A stretch of 64,000 bases of DNA, taken from the NCBI RefSeq assembly GCF_030464365.1, contig NZ_VCYI01000002.1, positions 1-64,000 of the forward strand, written 5' to 3'. How positions within the stretch are numbered: position 1 is the stretch's first letter; each line of letters begins with the position of its first letter. This document shows positions 1 through 64,000 of this stretch, one piece after another. The notes under the pieces were generated by a model, which saw only the letters and a list, made by a program, of their open reading frames with translations, searched no databases and was not told the origin of the DNA. Origin of the DNA: Methanoculleus methanifontis. Lineage in GTDB: Archaea > Halobacteriota > Methanomicrobia > Methanomicrobiales > Methanoculleaceae. The translations under genes and the position numbers were made by a program.

Positions 1-57
1 GCTGTTAACATATCAAACTGACGGAAGTTATTAGCCCGGACGTCGATAGGGTTTACC

Positions 58-423
58 ATGCTGGAACGGCAGGAGAAAACGGCACTTGCCGTCCTCGTAT
101 GCGTCATCGGGATCGTGCTTGCGGTGCACATCCTCTTCAACGCCGTCGGCCGACCGCTGGTGACGGAGCCGTACTCACCGGAGGTCCCGGACGGGGCGCT
201 GGTTCTCCTCGAAGGAAGTATTGAAGAGATCACGGAGACCTCGACCGGTGGACACCTGATCCTCAGCGTCAACGGCACCACGGTCTTCCTGCCGGAGAAC
301 GTGGTTGCCGGGCTCGAACTGCACGAAAACGAGAACGTAACGCTGTACGGGGTTGTTCAGACGTATCGCGGGAAACGAGAGGTGGTGGTAGCCTCCTCCG
401 GGGATATCCAGATCCTGAAATGA
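58..423 (+). CDS. Membrane-anchored OB-fold-like small protein
   Basis: I do not recognise a named family. The 121-residue product opens with one hydrophobic helix (about residues 9-30) that should anchor it in the membrane. After it comes a beta-rich domain (about 45-120) in which the pattern 'VLLEGSIEEI' ... 'NVTLYGVVQTY' resembles the strands of a small OB-fold of the tRNA_anti type. Several NxT/NxS sites lie in the part expected to be outside. It is the first gene in the window, so an upstream partner cannot be judged. Its stop nearly touches the stop of the convergent small gene to its right. The role is unknown. Confidence 0.75.
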   Translation: MLERQEKTALAVLVCVIGIVLAVHILFNAVGRPLVTEPYSPEVPDGALVLLEGSIEEITETSTGGHLILSVNGTTVFLPENVVAGLELHENENVTLYGVVQTYRGKREVVVASSGDIQILK

Positions 424-424
424 A

Positions 425-640
425 CTACTTAGTCTCCGTATAGAAGATATCGGCGTCGCCGGTATCCCCGAAGAGGGGCTGTCCCCGCCGGGACTTCCCG
501 CGGCTTTCTTCCTTCTTCGCAGTCTCCTGTTCAGGCTCCCGGCGGGCGGGGGCCGGGGTCTCGTCGGGCTTCTTCTTCCGCCCCCCCTCCACGCCGGAAC
601 CAGAAGGGAGGTCTCCGTCGTTGATCCGCACGCTCGGCAT
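425..640 (-). CDS. Small charged hydrophilic protein, unknown
   Basis: A 71-residue reading frame, very rich in Lys, Arg, Glu and Pro, with no hydrophobic segment and no motif I recognise. Longer in-frame starts exist, but I chose the ATG at 640 because a TATA-like element (GTCATATACC on the minus strand, around 663-672) lies about 25 bases upstream. That is the right distance for a leaderless archaeal mRNA. The middle of the protein is low complexity and probably disordered. It ends 'GDADIFYTETK'. It may be real, but a GC-rich chance frame cannot be excluded. Confidence 0.4.
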   Translation of the reverse strand: MPSVRINDGDLPSGSGVEGGRKKKPDETPAPARREPEQETAKKEESRGKSRRGQPLFGDTGDADIFYTETK

Positions 641-983
641 ACAGGATAATCGCCTGCCCGGTATATGACTCCTCTGGATCATCCAGCAGCCATATGAGGG
701 TTTTTCCAGTATAACGCGCCTCATCTTTGCCTCCGGTCGGGCGAGGTTACCGGGAGGGAATGAAAAGAATGCACAAGATCGGTTTTCACCGCACGGCGCG
801 CCGTCGCGCGGGCTTTGCACGGCAGAAAATCCAAAAAGCATCATCTCTCCGCACCGGGACATTCGACCATTGCGAGATGGGCGGTATTTCGGACAGGGAG
901 CGGCGGCGCGGGTATCGGGGTCGCGCTCCGGCCCCGGTCATCCGGGAGCGCGGTACCCGCGTTCTACGCCTGCCTCGTCCGGC

Positions 984-1496
984 TCACATAAACCGCTCGA
1001 ACCGGTCGCGGGAGACCCGGCAGATGGGGCAGGTCTCGGGCGGCTCGTTCCGGGCGCAGAGGTAGCCGCAGACCCGGCACCGCCAGACCGGGTAGTTCAG
1101 GGTTCCCGGTGCGCGGCCTGCCGTGGCGCGCTCCTCTTTCTGCCGGTTGCGCTCCGCAGGGGGCGGCCGCCGCTCCGGGACGGGGGCAGCGGCACGCTTC
1201 CCGCTCTCCACATCGGCGGTGACGTAGAGCGCGCAGTAGCAGGCCCCGTAATCGGCGAGATCGGGGTCGCGGTAGTCGCAGGGGCAGATCATGTCGAGAT
1301 CGTCCTCCCGGTCTCCCGAGGCGAGCCTGCAGGGGCAGGAGATGTAACCGTAGCGTTCCCGGTTCGCGAGCAGGCCCCTGACGAGACCGCGGGTGAACTC
1401 CCGGTCAGGGTTGAGGTGGTACCCGCCGGCCTCCGCCTCAGTTTCGAGGTCGCGCATGAGCCGGTCCACCTCACGGTCACTCACTGTGTTGGGCAC
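984..1496 (-). CDS. Ferredoxin:thioredoxin reductase catalytic domain fused to rubredoxin
   Basis: Residues 1-95 carry the three Cys pairs of the FTR catalytic subunit: CPCR (C54, C56), CPCD (C71, C73) and CYC (C86, C88). In the family these hold a [4Fe-4S] cluster beside a redox-active disulfide that reduces thioredoxin-like proteins with electrons from ferredoxin. A Pro/Arg/Glu-rich linker (about 100-130) leads to a C-terminal rubredoxin-like iron site, CRVCGYLC ... CPIC (C139, C142, C155, C158). There is no separate FTR variable chain, as is usual outside plants and cyanobacteria. The gene overlaps the end of the upstream glutaredoxin gene by 20 bases, so the two are cotranscribed and probably form an electron donor/acceptor pair in the cytoplasm. 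Confidence 0.88.
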   Translation of the reverse strand: MPNTVSDREVDRLMRDLETEAEAGGYHLNPDREFTRGLVRGLLANRERYGYISCPCRLASGDREDDLDMICPCDYRDPDLADYGACYCALYVTADVESGKRAAAPVPERRPPPAERNRQKEERATAGRAPGTLNYPVWRCRVCGYLCARNEPPETCPICRVSRDRFERFM

Positions 1497-1773
1497 CGAT
1501 CGCCTCCCGGATCTCTTCCTCCCGGAACCCCACGATCACCTTCGTCTCATCGATGACGACCGTCGGAAACGAGACCTGAGGGTTCCAGCGTTCGACCTCC
1601 CGGACCACGCGATCGCGCTCCTCCCCCGCGAGCAGATCCACGTAGACGTACGAGAACCCGACGCCGAGGTCGGTGAGAAGTTCCTTTGTGCGGGCACACC
1701 AGCCGCAGGTGCTCAGGGCGTAGAGCATTACCCTGCCGCGGTCGACGCCAGGCACGTGCTGCATCTCTACCAA
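1477..1773 (-). CDS. Glutaredoxin/NrdH-like thiol protein
   Basis: A 98-residue thioredoxin-fold protein with the active-site motif CGWC in 'LYALSTCGWCART' and the cis-proline region 'VSFPTVVIDE' typical of glutaredoxins. It should act as a small cytosolic dithiol carrier. Its gene precedes and overlaps the FTR-rubredoxin gene, so the FTR protein is the likely reductant (inference from gene order). The first Met adds about 15 residues before the first strand. A start at the internal Met of 'VMLYALSTC' would give a more typical length, so the exact N-terminus is uncertain. The upstream side is divergent from a secreted-protein gene. Confidence 0.85.
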   Translation of the reverse strand: MVEMQHVPGVDRGRVMLYALSTCGWCARTKELLTDLGVGFSYVYVDLLAGEERDRVVREVERWNPQVSFPTVVIDETKVIVGFREEEIREAIGAQHSE

Positions 1774-2000
1774 AAACCTTCCTCCGTCTCACCCCGCTAA
1801 GGGAGCCGAAGGTAAGTAGCTTGCCCCGGAGCGGGGAGGGTCAGGAGGAAGCAGGCTTGAGGAGAAGGAACAGGCCGGCGCCGCAGGGGAGAGAGAACAG
1901 ACGGGGTTTTCCCGTAAAGAGGAATGCCCGGCCAGACGGCCGGGCCCGGGTAACTTCTTATCCTGCCGTGCAGGAAGAAGGGAGTGAGGTGAAAGGAGGC

Positions 2001-2543
2001 ATGAGTCTCAGAAGATTTTCCGGAATCGCGGCCGCGCTCGTGCTCGCGGCATGCATCTGTGGTACGGCCGCCGCACAGCAGACGGGCATCGGCGAGATCG
2101 GGACCGTCGCCGCCAACGAGACGGTCACCATCGGCGGGACGACGAACCTCGCCCCCGGCAACCGCCTGCTCGTTGCGGTGACGCCGATCGGGTTCGGCCC
2201 GGGGAACGCCTCGGTGCAGGGAGGGACGTCGGGGACGGCCGTCGTGGAGGAGGGGGACGACACCGCGAACTCCTGGTCGTTTGACGTGGACACGACCGGG
2301 TTTGAGCCCGGGGAGTACAGCGTGACCGTGGAATGGGTCGAGGGCGACGCCACCGCAAGCACCACCTTCACCGTCGTCGAGGCGGCGGCGGTGACCCCGA
2401 CACCGACGGTGACCCCGGCCGCCACCACGCCGTCGACGACGACGGTGACGACGACCCCCACGCCGACCGCGGCAGGACCCGCTCTCCCGGCGGCGGCTGC
2501 CCTCGTGGCAGGGCTGGCGGGCTACCTGGTGCGGCGGCGGTAG
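2001..2543 (+). CDS. Secreted protein with Thr/Pro stalk and C-terminal membrane anchor
   Basis: The 180-residue product has a signal peptide (basic start, hydrophobic 'AAALVLAACICGTAAA'). A beta-rich ectodomain follows, with 'GTVAANETVTIGGTTNL' and 'FEPGEYSVTVEW'. A Thr/Pro stalk ('TPTPTVTPAATTP') precedes a short hydrophobic helix that ends in RRR. This is the usual plan of Methanomicrobiales cell-surface proteins processed at the C-terminus by an archaeosortase-like route, though no clear PGF motif is present. The start is set by the site GAGGTGA nine bases before this ATG. The ectodomain resembles the end of the DUF3821 protein at 6722. Substrate or ligand is unknown. Confidence 0.8.
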   Translation: MSLRRFSGIAAALVLAACICGTAAAQQTGIGEIGTVAANETVTIGGTTNLAPGNRLLVAVTPIGFGPGNASVQGGTSGTAVVEEGDDTANSWSFDVDTTGFEPGEYSVTVEWVEGDATASTTFTVVEAAAVTPTPTVTPAATTPSTTTVTTTPTPTAAGPALPAAAALVAGLAGYLVRRR

Positions 2544-2675
2544 GGGAACGCAGCCATTTTTACCGTTACGCCTAACGACTTCCTTCTCTTCGCGCCTTGC
2601 GCGAGCCCGGGTCACCATGACTGTCGCGGGTTAAAGCCCTGGCGTGTCTTTGCACCCAAAACCGCAGGCCTATGG

Positions 2676-3371
2676 TTAGCGGTAGGAGAGGTGCTTTGTA
2701 TAGAAGCTTCCTCTTTTCCTCATGCTTCTTAATCTGCTCAACGCAGATCCCGGCTGAAGCAACTCGATATTATACCTCTGTTTAAGAGTATCTCTAACTT
2801 CTCTGCGCAGTTTGTCATCTTTGGTGACAAAACACTCTGCCCGGACAAGGATGGCAGTTGTTAACAGAATTGCATCCTGGGTTTCAATCCCCTTACTGCT
2901 GAAGATCAGCCACGCGAATATCTCGGAGAAGTTATCTCCGTTCTCTCCAGGCTCATCTGAAAGTGGCACGATTGCGCCATTTTCAAACAATACATCGAAC
3001 GTACTCTGGATCTTTGCATAGATAGCTTCCGTACATTCATCAGGAATCTCAGGGAAATTTCTCCCGTCACGCCAGCGGGAGATAGGCAGGCCGTTTTTGA
3101 AAAGGATTATCGTCCGTAGTTCATCTCTTATGGCAGAAAAAAGCTCGTTTAGGGCGAGATACGATATATAAAAGTCACAAAGAGGTTTTTTATGCTGTTG
3201 TGAGATGACCTCATCGATAAACGATATCGACTGCGAATATCTGGCCAGATAGACCTCTTTGAACTCTTCAGATAACCCGTATCGATCGCAAAAAAGAGTT
3301 AAAACACCACTGTTGTGCATTACCCAGGGGGCAAGGATATTCGTATCGATGCACCAGATGCGTTGGACGAT
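2676..3371 (-). CDS. PIN-domain protein, no canonical start codon
   Basis: The frame codes for a PIN-type nuclease fold. The N-terminal strand reads 'IWCIDTNILAPWV', with the first acidic residue of the metal site. The later segment 'ETQDAILLTTAILV' plus 'FVTKDDKLRRE' matches the last acidic cluster. The first ATG (3320) lies after the IDTN motif, so starting there would delete the active site. Upstream in the same frame there is no ATG, GTG or TTG before a TGA at 3386-3384. An ATC at 3371-3369 lies seven bases after a strong GAGGAGGA ribosome site, exactly where a start should be. It follows a 44-codon gene by 12 bases, as in toxin-antitoxin pairs. The gene is less GC-rich than its neighbours, which suggests transfer. 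It is either started at ATC or inactivated by a start-codon mutation. Confidence 0.7.
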   Translation of the reverse strand: MVQRIWCIDTNILAPWVMHNSGVLTLFCDRYGLSEEFKEVYLARYSQSISFIDEVISQQHKKPLCDFYISYLALNELFSAIRDELRTIILFKNGLPISRWRDGRNFPEIPDECTEAIYAKIQSTFDVLFENGAIVPLSDEPGENGDNFSEIFAWLIFSSKGIETQDAILLTTAILVRAECFVTKDDKLRREVRDTLKQRYNIELLQPGSALSRLRSMRKRGSFYTKHLSYR

Positions 3372-3383
3372 TGTGATTCCTCC

Positions 3384-3518
3384 TCAGACTCGTTTTCCAG
3401 CCTTCCTCTTGGAGTTCCACAAGCCCTTGATCTGCCCTGCCTCCCCGTTAACAGACGACCTTTGCCTTAACTCATAGTACTTCCCTGTAACGGGGTTGTA
3501 GATCCTTTTCTTGGCCAT
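3384..3518 (-). CDS. 44-residue basic protein upstream of the PIN gene
   Basis: A small frame, MAKKRIYNPVTGKYYELR at its start, with many Lys/Arg and a 'GQIKGLWNSKRKAG' tail. It has the look of a compact nucleic-acid-binding or ribosome-associated peptide. Its TGA is followed at once by the ribosome site of the PIN-domain frame, so both should be on one mRNA. The position ahead of a PIN gene suggests an antitoxin or accessory role, but I recognise no antitoxin family. No strong ribosome site precedes its ATG. Confidence 0.6.
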   Translation of the reverse strand: MAKKRIYNPVTGKYYELRQRSSVNGEAGQIKGLWNSKRKAGKRV

Positions 3519-3612
3519 CGCTCTCACATGGTTCTCTCTCACCTACCTTATTATTCGTTTCGCTACTTCAACCTCCTGCCGCAACAGAGTCCTTCCGTAC
3601 TTCCCGCACACC

Positions 3613-4968
3613 TCACCGCCGGTCGACGATCCGCTTCGGCCGGCCGGGCGCCCGGTGGAGCTCGAGCCCGCCCGGCGGCGTGACGCTGCAGAGGATCTGC
3701 AGCGATCCGTCCTCGTATGCCCCCGAAAGGGCCGGAACCGACCGCAGGAGGGCGGCAAGGAACGTCTCCTCAACCGCCGCCGGATCAACGCGGGCGGGAT
3801 CGAGACACTCCATGCTCACCCGGAGGACGGTCTCCCCCGCCTCGTCGCCACCGTAGACGAACGCCTCGTACTCCCCGTTCAGGTAGGCCATGTTCTCGGG
3901 CGCAAAGACCGCCGCCTCCACGTCCACGCGGTTGAGCGCGATATCCCCGATCCGGATCGTCTCCGCCTCCCGCCGGGGGGAGGCGATCCGCATGTGCGTC
4001 CGGCCGCACCCGCACCGCTCCCGGGAGACGACCGAGCAGGTATCCTCCGTATCGTAGTTGATGAGGAGCGTCCCCGCCCTCTTTCCCGGCGCAAGGAGCG
4101 TCGTATAGACCAGCCGCCCGGTTTCGCCGTCATGGACGAACCGGTTCATCCCGGGGTCGTAGAGGTCGAAGTGAACCAGATCCTCGGGGACGTGCAGCCC
4201 TGCCTGGCGGATGCACTCGCCGCACATCGTCCCCTCGGTGCTCCCGTAGGAGTTGTAGACCGGGCACCCCCAGACCTCCTCCAGGTAACGCCTCGATTCC
4301 GGGGCGAAACTCTCGCCCCCGACAACGAGGCGTTTCACGCCCGCGTCCTGTGGCGGGTGCCCTTCCGCCTCCATCCTGCGGGCGAGCCGCAGAAGCTTGA
4401 AGACGCTCCCGATCAACGCCGTCGGGCGGTACTGTTCCATCACCCTGACCGGGAAGGTGCACTTCCCCTCCGGGACGATCGCCATCCCGATGTCCCGGGC
4501 GGCGAGGGTCATGGTGTTCGCGCCGACGTTCATCCCGTAGGAGGCGCAGACCACCACCCGGTCGCCGGCCTCGAACCCCTGCGATATGAAGAGCCGGGCG
4601 TACTTCTCCGCATACCGCTCCCAGTCCTCCCAGGTGAGGAAGAAACTCTTCGGGATACCGCTCGTCCCTGAGGTCTCGTTGACTGTGAAGACCGCCTCCC
4701 AGGGGACGCTCTTGAAGCAGAACTCCTCTTCGTGCGGGGGCTGGTACCGCCGGATCGTCGCCCCGGAGATGATGGGCAGATCACGGAGATCCTCGTGCTC
4801 CCGGATAGCCTCCGGGCGGATGTTGTGCCGCTCGAACCACCGGCGGTAGAAGGGCGAGTGCTCCCTCGCATACCGGATGGTCAGGCGGATCCGCTCGTCG
4901 ATCAGCGTATCGAGATCCGATCTTGCAAGCGTCTCCACCGCCGGGTCATGATATCGGTTGCCTGTCAT
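3613..4968 (-). CDS. PaaK-family adenylate-forming ligase (coenzyme F390 synthetase-like)
   Basis: A 451-residue member of the phenylacetate-CoA ligase branch of the ANL superfamily. Visible marks are the N-terminal 'AREHSPFYRRWF', the P-loop 'TSGTSGIPK' (about residue 100), the 'YNSYGSTEG' A5-type motif and the Cys-rich 'CGCGRTHMRI' segment typical of this branch. Methanogens use relatives of this family to adenylylate coenzyme F420 to F390, a reporter of oxygen or hydrogen state, and most close relatives carry that annotation. Acyl-CoA formation is the alternative, and the sequence alone does not decide between them. It is cytosolic and stands apart from neighbours, with the DASS transporter upstream on the same strand. 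Confidence 0.8.
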   Translation of the reverse strand: MTGNRYHDPAVETLARSDLDTLIDERIRLTIRYAREHSPFYRRWFERHNIRPEAIREHEDLRDLPIISGATIRRYQPPHEEEFCFKSVPWEAVFTVNETSGTSGIPKSFFLTWEDWERYAEKYARLFISQGFEAGDRVVVCASYGMNVGANTMTLAARDIGMAIVPEGKCTFPVRVMEQYRPTALIGSVFKLLRLARRMEAEGHPPQDAGVKRLVVGGESFAPESRRYLEEVWGCPVYNSYGSTEGTMCGECIRQAGLHVPEDLVHFDLYDPGMNRFVHDGETGRLVYTTLLAPGKRAGTLLINYDTEDTCSVVSRERCGCGRTHMRIASPRREAETIRIGDIALNRVDVEAAVFAPENMAYLNGEYEAFVYGGDEAGETVLRVSMECLDPARVDPAAVEETFLAALLRSVPALSGAYEDGSLQILCSVTPPGGLELHRAPGRPKRIVDRR

Positions 4969-5010
4969 CCGGCCGGGATAGGCGCAGGGGATAAAATAGG
5001 TGCCGGGGGA

Positions 5011-6519
5011 TCAGAGCGCCCAGGCGGGAATCTCCAGGGGAACCCCGAGCGCCCAGAGGACGATCGTGTAGAGGCAGATCATCCAGAGCGCCACGCCGAT
5101 GAGGTCGAGCGCCCAACCGGACCGGAGCAGATCTCTTGCAGTGATGTAGCCGCTCCCGTAGGCGACGGCGTTCGGCGGGGTGGCGACCGGGAGCATGAAC
5201 GCCATCGAAGCGCAGACCGCGGCGGTCATCATCAGGACGATCGGGTTCAAGCCCATGCTGACGGCAGTGACCGCCATGATCGGCATCAGGACGGCGGCCA
5301 TGGCCGTGTTCGAGGCGATCTCCGAGGCAAACGAGACCCCCAGCGCCACGATGAGGATCAGGAGGATGACCGGGAGCCCGTGGATGAGCGTGAGCGACTC
5401 GACGATCGCCGCGGCGAGTCCGCTCGCGAGGAACCCGTTCGAGAGGGCGATACCGCCGCCGAAGAGGAGGAGGATGCCCCAGGGGATCTTCACCGCCCAC
5501 TCCCACTCCATCGTAAAGATGCCCTTCTTCGCGTCGACCGGGAGGACGAAGAGGAGGAGAGCACCAAAGATCGCGATGGTGGAGTCCTTGATCCCGGGGA
5601 AGATCATGTCCAGACCCGGGACGATGAACCCGCCGATCTCCTTCGTCTGCGCAAAGACCCAGGCGAGGGCGGTCAGGGTAAAGACGATCAGCGTCCACCG
5701 CTCCCCGGTGGAGATCGAACCGAGTTTCTCGAGCTCCTCGCGGATGATCTCCCGGGCGCTTGGGAGGCTCGATCCCATCTGCCGGTAGGGAACCTCGATC
5801 AGCCAGAGCCAGGCAAGGATGAGGAATATGGCGGCGAACGGGACGCCGAACTTCATCCAGGTGAAGAAATCGATGGTGGGCGCGTCGGGAAAGATCGTCG
5901 CGAGCTGGGAGATGAAGATCCCGTTCGGGGGCGTGCCGATGATCGTGGCGATCCCCCCGATGCTCGCGGCGTAGGGGATGGAGAGGAGGAGGCACCGGGC
6001 GAGAGCCTGCTCTTTCCTGTCGAGATTCTCAAGGGCTTTGTCGGTCCCGGGAATGATCGTCAGGATGATCGCGACCGCGATCGGGATCATCATCATCGCT
6101 GTTGCCGTGTTCGAGATCCACATCGAGAGAAACGCCGTGGCGACCATGAACCCGAGCACCAGGCGCTTCGGGCTCGTTCCCACGAGACGTATGATATGCA
6201 GCGCGATTCGACGGTGCAGACCCCACCGCTGCATCGACATGGCGATGATGAACCCCCCGAGGAAGAGGAAGATCACCTCGTTACCGTATGACTCCGCCAC
6301 TTCCACCGGTGAGAGAACCCCAAGCACCGGGAAGAGAACCAGTGGAAGCAGGGCGGTCGCCTCAAGGGGGATGACGCCCGTGACCCAGAACAGGACCATC
6401 AGGATGGTCACTGCCGCGACGGCTTTGGCCTCAGGCGCAAGGATGGTGGGATCAACGGGAATCGCCAGAACCACGAAGAAGACGAGGACTGATGCGATGA
6501 TAAAGGCGACCCTGCTCAT
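5011..6519 (-). CDS. DASS/SLC13-family anion:sodium symporter
   Basis: A 502-residue integral membrane protein with about a dozen hydrophobic segments. It shows the features of the divalent anion/sodium symporter family, which takes up dicarboxylates, sulfate or phosphate. Key stretches include 'EATALLPLVLFPVLG', 'SMWISNTATAMMMIP' (the SNT substrate/Na motif of the first repeat) and 'ASEIASNTAMAAVLMPI' with a second SNT motif in the second repeat, then 'LPVATPPNAVAYGSG'. The paired SNT motifs indicate a functional transporter. Substrate cannot be told from sequence. On the minus strand an AT-rich element TATACTTAAATAA lies shortly upstream of the start and is a good promoter candidate. Confidence 0.9.
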   Translation of the reverse strand: MSRVAFIIASVLVFFVVLAIPVDPTILAPEAKAVAAVTILMVLFWVTGVIPLEATALLPLVLFPVLGVLSPVEVAESYGNEVIFLFLGGFIIAMSMQRWGLHRRIALHIIRLVGTSPKRLVLGFMVATAFLSMWISNTATAMMMIPIAVAIILTIIPGTDKALENLDRKEQALARCLLLSIPYAASIGGIATIIGTPPNGIFISQLATIFPDAPTIDFFTWMKFGVPFAAIFLILAWLWLIEVPYRQMGSSLPSAREIIREELEKLGSISTGERWTLIVFTLTALAWVFAQTKEIGGFIVPGLDMIFPGIKDSTIAIFGALLLFVLPVDAKKGIFTMEWEWAVKIPWGILLLFGGGIALSNGFLASGLAAAIVESLTLIHGLPVILLILIVALGVSFASEIASNTAMAAVLMPIMAVTAVSMGLNPIVLMMTAAVCASMAFMLPVATPPNAVAYGSGYITARDLLRSGWALDLIGVALWMICLYTIVLWALGVPLEIPAWAL

Positions 6520-6721
6520 TATCAGAAATAGGAGAAGAAATTATTTAAGTATAAGGAATCGAATTCTGCCGCATTTAAAGAAATTTAAGGAGATTCAGGC
6601 AATTAAAAAACCTCTTTTTCTTGACAGGCCGATCCGGACGCAGCTCGAACCGGTCCCGGCGGAGAAGAGCCGTCGCGCCACCGTACCAACTTATATCAGC
6701 AGAATCAGCATACGGGATACC

Positions 6722-7747
<1,026 letters not shown>

Positions 7748-7754
7748 GGAACGA

Positions 7755-8072
7755 TCAGCAGAACCGGCAGCCGCACCCGCACCCGCCGGCCGCGTCCCTG
7801 ATGCCGCGGAGGGCGGCAGCCGCCCATTTTACGACGCCCGGATCGGCATCCTCGAGCGCCTCCATGAGTGCCGGAACCGCTTCGGCATCCCCGATCATCC
7901 CGAGGGTATAGGCCGCCCACATCCTGAGCCGGGGATCGGGATCATCGAGCGCAGAGAGAAGCGGCGGGAGAGCGTCCCGGCCGAGAGCAGCGAGGTCCGA
8001 CGCCGCTACCATCCGGTCGGCAGTCTCTCCGTCGCGGAGAGTCCGGACCAGGGCTTCGGGATCCACTCTCAT
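7755..8072 (-). CDS. Short HEAT-repeat protein with C-terminal Cys cluster
   Basis: A 105-residue protein of about three HEAT/PBS-lyase helical repeats ('AASDLAALGRDALPPLLSAL', 'MWAAYTLGMIGDAEAVPALM', 'WAAAALRGI'). It ends in a metal-ligand-like tail, GGCGCGCRFC, with four Cys in eight residues. HEAT proteins of this size often act as binding scaffolds. The Cys tail hints at metal or cluster binding, but no partner is evident. It is convergent with the DUF3821 gene, their stops being seven bases apart. Confidence 0.75.
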   Translation of the reverse strand: MRVDPEALVRTLRDGETADRMVAASDLAALGRDALPPLLSALDDPDPRLRMWAAYTLGMIGDAEAVPALMEALEDADPGVVKWAAAALRGIRDAAGGCGCGCRFC

Positions 8073-8312
8073 AGAGGCGCCCTCCCCTCTTCCTCCTTTC
8101 TGTCGCCCGCAGTTCTGCCGTCAACCGATACGACTGCCGTACCCTCCCGCTCACTGACCGTTACGTTCATGGTCTTGTATCGGCGCGAGAGGGAAAAAAG
8201 GCGCTCGTTTTGTACCGAGGTTCACGCGACGCTTACGTTCTCCAAAAAAGGGCTTTGTTGAAATCCTTCACCCAGAGAATGAATTACCTCCAGATCATCC
8301 ATACCTCACCGA

Positions 8313-8390
8313 CTCACGCGAAGCCGCGAAGTCGCGAAGTCTGGATAGGTATTGACGGCCTCTTTCGCGTTCTTCGCGGCTTCGCGTGAG
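8313..8390. repeat. GCGAAG/CTTCGC hairpin element, copy 1
   Basis: Arms 8313-8331 and 8372-8390 are perfectly complementary over 19 bp, separated by a 40-base loop. The left arm contains CACGCGAAGCCGCGAAG. This is the cleanest copy of a family scattered through the window. It lies in the 8073-8471 gap, which otherwise holds no gene I can support. Confidence 0.85.
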
Positions 8391-8471
8391 GCCATGCCCC
8401 GACCTCTATTGAAAACCGAGTGTTATCCAGAGGTTGTGGAAAGCATTTCAACAGGGCTCAAAAAAGAATGG

Positions 8472-9656
8472 TCAGTGGGTCTGCCGGTAGTAGTCCCATG
8501 CGTCGACAACGGTTCCGTTTGCAAAGATGCAGACGCCGTACTCGCTGCCGTCGGCGTTCTTCCGGATCTCGTAGGTGTGGCCCTGCTCGATGCACCAGGC
8601 TGCTGCCGGGTTAGCGATGCCGGCACCTGTGCCGCACTGCTCACAGACCCACGGGACGGCGAAGATCTCAACCGGAGTGCCCCACTGCTGGATGGTCATG
8701 GTGTCGCGGGAGACTTCACCGGCGAAGGTGAGCCGCATCCCGTCGACCTGGTAGCGCTCGTCAAGATCGAGCGGGAGGTAGCGCTCCCCGTCGTCGCCGA
8801 CGATACCGTAGAAACCGCCCTCGAGGTCGACATAGGTGACCGTCCCGGTCTTCGCAACGTAGGTCGCGTTCCCTGCCCCATCGATGGCGATGATCTCAAC
8901 GGGGGTGCCCCACTGCTGAATGGTCATGGTGTTCTCCAGCACACGGGCAACGAACGTCACGTTCGTGCCGTCGTCCTGCCAGGACTCGTTCAGGTCGAGC
9001 GGGAGGTAGTTGCCGTCGTCGCCGACGAGGCCGTAGAATCCGCCCTCGAGGTCGATGTAGGTGATCGTGGCGTTCCCGGAGACGAGCAGGACGCCTTCAA
9101 TCAGTTCGATCGACCGGATCTCGACCGGGGTTCCCCACATATGGATCCCCGCTGCATTGTCCTGCACGTCGGCGCTGAACTGCACTGAAAGGCCGTCCTG
9201 CCGGTACTCCGCCGGGAGGTCGGCGGGGAGGTAGTTCCTGCCGTCTTCGGTGACGAGGCCGTAGAACCCGCCCTCGAGATCGATGTAGGTGACCGTAGCG
9301 TTCGCCGCGACCGTCCGGCGGGTGTCGTTCGCCGCGATCTCGACAACCTCGACCGGCGTCCCCCACTGCTGGATCGTCGCCGTCTCGTTCATGATATCGA
9401 CGACGAACGCGACGCGGAGACCGTCCTGCCGGTACTCCGCCGGGAGGTCGGCGGGGAGGTAGCGTTCGCCGTCATCGGTGACGATGCCGTAGAACCCGCC
9501 TTCGAGGTCGACGTAGGTGACCGTGCCGTTCCCGGAGACGCGATCGGTCGGCTCGTCCTCTTCTCCGGCAGCCATGCACCCGCAGGCGATGACAGCCCCG
9601 AAGAGAACGAGGAAGATAACCAGGTAGTTCGGATAGGATCCCGTCATAGGCTTCAA
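8472..9656 (-). CDS. Lipoprotein with four tandem beta-repeats and a DUF333-like C-terminus
   Basis: The signal peptide has a lipobox near C25/C27 ('AVIACGC'), so the 394-residue product should be a membrane-tethered lipoprotein. Four repeats of about 66 residues begin near 43, 119, 196 and 271. Each opens 'TVTYVDLEGGFYGIV' and closes 'TIQQWGTPVEI', and each looks like a compact beta-barrel. Residues 338-392 form a Cys-containing module ('NPAAAWCIEQGH' ... 'YGVCIFANGTVVDAWDYY') of the DUF333 type seen in small secreted proteins. Starts at TTG (9656) and ATG (9647) are both possible. The near-identity of the repeats indicates recent internal duplication. Ligand and role are unknown. Confidence 0.8.
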   Translation of the reverse strand: MKPMTGSYPNYLVIFLVLFGAVIACGCMAAGEEDEPTDRVSGNGTVTYVDLEGGFYGIVTDDGERYLPADLPAEYRQDGLRVAFVVDIMNETATIQQWGTPVEVVEIAANDTRRTVAANATVTYIDLEGGFYGLVTEDGRNYLPADLPAEYRQDGLSVQFSADVQDNAAGIHMWGTPVEIRSIELIEGVLLVSGNATITYIDLEGGFYGLVGDDGNYLPLDLNESWQDDGTNVTFVARVLENTMTIQQWGTPVEIIAIDGAGNATYVAKTGTVTYVDLEGGFYGIVGDDGERYLPLDLDERYQVDGMRLTFAGEVSRDTMTIQQWGTPVEIFAVPWVCEQCGTGAGIANPAAAWCIEQGHTYEIRKNADGSEYGVCIFANGTVVDAWDYYRQTH

Positions 9657-9768
9657 CAGAAATACATTACCCCGTCGGGGGTAAGTAGGTTTCTTTAACT
9701 ACGAAGGAATTCGGACTTATTCGGCTGGTGGGCCATGTATCGGGTGAAAAAAGGATCGAAGAAGAGCG

Positions 9769-11595
9769 TCAGCGCCCCCCGACGCCGCCGCCCCCAAAAC
9801 CGCCGCCACCGCCGAACGACCCGCCGCCACCGAATCCGCCGCTGCCGCCGCCGCTCGACGGCGGGGAGTAGAGGACGATCGGGGCAAAGATCACCGGCAT
9901 GCTCGAGTAGAGCGGCACCCCGACGTCCGGGAGGTTGATCTGCAGGTTCTTCATCGCCTCCTCAACCTTATCGCCGAAACCGAGCGCCGTCCCGTAGACC
10001 AGCCACTCCCCCCACATCGAGAGGTCGGCGGGAGAGTACTGCCGGATCAGCGCGAGGTCCGAGAGGAAGTAGGCAAACGCGTTCCACTCGAGTTTCTCCT
10101 TGTAATGGTCGCCCTTCCAGAACCCAAACAGCGTCGAGGGGAAGAGGGCCGCGATCCCGACCTGGACCGCGGCGATGAAGGAGAGGATGCCTGCGGGGAT
10201 CAGGAGATAGGCAGCACCCGGCGTGAAGATGAACGCAAGGATGGCAAGCCCGCACGGGATGGCGCCGAGGAAGACGAGCGGGAGGATCATCGTCCGCCCG
10301 TCCTTGATATACCGGTGGGCGAGCGAGGTGTCCACGTCCCGGGTCAGGCCGGCAAATGACTGCTGGTACTGCACGATCCGGCGCTGGTAACCGGGGCTCC
10401 GCCGGGCGGTCTTGGCGAACTCCTCGAGTTCGGCGGTATCCACGACGTGATCCTCGGCGATATTGGAGAGGAAGTTGAGCACCCGCTGCTCGTAGGGATC
10501 GGTCGACTCCCCCGAGACGATCTGAACCGTGACACCTTCGCCGTCCGGCTTTTCGGCCACCACGATCTTCTTCTGGCGGTGAAGATCGAGGAGCGTCGCA
10601 TAAAACCCGTTCTCGTCGAACTCAAGCGCGTCACCCTTGAAGAGGAGGTTCACCTGCCAGGGTTTGAGCGCGGTGTTCGGCGTGAAACTCAGGTACTCCG
10701 GCACGGTAAACCGCTTCTCCCTGCCGTAGCGGAGGTAGACACCGAGAAGAACGAACGGTATCGCGAGGACGAGGACGGTCGCAAGGGCGTGGAGGATGCT
10801 TGCCGCCGCATAGAGTATCGGTGGCCAGCGGTTGGCGTCGGCCGCCTGCTGCCGCACGTCGGGGACGTATTCGGGGAACCCGTCGATCCCTTCCGTGAAC
10901 ACGGGGTCGAGGATCATCTCGATATTCAGCGCATCGTCCTGCGGGGCGGCCCCCGTGACGACGACGGACTCCGCCGTCCGCTCGACCTCAAGGGTCGGGG
11001 GATGCGTGTAGACCTCCTCGATCTGCCCGGCGAACGGCAACGTGACCCGGAGATTGCGGAAGGGAACGTGCTCGTCCACGAGTTTCAAGTTCAGGTGCGC
11101 CCACTCCTCGTCGTACTCAATCGGCGGCCGGACGATGTAGCGGTACTCCACCGTATAGGTGCCCGGGGCGAAGTAGCCGGGGTTGAAAAGGCCCACCTCG
11201 TTATCGAACGAAAGACTCCGGATCGTCGCGATATCGGACGGGGTCGCGCTCCCTGCGGTCGGACGCACCTCACCCCGGTCGTCTTTGACGTAGCCGACGG
11301 TTCCGGGCGGGGCGGTCATCCCGACAAACTCGATATGCGGCCGATCGGTTGCGGAGAAGGTGAGCGGTGCGTCCCAGTAGCGAAAGAGCATCCGGTACTC
11401 GCCTGCAGCGCGGACGTCATAGGTGTAGCGCTCGATGAGGGTTCCGTTCTGGTAAAAGACTGCGTCATACTGCTCGACGTCCAGGTCCCCCCGGAAGAGA
11501 GCAGGGAGCGCATTCGCTCCAACGACCGCCAGCACCCCGATAACCAGGGTGACGGCGAGGAGGGTGAGTATCTGCTGCCGCTCAGTTATCCGCAT
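9769..11595 (-). CDS. DUF2207-family membrane protein
   Basis: A 608-residue protein with one N-terminal membrane helix and a large outside domain rich in beta structure ('IERYTYDVRAAGEYRMLFRY'). Further helices lie near residues 265-285 and 425-475. The C-terminus is a long Gly-rich tail with repeated GGFGGGG. This is the standard plan of DUF2207 proteins, commonly encoded next to LemA. LemA lies six bases upstream here, so the two form an operon. The pair is thought to act at the cell envelope, but no biochemical activity is established for the archaeal form. Confidence 0.85.
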   Translation of the reverse strand: MRITERQQILTLLAVTLVIGVLAVVGANALPALFRGDLDVEQYDAVFYQNGTLIERYTYDVRAAGEYRMLFRYWDAPLTFSATDRPHIEFVGMTAPPGTVGYVKDDRGEVRPTAGSATPSDIATIRSLSFDNEVGLFNPGYFAPGTYTVEYRYIVRPPIEYDEEWAHLNLKLVDEHVPFRNLRVTLPFAGQIEEVYTHPPTLEVERTAESVVVTGAAPQDDALNIEMILDPVFTEGIDGFPEYVPDVRQQAADANRWPPILYAAASILHALATVLVLAIPFVLLGVYLRYGREKRFTVPEYLSFTPNTALKPWQVNLLFKGDALEFDENGFYATLLDLHRQKKIVVAEKPDGEGVTVQIVSGESTDPYEQRVLNFLSNIAEDHVVDTAELEEFAKTARRSPGYQRRIVQYQQSFAGLTRDVDTSLAHRYIKDGRTMILPLVFLGAIPCGLAILAFIFTPGAAYLLIPAGILSFIAAVQVGIAALFPSTLFGFWKGDHYKEKLEWNAFAYFLSDLALIRQYSPADLSMWGEWLVYGTALGFGDKVEEAMKNLQINLPDVGVPLYSSMPVIFAPIVLYSPPSSGGGSGGFGGGGSFGGGGGFGGGGVGGR

Positions 11596-11601
11596 GGTTC
11601 A

Positions 11602-12174
11602 TCAGAACGCTATCGTCGGGACCTGCTCGATCTCCTCGCCGAACTCCAGGTACTCGAGTTTCTGAAAACCCATGACGCCGGCAATCAGGTTCGAGGGAAC
11701 CGTGTCGGTCATGGTGTTGTACTGCTGGGCGATGTTGTTGTAGGTGTAGCGATGCCGGGCAATCTCGTCCTCGACACCCTTGACCGCACCCATCAGGTTC
11801 TGCACCGTCTGGGAGGTCTTGAGGTCGGGATAGTTCTCCGCGACGGCGAGCAGCCGCCCGAGAACCGACCGGGACTCGCGCTCGAGTTCGTTCAGGTCAC
11901 CCGGGCCGGCGCTGCCGATACGTGCTCGCATCTCGGTCACCCCGGTCAGGGTCTCCTTCTCGAAGGCCGCGTAGCTCTTCACCGCGCCGAGGAGCTGCTC
12001 GATCATGTCCAGCCGCTTCTTCATCGCGACCTTCACCTGCCCAACCGTTGCTTCGGCGGAGTTTTTGAGGGAGAAGAACCGATTGTATATGCCGATTGCT
12101 GCCGCCGCGACGCCGATGACGACCAGCACCACGACGACGATAAGGACAATGGAGATGATGTCCAACGTTGTCAC
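11602..12174 (-). CDS. lemA: LemA family protein
   Basis: A 190-residue protein with an N-terminal membrane helix ('IISIVLIVVVVLVVIGVA') and a cytosolic or surface helical bundle. It carries the family marks 'YNRFFSLKNSAEATVGQVKV', 'LLAVAENYPDLKTS' and 'RHRYTYNNIAQQYN'. The start is a GTG. LemA proteins have no defined enzymatic role; pairing with a DUF2207 protein, as here, is a conserved arrangement. The next upstream gene on this strand, the PAS regulator, is separated from it by about 110 bases. Confidence 0.9.
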   Translation of the reverse strand: MTTLDIISIVLIVVVVLVVIGVAAAAIGIYNRFFSLKNSAEATVGQVKVAMKKRLDMIEQLLGAVKSYAAFEKETLTGVTEMRARIGSAGPGDLNELERESRSVLGRLLAVAENYPDLKTSQTVQNLMGAVKGVEDEIARHRYTYNNIAQQYNTMTDTVPSNLIAGVMGFQKLEYLEFGEEIEQVPTIAF

Positions 12175-12287
12175 CAGTACTCTATGTGCCCCGCGGCGTA
12201 TTTAAGGGGTGACCCTTAAATCCGCGCGGGGGAGCGGGAAAAACACCGGTACGGAAGAGATTGGTGGTTCCGCACGATGACCGCTTT

Positions 12288-13979
12288 TCACGGAAAACCC
12301 GGCTGCTGTCCGATCTCTTCGCCGGAACTCACCATCGCCACGACGTTGCCGTCCGCGTCCCGCAGAAGGGCGTTGCGCCAGAGGATCGGCTGCTCTCGCC
12401 CGTCACGGGTGACGACCGGGCTCTCCTCGAACGGCGGAGGTTCGGCACCGGCGGCCACGAGACGGTTGAAGTTCTGCGCGAGCCGCTTCCGCAGGCGTTC
12501 CGGGACGACCGTCGCAAACCAGTTCTTTCCAGCGAGATCTTCTTCGGAGTATCCCAGGACCTCGCTCGCCTTCCGGTTGACAAGGTCGATTGTGCCGTCC
12601 GCCCCGATCACCGCGATCATCACGCCTGCCGCCTCCAGGTATCCCTGCGCCCGGTCAAGCTCGGTGATCAGGAGAACCTCCGCGGCGGCGCGATCGGTGA
12701 CGTCCTCGGCGATCCCGAGCATGTACTTCAGCATGCCCCGTGAGTTGAAGATCGGGATCTTCTTCGCGGAGAGCGTCCGCCCGCCCGGAGTCCGGATCTC
12801 CTTTTCAAGGGCAGCCGACCGCTCCACAAGTTCCCGGTCGCCGTCGGCGAAGAACGTCGCCATCTCCGGCGGGAAGATCTCCGCTGCCCGTTTTCCCGCC
12901 ATCTCATCCCGAGTCATCCCCAGAAACGTCTCTGCGGCCTGATTCGAGAAGATGAACGTGTTCCCCTCCACTTCCCGGACAAAGACCATGCTCGGGATGT
13001 TATTGACCACCGAGTAGAGGAACGACTTCCACTGGGCCACCCGCTTTGCAGCGCGCGCCCGTTCGGTGACGTCGCGGCAGACCATCCGGTAGCCGGTGAA
13101 GTCGCCGATCACGTCGTAGATCGGTGTTGCGCTCACCTCGAGAACGACAGGGCTCCCATCCCGGTGGAGCATCGTCCATTCAAAGAGGACTCGCGGTCTC
13201 GGTTCGGCGAGGAGCGCGGCAAACTGCTCCCGAACCGGTTCCGCCTTCTCCGGGGTCATGAAGTCGCAGGGGGTCTTTCGGAGCATCTCTTCGGGTGCGT
13301 AGCCGAGGATCTCCCGGCTTTTGGGGCTGACATACATGAATGTGCAGCCTTCGTCGACGTTCAGGATCAGGTCGCTGATGTTCTCGACGAGGCTCCGAAA
13401 GAGGAGCTCGCTCTCGCGCAGGGCCTCTTCCGCCCGCCGGCTCTCGGTGATGTCCTCAAGGATGATGGTGACGCCCGGCGCCCCGTCGTTGAAGACGGTG
13501 GGAAGGAACTTGATCCGGAAGAAGAGTTCCTCATCGTGTCGCAGGAACCGGAGTTCTTCAGTGACCTCGCGGCCGTCCAGGGCTTCGGTGATCCGGCTCC
13601 GTATCAGCGGGTGGTCGAATGCAGCGAGCGGCGACGTCTCGATGCTGCTCCCGATGATATCGTCTCGTTCCCTCCCTGCAAACGAGCAAACGGCGTCGTT
13701 TGCCTGGACGAACCGACGGTCCCGGTCAAGCACCAGCACGAGATCTGATGAGAAGTTGAGCATGGCGGCGATGGGAACCCTCTGCGAGAGGTAGAAGACC
13801 TTGGCCTTCCCATAGGTCTCCATCTCCACCTGACCCGATACCAGGAGGACGTCGAGGTACCGGGAGACGGTGTTCCGATTGATCCCGACGGCGGCGGCAA
13901 GATCGGAGACCGACATGCCGCGAGGGCGCTCTTTCAAGGCTCGCAGCAGGAGAGAGAGGGCGTCGGTAGTGGAATCCAT
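12288..13979 (-). CDS. HTH-PAS regulator with four PAS domains
   Basis: The 563-residue protein opens with a winged-helix domain (about residues 1-65, 'MSVSDLAAAVGINRNTVSRY'). Four PAS sensor domains follow, near 75-185, 195-310, 320-440 and 450-560. No histidine kinase, GGDEF or other output module follows, so output must be the HTH itself: a one-component regulator or a partner of a separate kinase. The ATG at 13979 is chosen because a TATA element (CCTATATCTC, minus strand, about 14004-14013) lies roughly 30 bases upstream, giving a leaderless mRNA. It is a paralogue of the gene at 20588: the HTH and first PAS align almost end to end. Confidence 0.85.
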   Translation of the reverse strand: MDSTTDALSLLLRALKERPRGMSVSDLAAAVGINRNTVSRYLDVLLVSGQVEMETYGKAKVFYLSQRVPIAAMLNFSSDLVLVLDRDRRFVQANDAVCSFAGRERDDIIGSSIETSPLAAFDHPLIRSRITEALDGREVTEELRFLRHDEELFFRIKFLPTVFNDGAPGVTIILEDITESRRAEEALRESELLFRSLVENISDLILNVDEGCTFMYVSPKSREILGYAPEEMLRKTPCDFMTPEKAEPVREQFAALLAEPRPRVLFEWTMLHRDGSPVVLEVSATPIYDVIGDFTGYRMVCRDVTERARAAKRVAQWKSFLYSVVNNIPSMVFVREVEGNTFIFSNQAAETFLGMTRDEMAGKRAAEIFPPEMATFFADGDRELVERSAALEKEIRTPGGRTLSAKKIPIFNSRGMLKYMLGIAEDVTDRAAAEVLLITELDRAQGYLEAAGVMIAVIGADGTIDLVNRKASEVLGYSEEDLAGKNWFATVVPERLRKRLAQNFNRLVAAGAEPPPFEESPVVTRDGREQPILWRNALLRDADGNVVAMVSSGEEIGQQPGFP

Positions 13980-14556
13980 GTGCGAACAGTGTTTCGCGCC
14001 GGGAGATATAGGGTTTTGCAGTGTTGCATGCTGTGTGGCTACGCACAACGCCACCCCACAATGCAAGGCAATGAGCGAAAACAATATATAGCAATCAGAT
14101 CAACTCATGATCCCCAGAGTCGAGAGACGGGGAATCTCTCTGACAACCCGGACCGCACAGGCACGGCGGCCCGGACCGGCGCAAGAACGGCTGGGACCGG
14201 TGAACACAACATTCACCACGCTGATTGCATCAACGTCACGATGCACCGGGATACCCGGTGCGCACAGGCACACCTCTCTAAACACTCATACCGGCACGGT
14301 GGAATGCGGCACCGGGGCGGGCGGCACAACCGCTCCGGGACGCGCCGCAGACACCGCATGGTTATCACACACCCTACAATACCATTTACATTTTTTGCTC
14401 TCTCTGCAAGGTAACTGAAAACAGAGAGCGATATCCACCCTCAGCAGAACGAAAACTCGTTACGCGAGCAGGCATGCCGAGATCACCGGGAGAAACAGCG
14501 TAACCTCCACCCGAGACGGAGAGAGACGCTCTTTCATGGAAAAGAGGCGGACGGCG
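13980..14556. other. Intergenic region with an orphan TATA element
   Basis: No credible protein gene is visible in these 577 bases; the frames present have unnatural composition. Two promoter-like elements occur. One serves the HTH-PAS gene. The other (CAATATATAGC, about 14081-14091) points right with no convincing gene after it. An inverted repeat (CTCTCTG ... CAGAGAG, about 14398-14428) lies some 320 bases downstream, so a non-coding transcript is possible. Confidence 0.35.
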
Positions 14557-15396
14557 TCAGGATGGCGCCGAGAGAAGCGACCCGAGCGCCCGGGGGAGAT
14601 CCTCTTTTGCCGTGACCACGGCCGCGGACTCTTCGAGCATCAGGTTGACGAGTTCGTGGTGGCCGGCGATCCGGAAGTCGGTGCGGAGCGCGACGACCCG
14701 TTTGCCGAGAGCATACGCGTACCCCATCTCCCAGGATGTCCCTGAATCGGCGTCTGCGCCGTCGATGACGGCGACGACGGTGTCGACGTCCTGGAGCGCC
14801 GCGGTGTGCTGCGCAAAGATGGCCTGGTGCTCCTCCCGGCACCGGGTGTGGCTGGTGTCCCCCACCTCCTGGGGGAGGTAGACGTCGAAGAGGTGCGCTT
14901 CGAGGAGTTCCTGGAGTGCGAGGTTGTAGGCCACCTCAGCCTCCGAGAAGAGCGGGGCCGCGAGGTAGACCCGGTAGCGGGCGAACTCTTTCACGTCGAT
15001 CGCCGGGATATCCAGGAACCGGGCGAGAAACGCCCCTCGCCCGGGCTGTTTCTCCGACGAGTAGTAGGTGGCGTTCACCCCACAGGTCGGGGAGGAGTCC
15101 ACCCCGACGATGGCGAGCGGCGGCTCTCCGCGCTCCCGTATCACGGCACGGACCTCCGCCTCGAGCCGGTCGAGGAGCGCGGCGAACTCATCGGTCGCGA
15201 ACCTATCGAGGAATGACCCCGGTTCCCGGTCGGCGCCGAGGGAGATCGTCTCCGGGCAGGGGAGTGGAACCATCTCGATCGAGAAGCGCCGGCAGCGCTC
15301 TATGACGCGGTTGAAACAGCGAATGTCCTCATCGGTCGTTATCCCGCGGGCGCGGCACGCAGGATTCTGGATGCAGGGAGCGACGAGCACGTACAT
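14557..15396 (-). CDS. TudS/DUF523-like domain fused to nucleoside 2-deoxyribosyltransferase
   Basis: A 279-residue two-domain protein. Residues 1-125 follow the DUF523/TudS plan: 'APCIQNPACRARG' (C8), 'PLPCPET' (C47) and 'DSSPTCGVN' (C105). These match the three Cys that bind a catalytic [4Fe-4S] cluster in thiouracil desulfurase. Residues 143-279 are a nucleoside 2-deoxyribosyltransferase fold, 'YLAAPLFSEAEVAYN' plus 'GTSWEMGYAYALGKRV' with the likely catalytic Glu223. Together they suggest salvage or repair of thiolated or otherwise modified nucleobases and deoxynucleosides (inference). The Met at 15396 was chosen because the upstream codons lie in the divergent tsr3 gene. The two genes start only 35 bases apart. 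Confidence 0.8.
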   Translation of the reverse strand: MYVLVAPCIQNPACRARGITTDEDIRCFNRVIERCRRFSIEMVPLPCPETISLGADREPGSFLDRFATDEFAALLDRLEAEVRAVIRERGEPPLAIVGVDSSPTCGVNATYYSSEKQPGRGAFLARFLDIPAIDVKEFARYRVYLAAPLFSEAEVAYNLALQELLEAHLFDVYLPQEVGDTSHTRCREEHQAIFAQHTAALQDVDTVVAVIDGADADSGTSWEMGYAYALGKRVVALRTDFRIAGHHELVNLMLEESAAVVTAKEDLPRALGSLLSAPS

Positions 15397-15431
15397 TGAT
15401 AGTACCTCGACGGCGTACCATAACAAGACAG

Positions 15432-15923
15432 ATGATACCGCTCTACGCCTACCGGGACGACACCTGCGATCCCCGGAAATGCACGGTGAAGAAACTCGCC
15501 CGGCGCGGGCTTCTCCGGATCGCAACAAGCATCGCAAAGATCCCCCGTCAGACCCTCCTCCTCGACCCGACGGCGGAGCAAGCGGTCTCTCCTGCCGACC
15601 AGAACCTCCCCTCGATAACGGCGCTCGACTGCTCCTGGGAGGTGCTCGATACCGGGGCCGTCGCCTCCTGGCGCAACCGCCGGGCGCTCCCCTTCCTCGT
15701 GGCCGCAAACCCGGTGAACTTCGGCCGCCCGTTCCGGCTCACCTCGGTGGAGGCGCTTGCCGCGACGCTCTACATCATCGGCGAGAAAGAGCAGGCACAT
15801 GACATCCTTGCCCCATTCGGGTGGGGGCTCCGGTTCCTCGAGGTCAACGCCGACCCCCTCGAGGACTACTCGCAGGCAAAGGACAGCGCCGAGGTCGTCG
15901 CTCTCCAGGCGCTGTATATGTGA
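15432..15923 (+). CDS. tsr3: Tsr3, 16S rRNA aminocarboxypropyltransferase (DUF367)
   Basis: A 163-residue SAM-dependent enzyme that transfers the 3-amino-3-carboxypropyl group of SAM to a hypermodified small-subunit rRNA nucleotide. Family marks are 'DDTCDPRKCTVKKLAR' at the N-terminus, 'LDCSWE', 'RALPFLVAANPVNFGRP' and 'TSVEALAATLYIIG'. The ATG at 15432 gives the standard archaeal length; an earlier in-frame Met at 15396 would overlap the divergent gene. A hairpin repeat follows about 40 bases after the stop. Confidence 0.92.
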   Translation: MIPLYAYRDDTCDPRKCTVKKLARRGLLRIATSIAKIPRQTLLLDPTAEQAVSPADQNLPSITALDCSWEVLDTGAVASWRNRRALPFLVAANPVNFGRPFRLTSVEALAATLYIIGEKEQAHDILAPFGWGLRFLEVNADPLEDYSQAKDSAEVVALQALYM

Positions 15924-15962
15924 TGCACTCCGGGTCGGCCGGGGGATACCGAGCGACAGAGT

Positions 15963-16039
15963 CTCACGCGAAGACGCGAAGACGCGAAGTCCGTGTGGTT
16001 GTTGACGAACCCCTTCGCGTTCTTCGCGGTTTCGCGTGA
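15963..16039. repeat. GCGAAG/CTTCGC hairpin element, copy 2
   Basis: The left arm CTCACGCGAAGACGCGAAG (from 15963) pairs with a right arm ending CTTCGCGGTTTCGCGTGA (to about 16039). The core stem is 19 bp with two mismatches. The left arm carries an extra GACGCGAA unit. It lies between tsr3 and the 614-residue gene. Confidence 0.8.
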
Positions 16040-16146
16040 ATTCGTGGCGTATGGATGGTAACCGGAACCGCCGGCCCTTCCCCGCGCGACACGTTTTTAT
16101 GTCTGGAGCCTTCTGTTGACGTTCAAGGATCGGAGGTTACCGGATC

Positions 16147-17991
16147 ATGGATACCGAACGAGAGAGGGTGCTCCTCGCGGCGGCCCACGCCGTGACGTTC
16201 AAGCCCGACTACATGACCGTCGACAAGCTGGAGGCGGCGACCCGCGGGCACGGGGCGCTCGTCATCCCCGCGTTCGCCGCGGCGAACTCGCTCGCGGAGG
16301 ACATTTTTTGCAACATCGGCGCCCCTGAGATGCATCTTATGAACATGACGGTGGTCGACGCCTCGGCCCCCCACCTGCCGCTTGACTCGATCATCGGGAA
16401 GGCGGTGGATGAAGCGAAGCGCGGTGGGGCGGAGCCGGCGAACGCGGCCCTGATCGTCGCGACACTCGCCTACTTCTCGGGGAGCTGCGCCCGCGCCGGC
16501 GTGCCGCTCGGGAACCGGAAGCTCGGCGCCATCGCCCGGATGCACGCCGGCGGCGACCGGACGAGCGCCATCGCCCTGACGACGAACAAGTTTACCCACC
16601 GCGTCCCGGCGTTCCCCGCCTACCTCGCGATCTACGAGGCCCTGATGGAGAAGAAACTGACCCGGCTCGACGGCGCGGTCCTGCCGCCGTTCGTCGCCGG
16701 CGGCGGCGTCATGGGCCATGCCTCACTCGGCGAGGACTACAACATCCCGGAACTCGCGAGAAACGCCGCGAAGGTCGGGACCGAGGCGATGATGCGGAGC
16801 ATGGAGGGTGCCGGGACGACCCCCTACCCCCTCTGGCCGGCCCTGATCGCGGCGGCGGTGACGATGGAACTCGTCCACCCGGACGCCCTCCTCGGGGAGG
16901 AGTTCGGAAAGTTTGGTGAGGTCGACTCCGCCTACCTCGCCGGGAAGGGGGCCGTCGAGGCGGCGAACCTCCCGGAGAAGCTCCACATGCGGGGAACCGG
17001 GGAGGAGTACGACACCGCCCGGATCGTCGGCGACTTCGGGCTGATCTTAAAAGACGTCGGCGGGCCGTCGGTGATCGGGTCCATGGTCACGAACGAACTC
17101 TTCGCCGGGTTCCAGGAGTCCGCCGTCATCGGGGCCGGGTTCTCCGGCGGGCCGGCGAACGTCCCGCTCGGCCACCTCGCCGGCGACATCCTGCCGGCGC
17201 TCCGGCTGCTGCTTGCAAACGGCGGCGACGTCGAGGCAACCGCAACGGCGATCCGGGACTACAAGATGCAGTCCTTCATCGACCCGGAGCTCGCCCTCTG
17301 CGGCCTGAACACCATCGTCCGGAAGGCGGAGGTCGTGAACCGGGGTTCGGTGACGGAGGCCTGCACCCGGGCGAGCGAGCCGGTGCGGGACCGGGCGATC
17401 TACCGGCGGGCGGCGAAGGTCTACGAGGTGCTCAAAGCGGGGAAGTCGCTTGAAGAAGCGGCTGCCGCCCTCGACGACGAGCGGAGATCCCTCGTCGAGC
17501 GCCGCGGCTCCGCGGCCCTCTCGGGGTTCGCGGGAAAAGAGATCACGTTCCGCTTCACGGAGATCGCGCCCCATGGACGGAGGACCGACCCGTTCACCGC
17601 GAAGTATTGGGGGTTCGACCCGAAGGTCTCCTACGACATCACCATCGACGGGAAGGACTACCATATCGAGAACCTCACCGCCCGGGTGATCCCGGAGTAC
17701 GCGCTCGAGGGGAAGGGGCGAGACGACCCCAATATGGGCACCGCCATCTTCGTCGGCGCCGTCCTCACCCAGGAGATGCAGTATATCGGGCAGACCATCA
17801 TCAACATGGTCGTACCGGCCGCGGTTGCGGCCGCCCTCGGGACCGAGCCTTCCGAAGCGGCGAAAAAAGCTGCAAAGGGCGCACACCTGACGAACGCCAT
17901 CTCGGGTGGCCGGGAGGCGGCGGAGAAGGTCGCGGAACTCGCGCAGACGGTCTATGCAGGCCTCAGCACGCCGCTCGAGGGAGTGGAGTGA
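16147..17991 (+). CDS. Conserved 614-residue protein of unknown function, upstream of larC
   Basis: I do not recognise this protein. It is a soluble, Ala/Gly-rich 614-residue chain without a signal peptide. It has long helical stretches rich in small residues ('FPAYLAIYEALMEKKL', 'LWPALIAAAVTMELVHPDAL') and a glycine-rich segment ('AVIGAGFSGGPANVPLGH') that could bind a ligand. Near the C-terminus comes 'MGTAIFVGAVLTQEMQYIG'. Its composition and length look like a genuine enzyme, possibly a homo-oligomer. A good ribosome site GGAGGT precedes the ATG and a TTTTTATG promoter element lies near 16094. The larC gene starts 17 bases after it, so both are likely cotranscribed. Confidence 0.85.
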   Translation: MDTERERVLLAAAHAVTFKPDYMTVDKLEAATRGHGALVIPAFAAANSLAEDIFCNIGAPEMHLMNMTVVDASAPHLPLDSIIGKAVDEAKRGGAEPANAALIVATLAYFSGSCARAGVPLGNRKLGAIARMHAGGDRTSAIALTTNKFTHRVPAFPAYLAIYEALMEKKLTRLDGAVLPPFVAGGGVMGHASLGEDYNIPELARNAAKVGTEAMMRSMEGAGTTPYPLWPALIAAAVTMELVHPDALLGEEFGKFGEVDSAYLAGKGAVEAANLPEKLHMRGTGEEYDTARIVGDFGLILKDVGGPSVIGSMVTNELFAGFQESAVIGAGFSGGPANVPLGHLAGDILPALRLLLANGGDVEATATAIRDYKMQSFIDPELALCGLNTIVRKAEVVNRGSVTEACTRASEPVRDRAIYRRAAKVYEVLKAGKSLEEAAAALDDERRSLVERRGSAALSGFAGKEITFRFTEIAPHGRRTDPFTAKYWGFDPKVSYDITIDGKDYHIENLTARVIPEYALEGKGRDDPNMGTAIFVGAVLTQEMQYIGQTIINMVVPAAVAAALGTEPSEAAKKAAKGAHLTNAISGGREAAEKVAELAQTVYAGLSTPLEGVE

Positions 17992-18008
17992 GGAACCCGG
18001 CGGCGGGT

Positions 18009-19271
18009 ATGAGAGTCCTCGTCATCGACCCGGCATGCGCGGGGATTGCAGGGGATATGCTCCTCGCATCCCTCATCGACCTCACCGGTGAGTCCCGCGC
18101 ACTCGATCCGCTTGCGGATGCGATCCGCCACCTCGATCTCTGCCGGGAGTTCACCTACGAGGCAAAAGCCGTGGATGCCGGCGGGATCGCGGCGACCCGC
18201 CTCGTGATCGAGATCGAGGAAGAGAGGGCAAGCGATCTTCTTGAGGCAGCTGCCGCAGCCGCGGGCGCGGCCGGGCTCACGGATGCCGCACGCTCCCGGG
18301 CGATTGCGGCCATCGGCGACCTCGCCGCCGCCGGGTCTTCGCAGCACGCGATCACGCCGGTGGAGGCGATCTTTTACGTCATCGGGACGATGCTGCTGCT
18401 CGACCGGGCGGGGTTCTTCGAGGGGTCGATCGTCGCGACACCCCCGGTGCTCGGCGGCGGAGCAACCCCGACGGATTACGGCGAGATCCCGGGGCCCGCG
18501 CCCGCAACACTCGATATCCTCGCCAGACACCGGTTCCCGTTCGCCTCCGCACCCGTCGACGTCGAGCTGACCACGCCGACGGGAGCGGCCCTGCTCGCCA
18601 ACCTTGCGGAACGTGCCGTGAACCCCTACCCGGCCATGGTTCCCGTCCGGGTCGGTTACGGCACCGGCACCCGGGGGATTCCGGGACGGCCCGACCTGCT
18701 CCGGGTGGTGGAGGGGGAGAGCCTTCCCCCAGGCGAGGACCGGATGGTCATCCTCGAGACGAACCTCGACGACATTCCCGGGGAGGTGATCGGCTACACG
18801 ATCGAGCGCCTCTTTGCCGAGGGGGCGGTGGACGTCTTCGTCACCCCGGCGCTCGGAAAGAAGAACCGGCCGGTCAACGTCGTATCGGTGATGGTTGCGG
18901 CAGGAGCGGAAGACCACCTGGTCCGGGTCCTCATGGAAGAGACCGGGACGCTCGGGGTGCGCGTGCACGAGTTCCGGAAGGTGGTAGCCGTCCGGAAGAA
19001 AGAGACGGTGCCGGTCAGTCTCGGCGGCAGGGTGTACCCCGTCCGGGTGAAGACCTCGACTATGAACGGGGATCTTATTGCAGAAAAACCAGAATACGAC
19101 GACATCTCCGCGATAGCGCGGGAGCAGGGCATCTCCTTTCGGTTCGTGGACGAGGAGGTCAGGTTACGCATATCGGAGTGGAAAAGAGCGCGCACCGACG
19201 CTCAAGAGGGTGCAGGGGGTGGATGCCCACCCGACCGCCCAAACGCGGTAAATCCCGCACGCGACGAGTGA
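18009..19271 (+). CDS. larC: LarC, nickel pincer cofactor nickel-insertion protein
   Basis: A 420-residue single-frame LarC. In Lactobacillus the family inserts Ni into the pyridinium-thiocarboxylate pincer nucleotide made by LarB and LarE. Family marks include 'VIDPACAGIAGDMLLASLID', 'TPVEAIFYVIGTMLLLDR', 'LTTPTGAALLANLAE', 'ETNLDDIPGEVIGYTIERLF' and the acidic C-terminal part. In the Lactobacillus prototype larC is made by frameshifting from two frames; here one frame covers both halves. LarB and LarE are not in the window. The extra tail after about residue 395 ('GAGGGCPPDRPN') looks non-conserved, so the stop may have drifted. Confidence 0.9.
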   Translation: MRVLVIDPACAGIAGDMLLASLIDLTGESRALDPLADAIRHLDLCREFTYEAKAVDAGGIAATRLVIEIEEERASDLLEAAAAAAGAAGLTDAARSRAIAAIGDLAAAGSSQHAITPVEAIFYVIGTMLLLDRAGFFEGSIVATPPVLGGGATPTDYGEIPGPAPATLDILARHRFPFASAPVDVELTTPTGAALLANLAERAVNPYPAMVPVRVGYGTGTRGIPGRPDLLRVVEGESLPPGEDRMVILETNLDDIPGEVIGYTIERLFAEGAVDVFVTPALGKKNRPVNVVSVMVAAGAEDHLVRVLMEETGTLGVRVHEFRKVVAVRKKETVPVSLGGRVYPVRVKTSTMNGDLIAEKPEYDDISAIAREQGISFRFVDEEVRLRISEWKRARTDAQEGAGGGCPPDRPNAVNPARDE

Positions 19272-19624
19272 GTGCGAGCACATCCCACCGGGACGTGCCC
19301 CACTCGCGTCTACAGTTCTCTCATGTCACCGGGGTAATAGTTCCCCAAGATATTAGATGATGCATACGATATTTATACAATTCTATTTCGTATCACCGAT
19401 CAACCCCCGTTTTTGCCTCAATTTGCCAAACAACATTCGAGAGGCCGGGTATTTCCCCCCGCAGGATTATTGCGTCACGGCTCCTGAATTGAAAAAACGA
19501 GAAAATGGCGGCGTAATGAGAAGACAGTCGTTTTTTGCCGTCAGACGGGCGGCTTACACCAGAAGAGGCGCGCCATGGCCGTGTATGCGGGGAGTAACCG
19601 AAACCATCCTCTTTTCCAGGCGGC
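19272..19624. other. Intergenic region without a supportable gene
   Basis: About 350 bases between larC and the methyltransferase gene. The middle is AT-rich ('ATACGATATTTATACAATTC' near 19365), in contrast with its surroundings. Short frames here lack a ribosome site and have poor composition. I see no tRNA or clear RNA fold. Confidence 0.4.
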
Positions 19625-20362
19625 TCACCAGAAGCCGGGAACCAGAACGTAGATCGCCCAGCCCATGTGCTCGCGGCCGTAGCCGAAGTACTCGTCCTGG
19701 AGGCGGTGGAGGTAGTCGATCATGAAATCGCGCTCAGGGTGATCGGGATGGCTGCCAAGCCAGGAGAGGACCGACTGCCAGATCCCCGACTCGTAACGGT
19801 CCCAGTCGTCCGCGCCCGACCGGACGACGGCGGCGACGTCGAGCCCGGCCTCCCGGGCGGCACCGAGGATCTCATACTCGGTCGGGATCTCGGGCCATTC
19901 CCGGGCGAACTCCGGCGGGGTGCGGTCGGATTGCCAGTAACGGTCACCGATAACGATGGTCCCCTCGTCGTGAACGAGGTCGAGGAGGGTGTCGATGGTC
20001 GCCGCAAACCCGCCCTGGATGTGGGACGCACCGATCGCCGCGGCGCAGTCGAACGGCTCGGCGGGGACATAACTACGGGCGTCCATGCACCGGACGGAAA
20101 GCCGGCCGCCGAGCCCCGTGGCCTGGAACGCCTCTTCGGCCCGGCTGCAGGCGTCCTCGCGGGTCTCGATCCCGAGGCCGGATATCCCGTACTCCCGCCC
20201 CCAGAGAGCGAGGATCGTGCCGTTTCCACACCCGACCTCCACGACGCGGGAACCTTCCTTGAGCCCCGCCGCCCGCCCGGCAACGAGCACTTTTTCGGCC
20301 GAGGTGGGATTCATAATCGCGAGCGTTCCCTGTGTTATGCTGACGAGTTCATTCTGTTCCAT
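19625..20362 (-). CDS. Class I SAM-dependent methyltransferase
   Basis: A 245-residue Rossmann-fold methyltransferase. The SAM-binding motif I is 'VVEVGCGNG' (about residues 40-48). An acidic motif follows at 'GIETREDA', then 'FDCAAAIGASHIQGGF' at the motif IV position. The C-terminal third ('DDWDRYESGIWQSVLSWL') probably recognises the substrate, which is not evident. The start ATG at 20362 follows a TATA-like element (CATCATATAG, minus strand) by about 30 bases, consistent with a leaderless mRNA. Upstream in-frame codons overlap the divergent HTH-PAS gene and are not credible. Confidence 0.87.
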   Translation of the reverse strand: MEQNELVSITQGTLAIMNPTSAEKVLVAGRAAGLKEGSRVVEVGCGNGTILALWGREYGISGLGIETREDACSRAEEAFQATGLGGRLSVRCMDARSYVPAEPFDCAAAIGASHIQGGFAATIDTLLDLVHDEGTIVIGDRYWQSDRTPPEFAREWPEIPTEYEILGAAREAGLDVAAVVRSGADDWDRYESGIWQSVLSWLGSHPDHPERDFMIDYLHRLQDEYFGYGREHMGWAIYVLVPGFW

Positions 20363-20587
20363 AACGGCCCCCCGGGTTACCGGCCTGCTATATGATGTGT
20401 TTTTCGCCCATATAACCCGTGTCCCACCGCCCCTGCTTTCCATGACCGGCGGCCCGGCGGGCGGCATCCAGGCGATCGTAACTGCCGGTTCCTTCCACGG
20501 AGGTGCGGGGCGCTCCACAGGGGGGGTGCACCCCCGCAGAGGGAGAGACGTTTTATATAATGAGGAAGTGTTCCGCCTGGGTGTGGC
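20363..20587. promoter_or_regulatory. Divergent promoter region, methyltransferase and HTH-PAS genes
   Basis: The region serves two divergent genes. Rightward, TTTATATAA at 20552-20560 lies about 30 bases before the ATG at 20588, so the mRNA is nearly leaderless. Leftward, a CATATAG element sits near 20390. Between them a GC-rich palindrome GGGGGTGCACCCCC (about 20522-20535) could be an operator. Confidence 0.5.
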
Positions 20588-22471
20588 ATGCAGCCGGAAC
20601 GGGACATCCCGGGAAGGGTCCTGCGGGCCCTCAGGTTCCGGCCGAAGGGCATGACGATCACCGAGATCGCGAAGGCCCTCGGAGCAAACCGGAACTCGGT
20701 CTCGAAACACCTTGAGGTGTTGCAGGCGGAAGGCCATGTCGAGGCGCGGCTCGTCGGCAACGCCAAGGTCTATTCCATCGCACAACGCATACCTCTCTCG
20801 GCGTTTCTCTGTTTCACGAAGAACCTGATCCTGGTCCTCGACGCCGACCTCACGATCGTTCAGGCCAACGATCAGTGTCTTGCGCGATTTGGGTGCCCAA
20901 AAGAGGATATCGTGGGCCAAAACATCCAGGACGCCGGTCTCCCTATCGTCTCCTCTCCTGAGGCCCTTGCCGTCATCGAAGGGCTTGAGCGGGAGCAGGT
21001 GATCACCGATATCTCCCACCGGCGGGACGACGGCAGCGAGTTCTTCTACCAGATGCAGGCTATCCCGACAACGTTCGAGGACGGAGGGAAGGGTTGCACG
21101 ATCGTGCTCGAGGACATCACCGAGCGGAAGCAGTATATCAGAAACGTATCATTCCTCGCCCGGACGGCGATCGACCTCGTCGATCTCCAGCCGGTGGAGG
21201 ACATCTGCCAGTACATCGTCGACGGGCTTACGGAACTCGCGCCGGGAGCATTTGCTTACTTCTTCTCCTACGATGAGGCCGACCGGCATTTCTTCGTCCG
21301 GGCAGTCGCGGGCGAGGGATTCCGGGAAGGGCTCACGGAACTCCTGGGACGGGACCCCGTCGGCCTGGAACTCCCGATCGCCCGGATCTTCGACGCCCCC
21401 TATCACCAGACTCCCCTCTCAATGCGTGGCCTCCAGGTGTTCGTCCTCCGCCCCGAGCCGTCATCGTGGTCGTTCTACGATCTCTGCTTCAGGGGGATCG
21501 CAAAAGAGGTCTGCGAGGCAATCCTCGAACGGTTCGACATCGAGAAGATCTGCCTCACGGGACTGGTCTGGCGGGACCGCCTCTACGGCATTGCGGGTAT
21601 CTTCCTTTCTCCCGGGAGGGATGTTGAGAACCGGGAGACAATTGAGTCGTTCCTCCGGCAGGCATCCATCGCGCTTGCCCGGCGCGAGACCGCCGAGCGG
21701 TTCAAGAGAAGCGAGGCCCGGTTCCGGGGGATGGTCGATTCGTCCCCCTTCGGGGTCGCGCTCATCGACCGGGACGGGCGGTTCATCTATGCCAACCGGC
21801 GGTTCATCGAGATCTTCGGCCACGAAACGGACGATGCGCCCACGGTCGCGGCGTGGATCCGGCTGATCTTCCCGGAAGAAGAGACCCGGCAGGAAGCCAT
21901 CAGGGCCTGGCGGTCGGACCTTGAACGGTCGGTCCCGGGCCAGGTCAGGCCCCGGACGTTCACGGTCCGGGCCCGGGACGGGTCGAAGAAGACGGTTCTC
22001 TTCCGCCCCGTCACCTTCTGCGACGGGACGGAGTACGTCACCTGCGAGGACATCACCGAAGAGGCCCGGGCGTACCGTCTCCTCGTCGCGGACATCGCCG
22101 ACCTGCGGCAACGGGAGCAGGAACTCCTCATCAAGGACCGGGCGATAGCCTCCACCCGGCGGGCGGTCGCCCTCCTCGACCTGGACGGGGTGGTGACCTA
22201 CGCGAACGCCGCCTTCCTGACCCTCTGGGGATACCCGACTGCAACGGGAGTGCAGGGGTTGCACTTCTCCCGGTTCTGGGAACGGCCGGACGAGATCCAG
22301 GGGATCATCCAGGCAGTCATTGACGGCGGTTCCTGGCACGGTGAGCTCGCCGCCCTCCGGAACGGCGGGGAGAAGTTCCGGGCGGATCTCCTCGGGACAC
22401 CGATCGTGGTCGAAGACGGCAGGGTGATCGGGATGATGGCGGCAGCGACGTTCCGGAGGAACGGAGCTTGA
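20588..22471 (+). CDS. HTH-PAS-GAF regulator
   Basis: A 627-residue sensor-regulator. Residues 1-65 are a winged helix ('MTITEIAKALGANRNSVSKH'). A PAS domain (about 75-185, 'ILVLDADLTIVQANDQ') follows, then a GAF-like domain (about 195-365), a second PAS ('RFRGMVDSSPFGVALIDRDG') and a third PAS ('DLDGVVTYANAAFLTLWGY'). No kinase domain follows. It shares the HTH plus first PAS with the gene at 12288, so the two belong to one expanded methanogen family. The signal is unknown; PAS/GAF combinations often sense redox state or small molecules. Divergent transcription with a methyltransferase may reflect control of that gene. Confidence 0.85.
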   Translation: MQPERDIPGRVLRALRFRPKGMTITEIAKALGANRNSVSKHLEVLQAEGHVEARLVGNAKVYSIAQRIPLSAFLCFTKNLILVLDADLTIVQANDQCLARFGCPKEDIVGQNIQDAGLPIVSSPEALAVIEGLEREQVITDISHRRDDGSEFFYQMQAIPTTFEDGGKGCTIVLEDITERKQYIRNVSFLARTAIDLVDLQPVEDICQYIVDGLTELAPGAFAYFFSYDEADRHFFVRAVAGEGFREGLTELLGRDPVGLELPIARIFDAPYHQTPLSMRGLQVFVLRPEPSSWSFYDLCFRGIAKEVCEAILERFDIEKICLTGLVWRDRLYGIAGIFLSPGRDVENRETIESFLRQASIALARRETAERFKRSEARFRGMVDSSPFGVALIDRDGRFIYANRRFIEIFGHETDDAPTVAAWIRLIFPEEETRQEAIRAWRSDLERSVPGQVRPRTFTVRARDGSKKTVLFRPVTFCDGTEYVTCEDITEEARAYRLLVADIADLRQREQELLIKDRAIASTRRAVALLDLDGVVTYANAAFLTLWGYPTATGVQGLHFSRFWERPDEIQGIIQAVIDGGSWHGELAALRNGGEKFRADLLGTPIVVEDGRVIGMMAAATFRRNGA

Positions 22472-22517
22472 GAAAACGCGAAGCGTTTTCGATGGCGACG
22501 TTCCGGAGGAACGGAGC
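22445..22517 (+). repeat. 23-bp direct repeat around a perfect hairpin at the gene end
   Basis: The last 23 coding bases before the stop region (22445-22467, GCGACGTTCCGGAGGAACGG core) recur exactly at 22495-22517. Between them, starting at the base after the TGA, lies an 8-bp perfect stem with a GAA loop (22472-22490, GAAAACGC/GCGTTTTC). It may be a processing or termination structure produced by local duplication. Confidence 0.7.
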
Positions 22518-22658
22518 CCGAGCACCGCCTCGGCCACCCCGAGGGTATAAAAACCAATGCCCGGCAGTATCGTTCCGCGGTACCGCACGATGATTCTGCT
22601 TCGTAAAGGCTTATTGTAGTCCCGGGATACGGCAAATCTGCACGGAGGAGGTGAAGAG

Positions 22659-23159
22659 ATGCAGAAGACCATCGAGAGGAGAGAGGTACGGGAGGAGGAC
22701 AATCCGGAGATCCGGGCGCTGATGCACGCCATGCTCAACGGCGACACCTACACCAGCCTGCAGGCCATCAGCGCCCTCGGGGCGCTCGGGGCTCCGGCGG
22801 TCGGGCCGCTGGTGCAGGCTCTGCTCGCCGTCGACAGAGACGCACGCTGGGCCGTGGCGATGGCGCTCGCCCGCACCGGCACCGAAGCGGTGGAGCCGCT
22901 CGTCGGGGTCGTGCTCGTCGCGGACGATGAGGTCAAGAACCCGGCAATCTGGGCGCTTGCCGAGATCGGCGACCCGAGAGCGGTCGAGCCGCTGGTCGGC
23001 ACCCTCCGGACGAGCAGATCCGAGTGCTGCCGTGCCCTGACCGCCGCAGCCCTGCTGAAACTCGGCGACCCCGCGGGGATTGCCGAGGTGGAAAAAACGT
23101 TCGAGCAGTCGGGCGAGGGGTTCCGCGGCCTTGCCATGGAGGCCTTAGAGGGAACGTGA
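22659..23159 (+). CDS. HEAT-repeat protein
   Basis: A 166-residue protein of about four HEAT/PBS-lyase repeats with the recurring pattern 'ALGALGAPAVGPLVQAL', 'VAMALARTGTEAVEPLVGV', 'AIWALAEIGDPRAVEPLV' and 'AAALLKLGDPAGIAEVEK'. It is preceded by a very strong ribosome site (GGAGGAGGTG). Such proteins are protein-binding scaffolds; those related to the phycobilin lyase repeats are common in methanogens without known partners. It is larger than and distinct from the HEAT protein at 7755 and lacks its Cys tail. Confidence 0.85.
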   Translation: MQKTIERREVREEDNPEIRALMHAMLNGDTYTSLQAISALGALGAPAVGPLVQALLAVDRDARWAVAMALARTGTEAVEPLVGVVLVADDEVKNPAIWALAEIGDPRAVEPLVGTLRTSRSECCRALTAAALLKLGDPAGIAEVEKTFEQSGEGFRGLAMEALEGT

Positions 23160-23248
23160 GGGAACCCTCAAGGTGCCTCTTTTTTAGCCGTCTTTCCAGG
23201 CGGCATTGATGAGTAACTTCTAATAACGCCCGCAGACAAAAGATCAGT

Positions 23249-23902
23249 ATGCAGGGGCGCCATATCCTGGTCCTGATCCTCCTTGCGGCAGCCGTCATCG
23301 CCGGAGGCTGTACGGCAGAGGAGGATATTACTGACATGCAACCGGTCACCCAGACACCCGCGCCGACGGAGGCGCAGGCGGTGGGAGGGAACCAGCCGGC
23401 CCCAACGCCGCACGTACCCCCCCGCGGGAAGGATGATAAGCCGCAGAGCGTGGAGTTCGTCGACCCCGCGACCTACCACCTCTCGATGACCCCGACGCCC
23501 GCGACGACAATGATGAAACCGCCAAACGACGTCCGCATCTCCGGGAAGATGGCGGAATATGCGGTGGTCTCCTGCGATGACGGTCTTTACGGGCGCCGCG
23601 TTCTCACCACCGAGGTTTACCACATCCCCTTCCCCTACTGGGCAATCACCGTGAGCGCAACGGCGGGAACCGACTACCCCTGGCTCGTGGTGGAGATCCG
23701 CGATCCCGATGACCCGAACCGGATCGTCAAAGAGATCCGGTACTCTCGAAACGATATCCTTGTTCCCGATGAGGATTCAGACGGAAAAGAAGAACGGTTC
23801 CTCATCCGGGAAGGCTACGACGACTATTACTTCGTCACCCGCTCGGAAGCGTTAGAATCTTTTAAGATCACCATCTACGTCCCGGAGAAGTACCTCGTCT
23901 AG
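23249..23902 (+). CDS. Secreted lipoprotein of unknown function
   Basis: A 217-residue product with a signal peptide and lipobox ('AAAVIAGGC', Cys about 21), so probably a lipid-anchored outside protein. A Pro/Thr-rich linker (about 30-95) precedes a globular beta domain with 'AVVSCDDGLYGRRVLTTEVY' and 'PWLVVEIRDPDDPNRIV'. A TATA-like stretch (TTCTAATAA) about 30 bases upstream and the lack of a ribosome site suggest a leaderless mRNA. The stop overlaps the convergent gene by four bases. No family recognised. Confidence 0.75.
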   Translation: MQGRHILVLILLAAAVIAGGCTAEEDITDMQPVTQTPAPTEAQAVGGNQPAPTPHVPPRGKDDKPQSVEFVDPATYHLSMTPTPATTMMKPPNDVRISGKMAEYAVVSCDDGLYGRRVLTTEVYHIPFPYWAITVSATAGTDYPWLVVEIRDPDDPNRIVKEIRYSRNDILVPDEDSDGKEERFLIREGYDDYYFVTRSEALESFKITIYVPEKYLV

Positions 23903-24567
23903 GCGGGAGGAGGAGGAACTTCCTCTCCCCCTTCTTCCGTCCCCTCCTCTTCTGCGGCGCGGAGCTCCCGGTCGTAATCGGTGATCGCGGCGGCATACGC
24001 CCGCCACGCCTCGTCAGCATCTGCCAGGTTCCGGTTGGCTGCGGCGTAATCACGCATCTCGTAGGCGCCCGCGGCCGACGACCAGAACGTGAACGCGCGG
24101 TTCAGGTTGTCGAGCGCCCGGACGTAGGCCGACTGCGCTCCGGTGTAGGCCTCAGGGATGGTGTCGGCCGCAACAATCTGTCGGTGGTATGCCGTAACGT
24201 CTCTGCCGTACCTCGCGATTGCCGCAAACTCCCGCATATGGGCGTCGCATTCAGCAACCGAGAGATCGTTCGTGGGGATGCGCATATGCACGGCGATCTT
24301 ATCGTAGACCTGGAAGATATCGGCCTCCGATGCCGCCACATGACTGCTAAACGCCGCAACTTGCTGGTTCTGGGTGTAGTTGAGAAGGATCGCCCCTCCG
24401 ATGACGGCGACCACCACCACGAAGACCGCCGTCCCGACGGCGGTGAGCGCCTGCTTCCGGGTGACGGTGATCTTCGGGAGGTTCGGAAGTTTCGGGATCT
24501 CCAGGTCCGGGAGCTTCGGGATCTTCAGGCCGCCGGACGGTTCGGGGGTGTCGGGATCCATGCTCAT
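23899..24567 (-). CDS. Single-pass membrane protein with coiled helical ectodomain
   Basis: A 222-residue protein. A short cytosolic N-terminus has a repeated Pro/Leu/Lys motif ('KIPKLPDLEIPKLPNLPKI'), then comes one membrane helix (about 40-62). The helical outer domain is rich in Ala, Tyr and Asp, and the tail is acidic and Pro-rich. The IPKLP-type repeat is unusual. The start is coupled to the upstream transglutaminase-like gene: its ATG overlaps that gene's stop in TGATG. They are likely membrane partners with both catalytic parts outside. Function unknown. Confidence 0.75.
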   Translation of the reverse strand: MSMDPDTPEPSGGLKIPKLPDLEIPKLPNLPKITVTRKQALTAVGTAVFVVVVAVIGGAILLNYTQNQQVAAFSSHVAASEADIFQVYDKIAVHMRIPTNDLSVAECDAHMREFAAIARYGRDVTAYHRQIVAADTIPEAYTGAQSAYVRALDNLNRAFTFWSSAAGAYEMRDYAAANRNLADADEAWRAYAAAITDYDRELRAAEEEGTEEGGEEVPPPPA

Positions 24568-25526
24568 CACGCTCCTCCCCCGGGCAGGCGGGCGGGACGG
24601 ATCCGGTACTCCCCCGGCTCGGGGATGTAGCGGAGCGGGACGATCTGCGGGGTCTCCGACCGGACACTCGGGAGACCCGTTCCGGCGGCGTCCCCGATGG
24701 CCCGCGGGGTTCCCCAGATCGCCGTTGAGCCGACCGAGACGTTCCACCACTCAAAATCCGTCCCCTCGATGTAGTAGTAATGCTTCCCCTCGTGCTCGAA
24801 GTATTTCGGCGTGTACTTCGCGTAGCAGGGATTAAACTCGTTCATCCGGATGCCGAGGGCCATGTGATCCGAGTATCGGAGCAGCACCGTATCATAGCCG
24901 AGGGCGTCGAGGAGCCCCGTCATCAGGATTGCCGCATCCTCGCAGTCCCCCCTCCCGTCGACGAGCATCTCGGCGGGGTATTTCGGATACTCGACACCGC
25001 CCGCCCGGTACATGGCGTGACGGGGGAGGGCGCCCTCGGTGTAGGAGGTCGCGTTGTCGTCCTTATCGTAGGGGATCTGCTGGACGAAGAAGACGAGGTC
25101 CATCAGCCGGAAGTACTCCTCGTCCGGGTTGGCGGCCGGGGGCGCGATCCGGCGGGCGAGGTCCTCGAGAACCGGCCGGTCGGCATCCGCGAGCGCATAC
25201 CTCCCCCAGGTGTTGTAGTCGGTGATCCGCGGTGTCTCCCGGTGCTCACGGAAGAGCGCCTCCGGGACGGTGACCTGCGTCGTCTGGACGCCGCCGTCGA
25301 TCGCCGTCCAGCGGAAGTTCCGGGTATAGACCTCGCCGTCGTCGGGGAACGGCGTCGCCGTCGGTACCGGCGCGGGCGGGACATATGCTGGCGGGTCGCC
25401 GGCCGGCACCAAACCGCGAGACCCAAAGCCGATCGGCTCCCCGAGGAGGGCGGGTTTCACTACGAGGGCGACGACCAGGATCACGACCGCACCCGCAATT
25501 ACCGGGAGAACGTCCTTCCACTCCAT
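24567..25526 (-). CDS. Membrane-anchored transglutaminase-like protein
   Basis: A 319-residue protein with an N-terminal membrane helix (about 8-28) and a Pro-rich linker. A transglutaminase-like cysteine protease fold follows, in which the triad appears as Cys in 'DGRGDCEDAAILMTGLL', His in 'YSDHMALGI' and Asp in 'IEGTDFEWWNVS'. In archaea such domains are thought to hydrolyse or cross-link peptides at the surface; the substrate is unknown. It lies first in a two-gene unit, with the single-pass membrane protein translated from the overlapping TGATG. Confidence 0.85.
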   Translation of the reverse strand: MEWKDVLPVIAGAVVILVVALVVKPALLGEPIGFGSRGLVPAGDPPAYVPPAPVPTATPFPDDGEVYTRNFRWTAIDGGVQTTQVTVPEALFREHRETPRITDYNTWGRYALADADRPVLEDLARRIAPPAANPDEEYFRLMDLVFFVQQIPYDKDDNATSYTEGALPRHAMYRAGGVEYPKYPAEMLVDGRGDCEDAAILMTGLLDALGYDTVLLRYSDHMALGIRMNEFNPCYAKYTPKYFEHEGKHYYYIEGTDFEWWNVSVGSTAIWGTPRAIGDAAGTGLPSVRSETPQIVPLRYIPEPGEYRIRPARLPGGGA

Positions 25527-25681
25527 GCCTGAACCAACAACGGCCTCCGGTAGAGATGTTTGCTATCTACCGTTAAAAAATTGTTAATGGTTGTGTTCAG
25601 GAGGCGGATCATTCCGAAAAGGGTTAATATGCGGATGAAACGGAAAAGGAGGGCGGAGTCTTCCTGCCGTCTGGCCGGTCG

Positions 25682-25873
25682 TCACCTGTCCGGGTCTTCG
25701 TCGCAGACCTCAAACGCCGGGGAGCAGATGACGGTCCCCCCGGCACCAGCGGCCCCGGGCCGGAGTTCGAGGGGCATGAACGCCTCGTCCGGAACCGGGA
25801 AGGGTGCCTCGAAGCCCTTCGCGCGTGCCGGAGAGAACCCGAACCGGGGGTAGTAGTCGGGATGCCCGGCGAC
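25682..25873 (-). pseudogene. Truncated GNAT acetyltransferase remnant (C-terminal quarter)
   Basis: The frame reads 'GHPDYYPRFGFSPARAKGF' followed by 'FPVPDEAFMPLELRPGA'. This is the conserved C-terminal end of YhbS-like GNAT acetyltransferases. The acetyl-CoA binding core that should precede it is missing: just upstream in this orientation lies the end of the glycogen phosphorylase gene. The remnant is therefore 5'-truncated and cannot be active. It probably marks a past deletion next to glgP. Confidence 0.75.
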
Positions 25874-25923
25874 CCCTTCGAACCTGCCGGAACCGACCGG
25901 GGGAGGGGGGCTCCGGTTCCGCA

Positions 25924-28149
25924 TCATCTCATCCTGGGCGGGGGCGCCGGAGGGCAGACCCCCTCAAGCCCGGCCAGCTGCTTCCCCGGTTCGGCCGCAT
26001 ACCTGCAGATGGAAGGGTAGTACCGGGTGATGTACTCCTTGAGCATCCGGAGAGAGCAGTACTGCGGAGCGATGCTCTTCATCGACTCCCGCATCATCCG
26101 GACCCACTTCTGAGGAACGTCGTTCATCGTCCGCGAGTAGTAGAGCGGCGCAACCTCATTCTCGATGAGGTCGTAAAGCGTCTCCGCGTCCGGCTGGCTA
26201 CCTTCCGCAGAGGGGCCGTGCCCCTCAAATCCCCAGCCGTTCCTGCCGTTGTAACCCTCGACCCACCAGCCGTCCAGAACCGAGAGGTTCAGCACCCCGT
26301 TCATCCCCGCCTTCATGCCGCTCGTGCCGCTCGCCTCCATGAGCGGGATGGGGGTGTTCATCCAGACGTCGACGCCGTGAACCAGGTAGCGCGCAATCTG
26401 TTCGCCGTAGTCCTCGACGAACGCGATCCGGCCTCCGAACTGCGGATCCCGCGCGTATTGGTAGATCCTTTGCAGGATCCGCTTGCCCTGCTCGTCGGCC
26501 GGATGAGCCTTCCCGGCAAAGATGAACTGCACCGGCCTCCAGCGGTTGTTCACGATCCGATCGAGCCGGTCGAGATCCTCGAAGATGAGATCCGCCCGCT
26601 TATACTCGGCGAACCGGCGGGCGAACCCGATCGTCAGTGCCGAGGTGTCGAGCATGAGCCCTTCGGCCGCGAGGTTTGCAGGCTCATCCCGGTGCCTTGC
26701 CCATTTGCTGCGTTTCCGGTCCCGGATCCGGGCAAAGAGTTTCATCTTCAGCCACTGGTGCTCGCGCCAGAGTTCTTCGTCCGGGATCTCTTCGACAACC
26801 TCCCAGATGATGGGGTTATCGTAATCCTCCCGCCAGTTCGGATAGACCGGGTCCATGTACCGGTCGATGAGTGCCTCGATCCGGTGGTTCAGCCATGTCG
26901 GCACGTGGACGCCGTTCGTGACGGCGTCGATCGGCACCTCCTCGGGAGGGAGGTCGGGCCAGAGCGGCCGCCACATATCCCGGGCGACCTCGCCGTGCCG
27001 CCGGGATACGCCGTTGTGGAACCGGCTCATCCTGAGCGCAAAGGCGGTCATGTTGAACCCAGCGCCCGGGTTGTGGGGATCGTCGCCGAGCGCCATGAAC
27101 TCGTCCCAGGTCAGATCGAGCGACGCGCAGTAACTCCGGAAGTACTTCGCCATCAGGTCCTCGGGGAAGACGTCGTGGGCGGCCGGGACAGGGGTGTGGG
27201 TGGTGAAGACCGAGGTGCCGCGGACCTGCTCGCGCGCTTCATTGGGGGGCATCCCGGCCACGAGCCGCTCGCGGAGCCTCTCAAGAAGGGCAAACGCAGA
27301 ATGCCCTTCGTTTAAGTGCATTGACGAGTATTCCACGCCGAGGGTATGGAGAACCTTCCTCCCGCCGATCCCGAGCACCAGTTCCTGCCGGAGCCGGCAC
27401 TCGAGCTCTTTTAAGTAAAGGCGGTGAGAGATGCTCCGGTTCTCGGGAAGGTTCTTGTCGATATGGGTATCGAGGAGGTAGAGGGGAACCCGTCCCACCT
27501 GCACCTTCCAGACCGCGACGTAGATCGGCGGCTCGATCAGGGGAACCTGCACCACGAGCTGCTTCCCGTCGTCGCCGAGCACCCGGAGAACCGGGGCGGC
27601 GTCGCGGTCCAGGATCTCCGCGACGTTCTTCTGCCACCCGTTCCCCTCGATGTGCTGGTGGAGATAGCCTTCGGCGTACATGAACCCGACGGCGACCGTC
27701 GGCACGCCGAGATCACTCGACGCCTTGACGTGGTCGCCCGCGAGGATGCCGAGTCCTCCCGCGTATAACGGGAGCGAATGGTGCAGCCCGAACTCACTCG
27801 AGAGGTAGGCGATCGTCAGTGGCGTCCGTCCGGGATAGTGCTGCGCAAACCAGCTCGTCCCCGGCGTCATGTACTCCCCGAATCGGTGCATGATGATGTC
27901 GTAGCGGCGCAGGTACTCCGGGTTCGCCGCCGCCCGCTCGAAGAACTTCGGCGGGGTATCGAGGAGCATCCTGACCGGGTTGTGGCGGCTCATCTTCCAC
28001 TCCGCCCGGTTCAGCATCTTGAAGAGTACGCTCGCCGAGGAGTGCCAGCTCCACCAGAGATTGTACGCGAGGTCGACCAGCCCGAAGATCCGCTCAGGAA
28101 CGTGGGCGAACCGGTCGTAGGGTATCTCCGTCTTCATCGCGACGGGCAT
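25924..28149 (-). CDS. glgP: Alpha-glucan (glycogen) phosphorylase, GT35
   Basis: A 741-residue short-type phosphorylase that releases glucose-1-phosphate from glycogen or maltodextrin with pyridoxal phosphate as cofactor. Visible are the N-terminal 'NLWWSWHSSASVLF', the glucan-site loop 'LSSEFGLHHSLPLYAGGLG', and 'LNEGHSAFALLERLRE'. The PLP-lysine region is 'ASGTSGMKAGMNGVLNLSV'. The ATG at 28149 is preferred over an upstream GTG (28161) because the GGTGG ribosome site lies eight bases before it. Many methanogens store glycogen, and the ROK kinase and GAPDH in this window would serve the same sugar pool. The C-terminus abuts a GNAT remnant. Confidence 0.93.
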   Translation of the reverse strand: MPVAMKTEIPYDRFAHVPERIFGLVDLAYNLWWSWHSSASVLFKMLNRAEWKMSRHNPVRMLLDTPPKFFERAAANPEYLRRYDIIMHRFGEYMTPGTSWFAQHYPGRTPLTIAYLSSEFGLHHSLPLYAGGLGILAGDHVKASSDLGVPTVAVGFMYAEGYLHQHIEGNGWQKNVAEILDRDAAPVLRVLGDDGKQLVVQVPLIEPPIYVAVWKVQVGRVPLYLLDTHIDKNLPENRSISHRLYLKELECRLRQELVLGIGGRKVLHTLGVEYSSMHLNEGHSAFALLERLRERLVAGMPPNEAREQVRGTSVFTTHTPVPAAHDVFPEDLMAKYFRSYCASLDLTWDEFMALGDDPHNPGAGFNMTAFALRMSRFHNGVSRRHGEVARDMWRPLWPDLPPEEVPIDAVTNGVHVPTWLNHRIEALIDRYMDPVYPNWREDYDNPIIWEVVEEIPDEELWREHQWLKMKLFARIRDRKRSKWARHRDEPANLAAEGLMLDTSALTIGFARRFAEYKRADLIFEDLDRLDRIVNNRWRPVQFIFAGKAHPADEQGKRILQRIYQYARDPQFGGRIAFVEDYGEQIARYLVHGVDVWMNTPIPLMEASGTSGMKAGMNGVLNLSVLDGWWVEGYNGRNGWGFEGHGPSAEGSQPDAETLYDLIENEVAPLYYSRTMNDVPQKWVRMMRESMKSIAPQYCSLRMLKEYITRYYPSICRYAAEPGKQLAGLEGVCPPAPPPRMR

Positions 28150-28206
28150 TACCCGCTCCACCTGATAAGTGCTTCTGTCACGGGGGAGAGTGAGGCGGGA
28201 ACCGGC

Positions 28207-28485
28207 TCATCGCCGCTCTTCGCGCTCCAGGAACTCCCGGATCTTTTTCTCCTCCCAGTCCCGGCCGAAGATCCGGCCTTCGACGTAGACGCCGAACCCA
28301 TGGAGCACCACGCCAATCCCCCAGAAGAACGTCACCCAGTAGAACCAGAGTGAGTCGGGGCTGAAGAGCATGTTGATCCCGAAGAGGATGAGATTGACGG
28401 CGATATAAAGCACAAGGTGCTCGTAGAAATCCCGGATCTTCTTGACCCGTCTCCTCGCGCGTGCATACCGATCCTGCTCGTCCAT
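28207..28485 (-). CDS. 2TM-domain small membrane protein
   Basis: A 92-residue protein with a basic N-terminus ('RARRRVKKIRDFYEHL') and two membrane helices ('LVLYIAVNLILFGINML' and 'FYWVTFFWGIGVVLHGF') joined by a short loop. The C-terminus is amphipathic and charged ('GRDWEEKKIREFLEREE'). This is the pattern of the 2TM domain family, whose role is unknown. It lies just upstream of glgP on the same strand, 57 bases away, so shared transcription is possible. Confidence 0.85.
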   Translation of the reverse strand: MDEQDRYARARRRVKKIRDFYEHLVLYIAVNLILFGINMLFSPDSLWFYWVTFFWGIGVVLHGFGVYVEGRIFGRDWEEKKIREFLEREERR

Positions 28486-28712
28486 GGGATTCCATGGACA
28501 GACCAGGACACTTATACCTGACCATGCCCCGGTGCAGCAGGAGGCGTAGGAGAGCGGGTAAGACGGCCTCTCACGATCGCCCCGGGAGAACGGGGAGACT
28601 ATAATGGATATTTTTGCAGATACTCTCTGGCGCCAGCAAAACAGAATGAGAAGGTATTATATGCGCCATTTGCCGATGTTCCTGCAAGAAGACCCGAAGG
28701 AGGGTGACTCAC

Positions 28713-29438
28713 ATGCGGCAGATGATCGAGGCAACCGAACTCACGAAGAACTACGGCAGCGTCACCGCCGTGAACAGGGTATCGTTCTCTGTCGCGGAGG
28801 GGGAACTCTTCGGCCTGCTCGGGCCGAACGGTTCGGGGAAGACGACGATGATCCGGATGCTGACCGGGCAGATCCCCCCGACAACGGGATCGGCCCGGGT
28901 GATGGGGCTCGATCCAGCGAAGGATCCCATCGGGGTCCGGGGGCTTGTCGGGATCATCCCCGAGCAGGAGACGCCGCCAAGTTTCCTCACCGCGGAGGAG
29001 TACCTCCACTTCGTGGCCAGCATCCGAAACCTCGACTCGGTAGACGAACGGTGCGACCGCTGGTTCGACCTGCTGGAGTTTGGCGACAAGCGGGACGTCC
29101 TCTGTAAGGACCTCTCGCGGGGCACCCGGCAGAAACTGATGTTTGCGCAGGCGTTCCTCCACGAACCAGAGCTCGCCCTCATCGACGAACCGCTCATAAA
29201 CCTGGACCCCGTCATGCAACGGACGGTCAAAGACTTCCTCAAGGGTTACGTCCAGGGCGGCGGAACCGTCTTCCTCTCCACCCACATCCTCGAGATCGCC
29301 GAGGAGATATGCGACCGCATCGGGATCATTCACAACGGCAGGCTCCTCCACTCCGGCCCGGTCGGAGACCTCGTCGGATCGGGCCGGCACCTCGAGTCTT
29401 TCTTCCTCGACCTGGTGCGGGGTGACGCCGGTGCCTGA
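28713..29438 (+). CDS. ABC transporter ATP-binding protein
   Basis: A 241-residue ATPase of the drug/antibiotic exporter type. It has Walker A 'GPNGSGKTT', the signature 'LSRGTRQKLMFAQAF' (a variant of LSGGQ), Walker B 'LALIDEP' and the switch His in 'STHILEIAEE'. A ribosome site GGAGGGTGA fixes the start at this ATG rather than at the in-frame GTG at 28704, which lies inside that site. A TATA-like GTATTATATG is near 28652. The permease gene follows with an eight-base overlap, so the two form one exporter. Confidence 0.92.
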   Translation: MRQMIEATELTKNYGSVTAVNRVSFSVAEGELFGLLGPNGSGKTTMIRMLTGQIPPTTGSARVMGLDPAKDPIGVRGLVGIIPEQETPPSFLTAEEYLHFVASIRNLDSVDERCDRWFDLLEFGDKRDVLCKDLSRGTRQKLMFAQAFLHEPELALIDEPLINLDPVMQRTVKDFLKGYVQGGGTVFLSTHILEIAEEICDRIGIIHNGRLLHSGPVGDLVGSGRHLESFFLDLVRGDAGA

Positions 29439-30837
29439 CCTCTTCTGCGCGATGATGAAGGAAGAATGGCGGATGCACTCGACGATCTTCGGGAGCCTCG
29501 GGTTCGCGCTCTTCCCGGCGGTCATCGGGGTCTTCGCCCTTCTCGGGTCGCTCACCCTCCCGCTCTTTGCAGACGTCTTCCCCTACGACGTGGTCGCGCT
29601 CTTTGCGCACGCGCTCTTCCTCCTCATGGGCGTGATGGTGGGATCGTTCGGCCTCATGGGCCGCGAGTTCATGAACCGGCGGTTCGGGCAGGCGAGCCTG
29701 ATCGCCTACGCTTCCCGGAGCCTCCCGGTCTCGGAACGGCGGATATTCGCCGCGTTTCTCGCGAAAGATACCGTCTACTACATCCTGCTCTACGTCCTCC
29801 CCTTCGCGGCCGGGTTTGCCGTGGCGACGCCGTTCATCGGCCTCGATCCGGGTCTGGGACTCCTCGCGTTCGTCTCGCTCGCGCTCGCCTTCCTCCTCGG
29901 CCTCTCCGCCGTCTGCTTCCTCTCGACCCTCTACGCACGCTCTGTCGCGCTCCTCGCCGGAACGGCGGCGGTGCTTGCGATAGCGGCGCTTGCGGCGTTC
30001 CGCCTCGGGACGATCACCGTCTCCGCCGTCCTCCCCCCGTACGCCTTCTTCCTCGACCCCGCGGTGGAACCGCTCGCGCTCTCACTCCTCCTCATCCTTG
30101 TCCCGGCGGCCGCCTCGGTGCTCTTCGTCACCGTCGACTACCCGGACCGGACGAAGCGGTTTAAGAACAGCCTCGATCCCCTCGCGGAGAGAGTCGGCAC
30201 CCTCGGGGGCGCCCACTTCATCGCGAAGGACGCTCTCGACCTCCTCCGGAGCGAAGGCGGTGCTGGGAAGGTGATCTTCTCGTTCCTCCTCCCCCTGGGT
30301 CTCGTCTGGGCCTGCCTCCAGATTCTGATCCGGTTCATCCCGGGAATCGACCCGCTGGTGGTCTTTGCGGTTCTGCTCGGGGTGATATCGGCCACCATCT
30401 ACAACTGGCTGACCGAGTTCGACTCCTTCACCTCCTACACCTTCCTGCCGGTGGAGGTCTCTGAGGTGATCGACGCGAAACTGAAGAGCTACGCCATCGC
30501 AAACCTCCTCCCGCTCGGCGTGCTTGTGCTCGCGGCGGCGACCTCCGGCGGGGTGGGGACGTTCCTCCCGGCACTTGCCGCGTTCGCCTCGGTCTCGGCC
30601 TACACCCTCGCGGTGACGGTCTACCTCACGGGGCTCCACCCGAACGTGATGCTCTATCACGCCTGGGTCTTTCTCCGCTACCTCCTCGCGATAAGCCCGG
30701 CGTTGCTGCTTCTCATCTTCGTCTCGATCGTCAACCCGGGATACGCGTTCGTAAGCCTCCTCCTCGTCGTGCCGGCGGCGCTCCTCCTCGCCCGCGGGCG
30801 GACGCGGTGGCAGGCGTGGGAGATGCCGGGGTACTGA
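29431..30837 (+). CDS. ABC transporter permease, multi-spanning
   Basis: A 468-residue integral membrane protein with roughly 10-12 hydrophobic helices and no ATPase motifs. It is the membrane partner of the preceding ATPase. The GTG at 29431 is preferred to the one at 29422 because the site GGGTGA sits five bases ahead of it and overlaps the end of the ATPase gene. There is a long cytosolic loop near residues 225-270 ('KRFKNSLDPLAERVGTLGG'). Substrate is unknown. Confidence 0.87.
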   Translation: MPDLFCAMMKEEWRMHSTIFGSLGFALFPAVIGVFALLGSLTLPLFADVFPYDVVALFAHALFLLMGVMVGSFGLMGREFMNRRFGQASLIAYASRSLPVSERRIFAAFLAKDTVYYILLYVLPFAAGFAVATPFIGLDPGLGLLAFVSLALAFLLGLSAVCFLSTLYARSVALLAGTAAVLAIAALAAFRLGTITVSAVLPPYAFFLDPAVEPLALSLLLILVPAAASVLFVTVDYPDRTKRFKNSLDPLAERVGTLGGAHFIAKDALDLLRSEGGAGKVIFSFLLPLGLVWACLQILIRFIPGIDPLVVFAVLLGVISATIYNWLTEFDSFTSYTFLPVEVSEVIDAKLKSYAIANLLPLGVLVLAAATSGGVGTFLPALAAFASVSAYTLAVTVYLTGLHPNVMLYHAWVFLRYLLAISPALLLLIFVSIVNPGYAFVSLLLVVPAALLLARGRTRWQAWEMPGY

Positions 30838-30867
30838 CGCAACTGGAATTTTTGGGGTGGGAAGAAG

Positions 30868-31088
30868 ATCTCGCGCGAAGACGCGAAGGCGCGAAGAGGG
30901 GGACGTCAACCCATATGCCGGACTTCGCGTTCTTCGCGACTCGAAGCCTACGGCTTCTCACGCTCCCGTCATGTGGACAGTCGCGGCTCGAAGCCCACGG
31001 CTTCTCACGCTCCCGTCATGTGGACAGTCGCGGCTCGCACCTAGCGGTGCTCATGCTCCGTTCCGTTGGAACGTCGCACTTCGCGTGA
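30868..31088. repeat. Composite GCGAAG hairpin element with 47-bp tandem units, copy 3
   Basis: The left part (from 30868) is CTCGCGCGAAGACGCGAAGG and pairs loosely with CTTCGCGTTCTTCGCGA near 30923-30939. Two 47-bp near-identical units follow (starting 30940 and 30987), each with a GAAGCC-YAC-GGCTTC hairpin. A decayed third ends in CACTTCGCGTGAG (to 31088). The gap 30838-31266 holds no gene; a TTTTAAACC element near 31238 is a promoter candidate for the next gene. Confidence 0.75.
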
Positions 31089-31266
31089 GTTAACGGTGGA
31101 GGAGTAGCGGCGAGATCCCTTTTCACGGGAATTTCGCCGTGTCGCGTGAGCGACAGGGTGTGGCAGGGATAATTCCCGGCAATCTGGCCGCCAGCCCGTG
31201 AAGGGTATCTCACTTTCACCCCGCGCGCGGCGCGGCTTTTAAACCTCCGGAGGAGACTCCGGAGTT

Positions 31267-31659
31267 ATGCTAGAGAGAGCAGGCTACCTCCAGAACAGCA
31301 GGTGCGCCGCGACCGACGAATGGGGGAAACCCTGCCGGATCGTCGAGATCGCCCTCGACGGCAGGCGGTTCGGGGCCAGGGTCGGCGAGCTCCGGCAGGC
31401 GCTCGGTGGCCGGCGCCCGGCCCGGGTCGGGCTGCTTCACGACGACTGGGGGCCGGTTCTCGGGGATACGGTCGGCCGCGCGGAGCGGTCACGGACGGGC
31501 AAAGCGGTCGTCTTCAAGCTCGCTACCGGCGAGCGCTACACGGTGCCGGCCGCGGCGCTCCGTGCCGTCCTCGCCCGGGCTGCCGCCTTCGCCCCCGTCT
31601 CGGCAATCCTCCCGGGGGATATCCCGGCCGCCCGGCAGCAGGTTCTCGTCACCGGGTAA
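31267..31659 (+). CDS. Hypothetical protein, 130 residues
   Basis: I recognise no family. The protein has an early Cys pair ('NSRCAATDEWGKPCRIVEI') and a beta-rich body with 'GKAVVFKLATGERYTVPAAAL'. It ends shortly after an Ala-rich helix, with no signal peptide or membrane helix. Composition and codon use match its neighbours. Its last bases overlap the end of the convergent IMPACT-type gene by 11. The ATG is preceded by a duplicated CTCCGGAG motif rather than a normal ribosome site. Confidence 0.6.
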   Translation: MLERAGYLQNSRCAATDEWGKPCRIVEIALDGRRFGARVGELRQALGGRRPARVGLLHDDWGPVLGDTVGRAERSRTGKAVVFKLATGERYTVPAAALRAVLARAAAFAPVSAILPGDIPAARQQVLVTG

Positions 31660-32017
31660 CCCCTGCCTCGCGGATCGCCGCCTCCCCGGCGTCGCGAAAC
31701 GCCCGCCCGACGTTCCCCGGGCCGAGGAGAACGCCCCCGAAGATCCTTGAGACCACCAGCGCGTGGCTCCCGAGGGCGTTCCTGTGGAGCAGGTCGAGGA
31801 GGATCCTTCCCGGCCGGCCGACCTCGCCGTCGTTCTTGAACTCCTCCAGGGTTCCGCACCGGAAGGCGGCGCAGTGGTGGGCGGCCTTCCGGTAGGCCTC
31901 CCGGTGACCGGCGAGAACCCTCGCGACGTCTTCCGAGCCTTCGATTCGGTAAAGATGGGCGTAGAACCGCGACCGCCGGACCTCGATCGCGGCGGTGCCG
32001 AGGGGCTCCGCGGTCAC
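31649..32017 (-). CDS. IMPACT/YigZ N-terminal domain protein (UPF0029)
   Basis: A 122-residue protein holding only the N-terminal domain of the IMPACT/YigZ family: 'EVRRSRFYAHLYRIEG', 'AYRKAAHHCAAFRCG', 'FKNDGEVGRPGRILLDLL' and 'VVSRIFGGVLLGPGNVGRAF'. In eukaryotes IMPACT regulates translation through GCN1; the prokaryotic role is not settled. It starts at a GTG that overlaps the stop of the upstream phosphatase gene (GTGA), so the two are translationally coupled. Confidence 0.85.
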   Translation of the reverse strand: MTAEPLGTAAIEVRRSRFYAHLYRIEGSEDVARVLAGHREAYRKAAHHCAAFRCGTLEEFKNDGEVGRPGRILLDLLHRNALGSHALVVSRIFGGVLLGPGNVGRAFRDAGEAAIREAGVTR

Positions 32018-32523
32018 GCCGCCACCCGACTTCTCGCGTACTCGTCCCAGTGCGCCATAAGGAACCCCCGGAACCCCCGGCCGGGTTTGTAGGGCGGGTA
32101 TATCTTGCGGTAGGCCTCCTCGGCGTCGGCAAACCTCTCCGTCGGCAGGACATCGGTGTAGGCAGCGAGGTAGAGGAGCCCGATCGCCGCCGACCGGGAG
32201 GCGCCGAAACCACAATGAACCAGCACCTGCCGGCCCTCCGAAAGACACCGGTCGATGAAGGCGAGAGCGGCGTCGACGGCATCCTTCGGGACGTCGCCGG
32301 GGTCTCTCACATCGACCAGGTTGAGCATCAGCCGGTTCCCCCGCCGCGCGACCAGGTGCTCGGGGTGATCCGGCGGCACCGTGCCGAGCGGGGAGTAGGT
32401 GACCGCCAGGCAGTGATAGGGGCTCCGGCAGGCGTGCACCACGCACCAGGTCTCGTGGGCCTCCACCGCGACCTCGTAGTCCTCCTGCGTCCCGATATAG
32501 AGGTTCTGGTAGATCTCGATCAT
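32014..32523 (-). CDS. Dual-specificity-type protein phosphatase
   Basis: A 169-residue phosphatase of the DSP/PTP fold with the P-loop HCGFGASRS (CX5R; Cys about 118). The probable general acid is the Asp of 'NLVDVRDPGDVP' upstream. The N-terminal 'IYQNLYIGTQEDYE' is the typical first strand of DSPs. It has no signal peptide and should act in the cytosol on phosphoproteins or other phosphoesters. The IMPACT-type gene follows in an overlapping GTGA, and the ROK kinase gene lies just upstream, so the three form one leftward unit. Confidence 0.88.
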   Translation of the reverse strand: MIEIYQNLYIGTQEDYEVAVEAHETWCVVHACRSPYHCLAVTYSPLGTVPPDHPEHLVARRGNRLMLNLVDVRDPGDVPKDAVDAALAFIDRCLSEGRQVLVHCGFGASRSAAIGLLYLAAYTDVLPTERFADAEEAYRKIYPPYKPGRGFRGFLMAHWDEYARSRVAA

Positions 32524-32532
32524 ATGCCCTCC

Positions 32533-33459
32533 TCACCGCACCTCGAGTGCGTATGCCGCCGCCCCGAGAAGCGGCGCCTGCCCTGCAAGATCGGAGACGA
32601 CGAGCCGGGGAAGGGCGAGGTAGCGGTCGATGAACGGCTCCATCTCCCGGATCACGATATCCCCGTAGTACCGGGCGAGCGGTCCGTCGAAGACGATCAC
32701 CTCGGGGTTGTAGGCGACGATGACGCTTGAGATCCCCCGGCCGTTCATCTCCCCGAGCGCCTCCATGAAGGCAAGGGCGACCGGGTCCTCCGCCCTGGCC
32801 GCCGTAAAGATCCCCCGGGTAGAGGAGGGGTCGAAGGCCACGTGCTGAACGTCGGCAGCCTTCCGCCACGCCGCGAAGAACCCCGGGATGTTCTTTGCGG
32901 AGGCGTAGGCCTCCCAGTGGCCGGCAAACCCGCACCCGCAGATGAGGTTGTAGCTGGTATCGACGGGGATATGCCCGATCTCCCCGGCGTTCCCGTTCAT
33001 CCCGAGGAGAAGGCGGCCGTTCACCACCGCGCCGCCGCCGATGCCGGTCGAGAGGGTGACATAGACGACGTTATCGGAGCCGCGCGCGGCGCCCGCCCAC
33101 CGTTCGCCGAGAACGCCGGCCCGGGCGTCGTTGATCAGGGCGACCGGCAGCCCGAACCGCTCCCGGAGTGGTTCGACGATCTCCACGACCGGGAACGTGA
33201 TGTTCGGGGAGCCGACGACCCACCCGCGGCCGGGGTCCAGCGGACCGGCCGACGCGACGCCGATGGCCGCGGCTTCCCGCCCCTGCGGCAACGCGAGGAG
33301 GGCTTCCACCCGGGCGGCGATCGCGGCGGTGATCACCTCCCCGGACGGCCCGGTAGTCGGCGTCGGGACGGCATCATGGGCGAGCAGGGTCGCGTCCGGG
33401 CCTACCAGGGCGGCGCGGAGGTTGGTTCCGCCGAGGTCAACGGCAATCACGGTCGTCAT
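32533..33459 (-). CDS. ROK-family sugar kinase
   Basis: A 308-residue kinase with the actin-like ATPase motifs 'IAVDLGGTNLRAALV', 'YVTLSTGIGGGAVV' and the ROK signature 'GEIGHIPV' followed by the zinc-like cluster 'CGCGFAGHWEAYAS'. The third Cys of the bacterial cluster is replaced by His, a variant seen in other archaeal members. Glucose is the most likely substrate, ATP the donor, giving glucose-6-phosphate; other hexoses or N-acylmannosamine are possible. The ATG at 33459 was chosen since GGAGG lies about nine bases before it. The earlier Met (33468) would overlap that site. Confidence 0.87.
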   Translation of the reverse strand: MTTVIAVDLGGTNLRAALVGPDATLLAHDAVPTPTTGPSGEVITAAIAARVEALLALPQGREAAAIGVASAGPLDPGRGWVVGSPNITFPVVEIVEPLRERFGLPVALINDARAGVLGERWAGAARGSDNVVYVTLSTGIGGGAVVNGRLLLGMNGNAGEIGHIPVDTSYNLICGCGFAGHWEAYASAKNIPGFFAAWRKAADVQHVAFDPSSTRGIFTAARAEDPVALAFMEALGEMNGRGISSVIVAYNPEVIVFDGPLARYYGDIVIREMEPFIDRYLALPRLVVSDLAGQAPLLGAAAYALEVR

Positions 33460-33603
33460 ATGGGTCATTCCTCCGGGTAGCAGGTGTATCTCTTCTCGGA
33501 TTACGCGAACCACCGGGATAAACCTTGCTTCCGGCCGGGGCGGCGAGTTCGGGAGAGAGACCACGGCCAGGAAAGCAAGGTATATCTACTTCCTGCACCA
33601 AGA

Positions 33604-33619
33604 TTTAGGTATACCTAAA
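33604..33619. promoter_or_regulatory. DtxR/IdeR-type operator upstream of feoA
   Basis: TTTAGGTATACCTAAA is a perfect 16-bp palindrome ending one base before the feoA ATG. It matches the look of DtxR/IdeR/MntR operators (TTAGG...CCTAA). A TATA element (GGTATATC, about 33578-33585) lies some 25 bases upstream, so the palindrome covers the expected transcription start. The DtxR gene at 35587 is the natural ligand protein. Confidence 0.9.
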
Positions 33620-33620
33620 A

Positions 33621-33863
33621 ATGATCACCATGGAAAAAACGTTGCTTGATCTGGAACCGGGCATGCAGGGAATCATCGCCCGATTTGCGGGAAATCCGGG
33701 CTTTGTCCGAAAACTCAGAACGATTGGAATCAGGGAAGGCAAGAACCTCACCGTCGTCACCCGCCACCCCCTCGGCGGTCCGGTGGTGATCGAAGTGGAC
33801 GGCCGGGAAGTGACGCTCGGCCGGGGAATGGCCGTAAGAGTCGTCGTGGACGTTGCCGCATGA
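33621..33863 (+). CDS. feoA: FeoA ferrous iron transport protein
   Basis: An 80-residue SH3-like protein with the FeoA pattern 'LRTIGIREGKNLTVVTRHPLGG' and 'EVTLGRGMAVRVVV'. FeoA binds FeoB at the inner face of the membrane and is needed for Fe(II) uptake. Two Met codons are possible (33621, 33630); transcription should begin at or just before the first one. The stop overlaps the feoB start in ATGA. The operator just upstream shows iron-dependent repression. Confidence 0.92.
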   Translation: MITMEKTLLDLEPGMQGIIARFAGNPGFVRKLRTIGIREGKNLTVVTRHPLGGPVVIEVDGREVTLGRGMAVRVVVDVAA

Positions 33864-35575
33864 AGACCGTCGTCCTGATGGGCAACCCGAACGTCGGGAA
33901 GAGCGGGATCTTCTCGCGGCTGACCGGCACCCGGGTCATCACCTCGAACTACGCCGGGACCACCGTCGACGTCTCCCGCGGGAAGACGCGTCTCGCGGAC
34001 GGCCCCGCCGCGGTGATAGACGCGCCCGGCACCTACTCCCTCGCCCCCACGAACCCCGCTGAAGAGGTCGCCGCGGAGATCCTCGGAGAGGCCGACGTCG
34101 TCGTCAACGTCGTCGATTCAACCAACCTGGAGAGGAACCTCTACCTGACCCTCGAGACCCTGGAGCGCGGGGTTCCGGCGGCCGTCGCACTCAACCTCTG
34201 GGACGAGGCCGGGCACCAGGGGATCACGATCGACGTCGACAGGCTCGAGGAACTCCTCGGGGTGCCGGTCGTCCCGACCGTGGGGCTTTCCGGCCAGGGA
34301 ATCCGGGAACTCGTGGAACGGCTCGGCGAGGCACGTCCTTCGGCGACGATACAGCCCATGAGCGAGGAGGAGCGGTGGGTGGCGGTCGGCCAGATCACCG
34401 GGGAGGTGCAGAAGATCGCCCACCGGCACCACACCCTCGCCGACCGGCTCGCGGAGGCGAGCATCCGGCCGACCAGCGGTATCTTCATAGCCCTCGCGGT
34501 CATCGCCGCCGCGTTCCTGGCGGTCAGGTGGATCGGCGAAGGGCTCATATCGTTCGTCTTCGAGCCGCTCTTCGACCTCTACACCCCGATCGTCATGAGG
34601 GCGAGCGAACTCCTCGGCCCCGGGATCCTGCACGATATCCTGATCGGACGGCTCATCGGGGGTGAGATCGATTACGTCGAGTCGATGGGACTCCTCACCA
34701 CCGGACTCTTTGTCCCGTTCGCCATGATCCTCCCCTACATCGTGGCATTCTACCTCATCCTCTCGATCCTCGAGGACACCGGCTACCTCCCCAGGCTCGC
34801 GACGCTGGCCGACACCTTCTTCCACCGGCTCGGGATGCACGGCTACGGCATCATCCCGGTCTTCCTCGGGTTCGGGTGCAACGTGCCGGGGGCGCTCGCC
34901 ACCCGGGTGCTGGAGACGAAGAAGCAACGGTTCATCGCGGCCACTCTCATGTCGCTTGCGATCCCGTGCATGGCGCAGATCGCGATGGTCTTCGGGGTTC
35001 TCGGGCCGTTCGGCCTCCAGTACGTGGTGATGGTCTTTGTGAGCCTCGCCGTCGTCTACGTCGCCGCGGGCCTGATCCTGAACAGGGTGGTGCCGGGCGA
35101 GTGCCCCGAAATATTCCTGGAGATCCCCCCCTACCGGGCGCCGGATCTCCGGGCGACCGCTACAAAGACCTGGATGCGGGTGCGGGGCTTCGTCGGCGAG
35201 GCGATCCCCTACCTCTTCCTCGGTATCCTGGTCGTCAACCTGCTCTATTCGGTCGGGTTCCTCGACCTGCTCGCGGCCGCCTTCGCCCCGGTGATGGAGA
35301 CCTGGCTCGGTCTCCCTGCCGGAGCAGCCGTCGCGCTCCTCGTCGGGTTCCTCAGAAAGGATCTCGCGGTGGGGATGCTGGTGCCGCTCGGGATGAGCCC
35401 GGAACAGCTCGTGATCGCGGTGACGATGCTCACGATCTACTTCCCGTGCGTGGCGACGTTCGTGGTGCTCCTCCGTGAACTCGGGGCGCGGGGGATGCTC
35501 GCCGCCGCAGGCGTGATGGTGACGACAGCCCTCCTCGTCGGGGGCGCGCTGCGGGTGATCCTGATCGGGTTTTAG
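33860..35575 (+). CDS. feoB: FeoB ferrous iron transporter, short form
   Basis: A 571-residue GTPase-coupled permease for Fe(II). The N-terminal G domain shows G1 'GNPNVGKSG', G3 'DAPGTYSL' and G4 'NLWDEA'. The membrane part has the two Gate domains with 'GFGCNVPGALATRVLETKK' and 'IPCMAQIAMVFG'. It is shorter than the roughly 770-residue bacterial forms, which is common in archaea. It is translated from an ATGA overlap with feoA, and a DtxR regulator gene follows after 11 bases. The three genes are one iron-responsive unit. Confidence 0.94.
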   Translation: MKTVVLMGNPNVGKSGIFSRLTGTRVITSNYAGTTVDVSRGKTRLADGPAAVIDAPGTYSLAPTNPAEEVAAEILGEADVVVNVVDSTNLERNLYLTLETLERGVPAAVALNLWDEAGHQGITIDVDRLEELLGVPVVPTVGLSGQGIRELVERLGEARPSATIQPMSEEERWVAVGQITGEVQKIAHRHHTLADRLAEASIRPTSGIFIALAVIAAAFLAVRWIGEGLISFVFEPLFDLYTPIVMRASELLGPGILHDILIGRLIGGEIDYVESMGLLTTGLFVPFAMILPYIVAFYLILSILEDTGYLPRLATLADTFFHRLGMHGYGIIPVFLGFGCNVPGALATRVLETKKQRFIAATLMSLAIPCMAQIAMVFGVLGPFGLQYVVMVFVSLAVVYVAAGLILNRVVPGECPEIFLEIPPYRAPDLRATATKTWMRVRGFVGEAIPYLFLGILVVNLLYSVGFLDLLAAAFAPVMETWLGLPAGAAVALLVGFLRKDLAVGMLVPLGMSPEQLVIAVTMLTIYFPCVATFVVLLRELGARGMLAAAGVMVTTALLVGGALRVILIGF

Positions 35576-35586
35576 GAGGAAGAGGA

Positions 35587-36012
35587 ATGCGGAAGAAGAC
35601 GACAGAGGAGTACATCGAGATCATCTGTCTGCTCGAGAAACAGGAGGGGCGGGCGCAGACCGGCAGGATCGCGGAGGCGATCAACGTCAAACCGCCATCG
35701 GTCACGGAGATGCTCCGGAAGCTAGAGCAGAAGGGACTCATCGTCTATGAGTCTTACGCGGGCGCGACGCTGACCCCGGTGGGAGAGGAAATGGCCCGCG
35801 ATCTTCTCGGACGGCACAGGACGTTTGCGAACCTGCTGGAACTCCTGGGGGTCGAGGGGGAGACCGCGGAGACGGATGCCTGCCAGTTCGAGCACCACGT
35901 GAGCCCGGAGACGCTGGAACGCCTCCGGCTCTTCCTGGAGTTCCTGAGCGAGAGCCCGGACGGCCGGGGATGCCTCGCAGCATTCAAGGAGTTCCAGAGA
36001 CACGAACGGTGA
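35587..36012 (+). CDS. DtxR-family metal-dependent repressor
   Basis: A 141-residue regulator with the DtxR/MntR winged helix at the N-terminus ('TTEEYIEIICLLEKQEGRAQ', 'VKPPSVTEMLRKLEQKGL'). The metal-binding dimerisation domain contains 'LGRHRTFANLLELLGV' and 'DACQFEHHVSPETLERL' (His and Glu/Cys ligands). With metal bound it should repress the feoAB promoter through the palindrome at 33604. The C-terminal SH3 extension of full DtxR is absent, as in MntR. AGGAGGAAGAGG ahead of the ATG is a strong ribosome site. Confidence 0.92.
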   Translation: MRKKTTEEYIEIICLLEKQEGRAQTGRIAEAINVKPPSVTEMLRKLEQKGLIVYESYAGATLTPVGEEMARDLLGRHRTFANLLELLGVEGETAETDACQFEHHVSPETLERLRLFLEFLSESPDGRGCLAAFKEFQRHER

Positions 36013-36024
36013 GAACGGTTCGGG

Positions 36025-36264
36025 TCAGACCTCCTCCCCCACCATCATGCAGGGAAACTTCTCCCGCGGGTACCTGCCCTCGACGGACTCGCGGACGAAC
36101 TGCCTCCGCGATGGGGCCGCGAGGAGGGCATCGTAGACCTCTTTTGGAACGCCGGCGTAGCGGTAGGCGTCAGCGCTCTCGCAGATGACGAGGAGCGCCT
36201 TCGTCGTCGGGTCGTAGCCGACGGAGCGCACGGCGCCGGAACGTCCACCTGACTGTCGGGACAT
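36025..36264 (-). CDS. KTSC-domain protein A
   Basis: A 79-residue protein of the KTSC type: 'AVRSVGYDPTTKALLVICES' and 'AYRYAGVPKEVYDALLAAPS'. KTSC domains occur alone or beside lysyl-tRNA synthetase and phage proteins and may bind nucleic acid; their role is not established. The Met at 36264 was chosen as it leaves only the domain with a short leader. A paralogue follows immediately upstream (36311), so the pair is a tandem duplication. Confidence 0.8.
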   Translation of the reverse strand: MSRQSGGRSGAVRSVGYDPTTKALLVICESADAYRYAGVPKEVYDALLAAPSRRQFVRESVEGRYPREKFPCMMVGEEV

Positions 36265-36310
36265 ACGGGCGGGTTGTGGCGGGCGAAGATGATAGCAGTT
36301 GCGGCGGGTT

Positions 36311-36523
36311 TCACCGGACCTTTTCGTAGGGGTAGCGCAGCCGGATGAAGTCGCCGAAATACCGCCCTTTCGACCGTGCCGCGAGCATTCCTTCGTAGAC
36401 ATCGGGTGGCACCCCGACGTAGTGGTAGATCCCCCCGCTATGGAACTCGACTTCCAGAACCTCGTCTTCCGGATCGTAGCCGACCGATTTTATGCTGGTA
36501 GACTCGACGAGCTGGCGCTGCAT
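36311..36523 (-). CDS. KTSC-domain protein B
   Basis: A 70-residue single-domain protein: 'STSIKSVGYDPEDEVLEVEF', 'GGIYHYVGVPPDVYEGMLAA' and 'YFGDFIRLRYPYEKVR'. It matches the KTSC consensus better than its neighbour at 36025, including the terminal 'RYPYEK'. The two share the SVGYDP and Y.Y.GVP motifs and the same order, so they arose by tandem duplication followed by divergence. No enzymatic residues are evident. Confidence 0.85.
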   Translation of the reverse strand: MQRQLVESTSIKSVGYDPEDEVLEVEFHSGGIYHYVGVPPDVYEGMLAARSKGRYFGDFIRLRYPYEKVR

Positions 36524-36591
36524 GGGTGGGGGTAGAGGGGGTTGTGGGGATAAGAGTTGCGGGGGGCATGCGCCGCGATCGGGCGGAGGGT

Positions 36592-36952
36592 CTATGCCGC
36601 CACAGTGAAGGCCGCGAACGCCGCGAGCGCGAGAAGGGTGAGAAACACGAGCACCCCGACCGTCCAGACCGCCATGAAGAGAACGACCGAGGCGGAACGC
36701 ATCTCGCGGAACGGGACGGTACCCTCGTTCATCCGGCGTGCGGTCGCCCGGGCGTCGTAAATCCCGAATATCCAGACGACCACCCCGGGGATGAGCATCA
36801 CGAGAAGCCCCGCGAGCACCCCAAAAAGCACCAGGATACCCTTGCCGGTCTCTCCCGTTATAGACCTGTCCGAGCCCCGGGAAGAGGAGGGAGAGACCTG
36901 CCGCAAAGACCGGGTTCTTCTCCTCCCGCACCGGGTCATTCCCTTCCGTCAT
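36592..36952 (-). pseudogene. TM2/DUF5683-like membrane protein, frameshifted
   Basis: Two overlapping frames join into one good protein. The first (from ATG 36952) reads 'KNPVFAAGLSLLFPGLGQVYNG'. The second continues 'ETGKGILVLFGVLAGLLVML', then 'WIFGIYDARATARRMNEG' and a last membrane helix. This is the exact order of the TM2-type family (GLGQ.YNG..GKG ... GIYDA...A...N). One extra base around 36851-36856 (the GGGAGAGACC stretch, minus strand) breaks the frame. The cause may be a true mutation, a sequencing error or, less likely, programmed shifting. The intact product would have about 119 residues with three or four membrane helices. Confidence 0.8.
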
Positions 36953-37062
36953 GGTTGTACTTACCGTGCTCGCCGGGAAAAGAAGGAGGTTTCGGCTCGT
37001 CCGCCTCACGCCTCCGTCAGGCTCATAACCTCGCGAAGCTATCCCCCTCCGGGGAGACCCAC

Positions 37063-37347
37063 ATGGCACGAAGAGACGTAACATCGGAAGAAGCAAAGGT
37101 GATGGGCGAGCAGCTCGGCATCACCTGGAAAGAGTTCGACGTCGAACAGTTCCGGCGGGGCATGGTCGTGGAACTCGAACACGGCCTCCGCGACCCGGCA
37201 ACGAACGTCACCGACGACGACCTCTTCCTGACGGCAAAGATAGCGCTTGCGCACCTAAACGAGTTTCCGGACTACTACGACCGGCTCGAGGAGATGGAAG
37301 AGGAAGCGGAGGCTTACTGGGCGGAGCAGAAAGCGCAGGCGCCCTAG
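37063..37347 (+). CDS. DUF5661-like small protein
   Basis: A 94-residue acidic soluble protein with the recurrent archaeal/bacterial pattern 'WKEFDVEQFRRGMVVELEHG', 'DPATNVTDDDLFLTAKIALA', 'HLNEFPDYYDRLEEME'. It is mostly helical. Family members occur widely as single small genes, and the function is unknown. The ATG lies about five bases after GGGGAGA. Other in-frame upstream codons are antisense to the TM2-like gene and are not credible. Confidence 0.85.
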   Translation: MARRDVTSEEAKVMGEQLGITWKEFDVEQFRRGMVVELEHGLRDPATNVTDDDLFLTAKIALAHLNEFPDYYDRLEEMEEEAEAYWAEQKAQAP

Positions 37348-37414
37348 AGCCCGATGATCGCTCCCCGCAGAGCGATGCGCAACAACTATTGTCCGTCCGC
37401 TGCAACGATTAACC

Positions 37415-37624
37415 ATGGATCGGAGGTCAGGCACCGATTGGATCAGGATACGGCAGCGGCGGGTTATCGACGGAAGAGAGTGCTACGCCGAACGGCTCTA
37501 CGAGACCCAGCAGGCCGCAAAAACCTATGCCCAGCAACTGGAGCGCCAGGGAGAGGACGTCCACGTCTTCAGAGCCGCCACCGAGGGCGGGAACCGGGGC
37601 TACGCCGTTTTTGTCGAGCGATAA
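37415..37624 (+). CDS. Small basic hypothetical protein
   Basis: A 69-residue protein: 'IRIRQRRVIDGRECYAERLY', 'QQAAKTYAQQLERQGEDVHV' and 'GGNRGYAVFVER'. The alternating pattern suggests a compact alpha/beta fold like small SPOR-type or ferredoxin-like modules ('A..YA..L...G..V.V'). There are no membrane segments. Codon use matches neighbours. It lies between the DUF5661-like gene and the convergent GNAT pair, and no function is assigned. Confidence 0.65.
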   Translation: MDRRSGTDWIRIRQRRVIDGRECYAERLYETQQAAKTYAQQLERQGEDVHVFRAATEGGNRGYAVFVER

Positions 37625-37775
37625 AGTCCCAGGAGATTTTCAAACGCGCGGGGGGCATCCGGCGGAGCGACAACAGAGTGGGGGGCGAACCCCGTCCACA
37701 TTCCCCATTACAGCATCGCCCCGGGGTTTAATATATTTCTCGTACAGCAGGAGCTCAAAGGTTGAACCCGCGGGT

Positions 37776-38363
37776 TCAATGCTCCCGGTACTCCCAGAAC
37801 ACCGGGGGCGTGCACCGCTCCCGCCAATCGGCGCTAAGGATCCCCCAGACCTCGATGTCCTCAAAGACCCTCCATTTCCTCGCGTGCTCCCGGAGATGCG
37901 CTTCGTGCACCATCCCGCACTTCTCCATCACCCGGCCCGATGCAGTGTTGCGGGAGAAGTGCGTGGCATAGATCCGGTGCAGACCAAGGGTGGAGAACCC
38001 ATACTCGATCATCGCCCGGGCGGCCTCGCTAGCATACCCCCGGCCCCAGCAGGATTTCGCAACCCAGAACCCGAGCTCCGCCCTCCCGTGAGTGTGGTCG
38101 ATCTCGACGAGCCCGACCGCGCCCACGAGTCCCGGCTCCCCGGCGCGGGTGGCGGCGTAGACGACGTGCACCCCCTGTTCAAACCCCGGCGCGAGGGTGG
38201 CAATCCAGACCTCCGCCGCCCCGTCGGGGTACGGGTAGGGTATATCGAGGGCACGGGACGCGACCTCGTAGTCGCCGGCGAGCCGTTGCACCTCCGGGGC
38301 GTCCGCGAGGGTGAACGGCCTCAGGAGCAGGCGATCGGTCGCGAGGACGGGCTGTCCGGTCAC
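37776..38363 (-). CDS. RimJ/RimL-type GNAT acetyltransferase, copy 2
   Basis: A 195-residue N-acetyltransferase: 'LATDRLLLRPFTLADAPEVQ', the acetyl-CoA site 'ELGFWVAKSCWGRGYASEAA' and 'HRIYATHFSRNTASGRVMEK'. Substrates of such proteins include ribosomal N-termini and small amines; here it is unknown. It starts with GTG in a GTGA overlap with the upstream paralogue, so they are translationally coupled. The two enzymes share most conserved positions, clearly by tandem duplication. Confidence 0.88.
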   Translation of the reverse strand: MTGQPVLATDRLLLRPFTLADAPEVQRLAGDYEVASRALDIPYPYPDGAAEVWIATLAPGFEQGVHVVYAATRAGEPGLVGAVGLVEIDHTHGRAELGFWVAKSCWGRGYASEAARAMIEYGFSTLGLHRIYATHFSRNTASGRVMEKCGMVHEAHLREHARKWRVFEDIEVWGILSADWRERCTPPVFWEYREH

Positions 38364-38944
38364 ACGGGCACCCCTGATAGCGCCGGGGAGGCTCGTGTTC
38401 CGGTAGAGCCGGCTTGCTTGCTGAGAATCCCCCAGATATCGACATCCTCGTAGATACCCCACTTTTTAACGTGCCCGCGGAACCGGCCTTCGTGCACCAT
38501 CCCGCACTTCTCCATAACCCGGCCCGATGCGGGGTTGCGGGAGAAGTGCATGGCATGGATCCGGTGCAGCCCGAGGGCAGAGAACCCGTACTCGATCACC
38601 GCACGGACGGCTTCGGTGGCATACCCCCGGCCCCAGCAGGACTTCGCGATCCAGAACCCGAGCTCGCCACGGGCGTGAACGCTCTCGATCCGAAGGCGGG
38701 CGCCACCGATGAGGGGGCCGTCCCGGGCAAGGGTGACGGCGAACGCCACAGCGTCGCCGCGCTCGGTGCCTTCGCTGAGCGAAGCGATCCAGACCTCGGC
38801 GAGGCCGTCCGGATACGGGTAGGGGAGAAGGGTCGTCGCGGAGACGGCGTAGTTTCCACAAAGCCGCTGCACCGCACGGGCATCCGAGAGGGTATACGGT
38901 CGCAGGAGCAGGCGGTCGGTTGCGAGGGCGGGCTGCTGATCCAT
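38360..38944 (-). CDS. RimJ/RimL-type GNAT acetyltransferase, copy 1
   Basis: A 194-residue GNAT with the same motif order as its downstream paralogue: 'LATDRLLLRPYTLSDARAVQ', 'ELGFWIAKSCWGRGYATEAV' and 'HRIHAMHFSRNPASGRVMEK'. The region before the acetyl-CoA site differs most, which is where substrate specificity normally lies, so the two may act on different amines. It is the first gene of the pair. Confidence 0.88.
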   Translation of the reverse strand: MDQQPALATDRLLLRPYTLSDARAVQRLCGNYAVSATTLLPYPYPDGLAEVWIASLSEGTERGDAVAFAVTLARDGPLIGGARLRIESVHARGELGFWIAKSCWGRGYATEAVRAVIEYGFSALGLHRIHAMHFSRNPASGRVMEKCGMVHEGRFRGHVKKWGIYEDVDIWGILSKQAGSTGTRASPALSGVPV

Positions 38945-39226
38945 GGAACATATCCTCCATAGCGCCGATCGGATATAAGTCCTGCCGCACCGCGCCCCTC
39001 CCTCCGGAGAGGGGTCGGGAAGAGAGGCGGCAAGAACCGTTCCGACACTCCCGGGTCCGCCCGAACACTGCTGTGTTTATACCTTGAGGTTCCATCTGCT
39101 CCGTTTTCGCGGGATTCATGGAAAAGGAGGCATTCAGAAGACCCTGTTTCCGATACGGGTTTCTAATAGTCTTTCTATTGGCAAACCAGCAACCTTTATT
39201 AATTTTTGTTCTGTATTCCAACATGC

Positions 39227-40252
39227 ATGATCAAAGTCGCGATAAACGGGTTCGGCACCATCGGCAAACGGGTTGCCGACGCGGTCACCGCACAACCCGA
39301 CATGGAAGTCATCGGGGTTTCTAAGACGAGTGTCTCCGCCGAGGCATACATCGCAAAAGAGCACGGGTACCCCCTCTACATCGCGGACCTCGGGAAGAAG
39401 CCGGCGTTCGAGAAGGCCGGGATCGAGGTCGCCGGCGACGTCGACACGATGTTCAAGGCCGCCGATATCGTCGTGGACGCCACCCCCGGCGGCGTCGGGG
39501 AGAAGAACCGGCCAATCTACGAGAAATTAGGGAAAAAGGCCATCTTTCAGGGCGGCGAGGGTCACGAGGTCGCCGGGTTCTCGTTCAACGCCCACGCGAA
39601 CTACAAAGAGGCCGAAAACCACCAGTTCGCCCGGGTCGTCTCCTGCAACTCCACCGGGCTCGTCCGGCTCATCCACGCCCTTGACCAGGCCTTCGGCGTC
39701 GCACGGGTTCGGGCGGTGATGGTCCGGCGGGCTGCGGACCCCAACGACGTCAAAAGGGGGCCGGTGGACGCGATCGTCCTCAACCCGGCGTCCATCCCGA
39801 GTCACCACGGCCCCGACGTCAAGACCGTCCTCCCGCACATCGACATCGTCACGCTCGCGATGATCGTCCCGACGACGTTTATGCACATGCACAGCATCCA
39901 GATGGACTTAAAGAAGGAGACCACCCGGGACGAGGTGCTGAAGGTCTTTGAGAACCACAGCCGGATCGGGCTCGTCCGCAAGACCATGGGGATCAAGAGC
40001 AACGCCGAGCTCCGGGAGTACACCCAGGACCTCGGCCGGCCGAGGACGGACCTCTGGGAGAACGGGGTCTTCGAGGAGTCGGTCTCGGTCCTTGACGGGA
40101 AGGAGTTCTACTGCTTCCAGGCGATCCACCAGGAGGCCGACGTCGTCCCCGAGAACATCGACTGCATTCGCGCCCTGATGGGAACGGTAAAAGATCCCGA
40201 CGAGTCCATCCGGATGACCAACGAAGCGCTCAACTTCGTCGCTATCGGGTGA
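39227..40252 (+). CDS. gap: Archaeal type II glyceraldehyde-3-phosphate dehydrogenase
   Basis: A 341-residue phosphorylating GAPDH of the archaeal class. It has the Rossmann start 'IKVAINGFGTIGKRVADAV' and the catalytic Cys140 in 'VVSCNSTGLVRLIHAL', followed by 'RAVMVRRAADPNDVKRGPVD'. It interconverts glyceraldehyde-3-phosphate and 1,3-bisphosphoglycerate using NAD(P), mainly in the gluconeogenic direction in methanogens. The start is this ATG rather than one seven codons upstream. A TATA element (CTTTATTAAT, about 39195-39204) lies roughly 25 bases before, giving an almost leaderless mRNA. The 280 bases upstream hold no other gene. Confidence 0.95.
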   Translation: MIKVAINGFGTIGKRVADAVTAQPDMEVIGVSKTSVSAEAYIAKEHGYPLYIADLGKKPAFEKAGIEVAGDVDTMFKAADIVVDATPGGVGEKNRPIYEKLGKKAIFQGGEGHEVAGFSFNAHANYKEAENHQFARVVSCNSTGLVRLIHALDQAFGVARVRAVMVRRAADPNDVKRGPVDAIVLNPASIPSHHGPDVKTVLPHIDIVTLAMIVPTTFMHMHSIQMDLKKETTRDEVLKVFENHSRIGLVRKTMGIKSNAELREYTQDLGRPRTDLWENGVFEESVSVLDGKEFYCFQAIHQEADVVPENIDCIRALMGTVKDPDESIRMTNEALNFVAIG

Positions 40253-40353
40253 ACGGCAGAGCGGGGGAGGAGAGAGCACTCTCCTTCACAAATCAATTTT
40301 CCTTGGGGCGGCAACCCTCAAGCACCGGGATGTCCGGGACGCCCCCACCGCCC

Positions 40354-40419
40354 GCGCTTCGCGCTCCTCACTCGCACCTTCGGTGCTCAAGCTCCGCTTG
40401 CGCTCGCACTTCGCGTGAG
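40354..40419. repeat. GCGAAG-family hairpin element, copy 4 (degenerate)
   Basis: The stretch runs from GCGCTTCGCGCTCC to CGCACTTCGCGTGAG. It has an internal small hairpin CACCTTCGGTG and related GCTCAAGCTCCGC units, much like the right end of copy 3. It lies between gap and tyrS. Confidence 0.6.
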
Positions 40420-40526
40420 AGAACATAGGCTGGACAGCATAAATGCTCTGTCAGCAGGGAAGGGAACAGTATGCAGTCAGCACGCCTAGAAGAAGCATTA
40501 ACTCCCCGGCAGACCCACTATTTTTA

Positions 40527-41474
40527 ATGGATCCGTACGAACTGGCGACCCGGAATACCGTAGAGGTCGTCACCGACGAGGAACTGCGCGCGCTCATCGA
40601 CCGTCCGGTCAGGCGGGTCTACACCGGCTACGAGCCGAGCGGAGAGATCCACCTCGGCCACATGGTGACGGTGAACAAGCTGATGGACCTGCAAGAGGCA
40701 GGGTTCGAGGTGACGGTGCTCATCGCCGACCTCCACGCGTTCTTAAACCGCAAAGGGACGATGGAAGAGATTCGGGAGACGGCCGAGTACAACCGCCGCT
40801 GCTTTGAGGGGCTCGGCCTGCGCGGCGCAAACTACGTCCTCGGCACGGACGTCCAGCTCACGCCGGAGTATGAACTCCACGTTCTCGAGCTCTCCCAGGC
40901 GATCACCCTCAACCGGGCGAAGAGGAGCATGGACGAGGTCGGGCGGCAGATGGACAACCCGACGGTCTCGCAGATGGTCTATCCCATCATGCAGATGGTC
41001 GATATCGCGACCCTCGAGGTGGACGCCGCCGTCGGGGGGATCGACCAGCGAAAGATTCACATGCTCGCACGGGAACACCTCCCGTCGATCGGGTATCCGG
41101 CGCCGGTCTGCATCCATACGCCGATCATCAACGGCCTCGACGGGAAGAAGATGTCGTCGTCGGCCGGAAACGTCATATCGGTCGCCGACTCCGAGGAGGA
41201 TATCAAAAAGAAGATGAAGAAGGCGTTCTGCCCGCCCGAGGTCGAGAACAACCCGGTGCTCGAGATCCTGCGCTACCACGTCATCCCCCGGACGGGCGCG
41301 GTCGCCATCCGCCGGCCCGCGAAGTTCGGCGGCGACCGGGAGTTTGCCACCTACGAGGACCTGGAACGGGCCTACACGGTGGGCGAGATCCACCCGCTGG
41401 ATCTCAAGAACGCCGCCGCCGCTCACCTCATCGATATCCTCACCCCCGTACACGACTACGTCTGCAGCAGGTGA
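40527..41474 (+). CDS. tyrS: Tyrosyl-tRNA synthetase, archaeal type
   Basis: A 315-residue class I synthetase charging tRNA-Tyr. Motifs are HLGH (residues 42-45, the HIGH signature), 'YTGYEPSGEIHLGHMVTVNK', 'YPIMQMVDIATLEVDAAVGG' and KMSSS near residue 209. The length is the short archaeal/eukaryotic core form without the bacterial S4 domain. The Met at 40527 gives the usual N-terminus; the frame is open further upstream but without matching sequence. The rio1 gene starts 7 bases after its stop, and the stop itself is part of the rio1 ribosome site GGTGAT. Confidence 0.95.
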   Translation: MDPYELATRNTVEVVTDEELRALIDRPVRRVYTGYEPSGEIHLGHMVTVNKLMDLQEAGFEVTVLIADLHAFLNRKGTMEEIRETAEYNRRCFEGLGLRGANYVLGTDVQLTPEYELHVLELSQAITLNRAKRSMDEVGRQMDNPTVSQMVYPIMQMVDIATLEVDAAVGGIDQRKIHMLAREHLPSIGYPAPVCIHTPIINGLDGKKMSSSAGNVISVADSEEDIKKKMKKAFCPPEVENNPVLEILRYHVIPRTGAVAIRRPAKFGGDREFATYEDLERAYTVGEIHPLDLKNAAAAHLIDILTPVHDYVCSR

Positions 41475-41481
41475 TCCGGCC

Positions 41482-42258
41482 GTGGGCCGCGAAGATGAGC
41501 ACGAGCGGTTCGACCGCAAGATCGAGGCGATGGGCGTCAGGATAAAAGACGCCAACACGGTGAAGGTACGGGACGATGTCTTCGACGAGGTCACCCTTCT
41601 CGCGCTCTACAAGCTCGTCCAGAAAAAATTGATCACGGTCATCGGGGGGCCGATCAGTACCGGAAAAGAGGCGAACGTCTTTTATGGTGAGCGCGACGGG
41701 CGGGGGCTTGCGATCAAGATCTACCGTATCCAGACCGCGAACTTCAAGGCGATGAACGAGTACCTGGCGGGGGACCGTCGGTTCTCGAGCGTCCGGGGGA
41801 CGCGCAAGGGCCTCATCTTCGCCTGGACCAAAAAAGAGTTCAGCAACCTTGCCCGGGCACACGAGGCAGGGATTCCAGCCCCCGAACCGCTCGCGTTTGA
41901 TCGGAACATCCTCTTGATGGAGTTCCTCGGGCGTGACGAGGTGGCGTATCCGCAGCTCCGGAACGCCGAGGTCGAGGATTACGGGATGGTATACCGCGAG
42001 ATTCTCGGCTACGTGGAGCGGCTCTACCGGGAGGCGCGCCTGGTTCACGCCGACCTCTCCGAATACAATATCCTCTACCACGAGAAACCATACCTGATCG
42101 ATATGGGGCAGGCGGTAACCCTGGATCACCCGCGGGCGTCTGCGTTTCTGATCCGGGATATCAAGAACCTGAATCGATATTTCTCCCGCTACTGCGACGT
42201 GCAGGACGAGCAGGAGATCATCAAGACGCTCGTCGGCAGCGAACGCCGGGAGCCCTGA
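41482..42258 (+). CDS. rio1: RIO1-type serine protein kinase
   Basis: A 258-residue atypical kinase/ATPase that acts in maturation of the small ribosomal subunit. It carries the RIO nucleotide loop 'STGKEANVFYG', 'LAIKIYRIQTANFK', the catalytic 'HADLSEYNILY' and the metal motif 'LIDMGQAVTLDHP'. The GTG start is chosen because GGTGAT sits six bases upstream. It lies between tyrS and a Pno1-like KH gene. Pno1/Dim2 works with Rio1 in 40S assembly in eukaryotes, so the neighbourhood fits a ribosome-biogenesis unit. Confidence 0.94.
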   Translation: MGREDEHERFDRKIEAMGVRIKDANTVKVRDDVFDEVTLLALYKLVQKKLITVIGGPISTGKEANVFYGERDGRGLAIKIYRIQTANFKAMNEYLAGDRRFSSVRGTRKGLIFAWTKKEFSNLARAHEAGIPAPEPLAFDRNILLMEFLGRDEVAYPQLRNAEVEDYGMVYREILGYVERLYREARLVHADLSEYNILYHEKPYLIDMGQAVTLDHPRASAFLIRDIKNLNRYFSRYCDVQDEQEIIKTLVGSERREP

Positions 42259-42281
42259 ACACCGGGAGAAGGGATGCAACC

Positions 42282-42824
42282 ATGACCACACAGGAGATAA
42301 AAGTTTCAACGGCGAGGATCGGTGTACTCATCGGCAAGAGCGGGTCCACGAAACGCGAGATTGAAGAGAAGACCGGGATAACCCTCCGGATCGACAGCGA
42401 GGAAGGGCTTGTGACGCTCGAAGGGGAGGACCCCGTCGGCGTCATGACGGCGACGAACGTCGTCTCCGCGATCAACCGGGGGTTCTCGCCGGAGCGTGCG
42501 CTCCGGCTCCTTGACGATGAAGATATGATGCTCGATATCCTCGATCTCGCCGACCTCTCGGGGACGACCCAGCAGCTCGAGCGGCTCCGGGGCCGGATCA
42601 TCGGGAAGGCGGGCACCTCCCGTGCCCAGATCGAGGATATGACCGGTACGGAGATCTCGGTCCACGGCAAGACCGTCGCGATCATCGGTCTCCCGGAGCA
42701 GGTCGAGACGGCGAGGAAAGCCATCGAGATGCTGATCCAGGGCGTCCCGCACGAACACGTCTACGGATTCCTCGACCGGAAGAAGAAGGAAGCAAAACAG
42801 GCGATGCTGGAGTACTACTCGTGA
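42282..42824 (+). CDS. KH-domain RNA-binding protein, Pno1/Dim2-like
   Basis: A 180-residue protein with two KH domains. The first reads '[20 protein letters not shown]' and the second '[20 protein letters not shown]', each with the GKxG loop that grips single-stranded RNA. Eukaryotic Pno1/Dim2 binds the 3' end of small-subunit rRNA and recruits Nob1; the archaeal form is presumed to do likewise. Gene order next to rio1 agrees. It is cytosolic and ends 76 bases before hel308. Confidence 0.92.
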
Positions 42825-42900
42825 TACGGCAGGGCCGAACCGACCCTGCCCACGACAATGCGGGAGATATGCGGTTTCCAGTGGAAATGAAGGGGTACAG

Positions 42901-45039
42901 ATGGAGATAGCCGACCTTCCCGTTCCGCCGGATCTTGCCCGGCGCTACATCGACGGCGGGATCACGGAACTCTACCCGCCGCAGGCCGCCTGCGTCGAAG
43001 CGGGCCTTTTTTCGGGAAAGAACCTCCTCGTCGCCATCCCCACCGCGAGCGGCAAGACCCTGGTCGCCGAGATGGCGATGCACCACCAGGCGGGGAGGGG
43101 CGGCAAATGCCTCTACATCGTTCCCCTGCGCGCCCTCGCGAGCGAGAAGTTCGAGGAGTTCTCGGGGAAGGGTCTCCGGGTCGGGATCGCCACCGGCGAC
43201 TTCGACCGGCGGGACGAGTATCTCGGGAGAAACGACATCATCGTCGCGACGAGCGAGAAGGTGGACTCGCTCCTGCGGAACCGGACACCGTGGCTTACGG
43301 AGATCAGCCTGCTGGTCGTCGACGAGGCGCACCTGATCGACGACCCCTCGAGGGGAGCGACGCTCGAGATGGTGATCGCAAAACTCCGCCACAAGAACCC
43401 CGGGATGCAGATCATCGCCCTCTCGGCGACCATCGGGAACCCTGCCGACCTCGCCGGATGGCTGGACGCCGAACTCGTCGAGAGCGAGTGGCGGCCGGTC
43501 GACCTCCGTGAAGGGGTCTTCTTCGAAGACGGCATCCGGTTTGCCGACAGCATCCGCGAGATCAACCGCAAAAGCAAGTACGACGACCTGGACCTCGTCC
43601 TCGACACGGTCGCGGAGGGGGGGCAGTGCCTGGTCTTCGTCAGCTCCCGAAAGAACGCCGAAGCGTTCGCAAAACGAGCGGCATCGGGCTTAAAACTCGC
43701 AAACCCCGTCCTCGCCGGATATGCCGATAAGATACGGTCGAGTGCTTCGACCGATATGGGAAAGACCCTCGCCGCCTGCGTCGCGCAGGGAGCGGCGTTC
43801 CACCACGCGGGGCTCTCGCGGGAGGAGCGGGGGATCGTGGAAGCGGGGTTCCGTGAAGGGCAGATCAAGGTCATCTCCTCCACTCCGACACTTGCGGCCG
43901 GCCTGAACCTCCCCGCCCGGCGGGTGATCGTCCGCGACTACCTCCGGTTCAACGCCGGGGAAGGGATGCTGCCGATCCCGGTTCGGGAGTACCGGCAGAT
44001 GGCCGGCCGGGCCGGGCGGCCGCGCCTCGACCCCTACGGCGAGGCCGTCCTGATCGCGAAATCCGAGGAGATGGTCGACGAGCTCTTCGACTACTACATC
44101 GAAGCGACGGCAGAGGATGTCCGGAGCCGGTGCGCGGACGAGGCGGTTCTCTGCACCCACGTCCTCTCACTCATCGCGACCGGCTTCGCCCGCGAGACGG
44201 GCGAGGTGCTCGGGTTCATGGACGGGACGTTCTACGCCTACCAGGGCGAGAGCCCGCGTGCGCTGAAACGGGCGGTCGACCGGGTGCTCGAGTTCCTGCG
44301 GGAAGCGGAGATGATCACCGAGGTGGGGGAGTGGCTTGAGGCCACGGAGTACGGGTCACTCGTCTCCCGGCTCTACATCGACCCCCGGAGCGCCGAGGTG
44401 ATCGTGAACGCGATGACGCGCCAGAAGGACTACACCGATATCGGCTTCCTTCACCTCCTCTGCACGACGCCGGATATGTCGACGCTCTTTGTCCGCAAAA
44501 ACGATATGTATGCCCTCGACCGGTTCCTGGCCGACCACCGGGAGGAACTCTGGATGGATATCCCCTGGGACGCGGGCGAGGAGTTCGACCGGAGCCTCAA
44601 GACCGCGCTCCTCCTCACCGACTGGGCGGACGAGGTTGGCGAAGACGTGATCTGCGAGCGCTACAGCGTCGGGCCGGGCGATGTCTACGGGATGGTGGAG
44701 AGCGTCGCCTGGCTGGTTCACGCGAGCCGGCACCTCGCCGGGCTCTTCGCGCCGCACCTCTCAGACCCCATCGAGGAGATGGAGCTCCGGACCAAGCACG
44801 GTATCAAGAAGGAGCTCCTGCCGCTCATCAAGCTCCGCGGGATCGGCCGGGTCCGGGCCCGCCGGCTCTTCAACAACGGTATCGACTCGATCGAGGCGCT
44901 CCGGGAGGCGGGCCCGGAGAAGGTCGCAAAGGTTCTCGGGCAGGGGATCGCCGCCCAGATCTTCGAGCAGCTCGAGGGAAGACGGGAGGAGATCGCAGAT
45001 CCCGGCGAGGAGCAGTCGACCCTCTCCCGGTTCGGGTGA
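42901..45039 (+). CDS. hel308: Hel308 DNA helicase
   Basis: A 712-residue superfamily 2 helicase acting on stalled replication forks. Motifs are Walker A '[16 protein letters not shown]', motif II '[10 protein letters not shown]', motif III 'ALSATIGN', '[18 protein letters not shown]' and motif VI '[20 protein letters not shown]'. Next come a winged helix and ratchet domain, and a final helix-hairpin-helix '[17 protein letters not shown]'. The length is normal and no intein interrupts the motifs. The Cgi121 gene follows directly, using the Hel308 stop region as its ribosome site. Confidence 0.95.
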
Positions 45040-45045
45040 ATGAAT

Positions 45046-45567
45046 ATGACAGAGATACCATGCGAGATATACGGGGCGGTCTTTACGGTCGATGACAACG
45101 CCGCCTTCCTCCAGAAGATCCGAACAATCGCCGACGAGTTTGAGACCCACATCATCCTCTTCGACGCCGATCGCCTGGCCGGACGGGATCACGTCGAGGC
45201 GGCGCTCCGGCATGCCTGCAGGTCGTGGACCGGCGGTGAAGCGATCGCGAACTCGCTTGAGATGGAGGCGCTCCTCTACGCCGCGGGAACCCGGCAGTGC
45301 CAGGTGGCCTCGTCGTTCGGGATTCACCCGGGTGAAAACCGGTCGTACGTCGCCGTCTGCCCGCCGGCGCCCGGCGTCCGGGACCGGCTTGCCGATCTCG
45401 TGAGGTTCGTTCACGATGAACAGGGAGGGGAGGAGATCGATCCCGCGAAGCGGGCGCGTCTTGCCGACCTCTTCTCGATCACCCCCGAGGAGGTTGCGGT
45501 GGTCGGGGAGGAGCGGTTCCGCGAACTCGTCCTCGAGCGGGTGGCGCTCCTCGACGTCTACCGCTGA
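45046..45567 (+). CDS. cgi121: Cgi121, KEOPS complex subunit
   Basis: A 173-residue homologue of Cgi121, the KEOPS subunit that binds the CCA end of tRNA. KEOPS makes the t6A modification at position 37. Visible marks are 'EIYGAVFTVDDNAAFLQKI', 'HIILFDADRLAGRDHVEAAL', 'SLEMEALLYAAGTRQCQVAS' and 'GIHPGENRSYVAVCPP'. The start at 45046 is preferred to the ATG at 45040, because GGTGA (ending with the hel308 stop) lies six bases before it. Association with hel308 is a recurrent archaeal arrangement. Confidence 0.9.
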   Translation: MTEIPCEIYGAVFTVDDNAAFLQKIRTIADEFETHIILFDADRLAGRDHVEAALRHACRSWTGGEAIANSLEMEALLYAAGTRQCQVASSFGIHPGENRSYVAVCPPAPGVRDRLADLVRFVHDEQGGEEIDPAKRARLADLFSITPEEVAVVGEERFRELVLERVALLDVYR

Positions 45568-45635
45568 CCCAAACGAATTCCATCTTTACGGCTTCACGTC
45601 TTTTGCGTGAGACTTTGTTGCTGTCCCTATGACAA

Positions 45636-45764
45636 CCTCACGCGAAGAACGACTTCCCCGTTGGGGAAGGAGTTGGAGCACCGAAGGTGCGACCCGCGAA
45701 GAACGCAAAGTTCGATAAAAAGGAGTACAACTCTCCTTCGCGGCTTCGCGCTCTTCGCGTGAGG
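45636..45764. repeat. GCGAAG/CTTCGC hairpin element, copy 5
   Basis: The outer arms CCTCACGCGAAGA (45636-45648) and TCTTCGCGTGAGG (45752-45764) are a perfect 13-bp inverted repeat. Within them are smaller stems, for example CTTCCCCGTTGGGGAAG and GCACCGAAGGTGC. The gap 45568-46092 holds no gene but contains this copy, copy 6 and a GC-rich hairpin. Confidence 0.8.
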
Positions 45765-45910
45765 CTGTGAAGTCGTCCCAAAAGTGCCACGTGGTTGAAG
45801 ATTCACTGGGTTCAGAATGCAATTACGAGCGTTCATAACAAATTGAACGCTCTCCTGTATCAAATTGCTGAAACGGCTTCCCATTGGCTATCGCCACGCG
45901 GGGGAGGGAC

Positions 45911-45933
45911 CGGGAGGGGGTGCCCCCCTCCCG
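45911..45933. other. Strong GC hairpin
   Basis: CGGGAGGGGG, loop TGC, CCCCCTCCCG: a perfect 10-bp stem with a three-base loop. A GTTTTG stretch follows about ten bases later. It could act as a terminator or RNA-processing signal, but no gene ends close by. Confidence 0.5.
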
Positions 45934-45981
45934 GCAGAGGCGTTTTGGGATGGCCTCTGTATTACTATCAACAATCGATAT

Positions 45982-46063
45982 CGCAAGCGAAGTCGAGAAG
46001 AACGCGAAGACCCGGTTGATTGAGAGTTACGCCCCTTCGCGGCTTCGCGTTCTTTGCGTGAGG
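45982..46063. repeat. GCGAAG/CTTCGC hairpin element, copy 6
   Basis: The left arm CGCAAGCGAAGTCGAGAAG and the following AACGCGAAGA pair with the right arm CTTCGCGGCTTCGCGTTC plus TTTGCGTGAGG, with several mismatches. It lies 30 bases from the 3' end of the MoaB-like gene and may form the 3' end of its transcript. Confidence 0.7.
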
Positions 46064-46092
46064 TGGCTATACCTCACAGGCGAAATGGTCCG

Positions 46093-46590
46093 CTACCGCT
46101 GACCTGCCCCGGCATGGGTCAGGATGTGCCGGATCTCGGGGATGATGATCTCCCGTGCCGCGAGGGTGACCGCCTTCGTCGAGCCCGGGATGCAGAAGAC
46201 CACCCGGCCGCCGACGACCCCGGCGATCGCTCGCGAGAGGATCGCGGCCGTCCCGATCTCGTCATAGCTCTTCAGCCGGAAGAGTTCCCCGAACCCGTCG
46301 ATCGTCTTTTCAAGGAGCGGTGCGACGGCTTCTATGGTCACATCGTCGGAGGTGAGCCCGGTGCCCCCGGTGACGATGACGCAGTTCGCATGCGAAAGCG
46401 CCACGCGGACCTCGGCACTGATCCGTTCCTGGTCGTCGGGGACGACGGCATAGTGGGTCACCTCGATCTCCGCGGCGGAGAGAAGGTCGATGAGCGTCTT
46501 CCCGCTGGTGTCGGTCTCGGGCTTCCGGGTCGAGGAGACGGTGATAATGGCACCGGTTACAGTAAGCGGTTTAAGATGACTGCTGTCCAT
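46093..46590 (-). CDS. moaB: MoaB/Mog-family molybdopterin biosynthesis protein
   Basis: A 165-residue protein of the MoaB/Mog fold, which adenylylates molybdopterin ahead of metal insertion to make the Mo or W cofactor used by formate and formylmethanofuran dehydrogenases. Motifs are 'ITVSSTRKPETDTSGK', the pterin-binding 'VIVTGGTGLTSDDVTIEAV' and 'VVFCIPGSTKAVTLAAREI'. It is a stand-alone gene transcribed away from the candidate replication origin, whose first ORB lies about 70 bases upstream of its start. Confidence 0.93.
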   Translation of the reverse strand: MDSSHLKPLTVTGAIITVSSTRKPETDTSGKTLIDLLSAAEIEVTHYAVVPDDQERISAEVRVALSHANCVIVTGGTGLTSDDVTIEAVAPLLEKTIDGFGELFRLKSYDEIGTAAILSRAIAGVVGGRVVFCIPGSTKAVTLAAREIIIPEIRHILTHAGAGQR

Positions 46591-46660
46591 GGGATCTTCC
46601 AGTATTCCTGTACCACGTATTTTACTTCTTTCTATCCCCTGTCAAGGAAAGTTCAATCCC

Positions 46661-46683
46661 CGACCCCTTTGTTTCGTGTGGAG
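46661..46683 (-). other. Origin recognition box (ORB) 1, inverted
   Basis: On the minus strand the site reads CTCCACACGAAACAAAGGGG followed by TCG. It has the GAAAC core and the G-string that mark ORB elements bound by Orc1/Cdc6. It points opposite to ORB2 and ORB3, so the three bracket the purine/pyrimidine switch region. Confidence 0.8.
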
Positions 46684-47560
46684 AAAGAAAGGGCTCCGCG
46701 GGCCGGGTTCAGGAGACAGCAGAGAGGAAAGGAATCCGAATGCAGGATATCCGGTGAGTAAACCAGTTAATCTATGAAGATTGACGAGATCGCGCTCATG
46801 AACCCGGAGAGGATCCGGACGAAAAAAGGACGGAAAGCAACGGATCAGGGTAGGACAGGAGAAAGTTGAATGGGCCGGATCGGAAGAGAGCAAGACGGGA
46901 TAAGGCGAGAGTGAGAAGGATCGAGGTGGAACGGGGTAAAATGGGAGAGAAGTGGAACAAGGCAGGACTTAGCCGAATAAGCGGGATAGGGATAAGACAA
47001 GACGGAATAAAACTGGAGAGACGCAAATTGGGGCGGAATGGTGCATAAAGAAGTCGAATAAGCGAAACCGGGTAAGTTAAAACAGGATATGGGCAGGAAG
47101 CGATGGATCGGGTTGGAATGGAACAGAGTGAAGTTGAACAGGCTGGATCAGGATAGGATAAGACAAGATAAGGGTGGAAAGAGACGGATTTAGACAGAAC
47201 AGGGTGGAACAAGACAGAAAGGGAGAGGAAGAGGAAGAGAAACAAATCCTGATAGAGTGAGATTTGACAGGAATGAGGAAAGATGGAACAGGTGATCGGA
47301 CAGGACACAGGATTGGATCCCTCTTTCCCAGTTTTCCCTCTTTGGTCAGTCTCCTCTATCCCTTCTGCTTCCTGTCCCTTTTCTGCTGGTTACTTCGTGA
47401 CCTGGCCCCATTTTCCTGGTTATTCGCCATAAAAGCCCATAATATCCTTTTCTTTTGGTTTTATGCTTCCTTTTTCCACTTGTTTTCCCTTTTACGCTTT
47501 ATTGTCCCTCTTTAATCCATTTTAACTCCGGTTTCTCCTTTTTGTTTTCTCTGTACGTAT
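46684..47560. other. Candidate origin core: polypurine tract switching to polypyrimidine
   Basis: From about 46690 to 47315 the plus strand is strongly purine-rich, built from decayed short units such as GGATA, AGACA and GGAAC. From about 47318 to 47550 it turns pyrimidine-rich (many CTTT, TTCC, CCTT). The change happens within a few bases. No gene is credible; apparent frames here are low-complexity. The right end becomes AT-rich (AAAACTTTATATCTTTAG near 47566). Lying between inverted ORBs and next to orc1, this is the best candidate for the unwinding and start region. Confidence 0.65.
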
Positions 47561-47653
47561 ACGATAAAACTTTATATCTTTAGTTGCAGAGGTACACATG
47601 AATATCGGCATCAGTTTTTGATTGAATGATACACCCGGTGTATCGTCATCAGG

Positions 47654-47680
47654 GTTCCACTCGAAACAAAGGGGTCGGGG
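47654..47680 (+). other. Origin recognition box (ORB) 2
   Basis: The site reads GTTCCACTCGAAACAAAGGG followed by GTCGGGG. It shares the CCACnnGAAAC core and G-string of the others, and its 'AAACAAAGGGGTCGGGG' tail is identical to that of ORB1 but in the opposite direction. Confidence 0.85.
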
Positions 47681-47769
47681 CGATCGCATCGATCCCACCC
47701 TTCCTCTTCCTCCTAGACTATCTCAACCTGACCGGTTTATCGGGATCTTCTGGTGATCCAACCTTCGAA

Positions 47770-47792
47770 GTTCCACTGGAAACGAAGGGGTT
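47770..47792 (+). other. Origin recognition box (ORB) 3, next to orc1/cdc6
   Basis: The site reads GTTCCACTGGAAACGAAGGG followed by GTT. This is essentially the canonical euryarchaeal ORB consensus. It lies about 80 bases before the orc1/cdc6 start and overlaps the region where that gene's promoter should be (a CATATTAAG element near 47813), so Orc1 could repress its own gene. Confidence 0.88.
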
Positions 47793-47868
47793 ATCTGTCT
47801 CTAAAGCGATCATATTAAGAGTCCTCGACACGAAAATTTCCTGCCCTGGCAACCTCCCCGGTGACACC

Positions 47869-49152
47869 ATGTCGGACGATAAAACGAGCCCAATGGGGTT
47901 ATTCAAAAAATACCTGACCAATAGACGTATATTTAAGAATAGAGAAGTCCTCCGTCATAACTATCGTCCCCAGATCCTCCCTCACCGGAAGCCACAGATC
48001 GATGAAATCGCCTCCATTCTCGCACCCGCCCTTACGGACGAGACTCCATCGAATATTCTCATCTACGGCAAGACCGGAACCGGGAAGACAGCGTCCGTCA
48101 GGTACGTGGGAACGGAACTCGAGAACGCGAGCGCCCTCGCCGGGACGAAGTGCAAGATCGTCCACCTCAACTGCGAGGTGATCGACACCCAGTACCGGGT
48201 CCTCGCCCAGATCGCAAACGGTCTCGACGACGCCGACGAGCACTCGAGCGACAGCACGAGGAACCACATCCCCATGACCGGGTGGCCGACCGACCAGGTC
48301 TACGCGGAGCTGAAGAACCAGCTCGAGAGCAACGGCGGGGTCATAGTCATCATCCTCGACGAGATCGACAAACTCGTCAAGAAGAGCGGCGACGATACCC
48401 TCTACAACCTCACCCGGATCAACTCCGACCTCAAGTTCGCCAAAGTGAGTATCATCGGGATCTCAAACGACCTCCGGTTCACCGATTTCCTGGATCCCCG
48501 TGTCCTCTCTTCGCTCTCCGAAGAGGAGATCGTCTTCCCCCCCTACAACGCCCCGCAACTCTGCGACATTCTCCAGCAGAGGGCAGATATGGCGTTCGTT
48601 GAGGGCGCTCTCGACGAGACGGTCATCCCGCTCTGTGCGGCGCTCGCGGCCCAGGAGCACGGCGACGCACGGCGGGCGCTCGACCTCCTCCGGGTCTCGG
48701 GCGAACTCGCGGACCGCGAGGACGCCGCGGGCGTGACCGAGAAGCACGTCCGGATGGCCCAGGAGAAGATCGAGACCGACAGCATGGTCGAGTGCATCTC
48801 CACCCTCCCGACCCAGAGCAAGGCGGTCCTCTACGCGATGCTGATCCTCGAGCAGATGGGCAAACGGATCTTCACGAGCGGGGAGGTCACGGTGGTCTAC
48901 CGTGAGATAGCCCGGATCATCGATCTCGATGTCCTGACGCACCGCCGGATCACCGACCTCATCTCCGAGCTCAACATGCTCGGTGTCATCAACACCCGGG
49001 TCATCTCGCGGGGCCGCTACGGCCGGACGAAGGAGATGTGGTTCGACGCAGCGACGAGCAAGATCGAGGAGGTCGTCACCCGTGACCCGAGGCTTGACGA
49101 CGAGAGGCTCAAGAAACTCGATATCAACCGATTGAGAGCAATGTTCAGGTGA
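47869..49152 (+). CDS. cdc6: Orc1/Cdc6 replication initiator
   Basis: A 427-residue AAA+ initiator. It has Walker A 'IYGKTGTGKTASVRYV', Walker B 'VIIILDEIDKLVKKSG', sensor 1 'SIIGISNDLRF', sensor 2 near 'HGDARRALDLLRVSGELA' and a C-terminal winged helix ('HRRITDLISELNMLGVINTR') that contacts ORB DNA. The Met at 47869 is chosen because conserved sequence starts there. The frame is open for 81 further codons upstream, but that stretch contains ORB2 and ORB3 and is not protein-like. Three ORBs lie upstream and two more lie 1.8-2.9 kb downstream. Confidence 0.94.
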   Translation: MSDDKTSPMGLFKKYLTNRRIFKNREVLRHNYRPQILPHRKPQIDEIASILAPALTDETPSNILIYGKTGTGKTASVRYVGTELENASALAGTKCKIVHLNCEVIDTQYRVLAQIANGLDDADEHSSDSTRNHIPMTGWPTDQVYAELKNQLESNGGVIVIILDEIDKLVKKSGDDTLYNLTRINSDLKFAKVSIIGISNDLRFTDFLDPRVLSSLSEEEIVFPPYNAPQLCDILQQRADMAFVEGALDETVIPLCAALAAQEHGDARRALDLLRVSGELADREDAAGVTEKHVRMAQEKIETDSMVECISTLPTQSKAVLYAMLILEQMGKRIFTSGEVTVVYREIARIIDLDVLTHRRITDLISELNMLGVINTRVISRGRYGRTKEMWFDAATSKIEEVVTRDPRLDDERLKKLDINRLRAMFR

Positions 49153-49156
49153 AGTT

Positions 49157-49648
49157 ATGGACGAAAAGGATCGTATCCTCCTTCAGGAACTGGAGGAGAA
49201 CTGCCGCACCCCCTTAAGTGAACTTGCGGTGCTGGCCGAGATGAGTGAGGAGGACGTAAAAGAGCGGATCAGCCGGCTGGAAGCGGCAGGCGCCGTCCGC
49301 CGCTACGGGGCGGTCGTCGACTGGGAGCGGGCCGGCGACGGCAAGGTCACCGCGGTGATCGAGCTCAAAGTCTCGCCCGAGCGGGACTTCGGCTACGGCC
49401 GGATCGCCGCGCGGCTTGCCCGGTTCCCGCAGGTCCGGTCGCTCCGCCTGATGACCGGTGCGTACGACCTTCAGCTTCTGGTCACCGGGCCGAGCATGCA
49501 CGAGATCGCGCGGTTCGTCTCCGAGCAGATCGCCCCGATGGACCGGATCCGGGAGACGGCGACGCACATCATCATGAGGACCTACAAGGAGAACGGCACC
49601 ACCTTCGCCGAGCGCGAAGAGGCCGAACGGCTCCCCTACTCGTTCTGA
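49157..49648 (+). CDS. Lrp/AsnC-family transcription regulator
   Basis: A 163-residue regulator with an N-terminal AsnC-type helix-turn-helix ('DRILLQELEENCRTPLSELA', 'DVKERISRLEAAGAVRRYGA') and a C-terminal RAM domain ('VTAVIELKVSPERDFGYGRI', 'GAYDLQLLVTGPSMHEIARF') for ligand binding and oligomers. It starts four bases after cdc6, and its stop forms part of the ribosome site of the aminotransferase gene. It probably controls that gene in response to an amino acid; similar archaeal Lrp-aminotransferase pairs are common. Confidence 0.92.
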   Translation: MDEKDRILLQELEENCRTPLSELAVLAEMSEEDVKERISRLEAAGAVRRYGAVVDWERAGDGKVTAVIELKVSPERDFGYGRIAARLARFPQVRSLRLMTGAYDLQLLVTGPSMHEIARFVSEQIAPMDRIRETATHIIMRTYKENGTTFAEREEAERLPYSF

Positions 49649-49658
49649 GGTGAGATGT

Positions 49659-50819
49659 TTGAGGGATTTCGTCTCGAAACGGGCCCGCGCCATACCTCCT
49701 TCGGGTATCCGGAAGTTCTTTGATATCGCCCAGACGATGGAAGACGTCATATCCCTGGGCGTCGGGGAACCGGACTTCGTGACCCCCTGGTGTGTCTGCG
49801 AGGCCTCCATCTATTCCATTGAGCAGGGGTCGACCGCGTATACCTCGAACAAGGGGACGCCCCGGCTCCGGGACTCTCTCAGCCGCTACCTCGACACCCG
49901 CTTTTCTACACGCTACGACCCTGAAGAAGAGATCATCGTCACCTGCGGCGTCTCGGAGGCGGTCGACGTCGCCATCCGGACCGTCGTCGACCCCGGCGAT
50001 GAGGTGCTGGTCGCCGAGCCCTGCTACGTCTCCTACAACCCCTGCGTCTCCCTTGCCGGAGGGATCCCGGTGCCGGTCCTCTGCCGGGCGGAGGATGAGT
50101 TCCGGTTGACGGCCGACGCTCTTGCGGAGAGCATCACTCCTCGGACGAAGGCACTGATTGCAAACTTCCCGAACAACCCCACCGGCGGGGTGATGCAGGA
50201 GGCGGACTGGCACGCGATCGCCGACCTCCTCGTCGACCACGACCTCCTCCTCATCAGCGACGAGGTTTACGCCGAGCTCACCTACGACGGCGACCACTTT
50301 TCGCCGGCAAGGATCCCCGAACTCCGCGACCGGACAATCACCTTGAACGGGTTTTCAAAGGCCTTTGCGATGACCGGGTGGCGGATCGGTTACCTCTGCG
50401 CTCCGCCCGAGATCACCGCGGCAGCTTTGAAGATCCACCAGTACGTCGCGCTCTGTGCCCCTGTCATGGGACAGATCGCGGCCTACGAAGCGCTCCGGAA
50501 CGGGGAGGATGAGAAGGATGCGATGGTCAGAGAGTACCGTCTCCGGCGCAACCTCTTCGTCGACGGGCTGAACAAACTCGGTCTTACCTGCCACGTCCCG
50601 AAGGGTGCATTCTACGCCTTCCCGTCGGTGGAGAGCACCGGCATGACCGATGTCGAGTTTGCGGAGGGGCTCCTCCGGGAGCAGCACGTCGCGGTTGTCC
50701 CGGGAAGTGCCCTCGGCCCCTCCGGTGCCGGGCACGTGCGGTGCGCCTACGCGGTCTCGCGAGACGATCTCAAGGAGGCCCTCTCCCGGATGGGAACCTT
50801 TCTTGGTTCAATAAAATAA
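49659..50819 (+). CDS. Class I/II (AspC-like) aminotransferase
   Basis: A 386-residue PLP enzyme of aminotransferase fold type I. The PLP lysine is in 'LNGFSKAFAMTGWRIGY' and the phosphate/pyridine site is 'NFPNNPTGGVM', with 'ISDEVYAELTYDG'. Substrate is likely aspartate or an aromatic/branched amino acid, but not decidable here. The TTG at 49659 is preferred to GTG at 49650 because GAGGTGA ends five bases before the TTG, and the protein then begins as relatives do ('RDFVSKRARAIPPSGIRKFF'). It is cotranscribed with the Lrp regulator. Confidence 0.9.
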   Translation: MRDFVSKRARAIPPSGIRKFFDIAQTMEDVISLGVGEPDFVTPWCVCEASIYSIEQGSTAYTSNKGTPRLRDSLSRYLDTRFSTRYDPEEEIIVTCGVSEAVDVAIRTVVDPGDEVLVAEPCYVSYNPCVSLAGGIPVPVLCRAEDEFRLTADALAESITPRTKALIANFPNNPTGGVMQEADWHAIADLLVDHDLLLISDEVYAELTYDGDHFSPARIPELRDRTITLNGFSKAFAMTGWRIGYLCAPPEITAAALKIHQYVALCAPVMGQIAAYEALRNGEDEKDAMVREYRLRRNLFVDGLNKLGLTCHVPKGAFYAFPSVESTGMTDVEFAEGLLREQHVAVVPGSALGPSGAGHVRCAYAVSRDDLKEALSRMGTFLGSIK

Positions 50820-50924
50820 AAATATCTCCATAAATATCTTCAAACGAAAATCGGAACTCTTTTACGAGAGGTCTCTGCTTGAGCAATCGATAGTCTGGTG
50901 TCCGACAGCGGAATGACTGATGGA

Positions 50925-50947
50925 GAACCCCTTTATTTCCACTGGAG
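50925..50947 (-). other. Origin recognition box (ORB) 4, inverted
   Basis: On the minus strand the site reads CTCCAGTGGAAATAAAGGGG followed by TTC. It pairs with ORB5, which faces the other way about 1 kb to the right. If the intervening insertion sequence and its target repeat are removed, the two lie about 195 bases apart. The DNA between (50948-51133) holds no gene and is moderately AT-rich near 50950 and 51070. Confidence 0.82.
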
Positions 50948-51133
50948 ATGTGGATTTATTCGGGGATTCTGGCCGGCCGGGATCGCATCGTACCCGTGTG
51001 GGGAATATACACCCGCTCATCCAAACCCCGGGCAGATCTCTGGATTTACATCCGCGCTCCGGTAAACGATCTGTAATGAGATCATTCTGCCGCTCCGGGG
51101 GAAAAACTCGATGTGACGGTCTGGAATATCCAT

Positions 51134-51977
51134 GAGGTCATCCCAATATTCTCCCGATCATGACACTACATGCCAAGTGAATCAATCCCATGAATGAGTG
51201 CTCATATCGCTCGTATCGGGGAGTGATCTTCTTGAACGCCTCAATCCAGCTGAAGAACCGTTCTACCGCATTGCGCTTTTTATAGAGTTCTGGATCAAAC
51301 CAGAATGGCCTCCCTCGTTTCGGCTGTTTCCGGGATCTCCGGTTGACCGGTATATTACTCTTTATTCTTCTTTTACGGTTGTACTGACGGATTTCCCGGG
51401 CATCGTAGGCTGCATCTGCGGAGATGATTGCAGGACGCTCCTGCACTTCGGGAATCTCAAACGCTTCGAGGGTTGGCTCGTAGAGCCGTGAATCATGGAC
51501 ATTTGCCGGTGCAACCGTGCAGGCAAGCGGGAGGCCGTTCCGATCGACCAGAGCACTCAGCTTATTCCCGTTTACCTTTTTATAGCCATCATAGCCCGCT
51601 GATCCCCTTTTTTAGCCGGGATATCCTTGGTATCCGTCGCACAATGTGATAGATCGATTTTCTTGATCGCATACCCGGATCGGAGCAGGTCGAGGAAGAT
51701 CGCCTGGTACACTCCTTTCTCGCAGAGTTCGAGATGGTACCGATGAACCGTCGATTTGGTGCCATATTTCGCCGGTACATCGAGCCAGGAGCACCCGGTG
51801 GTCAGAACGTACAGGATACCGTTGAACAGCCTGCGGGGATCACATCGGGGTCGACCGATATGCGGCTTTGTTGGGGGGAGGTATTTCTGAACAATCTCCC
51901 AGAGATCATCGTCAATTTCCCGGAATGCCATGACCCCCGGTTTTATCTAAGGGGTCTTATAATTTTAGGATCACCTC
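51134..51977 (-). mobile_element. IS5-family (IS427-like) insertion sequence, 844 bp
   Basis: Imperfect terminal inverted repeats occur at both ends: GAGGTCATCCCAATATT at 51134-51150 and, reversed, GAGGTGATCCTAAAATT at 51977-51961 (14 of 17 match). A 3-bp direct repeat CAT flanks the element (51131-51133 and 51978-51980), as expected for target duplication. It carries one transposase expressed through a frameshift. It sits between two facing ORB boxes, 13 bases from ORB5. Confidence 0.88.
51138..51931 (-). CDS. IS5-family DDE transposase made by -1 frameshift
   Basis: The first frame (51931 to 51572) starts 'MAFREIDDDLWEIVQKYLPP' and contains the first acidic residue in 'KKIDLSHCATDTKD'. At AAAAAAGGGG (51613-51604, minus strand) a -1 shift leads to a second frame. 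That frame continues without interruption, 'RGSAGYDGYKKVNGNKL', with 'ISADAAYDAREIRQYN' and the final 'KKRNAVERFFSWIEAFKKIT', the D and E of the DDE triad. The fused product has about 264 residues, the normal IS427-group length. All catalytic parts are present and no decay is visible, so the element may still be active. Confidence 0.88.
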
Positions 51978-51989
51978 CATGAAAATAAG

Positions 51990-52012
51990 TTTCCACTGGA
52001 AACGAAGGGGTC
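51990..52012 (+). other. Origin recognition box (ORB) 5
   Basis: The site reads TTTCCACTGGAAACGAAGGG followed by GTC. It shares a long exact core, TTCCACTGGAAACGAAGGGG, with ORB3. It lies immediately to the right of the insertion sequence and faces ORB4. Confidence 0.87.
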
Positions 52013-52362
52013 CTGATCCTGGCGGCAACCGTACGGGAGATGATCGGCGGATGCAAGGATTGATATGCGATGGCCGCTATCGCCGGAAATGCGGGACATG
52101 CGCGAATATCACGGCGCAATGCCGGAAGTGCATGCCCGGAATTCCGCGCCTGCCGGGGGACCCGCCCGCCCGGAGGTAATGCTTCCGTTGTCCACGCTCC
52201 GGGGAATTCCGGTCAGGCACCCTCTCCCGGGGCGCGGAACGGCCCGGAGCGGGCGGTGCGGGGTTTTCGGAACCCGGTTGCCTTTAACCCGGGTGGCTGC
52301 ACTCCCGGTGTCACATTGTAACGTTTATCACCCAGTATCACTCCATCCTACTTGATAGAACA
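52013..52362. other. Intergenic region upstream of purA
   Basis: 350 bases with no supportable gene. Short frames seen here have poor composition and no ribosome sites. The last 30 bases before purA ('CCATCCTACTTGATAG') are the likely promoter-proximal part. No tRNA or riboswitch-like fold is obvious. Confidence 0.4.
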
Positions 52363-53373
52363 ATGAGTTGTACTATTATCGTCGGCGGGTTCTTTGGTGA
52401 CGAGGGAAAAGGAAAGATCGTGGCCCACATCGCTCACCAGGACAGACCATCCATCATCTCCCGGGGTGGCGTTGGCCCGAACGCAGGGCACACGGTTCGT
52501 ATCGGAGAGAAGGAGTACGGGGTCAGGATGGTCCCCTCGGGGTTCGTCTACCCGGAAGCGACCCTCATGATTGGGAGCGGCGTGCTTGTCGATCCTCGTG
52601 TCTTTCTGCGGGAAACCGACCTGGTCGGTGTCCGGGACAGGATCTTTGTTGATGGGCGGTGCGGGGTCATCGAAGAGGATCACATCGCGCGGGACAAGGG
52701 AAGCGACCACCTCAGCAAGAAGATCGGGAGCACCGGAACCGGGTGCGGCCCGGCAAACGCGGATCGTGTCCTCCGGACATCACGGCAGGCGAAAGATGTT
52801 CCCGAACTGGCGGAATTCGTCACCGACGTGGCCCAGGACGTCAACAACGCCCTGGACAACGACGAGGTGGTCCTCCTCGAGGGAACCCAGGGTTTCGGGA
52901 TCTCGCTCTACTTCGGAACCTACCCGTTTGTGACGAGCAAGGATACCTCCGCATCGCAGATCGCCGCCGACAACGGCGTCGGCCCGACCCGGATCGACGA
53001 CGTCATCGTCGTCTTCAAGGCCTACCCGACCCGGGTCGGCGAAGGCCCCTTCTCGACCGAGATGACGGCGGAGCGGTCGCACAAGCTCGGGATCGAGGAG
53101 TTCGGCACCGTCACCCATCGCCAGCGCCGCATCGGCACCTGGGACGGGAAGATGGCGCGCTACTCGGCGATGATCAACGGGTGCACCCAGGCGGCGATCA
53201 CCGGCATCGACCGGGTTGACCCGGCCTGTTTCGGCGCGACGGAGTACGATCAGCTGACGAAGGCGGCACGGGACTTCATCGCGCAGGCCGAAAAGGACAT
53301 CGGCAAACCCGTCACCCTGATCTCGACGGGGCCCGAGATGTCCCAGATCATCGATCTCCGGAGCGAACTATGA
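52363..53373 (+). CDS. purA: Adenylosuccinate synthetase
   Basis: A 336-residue short archaeal PurA, which joins IMP and aspartate with GTP in AMP synthesis. The P-loop and catalytic start are 'GGFFGDEGKGKIVAHIA' with 'GGVGPNAGHTV', and later motifs are 'STGTGCGPANADR', 'LLEGTQGFGISLYFGTYPF' and 'TRVGEGPFSTEM'. Bacterial enzymes are about 430 residues; loss of internal segments is normal in archaea. It heads a run of six rightward genes with overlaps or very short gaps, starting with the Trm112-like gene. Confidence 0.95.
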   Translation: MSCTIIVGGFFGDEGKGKIVAHIAHQDRPSIISRGGVGPNAGHTVRIGEKEYGVRMVPSGFVYPEATLMIGSGVLVDPRVFLRETDLVGVRDRIFVDGRCGVIEEDHIARDKGSDHLSKKIGSTGTGCGPANADRVLRTSRQAKDVPELAEFVTDVAQDVNNALDNDEVVLLEGTQGFGISLYFGTYPFVTSKDTSASQIAADNGVGPTRIDDVIVVFKAYPTRVGEGPFSTEMTAERSHKLGIEEFGTVTHRQRRIGTWDGKMARYSAMINGCTQAAITGIDRVDPACFGATEYDQLTKAARDFIAQAEKDIGKPVTLISTGPEMSQIIDLRSEL

Positions 53374-53555
53374 GAAAGAACCTGATGGAGATACTCTGCT
53401 GTCCGGTCTGTAAGGGCGAACTCGAACTGACCGTGACTGAAGAGAGCGGTGAGGAGGTGCTGGAGGGGACTCTCCGGTGCGCGGCGTGCAGCGTCGACTA
53501 CCCCATCAGCGAGGGCATCCCGAACCTCCTCCCGCAGACCGCCTGTGAGGACTGA
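53370..53555 (+). CDS. Trm112-like zinc-ribbon methyltransferase activator
   Basis: A 61-residue protein with a zinc-ribbon pair, 'EILCCPVCKGELEL' and 'LRCAACSVDYPISEGIPNLL', the exact form of Trm112/YcaR. In archaea and eukaryotes Trm112 holds and activates several SAM methyltransferases for tRNA, rRNA and release factor. Translation starts in an ATGA overlap with purA. The client methyltransferase is not next to it; the one at 19625 is a candidate only by exclusion. Confidence 0.9.
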   Translation: MRKNLMEILCCPVCKGELELTVTEESGEEVLEGTLRCAACSVDYPISEGIPNLLPQTACED

Positions 53556-53563
53556 TTGCGTCG

Positions 53564-54088
53564 ATGACGGAGATCCATCTCAACCGCCGGGGGATTAACG
53601 CCATCGAGGTTCCGGATGAGGTCGAGGTAACGGCAGGGAGCGACCTCGTCCTCCGGATCGTCAACCACGGGTCGCCGTTGCATATAACCCTCGCCTCCTC
53701 GAACTCCTCGGCCTTCACCAGTTTTTTCCACGAGAACCTCTACGTGAGTGGAGACGAGGAGTTCGCTGTCCCCATCCGGGAGAACGCCTATCCCGGCATC
53801 TTTACCATCGAGGTGATCGCCGGATACGGTGCCCGGAGATCGGAGTTTCGGGTCATCGTCAGGGAGCGGGCGGCACCGGAGCCTGAACCCGCCGTGGTTC
53901 CGGCCGCTCCGGTCGCCCCGGTGGTCCCGTTCCGGTGGGACTCTTCTATCCCAATCCTCGCCCTCGTTGCCGCCGCCCTGGTGTTCTACGGGCTATGGCT
54001 GATCTACCAGGTTGATCTCTTAAACGCCGTTGCGTTCGCGGCGCTCCTCGTCGGGGTCATCCTCGTATGGTTGCGGCAGCGGTCGTAG
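53564..54088 (+). CDS. DUF7524-like archaeal membrane protein
   Basis: A 174-residue protein. Residues 1-110 are a beta domain ('[20 protein letters not shown]', '[20 protein letters not shown]', '[17 protein letters not shown]') that resembles a small outside or periplasm-like cupredoxin/Ig fold. A Pro/Ala linker leads to two close membrane helices near the C-terminus. It matches the plan of an archaeal family found in haloarchaea (DUF7524); no function is known. It overlaps the start of cbiB by 22 bases. Confidence 0.75.
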
Positions 54089-54987
54089 TCGCCGCGTCGC
54101 TGCTGGTGGACCGGCTGGTCGGCGACCCGCACTCACGCTACCACCCGGTGGCACTCCTCGGCCGGTTCATCGGGTGGTGGGGCGTTCCGGACCGCTACCC
54201 ACCCGGCATCCAGCGGGCGGCCGGCGTCGCGGGAACCCTCGTGACCGTGGCTCTTTTGGCCGCCCCGTTTGCTCTCGTCGAGCTCGCGGCCCCCTGGTAC
54301 CTCTACCTCCTCCTCGCGCCCTTCCTCCTCAAGGCCTGTCTCGCCTGGCGGGCGCTCGAGGAACATGCTACGTCCGTGGTGCGTGCACTCGAGGAGGGAG
54401 GAGTCGGTGCGGGCCGCACACAGGTCGGTATGATGGTGAGCCGGGATACGGCGCGCCTCGATCCCGAGCACGTCCTCTCGGCCGCGTACGAATCGATGAC
54501 GGAGAACCTGGTGGACAGCATCATCTCACCGCTCTTCTACTTTGGACTTTTCGGGCTCGCCGGGGCCGCAGCCTTCCGGGCGGTCAACACCCTGGATGCG
54601 ATGCTCGGCTACCGGGACGAGCGGGCCCGGCTTGGATGGTTCCCGGCCCGCGTCGACGATGTCATGAACTTCATCCCGGCGCGGCTGACCGGCCTCATCC
54701 TCCTCGCCTACTTCGCGGTAAAAGGCCGATTCGGACCGGCATGGGCGGCCCTTCGCCGCGACGCGAAGAAACGGCCGGGGTTCAACGGCGGGATCCCGAT
54801 GGCCGTCATCGCCGGCGGCGTCGGCGTCCGGCTCGAGAAGCCCGGTGCCTACACCCTCGGGGATGCGGAACGGACGCTCGTGGAAGGGGGCGCCGGGATC
54901 GTCTCTGCGGTTCGGGCGGCGACGGTTATCTTTGTGATCTTCGAGATCGCCGCACTATTTTTATTGGGGTCAGTGAGCTATACATAA
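54067..54987 (+). CDS. cbiB: CbiB/CobD adenosylcobinamide-phosphate synthase
   Basis: A 306-residue membrane enzyme that attaches the aminopropanol-phosphate arm to adenosylcobyric acid in late cobalamin/B12-type cofactor synthesis, needed for methyl transfer in methanogens. Marks are '[24 protein letters not shown]', seen in parts as '[14 protein letters not shown]', then '[20 protein letters not shown]' and '[19 protein letters not shown]', and '[19 protein letters not shown]'. Five or so membrane helices are visible. pdxS starts five bases after its stop. Confidence 0.93.
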
Positions 54988-54992
54988 GAGTA

Positions 54993-55889
54993 ATGAAACT
55001 CGAGGAACTGAGATTTGGAACCGAGCTGATCAAGCGCGGCTTTGCGTCGATGCAGAAGGGCGGCGTCATCATGGACGTCGTCAACGCGGAGCAGGCCGAG
55101 CTCGCCGAAGAGGCCGGTGCCGTCGCCGTCATGGCGCTTGAGAGAGTCCCTGCCGATATCAGAGCGGCCGGTGGCGTGGCCCGTATGGCCGACCCGCAGA
55201 AGATCGTCGAGATCATCGATGCTGTATCCATCCCGGTGATGGGGAAGGCCCGGATCGGCCACTTCGTCGAGGCGCAGATCCTGGAAGCGCTTGGTGTGGA
55301 CATGGTCGACGAGAGCGAGGTGCTGACTCCGGCCGACGAGCAGTTCCATATCGATAAGACCGGTTTCTCCGTCCCATTCGTCTGCGGCGCCCGGAACCTC
55401 GGGGAGGCGCTGCGTCGCATCAACGAGGGTGCGGCGATGATCCGGACGAAGGGCGAGGCCGGAACCGGCAACGTCGTGGAGGCCGTCCGCCACATGCGGG
55501 CGATCATGGGCGGGATCCGGGGCCTCTCGGGTCTCTCCAGCCAGGAGCTCGTCGACCAGGCCCGCGAGATCGAGGCGCCGGCGGAGCTTCTCATCGAGTG
55601 CGCACAGCGCGGCCGCCTTCCCGTGGTGAACTTCTCCGCGGGCGGAATCGCGACCCCTGCCGACGCGGCGCTGATGATGCAGCTCGGAGCGGACGGGGTC
55701 TTCGTCGGGTCGGGCATCTTCAAGTCCGCGAACCCCGAGGAGACCGCCCGGGCGATCGTGGAGGCCGTGAACCACTACGACGATGCAAAGGTCATCGCCG
55801 AGGTGAGCAAGGGCCTTGGAGAGGCGATGAAGGGTCTCGACGTCCATCTCCTCCGGGAAGACGAGGTGTTGCAGACCCGTGGGCGTTAA
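54993..55889 (+). CDS. pdxS: PdxS, pyridoxal 5'-phosphate synthase lyase subunit
   Basis: A 298-residue TIM-barrel synthase that makes PLP from ribose-5-phosphate, glyceraldehyde-3-phosphate and ammonia. Motifs are '[20 protein letters not shown]', '[20 protein letters not shown]', '[20 protein letters not shown]' and '[20 protein letters not shown]'. The ATG at 54993 gives the standard N-terminus. It is followed by pdxT in an 11-base overlap; ammonia comes from that glutaminase. The PLP serves GlgP and the aminotransferase in this window among others. Confidence 0.96.
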
Positions 55890-56457
55890 GGTCGGCGTTC
55901 TCGCGCTCCAGGGCGACGTCGCCGAGCATATCGCGGCATTCCGGGAGGCTCTCGCGGAGAGGCCGGGCTCATCGGTCACGGCGGTCCGGCACGCGGAAGA
56001 CCTCACGGACCTGGACGCGCTCGCGATACCGGGCGGGGAGTCCACCACCATCTCCCGGCTGATCGAGAAGAACGGGCTTTACGAGCCGCTCGCGGAGTTC
56101 GGGGGCGGGGTCTTTGCCACCTGCGCGGGAATGGTCCTTTCCGCCGACCGGGTGGACGACCCCCGGGTTCGGCCCCTCTCCCTCATCCCGATGCACGTGG
56201 CACGGAACGCCTTCGGCCGGCAGGTCGACTCCCGGGAGACGATGCTCGAGGTCGCGGCCCTCACCGAACCCTTCCGGGCGGTCTTCATCCGGGCGCCGGT
56301 GGCGACGGATGCCGGGGATGGCGTCGAGGTGCTTGCCCGGATACCGGAGGGGATTGTCGCCGTCAGGAGCGGCCGGCACATGGCGTTCGCCTTCCACCCG
56401 GAGCTCGGCGGGGATCTCCGCCTGCACCGGATGTTTCTTGAGGGACTCGGGGTATAA
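55879..56457 (+). CDS. pdxT: PdxT, PLP synthase glutaminase subunit
   Basis: A 192-residue class I glutaminase that feeds ammonia to PdxS. Marks are '[16 protein letters not shown]', '[18 protein letters not shown]', the nucleophile Cys in '[13 protein letters not shown]' and the catalytic His-Glu near '[17 protein letters not shown]'. The start is GTG inside the end of pdxS. Its 3' end and the following arsR gene recur, decayed, at about 58060-58615, so this stretch was the source of a block duplication. Confidence 0.95.
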
Positions 56458-56481
56458 AGCCCCGGATCATCCACCTATCTT

Positions 56482-56883
56482 TCAACTTCCGTTGTCATCT
56501 ACGATCAGTTGCGCCCACGCCTCACCTTCGGCCGTCAGGCGGTAGATGATCCAGTTCCCCTGTGCCTCACCGGCGATCAGGTTCGCTTTCTTCAGGACAC
56601 CAAGGTGGTAGGAGAGTTTCGAGTCTGCAATGCCGAGCACCGCCTTGACGACGCAGACACAGAGGGGCTGGACGGCGAGCATCGCGAGGATCTTTAAGCG
56701 GAGGGGGTCGGCGAGTGCGCGAAAGAGGGCGCTCTCCCTTTCCAGGGCCTCGTCCCCCGGCAGCCGCTCCATCAGTCCCGCGATGCCGCCGCACCGGCAG
56801 AGCGCCTCCTCGATCCCTTCCGGGAGGGCCATCGATTCCTGCCTGCGCGTAGTGTTCTTTTCCAACCCGGACTCAGACCCCAT
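56482..56883 (-). CDS. ArsR-family metalloregulator 1
   Basis: A 133-residue winged-helix repressor: 'RESALFRALADPLRLKILAM', the ArsR-type metal loop 'LCVCVVKAVLGIADSKLSYH' with CVC, and the wing 'EGEAWAQ'. An extra 'LCRCGG' near residue 28 adds more Cys. Metal binding at CVC normally releases ArsR proteins from DNA. The ATG at 56883 is taken, although a start at the Met 17 codons later is possible. On the minus strand TATATAT (about 56914-56920) is the promoter, with an 18-bp operator between it and the ATG, so it should repress itself. Paralogue at 58232. Confidence 0.9.
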   Translation of the reverse strand: MGSESGLEKNTTRRQESMALPEGIEEALCRCGGIAGLMERLPGDEALERESALFRALADPLRLKILAMLAVQPLCVCVVKAVLGIADSKLSYHLGVLKKANLIAGEAQGNWIIYRLTAEGEAWAQLIVDDNGS

Positions 56884-56884
56884 G

Positions 56885-56902
56885 TTTCAAGCAATTATGA
56901 AA
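56885..56902. promoter_or_regulatory. ArsR-type operator O1 (arsR1)
   Basis: TTTCAAGCAATTATGAAA is an 18-bp inverted repeat of the TTTCA-N8-TGAAA type. It sits about 15-30 bases downstream of the TATA element of arsR1, over the expected transcription start. Confidence 0.8.
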
Positions 56903-56992
56903 TGGCAGCCGATATATAGACACCGATCCGCCGGGAAAGCCTGCGCTGCCCCACCGGCTAATTCCCCTTTTTTCCATCCCCGGCCGGACCTA

Positions 56993-57010
56993 TTTCAAAC
57001 ATTGCAGAAA
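56993..57010. promoter_or_regulatory. ArsR-type operator O2 (TauE exporter gene)
   Basis: TTTCAAACATTGCAGAAA has the same 18-bp span as O1 with one mismatch in the right half. It lies about 50 bases upstream of an AATTTAAAATA promoter element (about 57054-57064) of the TauE gene, so its position differs from the other copies. Confidence 0.6.
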
Positions 57011-57083
57011 CCTTCACCATAATCTCGGCATGCTGCTAACCTAAGATTCAAACAAATTTAAAATACCCTTCGGGTGCGATCGA

Positions 57084-58016
57084 ATGACTGAAAGAGTAAC
57101 CGAGAGCGTTGATATCGCCAGTGTATTGAAAAAGCACGCGCCGACAATCGTTCTGTTAGCCGTCATCGTCGGCCTGACCGTATGGTCGTTTTCGACCGGC
57201 ATGGCAGCAAAAGAAGGGGCGCCCGCTATCACGTTGACGGCGGTAATCCTGCTCATCGTTGTCGGACTGGCCGCGGGAATGCTTGGCGGAATCATCGGGA
57301 CCGGCGGCTGCAGCGTCATGCTGCCGATCCTCCATTTTTACCTGGGGTATCCGGTGCCCATCGCCATAGGTACCACGCTGTTCGCTGTCATCTTTACAGC
57401 GATGTCCGGAGGGTACGGTCATCTGATACGGAAAAACCTGGATGTAAAAACTACCCTATGGCTTGGTGGGTTTGGCATAATCGGCGTGATTGCCGGTTCG
57501 TATGCCTTCAACCTGCTCTCGGATCAGACGGCCCTTCTGGGACTGATACTCGGTATAGCGTTCCTTCTGCCTGCGGTTCGCATGATTCTCGAAGGGGTTG
57601 CGCATCGAAAGAAAAGCCAGCCGGAAGGAAACGTCATCCCCGGTTCAGAGGGGAGAAAAGGGCTGTTCGGGTTTGTCGTCGGTATTCTGACGGGGCTTGT
57701 CGGACTGGGTGGAGGATATGCCCTTGTTCCCGGTCTGATCTACCTGTTTAACGCGCCGGTGTACGTCACAATGGGAACGTCACTGGCAACGATGATCCCC
57801 CTGGCCGTCGTCGGCGGGGGCATCAAGCTCGCGGAGGGATACGTTGCAATCGGCGCTGCACTGATCCTGGCCGCCGGAACGATCGTGGGTGCACAGCTCG
57901 GTGCTGCCGTCATCAAGAAATTCCACCCGGCAACGTTGAAACTGATCTTCGGCGTCTACTTTTTGTACGTCTCGGTGAAGTTTATACTGGCGTATTTCGG
58001 GGTTGCAATATTTTAG
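57084..58016 (+). CDS. TauE/SafE-family anion exporter
   Basis: A 310-residue membrane protein with about eight helices and the paired TauE/SafE repeats: 'GLAAGMLGGIIGTGGCSVML' in the first and 'GILTGLVGLGGGYALVPGLI' in the second. It should export a sulfur- or arsenic-type anion such as sulfite, sulfoacetate or a thiolated metalloid; the substrate is not proven. Its base composition looks less GC-rich than pdxS/pdxT, which suggests a different origin. It lies between the two arsR copies with an operator in front, so metalloid-responsive control is likely. Confidence 0.88.
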   Translation: MTERVTESVDIASVLKKHAPTIVLLAVIVGLTVWSFSTGMAAKEGAPAITLTAVILLIVVGLAAGMLGGIIGTGGCSVMLPILHFYLGYPVPIAIGTTLFAVIFTAMSGGYGHLIRKNLDVKTTLWLGGFGIIGVIAGSYAFNLLSDQTALLGLILGIAFLLPAVRMILEGVAHRKKSQPEGNVIPGSEGRKGLFGFVVGILTGLVGLGGGYALVPGLIYLFNAPVYVTMGTSLATMIPLAVVGGGIKLAEGYVAIGAALILAAGTIVGAQLGAAVIKKFHPATLKLIFGVYFLYVSVKFILAYFGVAIF

Positions 58017-58059
58017 CGCGAGATCCGGACCTCGGTGCCATCCCCTCGCAGTTACGATG

Positions 58060-58205
58060 GGGGAGCTTATCTCCGGCCAGGTGGACGGTTCCCGGTTGCG
58101 AACCCTGCCCTCATCCCGGACGGAGGATCGTGGCGGTCCGGAGAGGCCTGCACACCGCGTTCGCGTTCCAACCGGGGCTCGGTGGCAGGGCCTGTACCGG
58201 GTGTT
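58060..58205 (+). pseudogene. Decayed copy of the pdxT 3' end
   Basis: The stretch translates in pieces as 'SGQVDGSR' and then 'IVAVRRGLHTAFAFQPGLGG'. These match PdxT 'GRQVDSRE' and '[20 protein letters not shown]'. The intervening part is eroded by indels and the catalytic His-Pro-Glu has become Gln-Pro-Gly. It precedes arsR2 exactly as the true pdxT end precedes arsR1, so both came with one duplicated block. Confidence 0.8.
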
Positions 58206-58231
58206 GTATAGATCCCCGGATGTGCCTGTTT

Positions 58232-58615
58232 TCAACTCCGGGCGTTGCCTGCTATCTGCTGCGCCCAGGCGCTGCCTTCACCGGTCAGCCGGTAGATGAT
58301 CCAGTTCCCCTGCGCCTCGCCGACGATCAGCCCGGCTGTTTTCAGGACCGAGAGATGGTAAGATAACTTTGAATCCGCTATCCCGAGCACTACCTTGATG
58401 ACACAGACACAGAGCGGCTGCACGGCAAGCATCGCAAGGATCTTGAGGCGGAACGGGTCGGCGAGTGCTCGAAAGAGGGCGCTCTCCCGTTCCAGGATGC
58501 CCTCCTCCGGCAACTGCTCCACCAGCCCCGCGATCCCGCCGCACTGGCAGAGCGACTCCTCGACGTCGGGAGGAAGGGACAGGGATGCGCCCCGGTATAT
58601 TTCGTCTTCTGTCAT
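58232..58615 (-). CDS. ArsR-family metalloregulator 2
   Basis: A 127-residue paralogue of the repressor at 56482, with the same 'LCQCGGIAGLVEQLP', 'ALADPFRLKILAMLAVQPLC', CVC metal motif and 'DSKLSYHL' recognition helix. The DNA of the two genes is alike over nearly the full length, and the recognition helix is identical, so both should bind the same operators. The N-terminal 10 residues differ. On the minus strand, AAGTTATAGG (about 58663-58672) is the likely promoter, with operator O3 between it and the ATG at 58615. Confidence 0.9.
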   Translation of the reverse strand: MTEDEIYRGASLSLPPDVEESLCQCGGIAGLVEQLPEEGILERESALFRALADPFRLKILAMLAVQPLCVCVIKVVLGIADSKLSYHLSVLKTAGLIVGEAQGNWIIYRLTGEGSAWAQQIAGNARS

Positions 58616-58634
58616 CGGGGTGTCACACTCATTA

Positions 58635-58652
58635 TTTCAGGGTAACATGAAA
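58635..58652. promoter_or_regulatory. ArsR-type operator O3 (arsR2)
   Basis: TTTCAGGGTAACATGAAA, 18 bp, placed between the arsR2 promoter element and its ATG. It occupies the same position relative to promoter as O1. Confidence 0.78.
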
Positions 58653-58800
58653 TGGAGATGCCTATAACTTTTCGACGCTACCATACGGATACGAACCGGT
58701 TGTAAGACCGCAGAGGAAAAACGTCGGTGTTATCAGCGGTGGCAGAGCAGCACGGCTCATCCTGACGGGGCTCTACCACAAGCCCGCCGGTTGACCTCTA

Positions 58801-58818
58801 CTTCAACTCTTTTTGAAA
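58801..58818. promoter_or_regulatory. ArsR-type operator O4 (upstream of permease operon)
   Basis: CTTCAACTCTTTTTGAAA has the same 18-bp span with one change in the left half. With O5, 51 bases centre to centre, it brackets an ACATTTATC promoter element (about 58824-58832). Confidence 0.6.
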
Positions 58819-58851
58819 CCAGAACATTTATCGGGTGGCGTCACCACACTA

Positions 58852-58869
58852 TTTCAAATAATGTTGAAA
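58852..58869. promoter_or_regulatory. ArsR-type operator O5 (Cys-rich peptide/permease operon)
   Basis: TTTCAAATAATGTTGAAA, 18 bp, the most symmetric copy. It lies just after the promoter element and two bases before the ATG at 58872, so a bound repressor would cover the transcription start. Confidence 0.8.
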
Positions 58870-58871
58870 CG

Positions 58872-59036
58872 ATGGAGCGTAGCACCATGACGGACGACAC
58901 CAGCAAAAACCGGAAGGAGGGCATCGCCGGACGGATCAAGAACCTTTTTGCACCGGAGAGCGACTGCGGCTGCGGCGGCGGCTGCTGCGGCAACGTAAAG
59001 ATTGTGCCGAAGAAGACGGACGAGAAGAAGGAGTGA
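58872..59036 (+). CDS. 54-residue Cys-rich peptide
   Basis: A small hydrophilic peptide with a central 'PESDCGCGGGCCGNVKIVPK' segment: four Cys within eight residues, flanked by Lys-rich stretches. It could bind a soft metal ion or metalloid like a mini-metallothionein. It is the first gene after operators O4/O5 and ahead of two permease genes. Two starts are possible (58872 and 58887); neither has a clear ribosome site, so the mRNA may be nearly leaderless. I recognise no family. Confidence 0.75.
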   Translation: MERSTMTDDTSKNRKEGIAGRIKNLFAPESDCGCGGGCCGNVKIVPKKTDEKKE

Positions 59037-59133
59037 CCGGAAGCGGAGCATGGCAGGCGTATGGGTGAGGAGTTTCGTGCCCGGGCGGCGTACGGCCCTC
59101 AGGAGAGGGAACAGGGCAGGTGAGTGAGCGACC

Positions 59134-60039
59134 ATGGATACCGCTTCGAACCTGATCACCGCCGGAGAGTTTTTCGTCGTCATCGCCGGGGAACTGGTTC
59201 TGCTCTTTGTGGGGATCACCTTCCTGGTCGGGCTCCTCCAGGCCTACATTCCCGAAGAACGGATCCGGAGCGTGCTCGCCGGGAGGCGACAGGGTGTCGG
59301 GAACGTTATCGGGGCCGGGTTCGGCGCCCTCACCCCGTTCTGCTCCTGCTCGACGATCCCGATCCTGCTCGGCCTCCTCGACATCGGGGTCCCGTTCGGC
59401 GTCTGCATGTCGTTCCTGCTCGCATCCCCGCTCTTGAACCCGGTGATCCTCGCCCTCCTCGTCGCGCTCGTCGGGATCGTCCCGACTGCCGTCTACGCCG
59501 CCCTTACCTTCACGGCCGCAGTCGTGCTCGGGGCGCTCCTCGGGCGGCTCGGCTACGCCCGCTACGTGAAGGACGTCATGGTCGAAGGCCGGCCGGAGCC
59601 GTGCGGCTGCAACAGCAGCCACGGGACGCGGATTCACGCTGCGTTCTCATTCGCGGTCAGTCTCTTCCGGCAGGTCTTCCCCTACCTCCTGCTCGGCGCG
59701 GGGATCGGGGCGTTCATCTACGGGTTCATCCCCGGAGACCTGATCGTCTCTCTCGCGGGGCCGGACAACCCTCTCGCCATCCCGGTCGCGGCGGTCATCG
59801 GCATCCCGATGTACATCCGGGCGGAGACGCTCATCCCCGTGAGCGCCGTCCTCCTCGAGAAGGGAATGGGGATCGGCGCCGTGATGGCGCTGATCATCGG
59901 CGGCGCGGGAGCGAGCATCCCGGAGGTGACGTTGCTTGCGGCGATCTTCGAGCGGCGCCTTCTCGCTGCCTTCGTGGCGGCCATCCTGGGGGCCGCCGTC
60001 CTTGCCGGCGTGGCCTTCCAGGCCCTTGCCGTCATCTGA
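59134..60039 (+). CDS. ArsP-type permease 1 (DUF318/PF03773)
   Basis: A 301-residue membrane protein with about eight helices and the Cys motif 'LTPFCSCSTIPILLGLLD' of the permease family that includes ArsP, an exporter of trivalent organoarsenicals. A cytosolic loop carries an additional 'PEPCGCNSSHGTR' Cys pair. The second family repeat shows 'AETLIPVSAVLLEKGMGIGA'. A second permease of the same family follows after 41 bases. The two may form one heteromeric exporter or have different substrates. Confidence 0.88.
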   Translation: MDTASNLITAGEFFVVIAGELVLLFVGITFLVGLLQAYIPEERIRSVLAGRRQGVGNVIGAGFGALTPFCSCSTIPILLGLLDIGVPFGVCMSFLLASPLLNPVILALLVALVGIVPTAVYAALTFTAAVVLGALLGRLGYARYVKDVMVEGRPEPCGCNSSHGTRIHAAFSFAVSLFRQVFPYLLLGAGIGAFIYGFIPGDLIVSLAGPDNPLAIPVAAVIGIPMYIRAETLIPVSAVLLEKGMGIGAVMALIIGGAGASIPEVTLLAAIFERRLLAAFVAAILGAAVLAGVAFQALAVI

Positions 60040-60080
60040 ATCACGGATTGAGCATACAAGAACGAAGAAAGGAATAGACC

Positions 60081-61160
60081 ATGATCGACATACTCATCGC
60101 CGCTCTTGCGTCGGGGCTCGCGGCAGTGCTCGACTACCTCTCGGCGCACGTCCTCACCTGCCTGGTCCCGGCGTTCTTCATCGCCGGGGCCATCGCCGCG
60201 TTCGTCAAGAAGGACGCGATCCTGAAGTACTTCAGCCCGGACACTCCAAAATACATCTCCTACGGGCTGGCATCGGTCTCGGGGACGGTCCTTGCCGTCT
60301 GCAGCTGCACCATCCTCCCGATATTCGCCGGGATCCTCAAGAAAGGGAGCGGCATCGGCCCCGCGACGACGTTTCTCTTTGCCGGGCCGGCCATCAACAT
60401 CCTCGCGATCATCTACACCGCCCGGGTGCTCGGGTTCGACCTCGGGATAGCCCGGGCGGTCTTTGCGGTCGTTCTCGCCATCGTCATCGGGCTTTTCATG
60501 GCGCTGATCTTCCGGTCGACCGACGTTGAGACCCGGAGACAGCAGGCGATGGCGCCGACCGTCGCCGGGGCGTGCGAGGAGGAGAAGCCGCGCTGGGTCA
60601 CGCCGGCGTTCTTCGCCCTCCTGATAGGGATACTGGTCTTCGGGGCGTCGCAGCTCGAGTGGGCGCTCCGGCTCGGCATCGTCTACATCCTCACGCTCGC
60701 GATCGCCGTCCTGCTCATCTACTACTTCGATCGCGACGAGGTGACCGACTGGGGGCTGGAGACCTGGGATCTCACAAAGAAGATCTTTCCCATCCTGATC
60801 GCCGGGACGTTCCTCGTCGGGATCATCGCCTTCTTCCTCCCGCCCGAGACCTTCCAGCCCTTCTTCGGGAACAACTCGCTCGGCGCGAACTTCTTTGCAG
60901 CGATCGTCGGGATGATCCTCTACATGCCGACGCTGCTTGAGGTCCCGATCATCGGTACGACCTTCGGCTACTCGGCAGGCCTCATGGCCCCGGGACCGGC
61001 GCTTGCCCTCCTGCTCGCGGGCCCGACGATCAGCCTCCCCTCCGTTCTCGTCATCTACCGGATCGTCGGGCTGAAGAAGACGGCGGCCTACGTGGGGCTG
61101 GTGGTGGTCTTCGCGACCGTCGCCGGGTTCCTGTACGGGAACGGCATGCTGCTTATCTAG
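60081..61160 (+). CDS. ArsP-type permease 2 (DUF318/PF03773)
   Basis: A 359-residue permease of the same family with 'LAVCSCTILPIFAGILKKGS', then 'GPATTFLFAGPAINILAIIY' and the second repeat 'LYMPTLLEVPIIGTTFGYSA'. About ten membrane helices and one long cytosolic loop (about residues 155-180) with 'GACEEEKPRW'. It is closer to the YraQ-like branch than permease 1. It is followed directly by small thiol protein genes, a typical arrangement for this transporter class. Confidence 0.88.
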   Translation: MIDILIAALASGLAAVLDYLSAHVLTCLVPAFFIAGAIAAFVKKDAILKYFSPDTPKYISYGLASVSGTVLAVCSCTILPIFAGILKKGSGIGPATTFLFAGPAINILAIIYTARVLGFDLGIARAVFAVVLAIVIGLFMALIFRSTDVETRRQQAMAPTVAGACEEEKPRWVTPAFFALLIGILVFGASQLEWALRLGIVYILTLAIAVLLIYYFDRDEVTDWGLETWDLTKKIFPILIAGTFLVGIIAFFLPPETFQPFFGNNSLGANFFAAIVGMILYMPTLLEVPIIGTTFGYSAGLMAPGPALALLLAGPTISLPSVLVIYRIVGLKKTAAYVGLVVVFATVAGFLYGNGMLLI

Positions 61161-61170
61161 GAGAGAACCC

Positions 61171-61440
61171 ATGGAGCCAAAGAAGCGAGAGAAACCCTGC
61201 TGCGCCGCCAAAGCCCTGCGCCGCGTCCGCCGGATCGAGGTCGGCGGGGTCGTCGTCGGGCTCGCGATGCTCGACGACATCCTGGCCGACGTTATCGATA
61301 GCGGTATCACGGCCGAGACCGCTATCGGCGACGAACTCATCAAACAGGTAAAGATCTACAACTACATCCCGAAGGAAGCGGAACCGCTCTACCGGGCGGC
61401 GCTCCTTTTAGATTACCAGAACGAGGTGAAGAAACAATGA
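61171..61440 (+). CDS. Small permease-associated protein with N-terminal CC
   Basis: An 89-residue cytosolic protein: a Lys-rich start with 'REKPCCAAKALRRVRRIEVG', then 'GVVVGLAMLDDILADVID' and 'LIKQVKIYNYIPKEAEPLYR'. The pattern GG..VG...LD ... NYIP is one I associate with genes beside DUF318 permeases and redox-disulfide proteins, but no function is established. The CC pair could bind a metal or metalloid. It overlaps the next gene in ATGA. Confidence 0.75.
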   Translation: MEPKKREKPCCAAKALRRVRRIEVGGVVVGLAMLDDILADVIDSGITAETAIGDELIKQVKIYNYIPKEAEPLYRAALLLDYQNEVKKQ

Positions 61441-61670
61441 AGGTTGAAGTGCTCGGAACCGGCTGCGCCAAGTGCAAGCGGCTTGCAAAGAACGTTGAAG
61501 CGGCGATCAAAGACCTCGGCATCGAGGCCGAACTCGTCAAGGTCGACGACATCACCGAGATCATGGACCGCGGCGTGATGCTGACCCCCGCCCTCGCCGT
61601 CGACGGGGAACTCAAGGTCTCCGGCCGGGTGGCGGATGTCAAAGAGATCAAGGAGATCCTGCAGGGGTGA
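61437..61670 (+). CDS. Redox-active disulfide protein 2-type thioredoxin 1
   Basis: A 77-residue mini-thioredoxin with the motif CAKC in 'VEVLGTGCAKCKRLAKNV' and the cis-proline segment 'MLTPALAVDGELKVSGRV'. It is the short form called redox-active disulfide protein 2, typically encoded with DUF318 permeases. It would shuttle electrons or metalloid between cytosolic thiols and the permease. It starts in an ATGA overlap with the previous gene. Confidence 0.9.
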   Translation: MKVEVLGTGCAKCKRLAKNVEAAIKDLGIEAELVKVDDITEIMDRGVMLTPALAVDGELKVSGRVADVKEIKEILQG

Positions 61671-61703
61671 GACCCCTTTTTCCCCTGCAGTGGAGTCTGA
61701 GAG

Positions 61704-61946
61704 ATGGTGCTGGTTGAAATCTTCGGAACCGGCTGCGCCAGGTGCAAGCGGATGAACAGGAACGTCGAGATCGCGGTCGGGGAGCTCGAGATCGATGCGG
61801 AGATCCGCACGATCGAGAGCCTCGATGCGATGATCGAGCGGGGCGTGATGCTGACGCCGGCGCTCTACGTCGACGGCGAGGCCAAGGTCGTCGGCCACGT
61901 CCCCTGCGTTGAGGATATCAAACAGATACTGCTTGGAGTGAAGTGA
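61704..61946 (+). CDS. Redox-active disulfide protein 2-type thioredoxin 2
   Basis: An 80-residue paralogue of the preceding protein with CARC in 'VEIFGTGCARCKRMNRNV' and 'MLTPALYVDGEAKVVGHV'. Tandem duplication is clear. The surface near the active site differs (Met/Asn/Arg in place of Leu/Ala/Lys), so the two may serve different partners. The gene for the DGC-DUF2703 fusion begins one base after its stop. Confidence 0.9.
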   Translation: MVLVEIFGTGCARCKRMNRNVEIAVGELEIDAEIRTIESLDAMIERGVMLTPALYVDGEAKVVGHVPCVEDIKQILLGVK

Positions 61947-61947
61947 G

Positions 61948-62802
61948 ATGACGGAACAGAACACGCCCCGGTGCGCCTGTGAATCCGGGATAGAGCCGGC
62001 AGGCGGACCGAAACGGATCATCTTCGCCTGTGCCGGCGCATCGAAGGCCGGACAGCTCACAAACGAGGCCGCTGTCCGGTTGACGAAGGAAGGATACGGG
62101 AATATCGCCTGCACGGCCTCCCTCGCCGTCTCTACACCCTCGATCACGAAGAAGGTCGAGGCGGCGGACGAGGTGATCGTCATCGACGGCTGCCCGGTCG
62201 GCTGCGCCCGGCGGATTGCCGGGCGGGCCGGGGTTGCGCCCGACCAGGAGATCGTGGTCACGGACCTCGGGATCGAGAAAGGCGGGGGCCTCGACCTCTC
62301 CGAAGAGGACGTCGAGACGGTTGTCTCCGCCGCCTGGGAGGGACGGGGAAGAGAGAAGCAGGAGCAGAAGGCTGAGGACTCCGGTGGATGCGGCTGTGGT
62401 TGCGGGGGCTCGATGGATACTCTCGTCATCGAATGGCGGCATATCGGGAGCGATATCGAGCATACCTGCGAGCGGTGCGGCGTGACCGGGAAGGCGGTGA
62501 TGGACGTCGTCGAGCAGATCCGCCCCATCCTCGAGGAAGAAGGCATCGCGGTCCGGGTTGTCGAGACGGTTCTCGAGAACGAGGCGATAACGGAGTCGAA
62601 CAGCATCCTCTTCAACGGCGTGGCGCTCGAGATCCTCATCGAAGGCATGGAGGTTACCAGCACGCCCTGCGCCTCCTGTGCCTGCATCACCGGGCAGGAC
62701 GACGTCGAGTGTCGTGCGGTCGAGTATAACGGCGAGCGTTACGAGTCGATCCCGCCGGAGCTGATCGCCCGGGCGGCGCTGAAGGCGCTCGGGCTGGAGT
62801 GA
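61948..62802 (+). CDS. DGC-domain/DUF2703 fusion protein
   Basis: A 284-residue two-domain protein. Residues about 20-130 follow the putative zinc-binding DGC family ('IIFACAGASKAGQLTNEAAV', 'VIVIDGCPVGCARRIA'). A Cys-rich hinge 'GGCGCGCGGSMD' leads to a C-terminal DUF2703 domain (about 155-284: 'TLVIEWRHIGSDIEHTCERC', 'STPCASCACITGQDDVECRA'). With some 15 Cys it is a strong candidate for soft-metal or metalloid binding. The two families usually occur as separate genes near arsenic-type permeases; here they are joined. Confidence 0.83.
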   Translation: MTEQNTPRCACESGIEPAGGPKRIIFACAGASKAGQLTNEAAVRLTKEGYGNIACTASLAVSTPSITKKVEAADEVIVIDGCPVGCARRIAGRAGVAPDQEIVVTDLGIEKGGGLDLSEEDVETVVSAAWEGRGREKQEQKAEDSGGCGCGCGGSMDTLVIEWRHIGSDIEHTCERCGVTGKAVMDVVEQIRPILEEEGIAVRVVETVLENEAITESNSILFNGVALEILIEGMEVTSTPCASCACITGQDDVECRAVEYNGERYESIPPELIARAALKALGLE

Positions 62803-62806
62803 TACC

Positions 62807-63214
62807 ATGAGAAAGAAAGTCCTCTTCGTCTGCACCCATAATGCCGCCCGCTCGCAGATGGCGGAGGGCTACATGAACGCCCGCTACAGCGACCGTTACG
62901 AGGCGTTCTCGGCCGGCACCGCGCCGGGGACCCTGAACCCCCATGCCGTCCGGGCGATGGCCGAGCTTGGGATCGACATCTCCGGCCACCGCTCAAAGGA
63001 CCTCGGCGAGTTCGACGAACAGGAGATGGACTTCCTTGTCGCCGTCTGCGAGGGCGGGATCCGCCCCTTCTTCCCCCGGGCGAAGGGGGAGATCCACCGG
63101 GAGTTTCCCGATCCGTTGAATCTCGCCGGCACCGGTGATGAGATCATGGCCGACGTCCGGCGGATCCGGGACGAGGTCACCATCCGGATCGATACGGCGT
63201 TCGGGGCGGTCTGA
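62807..63214 (+). CDS. arsC: ArsC-type arsenate reductase (low-MW phosphatase family)
   Basis: A 135-residue protein of the low-molecular-weight PTP/ArsC fold with the P-loop 'FVCTHNAARSQMAEGYMN' (CX5R), then 'GIDISGHRSKDLGEFDEQEM'. The later Cys appears in 'LVAVCEGGIRPFFPRAKG', the position of the resolving Cys in thioredoxin-linked arsenate reductases. It would reduce arsenate to arsenite with electrons from the mini-thioredoxins upstream. A general tyrosine phosphatase is less likely given the neighbours. Confidence 0.9.
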   Translation: MRKKVLFVCTHNAARSQMAEGYMNARYSDRYEAFSAGTAPGTLNPHAVRAMAELGIDISGHRSKDLGEFDEQEMDFLVAVCEGGIRPFFPRAKGEIHREFPDPLNLAGTGDEIMADVRRIRDEVTIRIDTAFGAV

Positions 63215-63562
63215 ATGGCGTTCACCGTCATCACCTGTTCCGGGGTCTCGAATACCGGGAAACTGACGGCCCAGACCGGTGCGATGCTCCTCCGCTGCTC
63301 CTGCGGGATGATCGAGGCCTGTATCGCGGCAACCCGGCCGACGGCGTCTCTGGAGGCTTTCGTCCGGCACGCGGATCGCATCCTGGTGCTGGACGGGTGC
63401 GGCGATTGCTGCGGGAGGAAGAAGTTACAGGCGCTCGGGGTCGAGCCGCACCTGCACATCGTCGCGACCGACTGCGGCATCGCAAAGAACGGGATGGCCG
63501 AACCCCGGTTCGACGAGATCGAGCGCCTCTCGGCCGCCGTTATGGATGCGATCAGGGGATAA
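63215..63562 (+). CDS. DGC-domain putative zinc-binding protein
   Basis: A 115-residue single-domain protein with 'VITCSGVSNTGKLTAQTGAM', 'RCSCGMIEACIAATRP', 'ILVLDGCGDCCGRKKLQALG' and 'IVATDCGIAKNG'. This is the DGC family (named for the Asp-Gly-Cys motif), thought to bind zinc or another metal. It is a second copy of the N-terminal half of the fusion at 61948. Its ATG directly abuts the arsC stop. It ends the operon; the next promoter begins about 120 bases on. Confidence 0.87.
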   Translation: MAFTVITCSGVSNTGKLTAQTGAMLLRCSCGMIEACIAATRPTASLEAFVRHADRILVLDGCGDCCGRKKLQALGVEPHLHIVATDCGIAKNGMAEPRFDEIERLSAAVMDAIRG

Positions 63563-63717
63563 ATGCTGGCTCCAGACCTCTTTTGCTGGCAGGTTTCTGA
63601 CCGGCTCTTTCGCTCTCTATGCAAGATCGGGCAGGCTGCTTTCCCACCGGCGGCGATCACCTCCCCGGTGCCCACCCGAATGAATTATATCTCCGGTTGA
63701 ACAACAGGTCAGCGTCA

Positions 63718-63735
63718 TTTCAAGATATCTTGTAA
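63718..63735. promoter_or_regulatory. ArsR-type operator O6 (ArsF-like gene)
   Basis: TTTCAAGATATCTTGTAA, 18 bp, with the centre CAAGATATCTTG a perfect 12-bp palindrome. It lies about 30 bases after an AATTATATC element (about 63682-63690) and 28 bases before the ATG at 63764. Confidence 0.72.
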
Positions 63736-63763
63736 TGATGTCCCGGCACCGGGGGTGTCCCTG

Positions 63764-64000
63764 ATGAGACGAACACACATGAGTAACTCCGAACCCGGGC
63801 GCACACAGGAACAGTTCCCCTGCAGCGCCCCCGCCCGGAAGATCCTGCCGATCGCTGCGCTGTCGGTCATCCTGGCGTTGACCGCCCTCTCTGCAGGATG
63901 CATGACAGCACCCGGCGGAGCGGATGCCGCATCAGTCTCGCCGCTCAACGGCACCGTCACGAAAGTCGAGGTCATCCACTTCACCGCGCCGAGCCAGTGC
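63764..64000 (+). CDS. ArsF-like lipoprotein, 3' truncated by window end
   Basis: The visible 79 residues show a long basic start, a signal peptide with lipobox ('ALTALSAGC', Cys about 46) and then 'TVTKVEVIHFTAPSQC'. That last segment resembles the first strand and Cys of the ArsF-like thioredoxin-fold family ('VEVYYFH...C..C'), which is encoded in arsenic-type operons. The call rests on little sequence because the gene runs off the window. A start at the Met five codons later is also possible. It should be an outside, lipid-anchored redox protein under operator O6. Confidence 0.6.
   Translation, partial: MRRTHMSNSEPGRTQEQFPCSAPARKILPIAALSVILALTALSAGCMTAPGGADAASVSPLNGTVTKVEVIHFTAPSQC

Follow-up and report, generated by a model that had tools for sequence, protein, structure and literature searches.

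Archaeal origins of replication are usually described as ORB elements arranged around an AT-rich core. The locus described here, from a Methanoculleus-type genome (2.61 Mb, 30 contigs), resembles the orc1/cdc6-adjacent archaeal oriC (PMC4010727; Ori-Finder 2, PMC4164010) in having Methanomicrobia-motif ORBs inverted around a core, a neighbouring orc1/cdc6 gene and a skew extreme. However, in place of the usual AT-rich core between ORBs, it carries a core of 971 bp with two polar, periodic arms and an overall GC content of 46% (up to 57% in the relative G002), in which an AT-rich block at 47553-47590 is conserved. It also differs in possessing a second ORB pair 3 kb downstream. Coordinates refer to the window, the whole stretch of 64,000 nucleotides that was analysed (G000:C12:1-64000).

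In the oriC1 of Sulfolobus islandicus (ORB2/ORB3, DUE, ucm), ORBs likewise flank a core next to an orc1 gene, and the inter-ORB sequence can carry an essential non-ORB element (PMC12141716). That origin, in contrast, measures ~130 bp in all, and its ucm is a protein-binding motif, not a set of long polar arms (PMC12141716).

The DnaA-trio of bacterial origins can serve as an analogy only. It consists of single-strand trinucleotide repeats bound by DnaA on one strand. The present locus shares with it short, degenerate, strand-polar repeats beside initiator boxes (PMC8287927), but its repeats are pentamers that continue for hundreds of bases, their period is of the duplex type and the initiator is archaeal; no trinucleotide period was found beside the initiator box, the period being 5.05 bp and not 3. 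The pyrimidine-rich arm resembles archaeal nucleosome-positioning sequences in its 10-bp alternation of A/T-rich and G/C-rich steps (PMC3691661), whereas here the alternation is confined to one strand-asymmetric pyrimidine tract. Searches of the open-access literature did not turn up any archaeal origin described as having purine/pyrimidine arms.

Layout and identity of the origin

The locus occupies a gene-free stretch of 1.28 kb (46591-47868), bounded by a MoaB-like gene and orc1/cdc6. Its features, with those of the surrounding region, are as follows.

42877-42896, plus strand: distal upstream ORB, just before a helicase-like gene starting at 42901
46093-46590, minus strand: MoaB/MogA-like molybdopterin-binding gene, left flank of the origin (PF00994, E 4e-35)
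46663-46682, minus strand: ORB, left inverted arm (2 mismatches to the motif)
46683-46805, no strand: left module beside the minus ORB, aligning among close relatives
46683-47317, plus strand: purine arm, 74% purine, with RRRRY pentamers in a degenerate array of period 5.05 bp that is most distinct over 46847-47289
47317-47318, no strand: purine-to-pyrimidine switch point
47318-47552, plus strand: pyrimidine arm, 23% purine, with T-rich patches about every 10.0 bp
47553-47590, plus strand: AT-rich block with a BRE/TATA-like sequence, orc1 promoter and candidate unwinding element; position kept
47591-47655, plus strand: conserved leader element AGAGGTACACATGA...TCATCA with a short inverted repeat GATACACCCGGTGTATC
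47656-47675, plus strand: ORB, first on the right side (1 mismatch)
47772-47791, plus strand: ORB, second on the right side (0 mismatches)
47869-49152, plus strand: orc1/cdc6 initiator gene, 427 aa (Cdc6 lid, Cdc6_C and AAA domains; start kept in relatives)
50927-50946, minus strand: ORB of the second, downstream inverted pair (motif match)
51992-52011, plus strand: its partner (motif match)

ORBs were sought with the published Methanomicrobia motif TCCA[GC]T[GT]GAAA[CT][AG]A[AT]GGGGT (PMC4164010), allowing at most 3 mismatches. At this threshold the window contains six matches, against 0.04 expected by chance. A preliminary description of this DNA had recognised three ORBs bracketing the core, and these are real (46663 minus, 47656 plus and 47772 plus); the matches at 42877 (plus), 50927 (minus) and 51992 (plus) had escaped it. 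The core is enclosed by an inverted pair of 25-nt arms (46658-46682 and 47656-47680) that are 96% complementary and contain one ORB each. With a genus-level ORB pattern, six of the seven sites in the whole genome fall within 9.1 kb at the orc1 locus, while the reversed pattern, used as a control, gave zero sites in that genome. The same clustering is seen in six relatives, complete chromosomes included. Across the genus the ORBs follow the order +, -, +, +, -, + at about -4, -1, -0.2, -0.1, +3.06 and +3.28 kb from orc1, with the distal upstream ORB kept at about -3.7 to -5.0 kb.

Nucleotide skew turns in the same region. The cumulative keto skew of contig C12 reaches its minimum at 50,342 and then climbs to the contig end. 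In a relative with a complete genome (G003; 1.6 Mb sampled for skew and switch, 61% of the genome), keto skew has its minimum in the 20-kb stretch with orc1 and GC skew in the stretch just before it, with maxima at 1.31-1.51 Mb, about opposite. The inflection that the preliminary description had anticipated is therefore present as a keto turn at the locus in both C12 and G003, whereas GC skew alone is weak on C12, where its minimum lies at 35 kb.

The locus thus combines clustered lineage ORBs, an adjacent initiator gene and a nucleotide-skew extreme, the features by which an oriC is recognised. Its assignment as the chromosomal replication origin, already suggested in the preliminary description, is well supported by these sequence features. 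ORB clustering together with the skew turn is the sign of one dominant bidirectional origin, and the orc1 locus would accordingly be the main Orc1-dependent origin and probably the sole one.

Two polar and periodic arms

Between the inverted ORBs, the plus strand is 74% purine over 46680-47317 and 23% purine over 47318-47552. The switch at 47317, previously placed near 47316, is the sharpest in the window (8 sd). Scored over 250 bases on each side, it reaches 1.05 within 447 kb of DNA from the same genome, where the next best site scores 0.53. The homologous switch in G003 scores 0.92 and is the sharpest in the 1.6 Mb sampled; second place (0.58) goes to the left edge of that tract itself, and the best unrelated site follows at 0.56. 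In that sample the two arms are also the two top-scoring purine/pyrimidine segments.

Each arm has its own period. RRRRYRRRRY occurs 27 times in the purine arm, against a shuffle mean of 3.7 (maximum 11 in 500 shuffles), and the purine/pyrimidine period of 5.05 bp has a normalised power of 24.5, whereas none of 4000 random 600-bp segments of the genome exceeds 9.8. In the pyrimidine arm, T-rich and C-rich patches alternate with a W/S period of 10.0 bp (power 15.5 versus a 99.9th percentile of 10.7). Five base pairs correspond to half a helical turn and ten to a full turn; the two periods therefore suggest duplex shape or phased binding. Predicted curvature is only moderate, at 92 degrees per 120 bp from wedge parameters, which lies between the 99th and 99.9th percentiles. 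Autocorrelation of purines and pyrimidines in the window drops with lag, so that a decayed pentamer array stays a fair reading of the purine arm. The preliminary description had seen a decayed array of short units in this half, as the RRRRYRRRRY excess bears out; it had the pentamer units right, but missed the 10-bp period and the greater constancy of the pyrimidine arm (see below).

Among relatives, the 5-bp signal is significant in G006, G004, G003, L040 and G005, and is confined to the clade of the window and G005. Of the 24 species tested, 13 show a significant W/S signal (p<0.03) at 9.75-10.6 bp, among them one from another genus (L103); several species lack the 10-bp signal.

The tract was also considered as a gene. 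A 170-aa reverse ORF (46796-47308) overlies the purine arm, as expected because that strand is pyrimidine-rich; it has no Pfam match and the arm is unalignable between species, and the coding reading was rejected. An RNA gene was likewise rejected, since an Rfam search of 45500-48200 gave only a chance-level match outside the tract.

Distribution and sequence turnover of the arms

The minus/plus ORB pair and the TATA-like orc1 promoter block, followed in its genus form by AGAGGTACACATGACTAT..TCATCA, are found across Methanomicrobiales, with the AT-rich block kept ~75-90 bp before the first plus ORB across the order. In most other genera the inter-ORB spacer measures 100-300 bp and lacks a strong switch. 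Core Methanoculleus mostly have spacers of 437-1043 bp, and the direction of the switch, from purine into pyrimidine, is shared by all members with a long spacer. The orc1 tree places the gain of the arms on a 100/100 branch at the base of core Methanoculleus, and the outgroups L052, L053 and L056 are without them. As the tract is absent in other ORB-keeping Methanomicrobiales, it is a trait of the lineage and does not belong to origins in general.

Two small-genome Methanoculleus (1.9-2.0 Mb), G010 with a 216-bp spacer and G030 with a 325-bp spacer (represented in the orc1 tree by its copy L051), lack the arms and share one long branch. They are nested within the arm-bearing clade, and loss is therefore probable, their long-branch placement being unsure. 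As these two and the nearest outgroups lack the arms, an ORB origin can do without them.

In Methanofollis-type genomes (f4) the spacers are long and contain just a short purine block beside the minus ORB, and separate one-sided or two-sided tracts occur in L098, L103 and L110. In L110 (Methanoregulaceae), an unrelated pyrimidine tract lies between the ORBs at about -816 to -560 of orc1 (9% purine over 256 bp, with repeats of TCTTCTCTCTCTCCTG); its polar tract is apparently independent in origin. L098 (Methanomicrobiaceae) has a purine tract at about -570 to -313 of orc1 (84% purine, with a 43-bp tandem repeat), just before the AT-rich block, which is the place of the Methanoculleus pyrimidine arm.

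Within core Methanoculleus, polarity is kept while sequence is replaced. The purine arm of the window aligns to relatives over at most 2% of its length; nearly all core relatives can be aligned in the promoter/leader block, and the aligned fraction of the left module (46683-46805) is 0.56-0.98 within the clade of the window. The arms form 14 purine and 13 pyrimidine clusters that are mutually unalignable, with polarity reversed in none. Pyrimidine content is 70-86% in 12 of the 13 pyrimidine-arm clusters, and the purine arm is at least 62% purine in 9 of 14 and weak (49-59%) in the other 5. The more constant of the two is therefore the pyrimidine arm, which immediately precedes the orc1 promoter. 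The two-armed form is strongest in the clade of the window, G002, G005, L038 and L055. Persistence of the asymmetry despite sequence change, which had been put forward as a check on the origin, thus holds in core Methanoculleus; the clusters share ancestry and are therefore not independent trials.

A possible role for the arms

We lean towards the view that this main Orc1-dependent origin carries its polar, periodic arms as a maintained duplex-structure element, a role that we infer from their pattern. Orc1 would bind the inverted ORBs flanking the core and open the AT-rich block at the orc1 promoter, where MCM would be loaded, in line with what is established for archaeal origins. In core Methanoculleus the two strand-polar, helically periodic arms would have enlarged this core, with T-rich patches at each 10 bp and purine pentamers at each half turn that may set curvature or histone placement between the distant ORBs. 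If replication started bidirectionally at the switch, the lagging-strand template would be pyrimidine-rich to the left and right alike, and the 3'-to-5' MCM helicase would track a strand that is purine-rich on either side. Single-strand-binding protein and primase should both be well served by such a pyrimidine-rich template.

There are two HMf-type histones in this genome, 10-bp repeats of A/T dinucleotides position archaeal nucleosomes (PMC3691661), and the Sulfolobus primase is reportedly activated by thymine-rich bubbles (De Falco 2004, as cited in PMC12770985). For these reasons a DNA-shape or chromatin element with helpful polarity is favoured. Counting against it are the armless members of the genus and outgroups noted above, the weakness of the purine arm in 5 of 14 clusters, the narrow spread of the 5-bp signal, the species that lack the 10-bp signal and the only moderate predicted curvature. 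More tentatively, the two phased arms may constitute an archaeal origin module, selected jointly for bending or chromatin and for strand-specific initiation, gained once at the base of core Methanoculleus and kept by pattern, not by sequence; this fuller version is possible rather than probable.

Alternative explanations

The main rival to a DNA-shape or chromatin element is neutral repeat turnover, in which the origin is real and the arms are functionless, purine-rich repeats amplified by slippage in an unconstrained spacer, their polarity going back to a polar founding insert. This account is rather unlikely in our estimate, and several observations agree with it. The arms change far faster than 4-fold sites; many relatives carry species-specific tandem arrays of 25-88 bp, through which composition could be carried along passively, and this counts against maintained arms; and the pentamer pattern of the window, with its falling autocorrelation, is like that of a decayed pentanucleotide array. 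However, the window itself has no tandem array above threshold, a 70-86% pyrimidine content is held in 12 unalignable pyrimidine-arm clusters, and the 10-bp W/S period recurs both in unalignable clusters and in a distant genus. Substitutions in the purine arm are also at odds with free turnover: close pairs show 52 transitions to 6 transversions, against 69:59 at orc1 4-fold sites (p 9e-7); for the pyrimidine arm the ratio is 23:10 (p 0.02 in comparison with the purine arm). These counts come from five non-overlapping pairs with few substitutions, and 4-fold sites are an imperfect neutral reference. An alignment artefact behind this excess was rejected, as simulated evolution followed by realignment returned the input ratio.

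A transcriptional role, in which the arms would be nucleosome-free or upstream DNA for the divergent promoters of orc1 and moaB and would be linked to the origin only incidentally, appears improbable. In its favour, the pyrimidine arm stops directly before the conserved BRE/TATA block of orc1, and towards moaB it is the minus strand that is rich in pyrimidines. Yet the orc1 promoter block, conserved across the order, works without arms, and no second such switch exists in the 447 kb of the genome itself or the 1.6 Mb of the relative.

We give very little credence to the asymmetry having been left by strand-biased mutation during replication, concentrated where replication starts: the switch does coincide with the turn in skew, and in A/T its sign is that of the genome as a whole (a T-rich leading strand), but the leading strand is G+T rich genome-wide while the strand leaving the switch each way is C+T rich, the G/C part thus being opposite to the genome-wide replication skew and not simply fork mutation bias, and outgroups with the same ORBs show no asymmetry. 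Opening of the origin by the purine arm through a triplex or R-loop, as the preliminary description proposed, or through a G-quadruplex, is given equally little credence, although the strand is long, purine-rich and has GG-rich units. Triplex potential is not supported, as polypurine mirror repeats stay within the shuffle range (2 in the window, shuffle maximum 3; zero in three relatives) and a pyrimidine at every fifth base breaks triplex runs; nor is quadruplex potential, no canonical (G3) motif having been found in the window tract.

Returning to the arms as a maintained duplex-structure element, the polarity of this long core outlives its sequence genus-wide, in contrast to the usual description of archaeal origins. 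If the arms are functional, origins could be specified by strand pattern and DNA shape instead of motif. Natural relatives with and without arms make arm function testable.

Other features of the locus

Tandem units in the arms of relatives are often 41-46 bp long (G003 44, G009 44, L036 42, L037 42, L044 42, L055 45, L098 43), about four helical turns.

The downstream inverted ORB pair, 3 kb past orc1, is ~218 bp apart in nearly all relatives, which resembles the spacing of the main ORB pair in outgroups (217 bp). In the window the spacing is 1,065 bp, because a transposase-bearing insertion (ORFs at 51138-51931, minus strand) splits the pair.

A solitary ORB, TCCAGTGGAAATCAAGGGGT, lies far from the origin in intergenic DNA and is identical in this genome and three relatives (G000:C25:193991; G003:C1:764379; G007:C1:632896; G009:C1:944365). 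In the genome of the window it is upstream of an ABC-transporter gene.

The orc1 leader is conserved over 47569-47655, where the TATA-like block is followed by AGAGGTACACATG and then by a possible ORF of 7-8 codons, reading MNIGISF or MTIVISF before a stop, and an inverted repeat with repeated TCATCA. This leader could be a leader peptide or a regulator site. Further to the left, a CGCGGCTTCGCG..TTCTTTGCGTGAGG-like repeat is scattered through the intergenic stretch 45587-46060 in several copies, which lie in both orientations.

Follow-up and report, generated by a model that had tools for sequence, protein, structure and literature searches.

A conserved pair of ORBs downstream of orc1 in Methanoculleus, split in one lineage by an insertion sequence, as a candidate initiator control element

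Introduction

The described system that most resembles the locus considered here is oriC2D of H. hispanica, a haloarchaeal downstream control cluster backed by genetic evidence (Wu et al., PMC3936714). In that account, oriC2D comprises 11 ORBs packed into 722 bp directly after cdc6E, has no ARS activity on its own, lowers the activity of oriC2 and cannot be deleted unless oriC2 has gone, with two downstream ORBs having a moderate effect. ORBs downstream of orc/cdc6 genes have also been noted elsewhere in haloarchaea (PMC3528665, PMC4010727). Two further systems bear comparison: datA, an E. coli locus that titrates DnaA (mentioned in PMC3936714), and the archaeal oriC1-type origin, arranged ORB-DUE-ORB.

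Here, we analyse two facing ORBs, ORB4 and ORB5, in a 64,000-nucleotide stretch of Methanoculleus methanifontis DNA (hereafter the window), which lies on contig C12 of a 30-contig archaeal genome of 2.61 Mb. Judging from sequence comparison, we give about an even chance to the following reading: the pair, which closes the orc1-lrp-aminotransferase operon at its 3' end and is ~3-4 kb away from the likely oriC, serves as a conserved control element bound by Orc1 and is not a start site. By analogy, it would probably act like oriC2D, keeping initiator off oriC. Like that cluster, it has its ORBs separated from the origin by the initiator gene, shows no origin sign and involves the same initiator family; unlike it, there are two boxes rather than 11, they follow a three-gene operon rather than cdc6E itself, they lie a near-fixed 196 bp apart, and one of them has a palindrome. 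datA, too, lies apart from oriC and would bind up initiator, but its initiator is a different one, and neither nucleotide hydrolysis nor an accessory protein has support for ORB4-ORB5. Our search of open-licence papers turned up none that deals with ORBs of Methanoculleus or with the element itself. How archaea prevent renewed origin firing is, to our knowledge, largely open, and a conserved, putative Orc1 site of near-fixed geometry behind the orc1 operon in a methanogen order, together with a natural 847-bp change in its spacing in one lineage, is a small, defined thing to test.

The orc1 locus and its boxes

From the helicase gene (starting at 42901), the gene order of the locus runs through a CGI-121-like gene (its Pfam match is slightly under the cut-off), a molybdopterin-binding-type gene and an AT-rich intergenic region to orc1, an Lrp/AsnC regulator, an aminotransferase, ORB4-ORB5 and purA. 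The orc1/cdc6 open frame occupies 47626-49152 on the plus strand, with the conserved protein starting near 47863, and is followed on the same strand by the Lrp/AsnC-family regulator (49157-49648), the class I/II aminotransferase (49650-50819) and, past the boxes, the adenylosuccinate synthetase gene purA (52363-53373). The closest solved structures to the window's Orc1 are chains 2qby_A and 2v1u_A, which we take to be the S. solfataricus and A. pernix Orc1 proteins, respectively; the Orc1 proteins of these two species are ORB-binding initiators.

The interval 46684-47654, upstream of orc1, is likely to be oriC on sequence grounds. It is bounded by a left ORB on the minus strand (46663-46683) and a right ORB on the plus strand (47655-47675), with a second right ORB (47771-47791, plus) preceding the conserved part of orc1. 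Its interior holds a low-stability (DUE-like) stretch near 47483-47582, and the interval includes a stretch in the lowest 0.06% of 50-bp positions in the window. Composition skew, as a means of placing the origin, displayed no trend in 20 stretches of 20 kb of genome G029. Two further features were seen in this part of the window: a long purine-rich strand bias at 46700-47320, within the likely oriC interior, and an ORB at 42876-42896, four bases before the helicase ATG, which is conserved in the genus and recurs at that position in several other families.

Boxes were scored at 19 of 21 positions against an ORB consensus. ORB4 (CTCCAGTGGAAATAAAGGGGT, 50927-50947, minus strand) matches at 17/19 positions and is nearly invariant across the genus, whilst ORB5 (TTCCACTGGAAACGAAGGGGT, 51991-52011, plus strand) matches at 19/19 and is found at every genus and family locus examined. 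The first-pass annotation had described the two as a facing pair outside the aminotransferase gene, with ORB5 sharing an exact 20-base core with ORB3. The pair is real, ORB4 starts 111 bp past the last aligned aminotransferase codon, and the identity between ORB5 and the box at 47771-47791 runs over all 21 bases. On the G-string side of ORB4 lies an adjoining palindrome, TGTCNGACA, that is kept across families (in the window, TGTCCGACA at 50899-50907).

Searching with the box pattern at up to two mismatches yielded seven sites in the 2.61-Mb genome, five of them inside the 9-kb orc1 locus, and none with a reversed-pattern control, so that ORB4 and ORB5 are more than chance matches. Ten genus genomes held between five and eight sites each, the reversed control giving 0 in nine of them and 1 in the tenth. 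These counts, together with the conservation of the pair within the genus, rule out chance boxes. Elsewhere in the window's genome, a lone, intergenic-looking ORB (CTCCAGTGGAAATCAAGGGG, G000:C25:193992-194011, L197) recurs in seven of the ten genus genomes searched, and in the five loci read ~100 bp of its flank is conserved. A second Cdc6 homologue is 6-7 kb away from this box in G003 and G019 and ~15 kb away in the window's genome.

Conservation within the genus and family

The genus set comprised 34 relatives, of which 31 were examined for the pair (G004, G006 and G013 were left out, as was family member G146). All 31 carry ORB4 on the minus strand and ORB5 on the plus strand after the aminotransferase gene. 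In 29 of them the boxes are separated by an inner gap of 194-198 bp, within 2 bp of the 196-bp median, the exceptions measuring 173 and 223 bp; for L040 the gap was taken as 195 bp, using its 17/19 box rather than a weaker match nearby. These two counts are among the points in favour of a control element. In the other genera of the family, the full pair is present at 4/4 loci, with the boxes 195-198 bp apart.

The distance from the aminotransferase gene to ORB4 lies within 2 bp of the median in 25/31 relatives, that from ORB5 to purA in 0/26. At loci L035 and L036, ORB4 lies 260 and 422 bp past the aminotransferase gene and the gaps are still 198 and 195 bp. The pair thus behaves as a unit, its spacing persisting where DNA has been added before ORB4. 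The conservation profile and the folding analysis below used 25 of the 29 aligned genus loci (L018, L034, L035 and L036 were omitted). In this alignment, the sequence is conserved from about +30 to +420 past the aminotransferase gene, after which mean identity falls to ~0.3-0.6 before rising at the purA promoter.

Conserved sequence and a T-rich run after the aminotransferase stop could be taken as signs of a transcription device, in which ORB4 and TGTCNGACA are bound by Orc1 or some other protein that terminates or insulates orc1 operon transcription or else gives rise to a transcript so far unseen. Several results speak against such a transcriptional role. Rfam returned a single match in the region, anti-hemB, which at 25.9 against a cut-off of 49.5 resembles chance, and column-shuffled folding found no convincing fold in the interior on either strand (z of -2.5 and +0.2), so a structured RNA was rejected; the strong folding z of the whole stretch comes from ORB4 and ORB5 pairing with each other. 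The longer palindrome TTGTCNGACAA is not enriched across ten genomes. Loci of family f4 keep ORB4 although the distance to purA spans 667 to 1928 bp, and this variation indicates that ORB4 is not tied to the purA promoter. We regard a transcriptional role as quite improbable.

Conservation across the order

Beyond the family, the order was sampled at 32 loci in five families, and at 22 of these a minus-strand ORB follows the aminotransferase gene: 6/6 in f2, 6/6 in f3, 9/9 in f4, 1/6 in f6 and 0/5 in f5. Nine of the 32 (L161-L169) had been picked because a palindrome-ORB composite was already found there; among the remaining 23 the box is present at 16. The number and orientation of the downstream boxes differ between families. 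A plus-strand partner near the downstream box was found at none of the 32 loci. Going by this distribution, in which the minus box extends to other families and the plus partner occurs only within the family, ORB4 is older than the ORB4-ORB5 pair, which is a feature of Methanoculleus's own family.

The first-pass annotation named absence of the boxes from relatives that keep the flanking genes as evidence against its reading. No such case occurs among the 31 loci of the genus, but one family provides it, its five loci all lacking the downstream box though orc1-lrp-aminotransferase is kept. The element is therefore not essential across the order. The same loss bears on the idea that ORB4 and ORB5 form an extension of oriC, bridging to the boxes upstream of orc1 via Orc1-Orc1 contacts and so aiding initiation or orc1 expression. 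All of the boxes lie inside ~9 kb and are conserved together, and the fixed spacing suggests a defined complex; against this, the oriC interior itself is anywhere between 216 and 1043 bp long in 15 relatives and the downstream box has been lost in one family. An extended oriC of this kind seems to us rather unlikely.

Does the pair resemble an origin?

The first-pass annotation treated the pair as origin-like. Were ORB4-ORB5 a second or dormant origin, Orc1 and MCM would be loaded by the boxes onto the intervening DNA, and the insertion would have crippled this origin in the present strain. The layout agrees with this: the boxes are inverted with their G-strings outward, minus on the left and plus on the right, a polarity shared with oriC1-type origins generally, with the likely oriC here and with the CCCCCC...GGGGGGGG arrangement of H. 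hispanica oriC1 (PMC3936714). The fixed spacing and the conserved interior also fit.

An oriC1-type origin, however, has an easily melted, AT-rich interior and the ORB4-ORB5 pair does not, either in the 15 relatives for which stability was computed or in the left part of the window interval. In those relatives the least stable point between ORB4 and ORB5 falls in the lowest 1.1-13.3% of positions (lowest 4.1% for the left part in the window), whereas the minimum of the interval upstream of orc1 falls in the lowest 0.01-0.29%. There is a low-stability, AT-rich stretch adjoining ORB4 but outside the pair, with a minimum of 54.1 at 50802 (near the oriC minimum, 55.8) and of 58.4 within 50820-50926, making local melting there possible. 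This stretch, which runs across the aminotransferase stop, could be a terminator. Outside the family, moreover, ORB4 persists without ORB5, and a further origin only 3-4 kb from oriC would presumably be redundant. Since low-stability DNA is missing between the boxes, a second origin was downgraded as the main reading and we now consider it distinctly unlikely.

The insertion sequence

An IS5-type insertion sequence of 844 bp (51134-51977, minus strand) sits between ORB4 and ORB5. To its left is the retained portion of the conserved inter-box DNA (50948-51133), ending in the target-site CAT at 51131-51133; to its right are the second CAT copy (51978-51980) and ORB5, which is 13 bases from the end of the element, as the first-pass annotation had counted. 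The inner gap between the boxes is 1043 bp and removal of the element and one CAT, a change of 847 bp, leaves 196 bp, in line with the ~195 bases put forward earlier. The empty site that was to be sought in relatives is found in the genus relatives examined: all 31 carry the pair without this insertion, and none has one like it between the boxes.

The element's IS4/5-type transposase domains, inverted ends (GAGGT(C/G)ATCC) and short target duplication place it among the IS5-type elements. Both transposase frames, orfA (DUF4096; 51572-51931) and orfB (DDE_Tnp_1; 51138-51611), are open, lie on the minus strand, antisense to the orc1 operon, and overlap in different frames, a frame relation also seen in this genome's three other near-full copies. 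Those copies are 88-91% identical to it; two have target duplications of their own (ATG and ACT) and the third has none that is clear. Two overlapping frames, short inverted ends and a 3-bp target duplication are shared with IS5-type elements carrying DUF4096 and DDE_Tnp_1, and the window copy is unusual only in its landing place: the insertion is an ordinary event at an informative place. Given the CAT target duplication and the 9-12% divergence from the other copies, misassembly is unlikely. Many of the contig ends of the assembly (C1, C4, C10, C11, C20 and C27-C30 of G000) are made of pieces of the same IS family, and assembly breaks thus follow that family.

The earlier suggestion that the element had landed inside an origin-type site stands in part. 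It did enter a conserved box pair, widening the spacing from ~196 to 1043 bp, but the origin character of that site is unsupported. Both boxes and the palindrome on the ORB4 side were left intact. Decay was assessed in the 25 aligned genus loci plus the window, using those columns on which at least 90% of the others agree: the window has changed at 0/36 columns from the palindrome through ORB4, 3/64 of the interior and 0/15 of ORB5, no worse than other species. With the boxes intact and no excess of change at conserved columns, it looks as if the insertion is recent or the parts of the element are still in use.

How a control element might work

The arrangement expected of downstream control, ORBs downstream of an initiator gene whose origin lies upstream of it, is present here after the orc1-lrp-aminotransferase operon. 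In such a scheme, Orc1 made from the operon would bind ORB4 and ORB5. Copied soon after oriC fires, the boxes would then absorb initiator and damp re-initiation, as has been proposed for oriC2D. The sink would be a small one, since the relatives have two boxes in ~240 bp compared with the 11 given for oriC2D (PMC3936714). This, the differences in downstream boxes between families, their absence from one family and the low-stability stretch beside ORB4 count against a control element, as does a fixed spacing that exceeds the needs of a passive sink. The near-fixed 196-bp spacing, the conserved inter-box DNA and the presence of TGTCNGACA beside ORB4 suggest instead a defined complex with a second protein, for which the Lrp-type regulator of the operon is a candidate by its position. 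With its boxes intact but 847 bp further apart, this lineage should have kept simple Orc1 binding and lost any spacing-dependent complex.

A more specific proposal, which we think unlikely, is that Methanomicrobiales possess a single-copy, fixed-geometry element (an ORB plus TGTCNGACA and, in Methanoculleus's family, a second ORB ~196 bp away) at which Orc1 and a putative palindrome-binding protein form a complex limiting re-initiation, as an archaeal counterpart of datA. Were this so, the window would amount to a naturally occurring spacing mutant, from which the importance of the geometry might be learned.

The palindrome beside ORB4

Of 199 genomes from the order, 45 contain exact matches to the composite TGTCNGAC-N(8-34)-CCCCTTTNTTTCCA, almost always a single one, whereas a reversed control matches none of the 199. 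The 9-mer palindrome by itself is not in excess over chance in the window (one seen, 0.76 expected). As the 9-mer alone is not unusual and TTGTCNGACAA is not enriched, the palindrome marks no wide regulon, and none was seen in the ten genomes.

In f6, g8, TGTCNGACA stands instead beside a box upstream of orc1. Five loci of this group (L049, L055, L163, L164 and L165) have an extra pair of ORBs upstream of orc1, in the order plus, minus, with starts 198-203 bp apart. The polarity of this extra pair is opposite and TGTCNGACA lies inside it, as if the control element had moved.
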